A stretch of DNA of 28,191 bases from the IMG/VR virus record IMGVR_UViG_3300031707_000132, positions 1 through 28,191 of that record. One strand, 5' to 3'. The stretch is from a virus. Within the stretch, counting starts at the first letter, position 1; each line of letters opens with the position of its first letter. The notes under the pieces were generated by a model. The model was not told where the DNA came from. It saw only the letters and a program-made list of their open reading frames with translations, and made no database searches. Both the position numbers and the translations under genes were made by a program. This document shows, piece by piece, positions 1-28,191 of the stretch.

Positions 1-534
1 AAGGTAGAAGGTCCGTCAACAGGGTGGGGCGGACTTGAAGGGCAGCAAATAGCAAAAGAAGACTCACAACAAAAGGAACAGGTAATGGCAGAGTATAAAG
101 CTCTAATGCAACAATTAACAGCTTCTGGGCCGGCCGAAAAACTGGTTAAGAGAGCTATTGAAAGATCCACATTGCCATTAACAAAAGTATTATTGGCAAT
201 TGCGTCTGACGCTCCGTTTGCGGCACAAGTACGATATGCAAATATTTTATCATCGGCATTAAGATCTGAGATTGATGCTGATGTTTCAATTCATCAAAAT
301 GGGAAAAAGATTGAATTGGAGTGTGATGTATATGGAAATAAAGCTGCGGCGATTAATGTTGTAGATGGAATTTCTGGTATTATATCAAGCGCATTTTGTT
401 CGGCAACTAAAAAGGCTGGAGGATTTGTTGTAAGAGCCAATGTTTATACTGACATTAAGAGTAGTGAGTATGATATTTTAGACGCACAGACATCTGAAAC
501 AAACTTTAGAAAATTCGCAATAGCAATGGTGTAA
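1..534 (+). CDS. Hypothetical virion-region protein (5' end outside window)
   Basis: The frame is open from base 1, and the first ATG in it (base 85) has no good ribosome binding site, so I read this as the 3' part of a gene that begins upstream. The visible product is about 177 residues. A polar, Gln/Glu-rich stretch comes first, then a region with several hydrophobic beta-like segments (for example IELECDVYG and GGFVVRANVYT). The segment KLVKRA matches a hydrophobic-Lys-x-Ala motif that recurs in the neighbouring virion-type proteins. The next gene starts 1 nt after the stop, which puts it in the same operon. I do not recognise the family. Position just upstream of the head genes would suit a portal-proximal or connector protein, but that is only context. 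Confidence 0.75.
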   Translation, partial: KVEGPSTGWGGLEGQQIAKEDSQQKEQVMAEYKALMQQLTASGPAEKLVKRAIERSTLPLTKVLLAIASDAPFAAQVRYANILSSALRSEIDADVSIHQNGKKIELECDVYGNKAAAINVVDGISGIISSAFCSATKKAGGFVVRANVYTDIKSSEYDILDAQTSETNFRKFAIAMV

Positions 535-535
535 T

Positions 536-832
536 ATGGTCGAAAAAATACCCGGCATAGGACAATCTATTTTTGAAGTATACGGTGGCGAAGCTGTATC
601 CGTTTTAATTAACGGATCTTCCGGCCGTAGAATGTACTCTGATTTTGAGCACGAAGAAATGATAATTATTAAAGGCACTATAAAAAGCGGTCACGGAGAT
701 GTCTTAATTTTACAATGCGATGACGGAGAGGTTTTAGTGAATGGGTATCAGGTAAGGGCTGTAATGAAAAAGAGTGAAGGTGAGCTAGCGGATTTATTAA
801 ACGTTCAAATTAAGAAATCAAGCAAAAGATGA
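536..832 (+). CDS. Hypothetical small beta-rich protein, 98 aa
   Basis: This 98-residue product is predicted by eye to be mostly beta strands: EAVSVLINGSSG, MIIIKGTIKSG and GDVLILQCDDGEVLVNGYQV alternate hydrophobic and polar residues around Gly turns, which would suit a small SH3-like or OB-like barrel. The C-terminus is a Lys/Ser-rich tail. It starts 1 nt after the upstream stop and overlaps the next gene by 4 nt (ATGA), so it is translated within the operon. No catalytic motif is visible. Small barrels of this size are common among head-completion and connector proteins, but I cannot assign one. Confidence 0.75.
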   Translation: MVEKIPGIGQSIFEVYGGEAVSVLINGSSGRRMYSDFEHEEMIIIKGTIKSGHGDVLILQCDDGEVLVNGYQVRAVMKKSEGELADLLNVQIKKSSKR

Positions 833-1137
833 ATAAAAGCGCCTCATTAGATGAACTAAGAGACCTGTGTAAAAAGCTTAAACTTATAGGGCAGGATGAC
901 TTAGCCGATAAAATTGCTTGCGCATTATCTGCTTTGGCCGGAACAAAAAAACCAAAATCAGAACTTAGTTATTCTTATATAATACGCAAATTAAGAAAAG
1001 AAAATGATAACGATAGAAAGTGGCAATTTCAAATAGCGTTTAAGAATACATTTGATAAGGCGATTAGTGAGAAATTAGAGAACCCGGAACAGATTGCTCT
1101 TATGTCAGCGGTTAAAGCTATAGATTATAAGGGTTAA
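829..1137 (+). CDS. Hypothetical helical protein, 102 aa
   Basis: The product is 102 residues, basic and mostly helical. Its first 35 residues (LDELRDLCKKLKLIGQDDLA and on to ALSALAG) resemble the short helix-Gly-helix module seen in the genes at 6552, 8449, 8649 and 14082. There a helix ending near a Gly is followed by an Ala-rich helix. It begins inside the previous stop codon (ATGA) and ends 1 nt before the phosphatase-like gene. A TAAGGG sequence near its 3' end probably serves as the ribosome binding site of that next gene. Function unknown. Confidence 0.72.
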   Translation: MNKSASLDELRDLCKKLKLIGQDDLADKIACALSALAGTKKPKSELSYSYIIRKLRKENDNDRKWQFQIAFKNTFDKAISEKLENPEQIALMSAVKAIDYKG

Positions 1138-1138
1138 T

Positions 1139-2191
1139 ATGCCAGCCAGATTTGCACAAGTAGATGAAAACGTTTTTAGGGGCGGTAGACTCATGGATGT
1201 AGAGATCCCAATTCTTAGAGATTATTGGGGTATTAATAAAATTGTAAGCTTAGATGCTGGGGAAGGAAAAGAAATAAATGAAATATGCAAAAAAAACGGA
1301 GTTGAGCATGTTATAATTCCACTTACTACTGGTAGAGATCAAAATGTTGCAATGATTCCTGATGAAATAGAAACTTGGAAAAAAACAGGGCCTATATACG
1401 TTCATTGCTTCCACGGAAAAGATAGAACTTCGATGGTTTGCGCTATATACAGAATTATGAAAAATGATTGGACATTAGAAAAAGCTTTGGCCGAATGTCA
1501 TAAGTTTGGAATGGGAAAAGACTTAGACCCGTTCGTTGCAAATTCGTACTATGAAGCTGTAGTTTCTTTCAATAATCATTATAAAGATGTTAATAGCGCC
1601 TCTGATGATATAGTATCTATTGAGCGAGATAATAAAAACTTTGTATCTCCAGCAATAAGTAATTCAAATGTATCCTCTTATAATCCTTCATTTTCTCCAT
1701 TTACAGATGTTGAAGTTGATTATTTGAATCGTCCGGCAAGCAGATTAGATAAACTAATTAAACTAGCCTCCACTCAAATATATAAAGTTTGTAGACTTAG
1801 AGATGTATTATCACCAGACAAAATTTGGTACTTAACCCCAGAAGAAGCAAAAAGCAATGGGACTGGTTATTTATATTCCGCCACAATACCAAACTCAGCT
1901 TCTATAATGAATTTTAATCAACAGTCAGAAGCTACACTAATACAAGCCGCTAAACTAAATGAAGCCGATGTTGTATTCTTTAAACCAACAAAAGAATATT
2001 ATATAATTAATCCAGCTATTTTAGAAGGCATTCACGGCATTGATAAAAGAGATAATAATGATGTTGTTGAGGTTGGACAATATGATAATTATGCCGGATT
2101 AAATAATTATGTTTTTCCAGGTGGCGGCGGAGGTATTATGCCCGGTATGGGTGCGGCTGGCCCAGTTGAATTGCCCAGTTGGAATTTTTAA
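1139..2191 (+). CDS. Dual-specificity/tyrosine phosphatase-like protein with unknown C-terminal region
   Basis: Residues about 5-125 look like a cysteine-dependent protein phosphatase. The N-terminal NVFRGGRL is the usual entry motif of the family, and IVSLDAGEG is the core strand. HCFHGKDRTSMV carries the CX5R signature with Cys90 as nucleophile and Arg96 as phosphate-binding residue; Asp67 in TTGRD is a candidate general acid. The remaining 225 residues are not recognisable as phosphatase. They contain a Ser/Asn-rich linker, the motif LIKLA found in other virion-type proteins here, and a Gly-rich tail ending in GGGGGIMPGMGAAGP. The start follows a good Shine-Dalgarno sequence (AAGGG, 6 nt spacer). 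A phosphatase inside a head operon is unusual. It may be packaged, or it may be a domain reused for binding. The catalytic signature is clear; the substrate is unknown. Confidence 0.82.
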   Translation: MPARFAQVDENVFRGGRLMDVEIPILRDYWGINKIVSLDAGEGKEINEICKKNGVEHVIIPLTTGRDQNVAMIPDEIETWKKTGPIYVHCFHGKDRTSMVCAIYRIMKNDWTLEKALAECHKFGMGKDLDPFVANSYYEAVVSFNNHYKDVNSASDDIVSIERDNKNFVSPAISNSNVSSYNPSFSPFTDVEVDYLNRPASRLDKLIKLASTQIYKVCRLRDVLSPDKIWYLTPEEAKSNGTGYLYSATIPNSASIMNFNQQSEATLIQAAKLNEADVVFFKPTKEYYIINPAILEGIHGIDKRDNNDVVEVGQYDNYAGLNNYVFPGGGGGIMPGMGAAGPVELPSWNF

Positions 2192-2223
2192 TGAGCGAAT
2201 ACTTGGATATATTAGTACGATGA
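2191..2223 (+). CDS. Possible 10-codon coupling ORF
   Basis: An ATG overlaps the phosphatase stop codon (TAATG) and opens a 10-codon frame (MSEYLDILVR). Its TGA stop overlaps the ATG of the next gene at 2220 (ATGA). The arrangement would let ribosomes pass from the phosphatase gene to the 2220 gene, which lacks a Shine-Dalgarno sequence. It may be chance. The peptide itself need not have a function. Confidence 0.2.
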   Translation: MSEYLDILVR

Positions 2224-2834
2224 TAAAAAAAGCCTTCGCAATTCAAATGTCCGGACGAGTTCCCGATTCTGAAAAAAGAGTCGCTGAACAAGCCGCAGAA
2301 TCATTTAAAGAGCTTAACGGAAAATTAAGAGTCGCAATCAATCATCTAAATGCGATATCCACTTCTTTTGCAAAATTACAAACTCCAGATACAAAAGAAA
2401 TACTAAAACACAGAATGGTATTAAGAAACTTCAGAGATCAGGTTAAAAAGAACTTTGAAGAAATTATGTCTATAGCTAATAACTCTGCTGTTTTAATGGC
2501 AAAATTTAGCTCGGATCCAGAAACAATTGAGGTAATGAATTCGTTTGGGTCTCAAATACAAGATTTAGAAAAACAAGTTAATAGATTTCTTGCATTATTT
2601 TCGAATATAGGTGACGAGTCTTTTATGCCTTCGGTTCTTGCAGCAATCGATTCCGTAAAAAAACAAGTCAGTCAGCTAAAGCAATTAGTTAATGATAGAG
2701 CGCTAGAACATATAGATACTAATATTTTGGCAAAGAAATGGACGAGTGATATTAGGGATGAGAATGATAATAATGTTTATGATAGATTGCCCTTACTAGT
2801 TCAGTTGTTCAATGAGACCAAGGCTAACAAATGA
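2220..2834 (+). CDS. Hypothetical helical/coiled-coil protein, 204 aa
   Basis: I start this gene at ATG 2220, not at ATG 2109 in the same frame. The earlier start would lie 80 nt inside the phosphatase gene and would add a sequence that is just the shifted reading of its Gly-rich tail. From 2220 the product is 204 residues and almost entirely amphipathic helix, with heptad-like spacing in the stretches KELNGKLRVAINHLNAIST, QIQDLEKQVNRFLALFSN and VKKQVSQLKQLV. No cysteines, transmembrane segment or enzyme motif is visible. It is preceded by the 10-codon ORF that could couple it to the phosphatase gene, and it overlaps the next small gene by 4 nt. A structural or assembly role is likely from context only. 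Confidence 0.72.
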   Translation: MIKKAFAIQMSGRVPDSEKRVAEQAAESFKELNGKLRVAINHLNAISTSFAKLQTPDTKEILKHRMVLRNFRDQVKKNFEEIMSIANNSAVLMAKFSSDPETIEVMNSFGSQIQDLEKQVNRFLALFSNIGDESFMPSVLAAIDSVKKQVSQLKQLVNDRALEHIDTNILAKKWTSDIRDENDNNVYDRLPLLVQLFNETKANK

Positions 2835-2980
2835 TTATTAAAAGAAGCACATGTGAAATCGCAGCAGTCATTAAAGACTCAGATCACAATCTTGATGATG
2901 AAGGCACTAGAAAAGCGCTTGCTAAAACAAAAGAACAAATTGAAAAAGAATTAGTTACAAAATCAAAGTTGGAGAACTAA
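2831..2980 (+). CDS. Small hypothetical protein, 49 aa
   Basis: This 49-codon frame begins in an ATGA overlap with the 204-aa gene and ends in a TAATG overlap with the prohead protease gene, so it fills the gap exactly. The product is charged and helical (for example TRKALAKTKEQIEKELVTK), with one Cys. The GGAG just before its stop is the ribosome binding site of the protease gene. The tight fit on both sides is the main evidence that it is real; function is unknown. Confidence 0.6.
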   Translation: MIIKRSTCEIAAVIKDSDHNLDDEGTRKALAKTKEQIEKELVTKSKLEN

Positions 2981-5900
2981 TGTTAGTTAAGCTTGCGTCA
3001 TTTGATATTGCACAGTCAGATATGGAATCTGAAAAATCTGCTTTGGCTGATCCTGAAATTTTAGAACGTTTTAGAAAATTTGCTGCCGATTTAAAAATTA
3101 TTGCCCCGCTAGCCAACTCGTTTTTGTACTTTTCTTGCGTTATGATGTCTAGTGCGGAATCATCTGTTTTAGATAAAGATGGTGAGCTAAAGAAAGATGC
3201 GTCAGGCAAACCGCTAGAGGCCAATTGGGAAATTAACGATAAAACAGGCTCTTTAAAGTGGGTTTGTTCAGACTCTAATGTTAGACCATATAAAAATGCA
3301 AACGGCGACATCTTTCCAGAAGAAGAATTAATTAAAGCTCACAAGAAATGGGTTGGTAAACCGTTATGCCTTGATCATAAATCTAGTTCTGTTGAGTTTG
3401 TTCGTGGGCTAATAGTTGATACGTATTATGACAGAAAACATAAAAGAGTAATTGCATTATGTGCTCTTGATAAACAAAATTATCCCGCTTTAGCTAGGCA
3501 AGTTGCTACTGGGTATTCAGCGTCAGTATCAATGGGCACTGCCGTTGGAAGAGCTATTTGTTATGATTGCGGGCGTGTGGCAAGAGTAGAAAGTGATTTT
3601 TGTTCCCATATGCAAAATAAGAGCTGTTACGGGGAAATTAACTGTGATTTATCGCCAATGGAGCTGTCAATTGTGGTAAATGGAGCAGATCCGGCAGCTA
3701 AGATTAAACATATTATTGCAAAAGATTTAAGCAAGGCAGCAGATAGTTTACAAAATTATATGAATACTAAGATATCTCAGGGAGGCGTGACTCAAGAAGA
3801 GCTATCCGGTATTCAAAATGATTTACAAGGTCTTACCGAACGAGTCACAAAATTAGTTGAAGCCTCATCGGTGGACAAAGATTCTAACGACACAAATTAT
3901 GGAACTACTCAATCAACACAAGCAATGGCTGAATCGGGAGAAGAATCAAGTGCAACACCAGCACCTAACCTTCCTGAAAAAATCATCAGTGTTGCCCAAA
4001 CTGATTGGGGCTCCGAAATTAATGAACTTAGAACTAAAATTTCAACCCTTCAAGAAAATTTAAACAAAAGACTGATTGTACTAAACGACAAGGAACCTAC
4101 CATGGCAAATTCGATACAGGAGAAAACAGCTTACTATCAAGGAACGGTTGAACCGACTCCGGGCAAACCGCAATATGAAAAAGATCCGACCAACCAAACT
4201 GTGCGAGAAACACAGGACAAGCAGATGGTCGGTCATTCTCCGTTCCCGGGTGTTGGTCCGGTTGATGGAATGTATCCTGGTATCAGCGAATCTGATGAGG
4301 CTCTAAAGAAGAGACTCCAGAGACTTGCTGATGTAAAGGAACGTCAGATTCGTCGTCAAGCAGCTCTAGAGAAAGCGAAAGAGCAAATTTCAGAAAAGAA
4401 AGAAGCGTACTTCCAGGGTGGCGGTGGTGCTAATGAGCCCACTCCAGGAAAACCAAAATATCCTGAGATGACGGTTGATGGAAAGGGCTATAAAGAGATT
4501 TGGGATGAGGATAAGCACATGGTAGGTCAGAAGCCATTCCCCGATGTAGGATCCATTACTGGGTTACATCCGAGTCCGGCATCAGCTGATCAGAAAGATG
4601 AGCTTAAGCGTAAAGAGATGCTTGCTCGCGCAAAACTCTCTGCGAAATTTGTTAAGGCAATTACTGCGGAAGGACAGGCGGATCTTGGTAGGAGCCGCTG
4701 GGATGTATACGCTGGTAAAGACTTAATTCTTTCAGCTACTGTTAATGATATCACTAGCGGAAACGCAACAGACGTTCTTTATAACTCAATTGCCACTGAG
4801 AAGTTTGGCACGGACGTATTAAGGAAGATTAAGTCTGAAGGCTTCGAGGCTACAAAATCAGCGCTAATTAAGAGTGCTCAGGGCGCCCCTCCAGCACCGG
4901 CTTCTATACCGGGTGGATTGGCGGCTGATAATGCTCCTGCTGCTGAAATGCCTGCGATGCCTGATATGGGCGAAGATGTTGGCGGCGGTTCACCAAAAGA
5001 CCAAGTTGATGCGGCACTAGATGCGACTGAGGAAGGACTTAGCGATCTTAAAGAGGCCGTTGATGCTATGAAGGGTGAAAGCACGGAGCTAGAATCAGTA
5101 CCTCCTGCAACTGAGGGTGATTTTGCTGGTGCGGAAGCTGGCGGGTTAGCTACTGCGGCCAGTGTCAGTACTCTTCAGAGCATGCGAAAGACTTTAAACG
5201 GAATGCTAACTACCGCAATGGTAGAGGCTTTCGGCAATCTAAAGTCACATGCAGAAGAGCTTAAAATGGCTTCTGAAATTTACAAAAATAAATTTGCATC
5301 ATTTCAGCCGTCACAACGAAAGTATTTGGATTCACTTGCAATTGACGCAGTTGTAGATGCGAAGCGCACGCTTGCTGATGTTGCCAAACTAAAAGGTGCG
5401 TTTGTTAAGTATGCGCACGGAACCGATGGCCTCATTAAACGAGCACAAGGAGCAGGAATGGAAGGAACAGATCAGGCGGTTAAACCCGGAGAGACAGCTG
5501 GTGCGCCGGCCGACAGTTATGATCCGATTTTCAAGAAAGAACTCGGTCATTCGTTGCCAGAGCACTCAACGGCAGTAAGCCCAGTAACTCCTACTTCAGG
5601 CGTTCATTCTTTTGACCCGTCTGCACAAACGCCTTTGCCCCCGCTATTACACACTGATGCTCCTCCTCCAGCAGGTTCAGCAAGAGTTGATCTTGATAAT
5701 GCTAGCGACATGAAGGTTACTGTTCCGGCTGGCGCAGATGCTTCTAAATTACCAACAGGAAGCGTTGTTACTGCTGAGTTCGACCTTAGTACAAAAGAGG
5801 GTCGTGCAGCTTACCGTATGAAGTTAGCTCAGAAGGGTGTTGATTGGAACGAGATGGTTGGTAAGGCTCATCCGAAAGGCAACCATATTCCGAGCGGCTT

Positions 5901-6501
5901 AGGTGGCGCGGCAGATAAGCACGATGTCGTTGAGAATATCGCCGAGATTCATGACGCTGTATACAACTTAGCTAATATGCCTGTTAAGGTTAAGAAACAA
6001 GCAGAGGCCATTGCCAAGCTAGTTTCCGAGGGCAAGCTTGATGCCGCTGATGTTGATCAGTTAGTTGCTCAGGGAGTTGATGCCGAGGCTGTTAAGTACT
6101 GGAAGCAATTCTGGAGTGAGGCTAAGGATTCAGACAGCAAGGACTTCGCCAACAAGCTAGTTCAGGATTACGGCCAGAAGAAAATGGCTGAGGAAGTTCA
6201 GAAGCAAGAGGTTCGCATTAAGCGCGCGTATGACCTTGCTTACGAGATGCGTGACCGTGGAATAATCGATCAGAACCAACTCAAGAGCCAGGTTGACGAG
6301 ATTCTACAGTGGAACGATGAGGCCTTTGAGAGTACAAAGCGCATTATCGCCAAACAAGCAATCAAGAAACAAGCAATGCCGCAAGTTGGATTACTACACA
6401 GTTCAGATGTAATTCTTCCGGCCGCAGAGGCAGCTCAGACACAAGAGCACACGGACCTAGTTAGCGTGTTCTCAGGCATGTTCGCTAATCGTAAATTCTA
6501 A
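2980..6501 (+). CDS. Prohead maturation protease fused in frame to scaffold region, 1173 aa
   Basis: Residues about 95-250 match the phage capsid-maturation protease fold (assemblin-like). His133 lies in CLDHKSS. It is followed by VEFVRGLIVDTYYD and by the serine segment GYSASVSMGT, where Ser182 or Ser184 is the likely nucleophile, and the domain closes with ELSIVVNGADP. Between the last two lies a probable zinc-binding insert with Cys194, Cys197, Cys208, His210 and Cys216. I recall a similar Cys-containing insert in other phage head proteases. Residues about 375-1173 are Ala/Pro/Glu-rich and helical, as expected of a scaffold, and hold a duplicated motif. The start follows GGAG at a 6-nt spacing. 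At 1173 residues it is far longer than a stand-alone protease. Cleavage would free the protease and remove the scaffold during head maturation. Protease assignment is strong; scaffold assignment rests on composition, position and the nested start. Confidence 0.85.
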   Translation: MLVKLASFDIAQSDMESEKSALADPEILERFRKFAADLKIIAPLANSFLYFSCVMMSSAESSVLDKDGELKKDASGKPLEANWEINDKTGSLKWVCSDSNVRPYKNANGDIFPEEELIKAHKKWVGKPLCLDHKSSSVEFVRGLIVDTYYDRKHKRVIALCALDKQNYPALARQVATGYSASVSMGTAVGRAICYDCGRVARVESDFCSHMQNKSCYGEINCDLSPMELSIVVNGADPAAKIKHIIAKDLSKAADSLQNYMNTKISQGGVTQEELSGIQNDLQGLTERVTKLVEASSVDKDSNDTNYGTTQSTQAMAESGEESSATPAPNLPEKIISVAQTDWGSEINELRTKISTLQENLNKRLIVLNDKEPTMANSIQEKTAYYQGTVEPTPGKPQYEKDPTNQTVRETQDKQMVGHSPFPGVGPVDGMYPGISESDEALKKRLQRLADVKERQIRRQAALEKAKEQISEKKEAYFQGGGGANEPTPGKPKYPEMTVDGKGYKEIWDEDKHMVGQKPFPDVGSITGLHPSPASADQKDELKRKEMLARAKLSAKFVKAITAEGQADLGRSRWDVYAGKDLILSATVNDITSGNATDVLYNSIATEKFGTDVLRKIKSEGFEATKSALIKSAQGAPPAPASIPGGLAADNAPAAEMPAMPDMGEDVGGGSPKDQVDAALDATEEGLSDLKEAVDAMKGESTELESVPPATEGDFAGAEAGGLATAASVSTLQSMRKTLNGMLTTAMVEAFGNLKSHAEELKMASEIYKNKFASFQPSQRKYLDSLAIDAVVDAKRTLADVAKLKGAFVKYAHGTDGLIKRAQGAGMEGTDQAVKPGETAGAPADSYDPIFKKELGHSLPEHSTAVSPVTPTSGVHSFDPSAQTPLPPLLHTDAPPPAGSARVDLDNASDMKVTVPAGADASKLPTGSVVTAEFDLSTKEGRAAYRMKLAQKGVDWNEMVGKAHPKGNHIPSGLGGAADKHDVVENIAEIHDAVYNLANMPVKVKKQAEAIAKLVSEGKLDAADVDQLVAQGVDAEAVKYWKQFWSEAKDSDSKDFANKLVQDYGQKKMAEEVQKQEVRIKRAYDLAYEMRDRGIIDQNQLKSQVDEILQWNDEAFESTKRIIAKQAIKKQAMPQVGLLHSSDVILPAAEAAQTQEHTDLVSVFSGMFANRKF
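4102..6501 (+). CDS. Nested in-frame scaffold protein, 799 aa (internal start of protease gene)
   Basis: ATG 4102 is in frame with the protease gene (residue 375) and is preceded by AAGGA (4090-4094) with a 7-nt spacer, one of the better Shine-Dalgarno matches in the window. From here on, arginine codons change from mostly AGA to CGT/CGC, as in the 20187 and capsid genes, which suggests higher expression than the protease part. A separate scaffold made from an internal start of the protease gene is the arrangement known from lambda C/Nu3. The product has a duplicated N-terminal motif, Ala/Pro/Met-rich linkers near residues 630-670 of the full protein, and long C-terminal helices. Segments such as LIKSAQG, FVKYAHG, LIKRAQG and AIKKQAM may be processing sites. 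Whether the short form is made cannot be settled from sequence. Confidence 0.6.
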   Translation: MANSIQEKTAYYQGTVEPTPGKPQYEKDPTNQTVRETQDKQMVGHSPFPGVGPVDGMYPGISESDEALKKRLQRLADVKERQIRRQAALEKAKEQISEKKEAYFQGGGGANEPTPGKPKYPEMTVDGKGYKEIWDEDKHMVGQKPFPDVGSITGLHPSPASADQKDELKRKEMLARAKLSAKFVKAITAEGQADLGRSRWDVYAGKDLILSATVNDITSGNATDVLYNSIATEKFGTDVLRKIKSEGFEATKSALIKSAQGAPPAPASIPGGLAADNAPAAEMPAMPDMGEDVGGGSPKDQVDAALDATEEGLSDLKEAVDAMKGESTELESVPPATEGDFAGAEAGGLATAASVSTLQSMRKTLNGMLTTAMVEAFGNLKSHAEELKMASEIYKNKFASFQPSQRKYLDSLAIDAVVDAKRTLADVAKLKGAFVKYAHGTDGLIKRAQGAGMEGTDQAVKPGETAGAPADSYDPIFKKELGHSLPEHSTAVSPVTPTSGVHSFDPSAQTPLPPLLHTDAPPPAGSARVDLDNASDMKVTVPAGADASKLPTGSVVTAEFDLSTKEGRAAYRMKLAQKGVDWNEMVGKAHPKGNHIPSGLGGAADKHDVVENIAEIHDAVYNLANMPVKVKKQAEAIAKLVSEGKLDAADVDQLVAQGVDAEAVKYWKQFWSEAKDSDSKDFANKLVQDYGQKKMAEEVQKQEVRIKRAYDLAYEMRDRGIIDQNQLKSQVDEILQWNDEAFESTKRIIAKQAIKKQAMPQVGLLHSSDVILPAAEAAQTQEHTDLVSVFSGMFANRKF
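4120..4572 (+). repeat. Duplicated motif in scaffold N-terminus (two copies, about 4120-4278 and 4393-4572)
   Basis: Two copies of a 53- to 60-residue segment lie either side of a charged helix. Each has a K-x-AYxQG start, then EPTPGKPxY, then MVGxxPFPxVG, then a Gly-x-x-Pro end. They are diverged in sequence but keep the same order and spacing of landmarks. They sit at the start of the nested scaffold product. Confidence 0.7.
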
Positions 6502-6551
6502 TATAAAGGTAGCGTAAAACCTCCCTTTTAACAGTACAGTCAGGCCAAATT

Positions 6552-7529
6552 ATGTTAAAAAATAAAAATTCAGTAGCGGACTCAGTAGCATCAGAAATGA
6601 TTGATATCATGGAAAGTGATGAATACCGGGCTGTATTTACGAAAACCGCCGCGAAGAAAGATGACAAAAAAGATAAGAAAGACAAGAAAGATGATGACAA
6701 GAAAGAGGATAAGAAAGGTAAGGGCAAATTCCCGTTCTTCATGAAGAAAAAGAAAGCTGATGATTTAGCGGCGGCAATTGATGCTCTCTCAAAAATATCT
6801 GAAATTCTAGACGGTCACGGTTTTGTTAAGAGTGCGGCAATTGCTTTAGGTAATATTGACATGCTTGTTTCTGAGGCTAAGTCACACAAAGACGAGGACA
6901 CAGAAGATTTTGATAATGGCGGAGAGGATGAGGCTGATTGTGGAGATATGGGCGAGCATGAGCATCATCACCCAGAAGTAGAAATATTTGTAGTTGAGCC
7001 GAGTGGAGAAGTAAAAAAAAAAGTAAAGGATGATGAAGACGACAATGATGCTTCGTCACAAGATTTAGGGTTAGTGAGAGATGATTCTCAAGAAATGGGA
7101 GAAGAGCTAAGAGAACTGCTTTCTGATCTTGGGCTAGACGAGCCTTCTTCTTCTGATGAGGATCATGTATCTGATGAAGATCATGTAATCGCAATGGCGT
7201 CTCAGGAGCTTGATGAGGACTTTGCTGATGACTACGCGAGTTTATACATCATGCCAAAGAAAGCTGAGTACCGCGATGAGATGATAAAGATTGCGGCAAA
7301 AAAAGCAAAACCAAAAAGTGAATTTGTATTTCCGAAAAGTAGTCCCAAGGTTACTGACGACAAAGATCATTTTCCGTTGAATACTGAGGGAAGAGGTAGA
7401 AATGCATTGGCGCAAGTTGAAAAGTATGTTTCTGCACCAAAATGGTTTAAAGGAACGTTAGAAGAATTAAAAAATGCAGTTAAACGCGCGGTAAAAAAGA
7501 AATACCCGTCTATTAAAATTAGTAAATGA
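6552..7529 (+). CDS. Hypothetical acidic protein with shared helical module and Lys/Asp-rich insert, 325 aa
   Basis: The N-terminus (SVADSVASEMIDIMES) and residues about 73-108 (AIDALSKISEILDGHGF to MLVSEA) match, in order, the two halves of the module found whole in the 8449 and 8649 genes. Here the halves are separated by a low-complexity Lys/Asp run (about residues 34-62). FTKTA at residues 29-33 and FVKSA fit the hydrophobic-Lys-x-Ala motif. The middle is very acidic with a His cluster (EHEHHH) and a repeated SDEDHV; the C-terminal 80 residues are basic. A run of ten A's at 7013-7022 lies in the coding sequence and could be prone to slippage. It follows the scaffold gene by 50 nt. I cannot name a function. 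Such charge segregation would suit an internal virion or DNA-contacting protein. Confidence 0.75.
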   Translation: MLKNKNSVADSVASEMIDIMESDEYRAVFTKTAAKKDDKKDKKDKKDDDKKEDKKGKGKFPFFMKKKKADDLAAAIDALSKISEILDGHGFVKSAAIALGNIDMLVSEAKSHKDEDTEDFDNGGEDEADCGDMGEHEHHHPEVEIFVVEPSGEVKKKVKDDEDDNDASSQDLGLVRDDSQEMGEELRELLSDLGLDEPSSSDEDHVSDEDHVIAMASQELDEDFADDYASLYIMPKKAEYRDEMIKIAAKKAKPKSEFVFPKSSPKVTDDKDHFPLNTEGRGRNALAQVEKYVSAPKWFKGTLEELKNAVKRAVKKKYPSIKISK

Positions 7530-7543
7530 AATCTTATTTATAA

Positions 7544-8431
7544 ATGGAAGGCGAAGATAAGTTTGTTATTTATGTTATTCAAAATAAAATAAATAATAAA
7601 ATATATGTTGGACAAACAAAAAATCCAAAAATAAGATGGAATAGGCATAAATACGAAGGTATTATAAATAAAAAATATTATTTATATTTATCTATGAATA
7701 AACACGGAATAGATAATTTTATATATACTATAATAGAAGATAATTTATCTTTAGATGATGCTAATTATTGGGAGGTTTTTTATATTGAATTTTTTCAGTC
7801 ACAAAATAAAAAATTTGGATATAATAATACGCCTGGTGGAAAAAATACTTTGATGTCAGTAGAAACGCGAAAAAAATTATCTGAAGCAAATAAAGGAGAA
7901 AATAATCCAAATTATGGCAAGGTAACTTCGGAAGAAACGAAAAAGAAAATTTCTGAAGCTATTACTGGAACAGTACGCCCCGAAGATTTTAAGAAAAAAA
8001 TATCTTTATTTCATAAGGGCAAACAATATAGACTTGGCCACAAAAATTCAGACACGCACAATACGAAAATATCACAATCTCATATTGGAAAAAAACAAAC
8101 TGACGAACATAAAAAGAAAAATTCCGAATCACACAAAGGTAAACCATCACCTAATAAAGGCAAAAAATTAAATTTAACCGCAGAACAACGACAAAAAATA
8201 TCTGATAATTCAAAAAACAGAATTGTTTCAATGGAAACTAGACAAAAACTATCAGCGTTACAGGCGGGAGAGAATCATAGTTGTGCAAAATTGACATGGG
8301 AATTAGTTGGAAAAATAAGACAGGAATATGCTTCTGATAATATATCTCAAAAAGAACTTGGAAAAAAATACGGAGTACATCAGGGCCATATTACAAAAAT
8401 AGTTACTAATAAAGCGTGGAAATATAAGTAA
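7544..8431 (+). CDS. GIY-YIG homing endonuclease with NUMOD3-type repeats and C-terminal HTH, 295 aa
   Basis: Residues about 6-100 form a GIY-YIG nuclease domain: VIYVIQNKINNKIYVGQT holds the paired Tyr motifs. Arg31 and the Glu in YWEVFYIEFFQS (about residue 77) are the expected catalytic residues, and FGYNNTPGG closes the domain. Residues about 105-235 hold repeated short motifs of the type SEANKGENNPNYGK and KKISEAITG, typical of NUMOD3 DNA-binding segments. The last 45 residues (KIRQEYASDNISQKELGKKY and on) are a helix-turn-helix. This is the standard layout of free-standing phage homing endonucleases. It is very AT-rich, uses AGA for Arg, and sits between two genes that share an N-terminal module, so it looks like a later insertion. 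Its cleavage site is probably in a neighbouring gene of endonuclease-free relatives. Confidence 0.9.
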   Translation: MEGEDKFVIYVIQNKINNKIYVGQTKNPKIRWNRHKYEGIINKKYYLYLSMNKHGIDNFIYTIIEDNLSLDDANYWEVFYIEFFQSQNKKFGYNNTPGGKNTLMSVETRKKLSEANKGENNPNYGKVTSEETKKKISEAITGTVRPEDFKKKISLFHKGKQYRLGHKNSDTHNTKISQSHIGKKQTDEHKKKNSESHKGKPSPNKGKKLNLTAEQRQKISDNSKNRIVSMETRQKLSALQAGENHSCAKLTWELVGKIRQEYASDNISQKELGKKYGVHQGHITKIVTNKAWKYK

Positions 8432-8448
8432 TAATACAATATATCAGT

Positions 8449-8652
8449 ATGGCAAAAGAATCTATATCGGACGAAATCGCTGAATCTATGCGCAGAAGTT
8501 TGTTTGTTAATTCGGAAGAGAGTACACACGAATTAAAATTAACAAACGCAATCGAGTGTCTTAATAAGGCTGCGGAAATATTAGATGATATAGGATTAGA
8601 AAATCACGCTGAGGTTGTAACCATTCTACTCGAAAAAATAGCATCAAAATGA
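8449..8652 (+). CDS. Small protein consisting only of the shared helical module, 67 aa
   Basis: The whole product is one copy of the module that starts the 8649 gene and is split in the 6552 gene. It has SISDEIAESMRRSLF at the N-terminus, then AIECLNKAAEILDDIGLENH, then a final helix ending LLEKIASK. It overlaps the next gene by 4 nt (ATGA). No clear Shine-Dalgarno sequence precedes it. It may be a duplicated N-terminal domain of the 8649 product that now stands alone. Function unknown; the order of genes suggests a virion-associated role. Confidence 0.72.
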   Translation: MAKESISDEIAESMRRSLFVNSEESTHELKLTNAIECLNKAAEILDDIGLENHAEVVTILLEKIASK

Positions 8653-10547
8653 AAATATTTAAACAATCAAGTGTATCAGATGAGCTTGTTTCAGAAATGG
8701 AAAAATTTGAAGCCCAAGCATCATTTGAAGAAGATACTTTAATTGAAAGGAAACAGCTAAGAGCGATATCATATTTGAGTGATGCTGCTGGCTATCTTGA
8801 TGCGGCCGGTCGTCATAAAGAAGCGGCAATTATAACTAGTCTTATAGAGAAAGTTGCGACAACAGATGAAGAGGCTAGCAGAAGAAAAGAAATTAGCAAA
8901 AAAATACAAGAGCGACAAGATGCAGAGGCAAAGGCTAAAGCGAAATCTTATACAGAGTTTATGCAGGCTGCGAAAGAGGAAAAATTAAAAGCAGAAGAAG
9001 AGTCTTTGAAAAGTGAACAAATTGCAGTAAATCCTAAAGAGCGTATTGAAAAATTAGTACAATTACTCCCCGGACAGATGACCTCTAAGGAAGAGCCGGG
9101 TATTGTTGAAGGTCCTATGGCTCCTGTTGAGGACCCTTATTATCAATCACTTTCTTTTGAACAGCGCAAAGATCTTAGAGATAGTGAAGTTAGAAAATTA
9201 AAAATATTACAGCGTCAAGTTGCCTTAAGCGAAATGCGTGGAGTTGGACTTGCTGCTGGCCAAACTCCACCAGTTGTACATCAAAAATTAATGGAGAGAT
9301 TAAAGGCGCAAACTGAATTAGTTGAAAGTGGAAAATATGAATCAGTAGGCAAAACACCTGATGATCCTAAGCACTATATAGGTTATGACCCGGCTACTCG
9401 TCAAAAAGGAACGATTTATCCCCCTTCTGCAATAGAGCGTCCAGTCATTCCAGAAACAGCTGAAACCGAAGGAAGATATCAATCAATTAAAGAAAGCCCA
9501 GAAGAAATAGAGCTGAGTAATTCAGAGGCTATTATTTTGCTTAGAAAACATTTCCGTATGGCACTTCCATTACCAGGAGCTACCAACAGATTAATTGAGA
9601 AAAAAGTTAAAGATAACCGCGGAAACGAAATAGTAATTGGTAAAGAAGTAGTTTATGGCGCTTATATTGATGGAAAATTTATTAAAGATGATTTGGCAAA
9701 AAGAAAAGAAGCAAAAACTGAATGGTCTTTAGCTATCAATTATTTGTTGAGCGTTGTGAAAGGAAGGCCAAACGAAAATATTTGGGGTAAACCAGAAGAA
9801 AAAATGATGTTCACAGAGCCAGTAGCGCCAGTACGTGAAAAGCGAACAGGTGATGCTTCTAAAGAAATTAGCGAAAAATCAAAAGAAATTATCGAAAAAA
9901 CATTATATTCAGCAGATCCTGCACTAACTACGGGTGCAATGCCTGCCTGGATAAAACAAGTTTCATCTGCTGATAATCTAGAATATGTATTAACAGAACA
10001 CTTAAAATATGTTAACGAAACTCTTAAAAAACGCGGATTGAGTATGGGTACGTGGTTTGAGCCATCAGATATTGAGGGCGGTCTTGCGGGAACAATAACT
10101 GAAGAACAAGAAATAGACCCGGAAGAATCAGAAATAATTAATAAAATTGACGAAATGATTGAACAGCGTATGTCAGAAGAACAAATAATTGCGGAGCTGC
10201 ACGAATTAACCAGAGATGTACACAAGAAACGTGGAGTAGGTCAGTTTGCAGAAAAACTTTTACCAGGACCGTATAACCCAATTAAATACGACAAATACAA
10301 ACAAATATATGATGAAAGAAAAGAAATCCCACAAAGAGAATTAATTGAACATGCCAAAGAACAGCAAAAAAATAGAGAAAGGCTTGAAAGAATAAAAGAT
10401 ATGGCAGTATTCAGAAAGACTGAACCAACTATGTCAACTAAAAGTCCTGAGCCAATGACTGTAGCAGAGCCTCCTGGTGAATTTGAATATAGACCAAGAA
10501 ATGTTCCCCCGATTGAACACGGAGTAATTAGGCGTCGCAAAACTTAA
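8649..10547 (+). CDS. Hypothetical virion-region protein with shared N-terminal module, 632 aa
   Basis: Residues 1-75 are the shared module: SVSDELVSEMEKFEAQ, then AISYLSDAAGYLDAAGRHK, then ITSLIEKVA. The rest is highly charged and mostly helical, with long Glu/Lys-rich stretches (residues about 75-130 and 480-570) and Pro-rich linkers. A central folded-looking segment includes IVIGKEVVYGAYIDGKF and a Trp-containing stretch. No enzyme motif, signal peptide or membrane segment is visible. It is the last gene before a terminator at about 10563-10598. Length and charge suit a structural or internal virion protein, but the family is not one I recognise. Confidence 0.78.
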   Translation: MKIFKQSSVSDELVSEMEKFEAQASFEEDTLIERKQLRAISYLSDAAGYLDAAGRHKEAAIITSLIEKVATTDEEASRRKEISKKIQERQDAEAKAKAKSYTEFMQAAKEEKLKAEEESLKSEQIAVNPKERIEKLVQLLPGQMTSKEEPGIVEGPMAPVEDPYYQSLSFEQRKDLRDSEVRKLKILQRQVALSEMRGVGLAAGQTPPVVHQKLMERLKAQTELVESGKYESVGKTPDDPKHYIGYDPATRQKGTIYPPSAIERPVIPETAETEGRYQSIKESPEEIELSNSEAIILLRKHFRMALPLPGATNRLIEKKVKDNRGNEIVIGKEVVYGAYIDGKFIKDDLAKRKEAKTEWSLAINYLLSVVKGRPNENIWGKPEEKMMFTEPVAPVREKRTGDASKEISEKSKEIIEKTLYSADPALTTGAMPAWIKQVSSADNLEYVLTEHLKYVNETLKKRGLSMGTWFEPSDIEGGLAGTITEEQEIDPEESEIINKIDEMIEQRMSEEQIIAELHELTRDVHKKRGVGQFAEKLLPGPYNPIKYDKYKQIYDERKEIPQRELIEHAKEQQKNRERLERIKDMAVFRKTEPTMSTKSPEPMTVAEPPGEFEYRPRNVPPIEHGVIRRRKT

Positions 10548-10562
10548 AACTTAATTTTACTT

Positions 10563-10598
10563 AAAGGCCTGGCGGATTTCGGTTCGTCAGGCTTTTTT
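10563..10598 (+). terminator. Rho-independent terminator
   Basis: The inverted repeat GCCTGGCG (10567-10574) and CGTCAGGC (10585-10592), with one G-U pair and a 10-nt loop, is followed by six T's and a further T-rich stretch. Flanking A's extend the stem. It lies 19 nt after the 8649 gene. Confidence 0.88.
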
Positions 10599-10640
10599 AT
10601 TTTTAGCTTAAACCATGTATTTTGTTGATATATATGTAGT

Positions 10641-11585
10641 GTGGAAACAAAAATATGTACTAAATGCCCTGAAAATGGTAAGCAGCCCATTTCAAATTTT
10701 GCCGTAAATAAAAGAGACGGAATTAGCGGTACGTGTAAGAAATGTCTAGCAGATAGGGCGAGAGAAAATTACAAAAAACGTAAAGAAGTCAATAAAAATA
10801 AAAAAATAATAATTACTTCAAAAAAGTGCAATTGCTGTAAAAAAGAATTACAAGCAAGTTTTTTTGGGATTCTTAAAAAATCTAGCGACGGACTAAGATC
10901 AGAATGCAAAGAATGCAGACATAAAATTTTTCAAAAATCTTACGAACCAAAACCAAACATGAAGCAATTTAAAAAATTATTTGATTATTTATTAATAATT
11001 TGTACACATGAAAAATTATGCAAAGCTTGTGGCTTAGTTAAAGGTTTGCAGCATTTTTATTCTTATAGTCCCGCAGATCATAAACATGATTTTTATTGCA
11101 AAAGTTGCTGGTTAAAACACTGCAATTCTACAGAAAATAAACAAAAAAAACAAGAGCGCAGAAACAAAAGACTTAAGGCTGATTCTAATTTTGCAATACA
11201 TGAAACGTTAAGGGCGGCAATTCGGCGCGGTTTAAAAAGAAATGATGCAAATTGGCCAAGGTCGGTAACTGCGTTAATAAAAAACGGCTTATCGTATACT
11301 TTGCCCGAACTAAATAAACATATAAATATGCAGTTTGAATATTGGATGAATTGGAATAATCACGGAATTTATGACCCTAAAACTTGGGATGATAATGATC
11401 CTTCTACTTGGACTTGGCAATTAGATCACATTATTCCGCAATCAGACTTGCCGTATGACTCCGTTGATCATCCTAATTTTAAAAAAATATGGTTACTAGA
11501 AAATCTAAGACCATTAAGCGCAAAACAAAATATTGTCGATGGCGCCAGGAGAGTTAGGCATAATATAAAGGGAAATAATGTTTAG
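10641..11585 (+). CDS. HNH homing endonuclease with three Cys-pair zinc motifs, 314 aa
   Basis: The start is GTG 10641; the codons from there give a Cys-rich N-terminus. Three CxxC...CxxC units (Cys6/9 with 32/35, Cys63/66 with 89/92, Cys127/130 with 153/156) look like zinc-binding DNA-contact modules. The C-terminal 70 residues contain the HNH core: WQLDHIIPQSDLPY, then NLRPLSAKQN. A segment of 30 residues around this core is almost identical to the - strand HNH gene at 19435, so the two are paralogues, but this one has an extra Cys-pair unit and is longer. Its 3' end overlaps the next gene by 8 nt and supplies that gene's Shine-Dalgarno sequence (AAAGGGA). It follows a terminator, so it needs its own promoter; an AT-rich box lies just before the start. 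Confidence 0.87.
   Translation: METKICTKCPENGKQPISNFAVNKRDGISGTCKKCLADRARENYKKRKEVNKNKKIIITSKKCNCCKKELQASFFGILKKSSDGLRSECKECRHKIFQKSYEPKPNMKQFKKLFDYLLIICTHEKLCKACGLVKGLQHFYSYSPADHKHDFYCKSCWLKHCNSTENKQKKQERRNKRLKADSNFAIHETLRAAIRRGLKRNDANWPRSVTALIKNGLSYTLPELNKHINMQFEYWMNWNNHGIYDPKTWDDNDPSTWTWQLDHIIPQSDLPYDSVDHPNFKKIWLLENLRPLSAKQNIVDGARRVRHNIKGNNV
11376..11407 (+). repeat. 32-nt exact inverted copy shared with 19616-19647
   Basis: These 32 bases inside the HNH core are identical to the reverse complement of 19616-19647 in the paralogous HNH gene. Similarity continues for about 50 nt beyond with only scattered third-base changes. It marks recent common origin or gene conversion between the two endonucleases. 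Confidence 0.85.
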
Positions 11586-12267
11586 AATTATACAATCTGG
11601 CAACTCATTACCACTTAGCTATCCAGTAGACCCTAATGCCATTTTCGAACCGGGGCAAATAGGGCAGCTCGGAGTTATAGGCAACAATATTGTATGTGGA
11701 GTTAGCGACGGAACATCTCCACTAGGAATTATTGATGACATTAAAACCTCGGCATTTACTGCTCCCTCTATTGACGAAGAAATAATCGTATCGGCTGTAG
11801 GAGTTGATCATGGTGGGGTTATCGTATCTGCCATGGATGTAAAAGCAGTGCTGGCAAATCCTAACGTTGTACCATCATCTTTTACTACAAGCCCGGTAGA
11901 TGTAGAATTAATTCCTAGAAATGGAGTAATTGTCTTTCCGGCAGGCACTCCTTTAAATTTCGATATGACAGGAAGCGGAATCCCTGATGCTATTAGAACA
12001 GTAGTTTCGTATACTTGGCAGGTACCAGGCATACCCGGTGACGATTCTACACAGGCGAGCGGTAAGGTAACTATTTGGTTTTCAAGGATAGCATTTCAAA
12101 CTTCAATGTTTGAAACAAATCAGCGTTACGCGATTAACTGCAATCTTTTTGTTTCAGAAACTGGACTTTTAACATCTAGGCAGCCGGCAGCAGATCATCC
12201 AGGAGTTGCAATATGTACGGGCGGACCTACTTCGGTTTTCGGTACTTTGGAGGCAATTTGGCTGTAA
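11578..12267 (+). CDS. Beta-rich virion-like protein (candidate head decoration), 229 aa
   Basis: The N-terminus (FRIIQSGNSLPLSYPVDPNA, then PGQIGQLGVIGNNIVCGVS) and C-terminus (CNLFVSETGLLTS, then TLEAIWL) match the 126-aa gene at 13261 along its length. The 227-aa gene upstream of the capsid gene is a more distant relative, with LLQSG near the start and GKxTxW and RLYATAAGVLT later. The extra middle segment, absent from the 13261 product, is also predicted beta-rich and contains GKVTIWFSR. No membrane or enzyme motif is seen. The start has a Shine-Dalgarno sequence (AAAGGGA) lying inside the upstream HNH gene. Small beta-rich proteins beside the capsid gene are often decoration or cement proteins; I infer that role from context and from the relation to the 20187 gene. 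Confidence 0.75.
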   Translation: MFRIIQSGNSLPLSYPVDPNAIFEPGQIGQLGVIGNNIVCGVSDGTSPLGIIDDIKTSAFTAPSIDEEIIVSAVGVDHGGVIVSAMDVKAVLANPNVVPSSFTTSPVDVELIPRNGVIVFPAGTPLNFDMTGSGIPDAIRTVVSYTWQVPGIPGDDSTQASGKVTIWFSRIAFQTSMFETNQRYAINCNLFVSETGLLTSRQPAADHPGVAICTGGPTSVFGTLEAIWL

Positions 12268-12290
12268 TAGTGCATATTTAATATTAACAC

Positions 12291-13250
12291 ATGGAAACAA
12301 AACTACATCACTTATACGTAATAACAAATGTATTGACTAATAAAATTTATATTGGTCAAAGTGCCGAGCCTTACAGAAGATGGTCTACTCATAAAAGATT
12401 GGCAAAAACACCAGAAGAAACTGGACAATATATTCATCGCGCAATGGATAAATATGGGGTTGAAAATTTTATATTTGAAATTATAGCCACCTGTAACACA
12501 CTAAATAATGCTGATGAAACTGAGGCCATTCTTATAGAGCAATATAAAAGCAGGGATAAAGATTTTGGTTATAACTTAAAAGCAGGCGGCAATTCGTCAG
12601 CCCATTCTGAAGAAACAAAAGAAAAGCTTCGCGCAGCAACAATCAAGCAAATCGAAACAAAAGGACATCCGGCCAAGGGTATTAAGTGGACAGAGGAGCA
12701 GAGAAATAATTTAAGCGCCTCATTAAAAGCATTAGACAAGACTAAAATTTACACCGATGAAGTCAAGCAGCGTATGTCAGAGGCTCATTTGGGACATAAG
12801 CAACCTGAGGAACAGATAGAGAAAAGGCGCCAGAGTATTAAAGAGGTCATAGAAAAGCGTCATGAAGAAGCGTTGGCATTAGGAAGTATTAAATGCCACG
12901 CACCAGATTGTGATATTAAGGGGTTTAAAGATATAAACGAGGTAGAGGTTGGATATTTGATTGTAAATGGAGAAAGATATTGTAGCAAGCACGGAAGTAG
13001 ATTAAAGCGCAACGGAACTTTAGAAAAGGCACCTTTATCAATGTATAAAAAAAGAGGCCCAATATCAGAAGAGACAAGAAAAAAGCTTTTGGGCAGAGTT
13101 CCACACAATAGAATTAATTTTTCTGAAGAACAAATATCTGCAATTTTATCAGACGAACGCTCACTTAAAAAAATTGCTAAAAATTTTGGAGTTGACAAGA
13201 GTGTAATTAAAAGAATCAAAGAAGAGGCGGGAAACAAAAAAGCTGCATAA
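12291..13250 (+). CDS. GIY-YIG homing endonuclease with NUMOD3-type motifs, zinc motif and HTH, 319 aa
   Basis: Residues about 5-100 are a GIY-YIG domain: HLYVITNVLTNKIYIGQS, a conserved Arg30, a Glu in ADETEAILIEQYKS and FGYNLKAGG. Then come NUMOD3-like segments (SEETKEKLRAATIKQ, KQRMSEAHLGHK). A Cys/His motif follows around residues 203-245, with CxxxxC and then YCSKHGSRLKRNGT, a zinc-binding pattern I know from other phage endonucleases. A C-terminal helix-turn-helix (SLKKIAKNFGVDKSVIKRI) ends the protein. It sits between two paralogous beta-rich genes. It shares domain order with the 7544 endonuclease but differs enough in sequence, and in carrying the zinc motif, to be a separate arrival. 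Confidence 0.9.
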   Translation: METKLHHLYVITNVLTNKIYIGQSAEPYRRWSTHKRLAKTPEETGQYIHRAMDKYGVENFIFEIIATCNTLNNADETEAILIEQYKSRDKDFGYNLKAGGNSSAHSEETKEKLRAATIKQIETKGHPAKGIKWTEEQRNNLSASLKALDKTKIYTDEVKQRMSEAHLGHKQPEEQIEKRRQSIKEVIEKRHEEALALGSIKCHAPDCDIKGFKDINEVEVGYLIVNGERYCSKHGSRLKRNGTLEKAPLSMYKKRGPISEETRKKLLGRVPHNRINFSEEQISAILSDERSLKKIAKNFGVDKSVIKRIKEEAGNKKAA

Positions 13251-13260
13251 AAGGAAATAG

Positions 13261-13641
13261 GTGTTCAAACTCGTAGAATCATCACACACAGATCCCGTTC
13301 GAATGGCAGTAGCACCTGGAACTAATTTCAAGCCAGGACATATAGCACAAATAAAAGAAATTGAAGGAAATATATTTTGCGAATTAAGTAATGGTTCTTG
13401 TCCATTTGGAATTGTAGGCACCTTAACTGATTTGAATATGATTAGAGTATTTCCGCAAAGAATGGTATTTAGAACTAGTACATATCAATCAGATAAGAAA
13501 TATAAAGAAGGATGCGCTTTATATGTTAGTAAAAATGGCATATTAACATCTGAGGCCCCGTTTACAGATGCGTTATATGTAGCTAGAATGATAACGCCTC
13601 CGGATAATTCTAAAAAATATTTGGAAGCGCTCTGGATTTAA
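13261..13641 (+). CDS. Beta-rich virion-like protein, short paralogue, 126 aa
   Basis: The start is GTG 13261, preceded by AAAAGGAA at a good distance. The product aligns by eye with the 229-aa protein at 11578. Shared features are the MF-[RK]-[IL] start, PGxIxQ, a G-N-I-x-C strand, C-x-LxVSxxGxLTS and a C-terminal LEAxW. About 100 residues of the middle segment are missing, so it is either a minimal version of the fold or a shortened duplicate. It stays open and ends in the same conserved C-terminal motif, so it does not look like a broken gene. A role on the head surface is inferred from its relatives only. Confidence 0.72.
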   Translation: MFKLVESSHTDPVRMAVAPGTNFKPGHIAQIKEIEGNIFCELSNGSCPFGIVGTLTDLNMIRVFPQRMVFRTSTYQSDKKYKEGCALYVSKNGILTSEAPFTDALYVARMITPPDNSKKYLEALWI

Positions 13642-13677
13642 ATGGCGCATAATTAAAGGTCATAATATCAAACAAGG

Positions 13678-13685
13678 CATAAATA
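13678..13685 (+). promoter_or_regulatory. Possible late-type promoter box (CATAAATA)
   Basis: CATAAATA lies 34 nt before ATG 13720 and differs by one base from TATAAATA, the T4 late -10 element. A similar spacing is seen for the exact TATAAATA before the 20187 gene. In sequence this AT-rich such boxes are frequent by chance. Confidence 0.2.
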
Positions 13686-13719
13686 AACATTAAATTAGGT
13701 TTAGCCTTTGGAGATTTCA

Positions 13720-14085
13720 ATGGATGATCAAGATTGGAAAGCGGCCATGAGTTCTGAGATATTTAGAGAATTCGTAGCTGCCGAAATAAAAAAAGAAGCG
13801 CAGGCAGAGACTCGTCAAAAAGAAGATGACATGACAGTTATTCGCCAATACATAGCGGGACAAATTCGCAATGAAGCAGCACAGGTTAAGTCTGCTGAAA
13901 TTGAGGTGGATGCCCGAGCTGACGCTTTTAGTGAATTTGATGAATTTGAAGCAAAGGTAAAAAGCTCTCCCGAAATGCTATTAAAGTTTAAGCAGGCCAA
14001 AAGAGCATTAATTGAGAATCCTGAGTTATTAGATAAGGTCGATCCTAAATTTGTTAAGGGAATTATGATGATGGAGATCGAATGA
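13720..14085 (+). CDS. Hypothetical helical protein, 121 aa
   Basis: I start at ATG 13720, which has GGAG at a 6-nt spacing. The TTG at 13708 in the same frame would overlap that site and is less likely. The product is a charged, mainly helical protein. EIKKEAQAE near residues 22-30 fits the hydrophobic-Lys-x-Ala motif at the position where it also occurs in the capsid and 16806 proteins. The C-terminal half (SPEMLLKFKQAKRALIENPE) is also helical. It overlaps the 907-aa gene by 4 nt (ATGA). Function unknown; an assembly chaperone or minor virion role would fit. Confidence 0.75.
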   Translation: MDDQDWKAAMSSEIFREFVAAEIKKEAQAETRQKEDDMTVIRQYIAGQIRNEAAQVKSAEIEVDARADAFSEFDEFEAKVKSSPEMLLKFKQAKRALIENPELLDKVDPKFVKGIMMMEIE

Positions 14086-16805
14086 CTTTTAAACATAACA
14101 CGTCATTTCTTCAAAGCGAAGTTATGCGTTCTTTAGAAAGGGATGCTGTAAAGAAAGGTCATTTCGATCCTAAGCCGGAAGAAATTGTAGCAGCGGCAGC
14201 ATTTAAAGTAAAGCGTAATAATTTTGCTCCTAGCGATAATCTACATAATGACATAGTTAAGCTTACTCGTGGTTTAAGAGAACGAGGGCTTGATAGTTTT
14301 GCGGATGATATTGAGAAGAACGAGTTTATATTAAAGACTGCTGAAACGCATCTTTATAGGGTACATGATGAAGATGGGGCGGACATAATAAACTTTGCAC
14401 ATCCTGATGGTCCCGCTCAAATTTTCCCTGGGGCGCAAAAGGAATTGGGACATTTTGAGACGGTGATTAGCGCTCATGTAAAGTTTCTAGAGGTGGTTAA
14501 GAAACAACCGACCGGACAAAATGTAAAATTGGCGCCTGTTGTTGAAGAAGTTATGCTTGCTGAAGACGCTCCGATTGAGAGTGTTGCGGGATTGATAAGG
14601 TTTGCTCAGGCGGATTCCGGGGTTAAGACTGAGGTAACTCAAAAATTACAACTTGTAAAAGATAATGTAAGCAACATAGTAGAAACGATTGGCAGTGATC
14701 ATATTAAATCCCCAGTAGGAGTAGCGGCAACTGAATGTAGTAAGTTTGCAAACAGCTTAGCTAGCAATCCTAATCCTAGTCATGACGATATTAGAAGACT
14801 TAGGGTTAGTATTATTAATTTAAGAGCAATGGTAAGCAGATATGGCGATTATGCCAGTCTAACAAGTTTATATTTTAAAGAAGCAATATCTAACATTGAA
14901 GATGCTTATAAGCTTACTGTCCCGACGCCAGCGCAAACTATTGATACTTCCAAACTTCCTGCCGGCATATCAGAAGATCCAATAGGCGGCATGGCTCAAG
15001 TAATAGCCGGCAAACTAGAGCGCTTAGCTAATTCGGCATTAAGAGACACAGATCCAAATACTAAAAAATTGAATATGGATGTAAAATTTGATGCAATGGG
15101 AAGAGCTATTCGAGCCGTTCAGAACAACCCAAATATAACATTTAAAGAGGTTTTAGCGCAATTAGTAGCTACTGGGAAGTTGACATCAGAAGAGCAAAAT
15201 CAATTTGTGTCTGTTAGATTTTTAGACAATTGGGTTATGAGATGGGAAAATTATTACAGATCAATGGGGATACTAGACGAAGGTAAGCAGGCTTCTACTA
15301 ACCATGGTTTAAAAGTAACGGCTCAAAACGCTCCAGAGCCCAAAACTAAAGGCAAAGCAGCTCCGGCAGCAACAGGCACAAAAGGTGGACCGGCCGGCGT
15401 ACAGACTTCAAAAACACAACTTGTAAAAAAAATGCAAGAAGATTTAAATGCGTTTTATGATGCTTTGGCAAAAAAATATTCTGTACCACCACTATCTAAA
15501 AGTCCAGGCGCGGCAGAAATTGCTTCATGGAAAACTTACGTGCCTTATCCGCTAAATCCAGATAATAACTGGGGGCCCGCAACTTCAAGGGCTCTAACTG
15601 CTTTAAAACTAGACTCAGATCCTGGCGCTAATATTGACGAAGCAGCACAGAAGAATATTGAGCAAATTAAATTATTTGGAATTAGATACTTAGGGAAAGC
15701 CAGAGAATATGATGTAATAAACAATCAAACACTAACATCAAAGCATTTTAATTCTTTAGTCGATTTGGTTAAGTTTATAGAAAGTGTTGGCGGCGAAATA
15801 AAAGAAACAGAAGAGCAAGCATCCTTACCAGCCACCGCCAGCAAGCAAACATACATTTCTAAGCTTGCTAATATAATTAAAAATTCTCAGTCTCAAGTTA
15901 AGCTTCCGTCTACTGGTTATGGCTTCACGGCTGTAAAACCACAAGTCCTAGGACCACAAGCTACTTTAGACACCACTCCTCCGGCAATAGGACCTACGGA
16001 AGAACCATCTACTATTACGGCACAACAGTTAAATAAAGCTCTTGAAACATTGCAAACAAGAGCTGGAGAAAGCGAGAACCAACAGTATATTGCGGATGTT
16101 GCAAAACTACGACAACAATTAAAGAGTGTATGGAATAAATTACCTCCGGCAGACAAACAATCCATGTGGAACGGACCAATGGACTTAGCAAAGTTACGCA
16201 CGCATACCAGAGACCAATACGGGATATCTCCGGACGGTAAAGAAGTTGGTTCGGCTGCTCAGCGAGGCGGTGGTGGGCGAGGTCGTGGACTTAATGAGGG
16301 AGCTGGGGCTTATACTGGCGCGGACGAAAATGATCCTGGAGCTATAGCATTGCAGAACCCTCCATTTACAGATGAGCACGGCAGAGTACTTACGATGCTT
16401 AATGTTGATTCCCTGGCAAACGCATATATTAAAGAGGGCGAAAAATCTAGTCTATGGATAGATCAGCCGCTAATTGATTTGCAACTAATCAACACAATAT
16501 CTTATGGCGGTTCAAACTCTGCTGTAGCTATTGATAGAATGTTTGATATTTATGCAACAGAAGATGCTAAAAGTGAGCTTCTTTCTGGGGCTACTACAAA
16601 AGCTAGATGGGCAACTAATATATTTTACCAGATAATTAATCAACTATCACGTATTTTCAAAGGTTGGAGTGGCGCAGTAGATCAAACTAGCCCCAAAGCA
16701 AACGCAGTAATTAGCAATAACCAACAAGCGTTTATGCGGTGGGTAAGTACTCTCGAAAAAGCAAAGTCTGTAGCGGATTCTTACGTTAGAACCGGTAAGG
16801 CGTAA
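14082..16805 (+). CDS. Large virion-region protein with possible peptidoglycan-binding-like segment, 907 aa
   Basis: Residues 55-90 contain the helix-Gly-helix pattern shared with other genes here (LTRGLRERGLDSFADDIEK, then FILKTA). Residues about 445-520 (KKMQEDLNAFYDALAKKY, then NNWGPATSRALTALK with Trp497) recall peptidoglycan-binding type 1 domains, where a G-P-x-T-x-x-A motif follows a short helix pair. The match is weak and I give it as a possibility. A Gly/Arg-rich loop (about residues 727-740) precedes a C-terminal helical region. Several LIRFA, ILKTA and ISKLA segments fit the recurrent Lys-x-Ala motif. It starts in an ATGA overlap and the next gene starts directly after its stop. 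It may be an internal or baseplate-proximal virion protein. Confidence 0.75.
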   Translation: MTFKHNTSFLQSEVMRSLERDAVKKGHFDPKPEEIVAAAAFKVKRNNFAPSDNLHNDIVKLTRGLRERGLDSFADDIEKNEFILKTAETHLYRVHDEDGADIINFAHPDGPAQIFPGAQKELGHFETVISAHVKFLEVVKKQPTGQNVKLAPVVEEVMLAEDAPIESVAGLIRFAQADSGVKTEVTQKLQLVKDNVSNIVETIGSDHIKSPVGVAATECSKFANSLASNPNPSHDDIRRLRVSIINLRAMVSRYGDYASLTSLYFKEAISNIEDAYKLTVPTPAQTIDTSKLPAGISEDPIGGMAQVIAGKLERLANSALRDTDPNTKKLNMDVKFDAMGRAIRAVQNNPNITFKEVLAQLVATGKLTSEEQNQFVSVRFLDNWVMRWENYYRSMGILDEGKQASTNHGLKVTAQNAPEPKTKGKAAPAATGTKGGPAGVQTSKTQLVKKMQEDLNAFYDALAKKYSVPPLSKSPGAAEIASWKTYVPYPLNPDNNWGPATSRALTALKLDSDPGANIDEAAQKNIEQIKLFGIRYLGKAREYDVINNQTLTSKHFNSLVDLVKFIESVGGEIKETEEQASLPATASKQTYISKLANIIKNSQSQVKLPSTGYGFTAVKPQVLGPQATLDTTPPAIGPTEEPSTITAQQLNKALETLQTRAGESENQQYIADVAKLRQQLKSVWNKLPPADKQSMWNGPMDLAKLRTHTRDQYGISPDGKEVGSAAQRGGGGRGRGLNEGAGAYTGADENDPGAIALQNPPFTDEHGRVLTMLNVDSLANAYIKEGEKSSLWIDQPLIDLQLINTISYGGSNSAVAIDRMFDIYATEDAKSELLSGATTKARWATNIFYQIINQLSRIFKGWSGAVDQTSPKANAVISNNQQAFMRWVSTLEKAKSVADSYVRTGKA

Positions 16806-17927
16806 ATGAGCAGAAAAGACGAACTATCATATATTGCAGATACTCTTTTAATTGAGCGTTTGTATTTTATGGACGCTGCTATTAAAAAGCAAGCTGGTCT
16901 AAGCGAAGATTTTAGTAACGCAGTATCCGGAGCTATGTCTGGTGCGAAAGAAGCTATACAATCTTACTGGAAACAGCACGTTGATTTTTCATCTCCAAAG
17001 AACGCAATATTAAGCGCGATTGAATTATTGGTTCCTGTAACTTTAATGCGCATCAATCCTCTCATAGGAATGGCTGCTAATCTTTTGGGCGGAGAAGAAG
17101 TAATTGTTTCTATTTTGGATGCATTTAAAGATCCGTTAAAAGCCAAAGCAGAGAGCGGTGAGGCAATTGATCTTTCTCATATTAACGCAATAGCTAAATC
17201 ATTAATACCCGCCACTGAATCCACAGAAATAAAAACATCATCTGATCCTTTTTATAGCATCAGAAAAATTGTTAACGAAGGAAAGTTATTAAAAACAGCA
17301 CAGAGTAGATCTCCACGAGGTACTTTAGAAGATCTATTGCACGGATTAAAGCCCGCACCAAAAGGGACTTCAATATTGGGCAGAATATTTCCAATCGTAA
17401 AAGGATCCGGAATGAAAGGATTATTGGTTGGGCTTATTGGCTGGTTCATCAAAACAGTTTTACTTAGCATTGGAATGATAGGGGTTGGAGGGGCGATAAA
17501 AGGAATTATACATCCTGGAGGAGACTCTTCTTCTGCCGGAGCTGTTGCCTCGACTACTGCTCCTGCTGCCGTTACTCCACAAATTTCATTACCCACTGCC
17601 AAAGCAAACAATCTTCAAAAGAGCGGGTTAGGAGAGCAATTCCACCCCAACGATGAAACTCACTCATGGATTGTACCTCTTAATGGGGATGTTAAAAATA
17701 CAGTATTAAACTGGGCCATAGCTGTATATCCAGAATTACGAGGATACGACCAAGAAATATTACAAACGCCATCTTTTAATAGAATGTCAAATATATTGAA
17801 TGGGTTTTATAATCCGATGTACCCAAATTATTTAACAATGCCGCGTGGTGTAAATAAAATAATTGATGTTGTTGATGTTTTTGCAGGCGATATTAAAAAG
17901 GAAAACGAAGATGCCACTACAACCTGA
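16806..17927 (+). CDS. Membrane-spanning virion-region protein, 373 aa
   Basis: The gene starts directly after the previous stop. The N-terminal 30 residues are a charged helix ending AAIKKQAG, matching the recurrent Lys-x-Ala motif at residues 25-30. A first hydrophobic stretch lies at about 68-96 (AIELLVPVTLMRINPLIGMA). A stronger transmembrane-like segment lies at about 203-235, with GLLVGLIGWFIKTVLLSIGM followed by a Gly/Ile-rich run. An Ala/Thr/Pro linker follows, then a folded-looking C-terminal domain with several Trp and Tyr residues. No signal peptide is evident. Membrane segments in a virion operon would suit a protein that enters the host envelope during DNA ejection, but holin-like or assembly roles cannot be excluded. 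Confidence 0.75.
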   Translation: MSRKDELSYIADTLLIERLYFMDAAIKKQAGLSEDFSNAVSGAMSGAKEAIQSYWKQHVDFSSPKNAILSAIELLVPVTLMRINPLIGMAANLLGGEEVIVSILDAFKDPLKAKAESGEAIDLSHINAIAKSLIPATESTEIKTSSDPFYSIRKIVNEGKLLKTAQSRSPRGTLEDLLHGLKPAPKGTSILGRIFPIVKGSGMKGLLVGLIGWFIKTVLLSIGMIGVGGAIKGIIHPGGDSSSAGAVASTTAPAAVTPQISLPTAKANNLQKSGLGEQFHPNDETHSWIVPLNGDVKNTVLNWAIAVYPELRGYDQEILQTPSFNRMSNILNGFYNPMYPNYLTMPRGVNKIIDVVDVFAGDIKKENEDATTT

Positions 17928-19008
17928 ATCAGAAATTCTTAGTGCGTATGCCAAAATAGCAGAAGACTCTGGCCTAATATCAAAAGAGGCTTCAGAAGAA
18001 AAAGCTAAGGGTCAAGAATTATCCACAATTGAGCTTCTATACGGAGTAAAACCAAACGGCAAAGAATATGAGCGTAACATTATAGAGAAAGCTCATCCAG
18101 AGACAGTTGTTGCTATTCCTGCTCATGACGCAATGGATGGAATTATAGAAAATGTAAATCAACGTCAAGATATTATGAATTACATTGCTCGCAAAACTCC
18201 GGACGGAAACCCAATTCATCGCAGGTACGTTGCTGCTTATGAGGATTTAACTAAGGCGATTGTACGGGCCGGTTTTAAACTTGATAATGAGGGCGATGAA
18301 GAATTGATGAAGCTTGCCGATTCTTGTGCCGGAAGATTGGAAAAGAAAGCGTTACTACCTGTTTTATGGCTGGCAGGCGGAATTGCAACTCTTCTAGGCT
18401 CTATTGCCTGGGTAAATAATACTGCCGATAGCCGTCAAAATGTCATTGCCAATTCAGATCGTGCTCTTGCTGAATTAGCTGATTTGCAAGGGAAAATGAC
18501 GGTTGATAATATAGTCTCAGATGTTAGTGATTTAAATGCCGCAGCAACATCATTTGAAACTATTAAAATAGAAGTGTTTACTCCTCAATCAATTATTAAC
18601 GCAGCCAAAACACAGCAAAAAGATATTAAGGCGGCAGAATCTTATAAACAAAAATTGATACAAATGTCAATCTCAATTCCGCAATATATAACTCAATTAG
18701 ATGCGCTACAGTCACAAGATGCGTCTTATGATTGGACTCAAAAGCTTAAAGATATTGCGCGCGCCATAATACCAGATGACGCAACCGAAGCTGTTCATGC
18801 TCTAGAAGGATTAAACAAGGCGGTACAGCAAGACCTTAAGGCCGTAGCGTTAGTAGAAGAAAAAGCAAAAGGTTACGCTCCACAAATTCAAAAACAATTA
18901 GAACAAGCCCCAGCAGCCCCCACAACAGCTCCGGCAGCCACAGACCCAGGCGCGCTCGAAAAATTAAAGAATGAAATCACGCAAACAATATCTAAATTTA
19001 CTTCATGA
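17911..19008 (+). CDS. Virion-region protein with one transmembrane segment and coiled coil, 365 aa
   Basis: I choose ATG 17911, which has AAGGA about 8 nt upstream. The in-frame ATG at 17863 would lengthen the overlap with the previous gene to 65 nt and lacks such a site. The first 145 residues are soluble and mixed. Residues about 148-168 (LLPVLWLAGGIATLLGSIAW) form a clear single transmembrane segment. After it come long helices with coiled-coil character (ALAELADLQ, VEEKAKGYAPQIQKQLEQ) and an Ala/Pro/Thr-rich linker before a last helix. It overlaps the next gene by 4 nt. Paired with the preceding membrane protein it could be part of an ejection or channel apparatus. Not a family I can name. 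Confidence 0.76.
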   Translation: MPLQPESEILSAYAKIAEDSGLISKEASEEKAKGQELSTIELLYGVKPNGKEYERNIIEKAHPETVVAIPAHDAMDGIIENVNQRQDIMNYIARKTPDGNPIHRRYVAAYEDLTKAIVRAGFKLDNEGDEELMKLADSCAGRLEKKALLPVLWLAGGIATLLGSIAWVNNTADSRQNVIANSDRALAELADLQGKMTVDNIVSDVSDLNAAATSFETIKIEVFTPQSIINAAKTQQKDIKAAESYKQKLIQMSISIPQYITQLDALQSQDASYDWTQKLKDIARAIIPDDATEAVHALEGLNKAVQQDLKAVALVEEKAKGYAPQIQKQLEQAPAAPTTAPAATDPGALEKLKNEITQTISKFTS

Positions 19009-19448
19009 TTAAACCGTTTAAACAATACTTTAGTAAACTAGGAATCTATAACGGGGATATAAACAACCCATTAATAGATGATCAGTTTGTCTTTGCGGCA
19101 AAAAGTATTGAAAATAAACTATCAACCGAAATAAAAAAACTTAACCCAAACTCGCTAAATGCTTTTGGGACCATTATTGTTGGAGACTCATTAAACCCAC
19201 AAGCTTCTCCGCAAGATATAGAAAAGGCGTTCGATTTAATTTCTAAAGCTCAAGCCACTATGGATGCTATTGATATTAAAGATACTCAGGAAAATCCGCC
19301 AATTGCTACTAAGTTTGTTCCAACGGCTGATGATAAAATAGATAGTCCTCTAGAGTCTCAACAAATTGGGGCCACAGAAGAATTAATGCCAGAAAAGTTA
19401 GCAAACAATATGGATGAAAGATTTTTATTATTTTCTATGCTGCGTTAA
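19005..19448 (+). CDS. Hypothetical protein, 147 aa
   Basis: The gene starts in an ATGA overlap with the 365-aa gene and is the last + strand gene of this operon. The N-terminus (YFSKLGIYNGDINNPLIDDQ, then a helix) is faintly like peptidoglycan-binding modules, in which an LGxYxGxIDG motif opens the fold, but key residues are not conclusive. The remainder is polar with Pro-rich linkers and ends in a short hydrophobic helix (RFLLFSMLR). Its last 14 nt overlap the convergent HNH gene on the other strand, so no terminator fits between them. Function unknown. Confidence 0.7.
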   Translation: MIKPFKQYFSKLGIYNGDINNPLIDDQFVFAAKSIENKLSTEIKKLNPNSLNAFGTIIVGDSLNPQASPQDIEKAFDLISKAQATMDAIDIKDTQENPPIATKFVPTADDKIDSPLESQQIGATEELMPEKLANNMDERFLLFSMLR

Positions 19449-20070
19449 TTTTATGTCTTGTTCTTCTTAGGCCATCTAGTAAATTTTGTTTCGCACTTAA
19501 TGGTCTTAAATTAGATAACGCCCAACATTTCTGAAAATTACTCTCCGGATCATGTGACATCTCTGTGTATGGCAAATCTGATTGTGGAATTATATGATCT
19601 ATTTGCCAGGTCCATGTAGAAGGATCATTATCATCCCAAGTTTTAGGACTGTATACTCCTTGGTTTTTGTCAGTCATCCACCATTCATATTTAGACTGCA
19701 AATGAGCAAACATTTTATTTATTTCCAAAAATTCTGATACAGACCTGCCGTTTTTAGTAGATCCTTGTTTTTTAAGGGACAAATTAACCATAAGGCTAAC
19801 AGTTTTTCTACATCTAAAAGCAGGATCGTTTTGGCGGCGCTCTCTTTCTTTCGCCCTTATTTCTTTTTTATGTAACTCGTACCATTCTTTTTGACACTTA
19901 TGAACCCTTTCTTTATTTACCGGGTTATGTTTTACATATTCTTTTTGACGCGCAACTCTACATTTTTTACATTCTTCACGCCATTTATTATTATCTTTTC
20001 GCCAACTAAAATTGTCAAAACTTAATTCTTTTTCCAGCCCGCACATTGTACATTTTTGCAAACAAATCAT
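19435..20070 (-). CDS. HNH homing endonuclease, 211 aa
   Basis: The C-terminal 70 residues hold an HNH core (WQIDHIIPQSDLPY, then NLRPLSAKQN) nearly identical to that of the 10641 gene. PKTWDDNDPSTWTW just before it is also shared exactly. The N-terminus has one Cys-pair unit (CTMC and CKKC), a shorter version of the triple set in its paralogue. It is encoded against the direction of the surrounding virion genes and overlaps the end of the preceding gene tail to tail. Insertion immediately upstream of a beta-rich virion gene repeats the pattern seen at 10641 and 12291. Confidence 0.87.
   Translation of the reverse strand: MICLQKCTMCGLEKELSFDNFSWRKDNNKWREECKKCRVARQKEYVKHNPVNKERVHKCQKEWYELHKKEIRAKERERRQNDPAFRCRKTVSLMVNLSLKKQGSTKNGRSVSEFLEINKMFAHLQSKYEWWMTDKNQGVYSPKTWDDNDPSTWTWQIDHIIPQSDLPYTEMSHDPESNFQKCWALSNLRPLSAKQNLLDGLRRTRHKINAA
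19616..19647 (-). repeat. 32-nt exact inverted copy shared with 11376-11407
   Basis: This is the partner of the copy in the 10641 HNH gene, in opposite orientation about 8.2 kb away. It encodes the conserved segment just before the HNH histidines. Recombination between the two would invert the segment that lies between them. Confidence 0.85.
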
Positions 20071-20142
20071 AATATAATGCTGCTATATTGTGTTAAAATT
20101 TATTTTTATGAATCTAGGCTTAATTAGGAATAAATGTAGGAT

Positions 20143-20150
20143 TATAAATA
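20143..20150 (+). promoter_or_regulatory. Possible late-type promoter box (TATAAATA)
   Basis: An exact TATAAATA, the T4 late -10 consensus, lies 36 nt before the ATG of the 20187 gene in the 116-nt gap that follows the divergent HNH gene. Its place before a probably highly expressed gene with no other upstream + strand promoter makes it plausible. Chance occurrence in AT-rich DNA is the alternative, and no phage sigma factor is visible in the window to support it. Confidence 0.35.
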
Positions 20151-20186
20151 TCCATAGATGTAAGACAAATATTTTAAGGAAACAAA

Positions 20187-20870
20187 ATGGCTCTTAGACT
20201 TTTACAATCAGGTTATCAACCCCTAGGCCAGTTCGACGGGTATGACAACATTACTTCCACAATGAAAGGTGGAGAAGTAGGAACGATCATCGGCGTCGCG
20301 GTTACTAATCCTGACAAAGCGGCGTGGGATGCGAACGGTGCTGACGGTTATGTAGGTAACCCGGCTCAGCGTCCATATGTTACTACACTTCTTGCCTCAG
20401 GTACTCGTCCACTATTCCTGCTTGACGAAGGTATTACTGGTTACGGAACCCTATTCGGTTCAGTAGTTGGTGGTACGACTGGTATGCAATCAGTCAATGG
20501 TGCGGTTCTCGGACCTCACTCGGCGCTTGCTTCTGGTAAAATCACTTGCTGGGATAAACCCGGTACATACGCGGTAACACTAGATGCGGTTGATACTACT
20601 CCTTCAAACGGTTTAGTTCCAACCAACACAACGCTTTCAATTGGAGATAGGCTCTATGCGACTGCGGCTGGTGTCCTAACCCCGGCCGTAGGAAAAGCGT
20701 TCGAAAACGTTGTCCTAGGTCGTTTTATTGAGTTCACCACGGATCGCAGTTTGGTCACCACGCCTAACTATCTCGTCGCGGCTCTTAATTCACCTGGCGG
20801 AAACGTAACGTCACTACAGAAAGTAGCAATGACCCAAGCGATCATCTACTTCGCGCCACCAATTAACTGA
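20187..20870 (+). CDS. Probable head decoration/virion surface protein, 227 aa
   Basis: The product is Gly/Thr/Ala-rich and beta-rich with few charged residues. It starts ALRLLQSGYQPLGQFDGYD and includes GKITCW and LYATAAGVLT, which relate it distantly to the 11578 and 13261 proteins. It lies directly upstream of the major capsid gene, has a good Shine-Dalgarno sequence (AAGGA, 8-nt spacer) and uses CGT/CGC for Arg, as the capsid gene does. Together these point to an abundant capsid-associated protein such as a decoration or cement protein. A terminator directly follows, so it forms its own transcription unit or one that is partly read through into the capsid gene. Abundance and context are good; the exact role is inferred. 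Confidence 0.78.
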   Translation: MALRLLQSGYQPLGQFDGYDNITSTMKGGEVGTIIGVAVTNPDKAAWDANGADGYVGNPAQRPYVTTLLASGTRPLFLLDEGITGYGTLFGSVVGGTTGMQSVNGAVLGPHSALASGKITCWDKPGTYAVTLDAVDTTPSNGLVPTNTTLSIGDRLYATAAGVLTPAVGKAFENVVLGRFIEFTTDRSLVTTPNYLVAALNSPGGNVTSLQKVAMTQAIIYFAPPIN

Positions 20871-20894
20871 TCTGTTTAGTTAGTTTGTGATAAG

Positions 20895-20927
20895 AAAATC
20901 CCTCGCCCTAAAAAGCGGGGGATTTTT
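20895..20927 (+). terminator. Rho-independent terminator between decoration-like and capsid genes
   Basis: ATCCCTCGC (20898-20906) pairs with GCGGGGGAT (20915-20923), with one G-U pair. The stem is extended by flanking A's and T's, the loop is 8 nt, and a T-rich tail follows. It may set the ratio of the 20187 product to capsid transcript. Confidence 0.87.
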
Positions 20928-20985
20928 GTTTTTATAATATTTTTTTAAAAACTGGGAATAACATTACATAATATATAGTGACGGC

Positions 20986-21069
20986 ATGTTCTGTAACGAG
21001 TGTGCCAAATTTCTACAAACAAAAAAATTTGCTGATGTATGTTGGCAATTACCTAAGGAGATTGAATGA
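20986..21069 (+). CDS. Possible 27-aa Cys-containing leader ORF coupled to capsid gene
   Basis: A 27-codon frame (MFCNECAKFLQTKK... ending LPKEIE) contains a CxxC pair and a third Cys. Its TGA overlaps the capsid ATG (ATGA), and its last codons contain the capsid Shine-Dalgarno sequence. Its own start has only a weak ribosome binding site. It would couple capsid translation to its own. A chance frame of this length is quite possible. Confidence 0.35.
   Translation: MFCNECAKFLQTKKFADVCWQLPKEIE
21054..21060 (+). promoter_or_regulatory. Strong ribosome binding site of capsid gene (TAAGGAG)
   Basis: TAAGGAG is a full-length match to the anti-Shine-Dalgarno sequence with a 5-nt spacer to ATG 21066. 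It is the best such site in the window and fixes the capsid start. Confidence 0.88.
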
Positions 21070-22079
21070 GTTTATTTAGTACAAATGGAGAGATGAATGC
21101 GTCGTCTGTAAAAGATGCGTTAAACACTCTCGTAAAATATGCGGCGATTCTAGAAGAGAACCAGCCGTCAAATTCTGCTTTAGCTGGTCGTCCGGGCCTT
21201 AACGATGAGAAACGCGATGAGCTTATGTCTCGCGCGATTCTTACCAACGAAGGCAAAGTCGCGTTAGCCCAGGCAATGGCTAACCCGATTCGACGCAACT
21301 TAGATTACCAAGGAATTGCTCGTAGAGTTCTCGTTGTTGATCCGCTCCCCCAAGGCGCGAATCCTTCATATGAGCGCGATATTGACGTTTCTGCTACCGT
21401 TGTATCTTCAAACGGTACGGGTGCAGAAAGCCGCGTATTCGGTGACCGCGTTGTTGTTCCGACCTTCGAGATTTTCTCAAATCCGACCGTTAGGATTTCA
21501 GAAGTTCGTCGTCGTCGGTTTAACGTTATTGACAGAGCGGTTCAGAAGGCTCGTCAAGAAATCATGGCCCAGGAAGATGCGAACATCTTTGCTGCCCTTG
21601 ATAACGCTTCCGGTGTCGAGAACACGGTACAGGACATTGCTGACGGTGGATTGCTTAAGCGCGACCTCATCGAAATCAAAGTCCAGATTGATCGCTGGGA
21701 CTTGGTAACGACTAAGTTCTTCATGAACATCAATGAGTTTACGGATATCCTTAACTGGGCATCCGGTGGCGGTCAAGGCCCGACTGGTGGCGAAGTTGAC
21801 CCGGTAACTCAGCGCGAAATTCTACAGACCGGTCTCTACGCTCATATCTGGGGCGCGGATATCATGGTCTCCAAAATCGTTCCTCCGGGCACTGTTTATG
21901 GAGCTGCCGATCCTGAGTTCGTTGGTGTAATGCCGATTCGTCAGGATATTGAAGTTCTTCCTGCTGACGAACCTAAGCAGTTAAAACTAGGATGGGTGGT
22001 ATCGGAAGAAATTGGTATTGGTATCGTAAACCCTCGCGGCACGGCCAAGGGTAATAAGAGCATCGTTATTGGCTCCTAA
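21066..22079 (+). CDS. Major capsid protein, HK97 fold, 337 aa
   Basis: Length and features fit an HK97-type capsid protein. A short helical N-terminal arm holds LVKYA at residues 22-26. It is followed by a helix and strand with RRNLDYQGIARRVLVVDPLP, the GDRVVVPTFEIFSNP strand pair, a long spine-like helix (RFNVIDRAVQKARQEIMAQE), and a C-terminal beta-rich part ending WVVSEEIGIGIVNPRG, which fits the central axial domain. LVKYA lies at the distance from the start where a maturation protease could trim the arm. Expression signs are the strongest in the window: a full Shine-Dalgarno sequence, CGN arginine codons and a strong terminator right after the gene. The protease and scaffold are 15 kb upstream, separated by inserted endonucleases and other virion-type genes. 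Confidence 0.9.
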   Translation: MSLFSTNGEMNASSVKDALNTLVKYAAILEENQPSNSALAGRPGLNDEKRDELMSRAILTNEGKVALAQAMANPIRRNLDYQGIARRVLVVDPLPQGANPSYERDIDVSATVVSSNGTGAESRVFGDRVVVPTFEIFSNPTVRISEVRRRRFNVIDRAVQKARQEIMAQEDANIFAALDNASGVENTVQDIADGGLLKRDLIEIKVQIDRWDLVTTKFFMNINEFTDILNWASGGGQGPTGGEVDPVTQREILQTGLYAHIWGADIMVSKIVPPGTVYGAADPEFVGVMPIRQDIEVLPADEPKQLKLGWVVSEEIGIGIVNPRGTAKGNKSIVIGS

Positions 22080-22100
22080 TTAGCCTAACGAGTGATTGAG

Positions 22101-22140
22101 AAATAAAGGTCGGACTTGTTCCGGCCTTTATTTTTTTATC
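22101..22140 (+). terminator. Strong rho-independent terminator after capsid gene
   Basis: AAATAAAGGTCGGA (22101-22114) pairs with TCCGGCCTTTATTT (22120-22133), 14 bp with one G-U pair and a 5-nt loop, followed by a run of T's. The A/T-flanked stem could also work on the - strand, but the nearest - strand gene ends about 1 kb away. Confidence 0.92.
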
Positions 22141-22186
22141 TATGTAATATTTAGATATATTGTTACACACGTTATAGGATAAACAA

Positions 22187-23197
22187 ATGTTAAACAAATA
22201 TGCAGTTGAACAAATAATCACATTATACAACCAGGGGCTATCATCGGCGGTTATCGGCAAAATGATTGGTAGTAAAGCGCAAACAGTTACCAAATATTTA
22301 AAAGATGCCGGAATTGAAATAAGAGGTCCAAAAAAAATATTAACGGAAGAAAACAAACAAGAAATATGCGAGTTATATAAGCAAGGAATGTCAATGCCTA
22401 AAATATCAGATAAATATAATGTATCTGGTATTAGAAGGATTCTTAAAAAGAATGGGGTTAAAATCCGTTCGGCAGAAGCCGCGCACCGTATTTACCCGAT
22501 AAACGAAGATTTTTTCGATAATATTGACTCTGAGGAAAAGGCTTATTTTCTTGGTTTTTTATATGCCGATGGTTGCAATCATAAAAGTGCAAATTTTGTT
22601 ACTTTAGGTCTTGAGCAAACAGACAAAGAAATTTTGATTAAACTATCTAGATTAATTTACAAAGAAAACCCAGAACAACATGTAAAAACTCAAGATAGAA
22701 CACATGAAGGAAAGGGAATAACGGCATATATAACGATTCACAGCAAGCATATTTGTGAGCAATTGGAGAAGCTAGGGTGTATGGAGCGCAAAACATTTAA
22801 AATTGAATATCCTGAATGGCTACCTAAAAATCTTAACAGGCATTTTATAAGAGGATATTTTGATGGTGACGGTAGTATAAACGTAAACTTAAAAAAAGGA
22901 TATAGCAGCACGTTTAAAATAACATCAACATTACAATTTGTCAAAAAAATAGATGAAATTATAAGGGGCGATATTGATGTACACTTTTGTTTTTATAAAG
23001 CGAAAAACAGTAATGTATTTGATGTATCTACTTCTGGCAATAGACAAGTAGTAAAAATACTTAATTGGATGTATGAGGAATCCGAAATTTACTTACAAAG
23101 AAAATATAAAAAATACAATGATCTTAAGTTAAAGAACGAGGAAACTGATGAATTAATAATAGCAGGCACACGAGGACATAGCAAAAAAAAATATTAA
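22187..23197 (+). CDS. LAGLIDADG homing endonuclease with N-terminal HTH repeats, 336 aa
   Basis: Two LAGLIDADG motifs are visible: AYFLGFLYADG (residues 119-129) and HFIRGYFDGDG (219-229), each with its acidic residue (Asp128, Asp228). This is the two-motif monomer form. The first 95 residues hold two helix-turn-helix-like units (QIITLYNQGLSSAVIGKMI and QEICELYKQGMSMPKISDKY) that probably add target contacts. It lies directly after the capsid terminator, on the same strand as the capsid gene, with its own AT-rich promoter-like region. Its last 4 nt overlap the tail of the convergent HNH gene. The likely natural target is an intron-less or endonuclease-less version of the capsid region, which I infer from position only. 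Confidence 0.9.
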   Translation: MLNKYAVEQIITLYNQGLSSAVIGKMIGSKAQTVTKYLKDAGIEIRGPKKILTEENKQEICELYKQGMSMPKISDKYNVSGIRRILKKNGVKIRSAEAAHRIYPINEDFFDNIDSEEKAYFLGFLYADGCNHKSANFVTLGLEQTDKEILIKLSRLIYKENPEQHVKTQDRTHEGKGITAYITIHSKHICEQLEKLGCMERKTFKIEYPEWLPKNLNRHFIRGYFDGDGSINVNLKKGYSSTFKITSTLQFVKKIDEIIRGDIDVHFCFYKAKNSNVFDVSTSGNRQVVKILNWMYEESEIYLQRKYKKYNDLKLKNEETDELIIAGTRGHSKKKY

Positions 23198-23769
23198 GTT
23201 GAAAAATTTACGTTATAAACTTTTTTAATCCAATCTAAAAATTCATCTACAGATCTATTTCTTTTAGCGTAATTGCAATGCCAACAGCAAGGAACAACAT
23301 TTTCTAATGTATGAGTTTTAGAGCTGTCTATTCTATCTAATCCGTTATAAACAAAATCTCCTTGATCTTTGGCTTGTTGTGAAGATTTAGGATCGTCTTT
23401 ATGGGTATTAGCCTTATTATTTGGAGGATCTCCGCAATAATGGCAATTTTTTTGAGTTAGTTCAAAAAAATCTTCAAAAGATAATCCGCCATCCCTATAC
23501 CTGCGTCTCCAAACTGTTCTGGCGGAAGATATAGACGGGTGATATTTTATATTTTTTTTGTACATATTAGGGGCGCGAGCGCTTATTTTTTCAAGATTAA
23601 GGCATCCGCAAGATTTAGTATGTTCATCTCGTAAGTGATCTAATTTCACAATAACTGTATTTTTGCAATCACACAAACAATTCCACTTAGATCTTTCACC
23701 AGGCTCAGTTGCGTCGGAAATAACTAATAGTCTTCCGAATTTTTGACCTACTAAATTTACTTTTTTCAT
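23194..23769 (-). CDS. HNH endonuclease with N-terminal zinc ribbon, 191 aa
   Basis: The N-terminal 60 residues (GQKFGRLLVISDA, then WNCLCDC and SCGC) are a small Cys-rich domain common in phage HNH proteins. The C-terminal nuclease begins with CHYCG (Cys109, Cys112) and continues YNGLDRIDSSKTHTLENVVP and CCWHCNYAKRN, where the Asp/His/Asn pattern and second Cys pair are those of a zinc-bound HNH fold. It is the last gene of the four-gene reverse cassette, starting in an ATGA overlap with the methyltransferase gene. It is not close to the other two HNH genes in this window. It may be a homing endonuclease or the nuclease part of the cassette. Confidence 0.88.
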   Translation of the reverse strand: MKKVNLVGQKFGRLLVISDATEPGERSKWNCLCDCKNTVIVKLDHLRDEHTKSCGCLNLEKISARAPNMYKKNIKYHPSISSARTVWRRRYRDGGLSFEDFFELTQKNCHYCGDPPNNKANTHKDDPKSSQQAKDQGDFVYNGLDRIDSSKTHTLENVVPCCWHCNYAKRNRSVDEFLDWIKKVYNVNFST

Positions 23770-24803
23770 TTGTTATTCCTGAACATATATATTGATTCAA
23801 ATTTAGTAACGCCTGCTGTTTTATTTAAATGCCCGCGAATTGTACGTAATTGTACTTCTTCTATTATTGGGCCGAATTTATCTTTTGCCATATCGACCAT
23901 CCTCGGGAAATTCTTAACATTTAAACCAAACCATTTCCCCGGCTTTAGCATATATTTAACGTTTTCTAAGGTGTCATTCCAATAAGTGTTATAGAAGTAA
24001 TCTTCACCATTATTATATGCCTGAGTAGAATCAGATGAATAGTGCTCTTGATTATAATATGGAGGAGAACTAAAACTAAAATCAATTGAGTTTTCGTCTA
24101 ATCTAATGTGTTCTGATCCGCTGTTAATAAGTGTTATATTTTTTAAACCAAAGAAATCAGCCATTGTTTGAACTTCTGGAGTAGTAAGAGGATCTGTTGC
24201 GATATATTTACGATTACAAGAAGCGGCTGCTAATAGTCTACCTCCGAAGCCGGCCGAATAATCGAACACAATATCTCCTTCATTAGAGTATTTCATATAC
24301 ATATATTTGGCTATATCCGGTTTAAACATAGATGTAGAGGCAACTAATCTCTGAGAACGAAAGCCCTGCACAATCATTCGGAAAGAGAGATTAAAAGCCT
24401 CATTTACGCCGGGCCCATTTTGATCATTTTCCAGCCAATCTAAACCTAATCTATTTGCTATTGTTTTCCTTAATTTTACATCATCATTAAATATTTCAGG
24501 GATAGTTTTGGTATTTTTATCCCTGGCATCATAAAATTTGTGACAAAAATGTTTACATAATTTTGTGCCCAGGCTGGAGTTATTAAATAAATCAATAGCC
24601 TCAAGGTTAGGTACAAAATCAACAATTCTTTTATATTCTTTATTTAAAACGGCATCTGAGTAGTCTGGATACATGAAGCTGTTTTGGCGTAAAAGATTAA
24701 ATACCGGTTCAATTAGAGCTTCTCTTTCTGTTTTGTTTAAAGATTGTATATAATGTTTAGTTAGTTTTTTACCATTTATAGAGATAATTTCGTCGTATTT
24801 CAT
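23766..24803 (-). CDS. SAM-dependent DNA methyltransferase (SPPY type), 345 aa
   Basis: Residues 179-190 (VFDYSAGFGGRL) are the SAM-binding motif I, with Asp204 (IATDP) as the motif II acid. SSPPYYNQEHYS at 245-256 is catalytic motif IV; the SPPY form is found in amino-methyltransferases that act on cytosine N4 or adenine N6. Motif I precedes motif IV. The 175-residue helical N-terminus has no visible methyltransferase motif and may bind DNA or a partner. VKYMLKPGKWFGLNV is motif VI-like. It overlaps both neighbours by 4 nt. It may protect the phage DNA from host restriction, or partner the nuclease or the acyltransferase encoded beside it. The target sequence is unknown. Confidence 0.85.
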   Translation of the reverse strand: MKYDEIISINGKKLTKHYIQSLNKTEREALIEPVFNLLRQNSFMYPDYSDAVLNKEYKRIVDFVPNLEAIDLFNNSSLGTKLCKHFCHKFYDARDKNTKTIPEIFNDDVKLRKTIANRLGLDWLENDQNGPGVNEAFNLSFRMIVQGFRSQRLVASTSMFKPDIAKYMYMKYSNEGDIVFDYSAGFGGRLLAAASCNRKYIATDPLTTPEVQTMADFFGLKNITLINSGSEHIRLDENSIDFSFSSPPYYNQEHYSSDSTQAYNNGEDYFYNTYWNDTLENVKYMLKPGKWFGLNVKNFPRMVDMAKDKFGPIIEEVQLRTIRGHLNKTAGVTKFESIYMFRNNK

Positions 24804-25993
24804 AAAGCCTTCCTTATCTTTTTTTCTATATATTTCTTAAGTTTTTCTTTGGAGTATTTAAATAGGCTATAGGGAGGTATTTTGATTAGTTTTATATTTA
24901 ATTCACTACATTTAATTCTTTTAATTTCATCTCTATATTTTTGATATTCTAGTTTTTCTTGTGTGTTATTATATAAGCTAACTACATAGTGTTGTTTGCC
25001 TTGTACCTCTATTGCTAATTTCAACTCTTTGTTATAAAAATCTAATTGTAGTGAGCGACCAGTTATAGGGTTTATTATCCAGATATAAAAAAGATTTCGT
25101 TTAAAATAATATTGCGGCAAAATTTCTTTTAATATTTCATTAACGATATTTTCTTGATTGTACGCATTAGCACATTTCGGACATCTACTTTTATTATTAA
25201 TTCTTGAGCCAAAATCTTGTTCATATATTTTATGCTCTTCGTTGACTAAACATATAAATTTTTGCTTTTTGCTAGCAGGCAATCCAGCAACAACTAAAGA
25301 ATAATCATCTTTATTTCCATGAATTTCTTTATCCCTATTAATCCATTCTTCTATTGATAAGTTTTTTCCAGAGCATTTTGGACACCTTTGTTTGCCACGA
25401 ATTCTGTTATCAAATGATTGTTTATATATTTTGTGACCTGGGTTAATTAAACATATAAAGTTTTGTTTTTCTAGACATGATAGTCCAGAAACGACCAAAC
25501 AATAATCATCTTTGTCTTTATGAATTTCTTTATCTCTTTTAATCCACTCTTCTATTGATAAACCTTGTCCTGAACATTTTGGGCATCTTACTTTTTGATT
25601 GACTCTACAATTAAACGACTGTTCATACACTCCATGATTTTTGTTAACTAAACATATGAACTTTTGTTTTGTCATACATAATAGACCGTTCACAACTAAA
25701 GAATAATCATCTTTATCTACATGAATCTCTTTGTCTCTTCTAATCCAATCTTCTATTGGTTTGGTTTTTGATTTTGCTTTTTTAATTTTCCCGCATTTAG
25801 GACACCTAACTTTATTTTTGTTATTAACTCTGCTATTAAAAGCCTGTTCGTACAATCCGTGTTTTTCGTCAACTAAACATATAAATTTTTCTTTTTCCAT
25901 ACATAATTTACCTACAATTAAGGAATAATCATCTTTATCTCCGTGTATTTCTTTGTCTCTTCTAATCCACTCTTCCTTAGTTAGTTTTCTCAT
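24800..25993 (-). CDS. Four-repeat zinc-finger (DUF723-like) Vsr-like nuclease, 397 aa
   Basis: The first 274 residues are four copies of a module with the order EEWIxRDKEIH, KDDYSLVV, FICLV, H, IYEQxFxxR and CPKC. I recall this as the DUF723-type repeat of phage proteins. Each has four likely zinc ligands: Cys39/His45/Cys64/Cys67, then the same at 114/120/137/140, 181/187/204/207 and 248/254/271/274. Repeats 2-4 have a regular 67-residue period. Residues about 285-397 look like a Vsr/EDxHD-type PD-(D/E)XK nuclease: LQLDFYNKELKLAIEVQGKQ has Asp318 and Glu329, followed by His335 and a KLIKIPPY strand. This layout resembles I-Bth0305I-type homing endonucleases. Its place between an acyltransferase-like and a methyltransferase gene, all by ATGA overlaps, is unusual for a lone homing gene. 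Confidence 0.83.
   Translation of the reverse strand: MRKLTKEEWIRRDKEIHGDKDDYSLIVGKLCMEKEKFICLVDEKHGLYEQAFNSRVNNKNKVRCPKCGKIKKAKSKTKPIEDWIRRDKEIHVDKDDYSLVVNGLLCMTKQKFICLVNKNHGVYEQSFNCRVNQKVRCPKCSGQGLSIEEWIKRDKEIHKDKDDYCLVVSGLSCLEKQNFICLINPGHKIYKQSFDNRIRGKQRCPKCSGKNLSIEEWINRDKEIHGNKDDYSLVVAGLPASKKQKFICLVNEEHKIYEQDFGSRINNKSRCPKCANAYNQENIVNEILKEILPQYYFKRNLFYIWIINPITGRSLQLDFYNKELKLAIEVQGKQHYVVSLYNNTQEKLEYQKYRDEIKRIKCSELNIKLIKIPPYSLFKYSKEKLKKYIEKKIRKAL
25172..25984 (-). repeat. Four tandem coding repeats of about 200 nt (zinc-finger modules)
   Basis: These are the DNA copies of the four zinc modules of the 24800 gene. The last three have a 201-nt period; the first is longer by about 24 nt because of a Lys-rich linker. 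The copies are clearly alike at the protein level (RDKEIH, DDY, CPKC), with moderate DNA divergence, so they arose by tandem duplication some time ago. Confidence 0.85.
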
Positions 25994-26730
25994 ATTATTT
26001 TTCCGTCATAATAATTATATGTATAGCTAGGAAATTTAGTCTTGTAGTGTATTAACCCTTTTGTAGTCTGACCTAAATCAATTAGTGATATGTTATTTTC
26101 TAGACATTTTTTATAAAGCAAAACATCAGCATATTCAGACAATCCGTAATATTTATGACATAGTGCTTTTCCTATAATATAAGTACAGCTTTCATTTACT
26201 TGTGGCGATGCTGTAGCAAAAGCAACTAGTTTATTTTGATCATATAAAAACACATTAATACATTTTTCATGAAAGTTATTAGCATAGAAATAATAGTTTT
26301 TTCCAGAAAAATCCCTGAAATATTTTAACGCCATATTATTTGACCAATCTTCTATGAGATCTTTTACGTCTTGTATATTTCTAAAATTATCTTCTTCAAC
26401 TAAATTATATTTTCCGGCTCTATTTAAGGCATGTCTAATAGTTTTAAAATTATTACCTTTGAATTCTAATTTGCTCATATCTATAATGACTGATGTGTTT
26501 TTTGAGCCGGATACTTTTGTTTGTTTTTTTAGGAACTGATAATTTTCCACCGACAAATAATGAAACCCTCTGTCGGTAAGTTTTGGAATATCTTCGGTTA
26601 TTATAGTTTTGCTGGTACAGAAGTGTTTCTTTTTGCCTACTTCCCAGAAATAAATATCGTTTTCTTCTATAAGATTTTTGCTTTGTTTTCCAAGTAGGCA
26701 CTTCCAGCTGTACTGATTAATATAAGACAT
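25990..26730 (-). CDS. GNAT/FemAB-like acyltransferase, 246 aa (alternative GTG start at 26763)
   Basis: The C-terminal half reads like a GNAT/FemAB-type N-acyltransferase: INVFLYDQNKLVAFATASPQ forms the central strands, YYGLSEYADVLLYKKCLEN a helix, and LIDLGQTTKGLIHYKTKFPS the closing motif seen in that superfamily. The N-terminal part contains a long helical region (FKTIRHALNRAGKYNLVEED) and no membrane segment. I start at ATG 26730, which leaves an 80-nt gap to the divergent gene; GTG 26763 would add 11 residues. It is the first gene of the four-gene reverse cassette. It could act on a small molecule, a protein or DNA: the Mu Mom protein is a known DNA-modifying member of the GNAT fold. 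The fold call is moderate and the substrate unknown. Confidence 0.6.
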   Translation of the reverse strand: MSYINQYSWKCLLGKQSKNLIEENDIYFWEVGKKKHFCTSKTIITEDIPKLTDRGFHYLSVENYQFLKKQTKVSGSKNTSVIIDMSKLEFKGNNFKTIRHALNRAGKYNLVEEDNFRNIQDVKDLIEDWSNNMALKYFRDFSGKNYYFYANNFHEKCINVFLYDQNKLVAFATASPQVNESCTYIIGKALCHKYYGLSEYADVLLYKKCLENNISLIDLGQTTKGLIHYKTKFPSYTYNYYDGKII

Positions 26731-26793
26731 TAACAAGTAGTGGGTAATCTTCGGGGCAAACACGACAAATAACTAAATTGAACTGCATTGCAT

Positions 26794-26802
26794 ATTTTAC
26801 CA
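26794..26802 (-). promoter_or_regulatory. Possible extended -10 promoter of reverse cassette
   Basis: On the - strand the bases read TGGTAAAAT, an extended -10 (TGnTAnnnT), about 64 nt before ATG 26730. A good -35 is not seen. It lies in the gap between the divergent genes, where the cassette must have its promoter. Confidence 0.25.
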
Positions 26803-26810
26803 TTTATCTG

Positions 26811-27608
26811 ATGAGTAAAAATAACTTACCTCTAGATGGAAAAGCCTCTTTGTGCGAAAAAATAGCTCAGGACTATGAATCGTATATTGATTTGGGTATG
26901 ACTTTGTGCCCGACTAACCCAACATATAAAATTATTGCCAGAGAAGAAAATCTTGGAATCAAATTAGAAGCACGTTTAGCCGCTTTTAAATCGTTTGATA
27001 GCCCAGCCCCAATCATAAAACAAGCATTTGATACCAGAAGAGTAAACCAAGAAACTGACAGAAACCCAAGACAAAATCTACAATATTGGCACAGAGCAGA
27101 TGCGTTTATTGATAAAGAAGATGAAGGAAAACTTACAATATTTGCTAATTTGATGAGTATTTTAAATGATATAAAAACTGATTTTGGAACCCAGCCTGAA
27201 TGGTTTGAGTCTTATTCTAGAATTTTATATGATAATGTTCATAGGATTTTGCGAATTAAACAAGCCGATTTAGATATATTTAAACCTCAGCTATCATATT
27301 TAGAACAGTTAGTTTTTGCGCGATATAGATTAAGCATGGAAGATTTATCTAAGTTTAGCAAAGAAGACATTCGCGCTAAATTACTAAGCAAAGATGAGGC
27401 ATTGTTAAAGCGCGGAAATTATTTGAATGAAACTGGTATAACTAAAGGGTCTGCTGTTGAAAATAAAAATATAGTTATAGATGGAAGCAAGACAACGCAA
27501 GAATCATTAATACAAGCTTTATTTGGTGGGGGCGCAATTAGGAAAGACGGCGAAAAAAATGTTTCAAGAACTATAACAATCACAATATCTGACAATGTTT
27601 TAGATTAA
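26811..27608 (+). CDS. Hypothetical virion-region protein, 265 aa
   Basis: I start at ATG 26811; the ATG at 26778 in frame would add 11 hydrophobic residues (MNCIAYFTIYL) that could be read as a signal but leaves little room for promoters. No clear Shine-Dalgarno sequence precedes either. The product is soluble and mixed, with [11 protein letters not shown] matching the recurrent Lys-x-Ala motif. A helical central region has several Trp and Tyr residues, and the C-terminus is polar and beta-like ([12 protein letters not shown]). The fibre gene starts 2 nt after its stop, which suggests a role in tail or fibre attachment. Family not recognised. Confidence 0.73.
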
Positions 27609-27610
27609 TC

Positions 27611-28191
27611 ATGAGCGGTAATATAAAGATAATTACTGACGGTGGTGACGGCGGTGGGGGCGAAAGTCCAGCTCCAGTACCTCCAGAGCCAGGATCGCCA
27701 TTTACCGTTGATATGTATGTTAATCATGAGGTATTGAGAGCGGATATAAACTCAATTCATGGGCGCGCAATATCTGGAGATGCCCCTACTGATGGCGAAT
27801 CCCTTACTTGGAATGAGACGAATCAAGTGTGGGAGCCTGGACCTGGGGGTGGCGGAGGACCTGCTGGGCCCGCTGGATCTGTTGGACCTGCTGGATCTGT
27901 TGGACCTGCTGGACCTGCTGGACCTCAAGGCTCTCCAGGTGTTACAGGGGCTACAGGACCTCAAGGAGCGCAAGGTATTCAAGGAGTAACAGGAGCTACC
28001 GGACCTCAAGGCAATCCGGGCGTTACAGGGGCTACAGGACCTCAAGGAGCGCAAGGTATTCAAGGAGTAACAGGAGCTACCGGACCTCAAGGCAATCCGG
28101 GCGTTACAGGGGCTACTGGGCCTGATGGACCTCAAGGCTCTCCAGGTGTTACAGGGGCTACAGGACCTCAAGGAGCGCAAGGTATTCAAGG
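27611..28191 (+). CDS. Collagen-like phage fibre protein (3' end outside window)
   Basis: The frame from ATG 27611 stays open to the end of the window (193 codons). Residues 1-75 include a Gly/Pro-rich start and a segment [19 protein letters not shown] ending in a Trp-Glu-Pro-Gly, a motif common in phage tail-fibre proteins. From about residue 78 the sequence is Gly-x-y triplets ([32 protein letters not shown]), a collagen-like triple-helical shaft. Exact 81-nt DNA units are repeated. Pro and Thr-rich triplets suit a thermally stable trimer, as in other bacterial and phage collagen-like proteins. Receptor-binding or knob domains would lie beyond the window. Frames on the other strand and in other phases here are shadows of the repeat. 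Confidence 0.87.
27941..28102 (+). repeat. Two perfect 81-nt tandem repeats coding collagen-like triplets
   Basis: Units 27941-28021 and 28022-28102 are identical (27 codons each). A third, shorter and altered copy begins at 28103 and the unit starts again at 28148, running off the window. Exact identity means recent duplication and makes the shaft length easy to change. Confidence 0.92.

Follow-up and report, generated by a model that had tools for sequence, protein, structure and literature searches.

The window, the whole 28,191-nt stretch of DNA analysed here (IMGVR_UViG_3300031707_000132), carries a plus-strand major capsid protein gene (21066..22079; phrog_2522, E 9e-80) whose product has the major head protein of Bacillus phage G as its closest named relative (55% identity). 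The module described here lies directly downstream, in a slot closed by a conserved virion-operon gene that we call vgA (26778..27608, plus strand). The plus-strand gene at 22187..23197 encodes a LAGLIDADG homing-type endonuclease with an N-terminal HTH (PF14528, E 1.4e-11; phrog_4645, E 5.5e-64); both catalytic Asp motifs, YADG and DGDG, are intact by motif check, and the protein is akin to the LAGLIDADG half of a fusion protein in relative L117. This gene converges on a cassette of four minus-strand genes, with a 4-nt overlap at the stop of the first, an HNH/endonuclease VII-like nuclease (23194..23769; phrog_1035, E 2e-20). The other three encode an SPPY amino-methyltransferase (MTase), which is the core of the module (23766..24803; PF01555, E 8.3e-6; phrog_498; motif order X-I-IV), a zinc-repeat nuclease with a Vsr-like C-terminal domain (24800..25993; phrog_559, E 6.4e-36; PF14311), and a FemX/MprF-type tandem-GNAT aminoacyltransferase-like protein, here called FemAB (25990..26730; PF09924, E 1.8e-5). 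The zinc-repeat nuclease carries four repeats, each about 201 nt long, and ends in a Vsr-like motif, read by eye as D...E-V-Q-G-K-Q-H. For FemAB, a GTG at 26763 is an alternative open start, and the ATG at 26730 agrees with the start in homologues. An additional HNH gene lies near the cassette at 19435-20070, and no RNA elements or tRNAs were found in the window.

The original prediction described this cassette from the sequence alone, and its four open reading frames, its gene calls and the three minus-strand ATGA junctions (25990, 24800, 23766) all stand. It left unmentioned the converging LAGLIDADG gene, the identity of the neighbouring capsid gene and the inversion described below. Chance is an unlikely source of these junctions, since of the window's 23 remaining pairs of same-strand neighbours just 4 overlap by 4 nt; by simple arithmetic that assumes independence, three consecutive 4-nt overlaps would have a probability of roughly 0.5%. 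The prediction also took the coupling to mean that the genes were not independent homing insertions, and that part finds no support. Only in this population does the zinc-repeat nuclease separate FemAB from the MTase; it is missing at that junction in the closest relatives (L003, L004 and L006), so the ATGA overlap by itself is uninformative on origin. Because the kind, number, order and strand of the nucleases vary between relatives, they come and go yet retain ATGA-type coupling. The window's HNH nuclease is 57% identical to one encoded upstream of FemAB in L006. The whole cassette is inverted with respect to its closest relatives; only short or weak inverted repeats are present in 22000-27000, so no mechanism for the inversion was found, and promoter-like sites for the inverted cassette were not above shuffles (27 versus 29).

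We then looked for the same genes in other phages, keeping 80 of 309 reported relatives for the MTase and 80 of 355 for the capsid protein. The exact four-gene order occurs only in the population of this window, but a smaller module recurs. Among 92 non-redundant MTase loci, 24 encode single-chain nuclease-MTase fusions, in 21 a nuclease gene adjoins the MTase, and the other 47 show neither arrangement. Nearly all linked loci (about 43 of 45) lie next to a capsid gene, and these capsid genes belong to two unrelated lineages, phrog_2522 and Gp23; in one genome (L066/L127) an MTase-FemAB pair lies about 10 kb away from the capsid gene. The genes are not scattered over unrelated places, the outcome that would have counted against a cassette. 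No nuclease, capsid gene or transferase was detected near the 47 more distant MTases in this survey, and a check of nine flanking genes turned up no overlooked nucleases; these relatives sit in replication gene clusters (UvsX, DnaB, RNR). No plasmid homologues of the MTase were found. The recurring unit beside the major capsid gene, carried by many uncultured and often giant phages, is a predicted DNA amino-MTase with at least one homing-type nuclease and, often, a coupled FemX/MprF-type aminoacyltransferase.

MTases of this family are fused to five types of nuclease: LAGLIDADG_3 (20 loci), LAGLIDADG_2 (LR745208.1), GIY-YIG (L186/L187), DUF7487 (L168) and zinc-repeat (L030). FemAB is itself fused to a LAGLIDADG nuclease in L071. 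Both catalytic Asp motifs are kept in 12 of the 13 LAGLIDADG_3 fusion sequences examined, one Asp being lost in L127, and both halves score above their Pfam cutoffs in L117 (LAGLIDADG_3 and N6_N4_Mtase) and in L186 (GIY-YIG and N6_N4_Mtase). Some LAGLIDADG fusions received 'Zn' tags in the 92-locus survey only because one query extended into the MTase domain, and these tags are spurious. In the MTase tree, 44 linked MTases form one clade (SH-aLRT 98) within which the fused or unfused state changed at least 10 times, the partnership enduring while the nuclease is swapped. LAGLIDADG and MTase distances remain correlated once capsid distances are accounted for (r 0.73, p 0.002), as do FemAB and MTase distances with the capsid protein controlled for (partial Mantel r 0.73, p 0.0004). 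Together with FemAB-MTase gene overlaps of 4-25 nt that recur in relatives and with the many nuclease-MTase fusions, these patterns uphold the earlier view that the genes act as a unit. Of the two functions then suggested, a modification-and-cleavage pair is the better.

We tentatively propose, with slightly less than even confidence, that the module serves, at the capsid locus, for self-protecting homing or the exclusion of rivals. In a co-infection, its homing-type nuclease (the LAGLIDADG, HNH or zinc-repeat enzyme in the window; GIY-YIG or DUF7487 elsewhere) would cut the DNA of phages without the module, probably at or close to the conserved capsid gene; repair would then copy in the module together with flanking capsid DNA, or the rival would be lost. 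In the carrier's own genome the MTase would mark these sites on an exocyclic amino group and so spare them, even though the nuclease targets a conserved gene that carries no interruption. The pair, which is one polypeptide in some relatives, would behave as a restriction-modification enzyme does, with the aminoacyltransferase as an accessory that could further modify a base or a protein. There are precedents for both aspects: a homing endonuclease mediates interference competition between phages (PMC11620839), and a fused GIY-YIG restriction-modification pair functions as a single chain (PMC3039593). Several considerations weigh against this proposal. The MTase is nearest in fold to tRNA m2G MTases, the nuclease half of the fusions could serve for DNA binding alone (L127 lacks one catalytic Asp), and the MTases of L006 and L009 read SPAY in place of SPPY. 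Linkage is largely confined to one clade, so that p-values across loci overstate independent support. Free-standing homing endonucleases normally avoid self-cleavage through sequence differences, without an MTase.

Alternatively, the MTase (with FemAB) could be a gene that benefits the phage, for instance by countering restriction in the host, and that travels with homing nucleases at a homing hot spot, the fusions being read-through accidents and the nuclease unprotected. We consider this unlikely but worth serious attention. The slot is a general insertion site that takes other cargo: among 77 loci chosen by their capsid gene, 35 hold a CCA-adding enzyme there. Homing nucleases generally cluster close to capsid genes (PMC10448857), and the unlinked MTases reside among replication genes. 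The CCA-adding enzyme, however, is never fused and is accompanied by a nuclease in only 7 of its 35 loci, whereas every MTase found in the slot has a nuclease (5/5, against 8/50 slots without an MTase), most of them fused. Five fused nuclease types and repeated changes of fusion state, with the partner never lost, exceed what accident would be expected to produce.

Another possibility is DNA hypermodification, in which the MTase and then the aminoacyltransferase would act on a base, leaving an amino-acid group that makes virion DNA resistant; the nucleases would either be incidental or destroy competitor DNA without the modification. The co-evolution and recurrent overlap of FemAB with the MTase fit this idea, as does the confinement of FemAB to linked MTases (19/45, against 0/47 unlinked). 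Structure prediction gave FemAB a tandem-GNAT LPG-synthase/FemX fold (pLDDT 92.5; Z 19.6 to 2hqy and about 16 to MprF C-domains), shared over all 246 residues with FemX, MprF (LPG synthase) and Sbb17/Sba18 at Z 13-16. PF09924 is matched by 14 of 15 family members (best E 5.2e-13), the window protein alone reaching 24.4 bits against a cutoff of 27.5. On the basis of the fold, aminoacyl-tRNA is the predicted donor. Unlike FemX and MprF, the enzyme is phage-coded and has an MTase and a homing nuclease as coupled partners, and no FemAB was found by sequence among named phages. A Mom-like origin for it is not supported, as the 15-member profile matched Mu Mom by hhalign with a probability of 0.2% over 9 columns. 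Hypermodification seems improbable to us, because FemAB lacks this similarity, no further hypermodification gene was seen beside the module, and 20 LAGLIDADG-MTase loci do without FemAB, which was not found in the rest of their long contigs either; the MTase can therefore dispense with it. FemAB occurs in 0 of 20 LAGLIDADG_3 fusions and 19 of 25 other linked loci (p 7e-8, uncorrected), but with independent pairs p is about 0.125 and the exclusion is a tendency only.

We likewise give little weight to an RNA-directed role, in which a Trm11-like MTase would act on tRNA and a FemX/MprF-like enzyme would use aminoacyl-tRNA, the pair altering host translation, peptidoglycan or lipids separately from the nucleases. 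The modelled MTase (pLDDT 92.9) is nearest in fold to tRNA m2G MTases (Z 18.5 over about 175 aligned residues; top matches Trm11, TrmN and Trm14), the transferase has the fold of enzymes that use aminoacyl-tRNA, and the CCA-adding enzyme found in the slot of other phages acts on tRNA. The module MTase shares SPPY motif IV, motif I/X residues and a Rossmann fold with both PF01555 N4-cytosine/N6-adenine DNA methyltransferases and Trm11-type enzymes, of which Trm11 is the nearest in fold; unlike either, it has its own N-terminal domain of about 150 residues, and its X-I-IV order differs from that of beta-class DNA methyltransferases. However, motifs X-I and IV resemble those of N4/N6 DNA MTases, and aligners that keep chain order may overlook permuted DNA MTases. 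Motif IV is intact in the window protein (SPAY replaces SPPY in L006 and L009), which falls 0.4 bits short of the PF01555 cutoff (26.3 against 26.7), while L117 (40 bits) and L186 (33 bits) pass it. Recurrent fusion to DNA nucleases and HTH domains, and the relatives among DNA replication genes, suggest that DNA is the methylation substrate. Finally, several homing genes acquired independently, along with two accessory genes unrelated to each other, could have piled up by chance at a hot spot with no common function. This agrees with the unique four-gene order and the nearby LAGLIDADG and further HNH genes, but is very improbable and already disfavoured given that MTase and nuclease recur in 45 loci and two capsid lineages, with fusions.

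The proposed self-protecting unit combines traits of two known kinds of system. The view that restriction enzymes and homing endonucleases are related selfish systems is an old one. As in restriction-modification, a DNA endonuclease and a predicted DNA methyltransferase are encoded together (21 adjacent pairs) or in one chain (24 fusions), and the fusions have the N-terminal nuclease and C-terminal amino-MTase of single-chain Type IIG/IIC enzymes and engineered RM.Eco29kI (PMC3039593), whose self-marking logic we propose for the module. Unlike Type IIG/IIC enzymes, the module is phage-borne, sits at a capsid locus and has interchangeable homing-type nuclease halves (LAGLIDADG, GIY-YIG, DUF7487, zinc-repeat). 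We know of no restriction enzyme with a LAGLIDADG fold. With free-standing phage homing endonucleases of the T4 Seg/Mob type (PMC2988022, PMC10448857) it shares nuclease families and an intergenic site by a conserved essential gene, with alleles that have or lack the insert: homologues of vgA come after the module or, in 14 empty slots of 64-254 bp, directly after the capsid gene. It differs in that an MTase persists as partner or fused domain, frequently joined by an aminoacyltransferase. Neither MTase nor methylase is mentioned in the survey of phage homing genes that was searched (PMC10448857). Like gp210 of PhiPA3, also a giant-phage homing nuclease, the module would hit a competitor in co-infection, but gp210 is an intron-encoded HNH enzyme, and the abstract and section headings of its description name no self-marking enzyme (PMC11620839). 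In the literature searched we found no description of a self-protecting cut-and-copy unit of such make-up.

These loci provide natural chimeras of five homing-type nuclease types, LAGLIDADG and GIY-YIG included, with one MTase clade at a single genomic place. They offer natural site-specific nuclease-MTase proteins, in which it is directly testable whether the MTase blocks the fused nuclease, and draw attention to an aminoacyltransferase that may act on DNA or on a DNA enzyme. If the MTase protects its carrier, this would explain how a homing nuclease can target an uninterrupted conserved capsid gene without killing its own host, and how phages exclude relatives in co-infection. More speculatively, and we think this unlikely, the module could represent a new class of mobile phage element, in which capsid-locus nucleases of unrelated folds are repeatedly fused or paired with one DNA-MTase clade and a tRNA-dependent aminoacyltransferase adds a further, possibly aminoacyl, mark. 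If so, homing and restriction-modification would be merged in one element, and a novel DNA modification could be part of it.

The window is a viral sequence record 28,191 bases long. Its cassette comprises four minus-strand genes (23194-26730): an LPG_synthase_C/FemAB-like gene (25990-26730), a zinc-repeat nuclease gene (24800-25993; phrog_559, E 6e-36), an SPPY methyltransferase (MTase) gene (23766-24803) and an HNH/endonuclease VII-like gene (23194-23769). These reading frames and their three ATGA overlaps lie exactly where the original prediction placed them; 4-nt overlaps also join 4/23 other same-strand neighbour pairs in the window. To that picture we add the surrounding genes: that for the major capsid protein (21066-22079; phrog_2522, E 9e-80), one for a LAGLIDADG endonuclease (22187-23197), convergent with the cassette, and the next virion-operon gene, vgA (26778-27608). 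We refer to the interval between the capsid gene and vgA as the ‘slot’. A second HNH/endonuclease VII-like gene (19435-20070, minus strand) runs against the virion operon 5’ of the capsid gene, and collagen-like G-X-Y repeat proteins are encoded in the virion operon of the window (27611-28191) and of L008 (13139-18979), the relative's reaching 1946 aa.

Across its full length of 246 residues, the predicted structure of the FemAB-like protein (pLDDT 92.5) matches transferases of the tandem-GNAT, aminoacyl-tRNA-dependent type (Z of 19.6 for 2hqy, ~16 for MprF C-domains, ~15 for Sbb17/Sba18 and ~13 for FemX). No relation to Mu Mom was detected. The MTase is predicted to be a Rossmann methyltransferase (pLDDT 92.9) nearest to Trm11/TrmN/Trm14 (Z 18.5), and its sequence motifs are of the N4/N6 DNA methylase type, in the order X-I-IV. 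Fold and motifs together therefore indicate a nucleic-acid amino-methyltransferase, and its fusions and neighbours suggest that the substrate is DNA. Two relatives (L006:10001-11035 and L009:9995-11050) carry SPAY instead of SPPY, perhaps reflecting decayed or altered activity.

Relatives (L numbers) are loci on other viral contigs; 80 of 309 MTase relatives and 80 of 355 capsid relatives were kept. For REARRANGEMENT, slot order was compared between the window and L003, L004 and L006. The closest relatives, L003 and L004 (78% identity in MTase, 72% in FemAB, 85% in capsid), have the order capsid gene, LAGLIDADG, FemAB, MTase, vgA on a single strand, with FemAB directly overlapping MTase and neither the zinc-repeat nuclease nor the HNH gene in the slot. 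L006 reads capsid gene, LAGLIDADG, HNH, FemAB, MTase, vgA; its HNH protein is 57% identical to that of the window but precedes FemAB, while the window copy follows the MTase. From these orders, the window cassette is inverted, with the zinc-repeat nuclease inside the FemAB-MTase junction and HNH at the other end. The nucleases are the variable component and FemAB plus MTase the stable one, and overlapping reading frames are kept in every arrangement compared. The original interpretation is supported in part: the four-gene set in this exact form is local, and a Mom-like origin of the FemAB-like gene is not supported.

In many relatives, a homing-type nuclease and the MTase form the N- and C-terminal halves of a single long ORF. 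LAGLIDADG_3-MTase fusions occur at 20 non-redundant loci (e.g. L007, L008, L018, L117), alongside fusions to the zinc-repeat nuclease (L030, 837 aa), DUF7487/homing endonuclease (L168, 803 aa) and GIY-YIG (L186/L187, 718 aa), and a tandem LAGLIDADG_2-MTase-zinc ribbon protein (LR745208.1, 1229 aa). Both domains exceed Pfam curated cutoffs in L117 and L186. In L071, LAGLIDADG is instead fused to the FemAB-like protein, with the MTase next. Both catalytic Asp motifs are kept in 12/13 LAGLIDADG-MTase sequences examined; the fusion L127:8623-10554 has lost one (DGKG) and adjoins a separate intact LAGLIDADG gene (L127:7617-8633).

Among 92 non-redundant MTase loci, 24 were fused to a nuclease, 21 had one within 3 kb (adjacent) and 47 had neither. 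Tagged capsid genes lay no more than 4.5 kb away at 23/24 fused, 17/21 adjacent and 0/47 unlinked loci; hand checks of L187 (twin L186 has Gp23, E 1e-77), L028 (capsid gene at 4.5 kb) and L023 (seen in twin L024) bring the total to 43/45 linked loci. FemAB accompanied 2 fused, 17 adjacent and no unlinked loci. Unlinked relatives have replication genes as neighbours (UvsX, DnaB, ribonucleotide reductase), and at other unlinked loci no nuclease was found among the nine flanking genes checked. Linked loci involve two capsid lineages, phrog_2522 and T4-type Gp23. A single clade holds 44/45 linked MTases (SH-aLRT 98), with LR745208 outside, so the very small p-value of the locus survey should not be taken to reflect equally many independent events. 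Within the linked set there were no fewer than 10 changes of fusion state and no fewer than nine of FemAB presence. What carries weight is that partners were swapped repeatedly and the partnership retained.

With capsid distances removed, MTase distances correlated with those of FemAB (partial Mantel r 0.73, p 0.0004, 10 loci) and LAGLIDADG (r 0.73, p 0.002, 14 loci). FemAB accompanied 0/20 LAGLIDADG_3 fusions versus 19/25 other linked loci, a difference strong when uncorrected but not significant with independent pairs. Of 11 records that carry a LAGLIDADG-MTase fusion, 10 yielded no FemAB, among them contigs of 394, 361, 354, 266 and 112 kb; in the eleventh (IMGVR_UViG_3300032265_003945, L066/L127) the fusion is located at the capsid gene, and a distinct MTase-FemAB pair stands ~10 kb off. 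L172:3343-7122 encodes LAGLIDADG_3 and LAGLIDADG_2 nucleases, two tandem FemAB-like proteins and then the MTase, flanked on both sides by capsid-like ORFs.

Of 55 contigs picked by capsid similarity alone, each with capsid gene and vgA, 14 had an empty slot (64-254 bp). Five had the MTase there, always with a nuclease (5/5, versus 8/50 slots without MTase); 15 long contigs of 124-481 kb with no MTase in the slot had none elsewhere. As a same-slot control, a CCA tRNA nucleotidyltransferase gene fills the slot in 35/77 capsid-selected loci (L079-L157; e.g. L103:1951-3198 and L145:8637-9881), always on the strand opposite the capsid gene, with fusion in 0/35, a nuclease in 7/35 and MTase in 0/35. 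Look-alike slot genes of ~184 aa were also seen: the product of L009:11086-11640 barely exceeds the RelA_SpoT cutoff (27.1 vs 27 bits), and that of L145:8089-8640 matched no Pfam family. Elsewhere (L008:6583-8785, L016/L243, L025/L207, L181, L244), a LAGLIDADG ORF interrupts the capsid ORF, intron- or intein-like.

Our search of the open-access literature turned up no account of chimeras between homing endonucleases and methyltransferases, nor of their linkage to the capsid gene. The window cassette is one example of a broader nuclease-MTase module at the capsid gene, which appears undescribed so far and is provisionally novel. There are precedents: a giant-phage homing endonuclease confers interference competition (PMC11620839), and a restriction enzyme engineered as a fusion with its own MTase retains both activities (PMC3039593). 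We propose, as the likeliest reading though at slightly less than even odds, that the module pairs a nuclease for homing or interference with an MTase that marks the nuclease's own genome. Architecture, motifs, capsid linkage and the exchange of partners are observed directly; cutting, its target, methylation of DNA, protection and any part played by the transferase are inferred. The nuclease would cut a gene that is conserved and uninterrupted and lies next to the insertion site, and the MTase would methylate the carrier genome and so guard it against its partner. Such self-marking would fit because the insert does not split the target, so that the usual homing protection would fail here.
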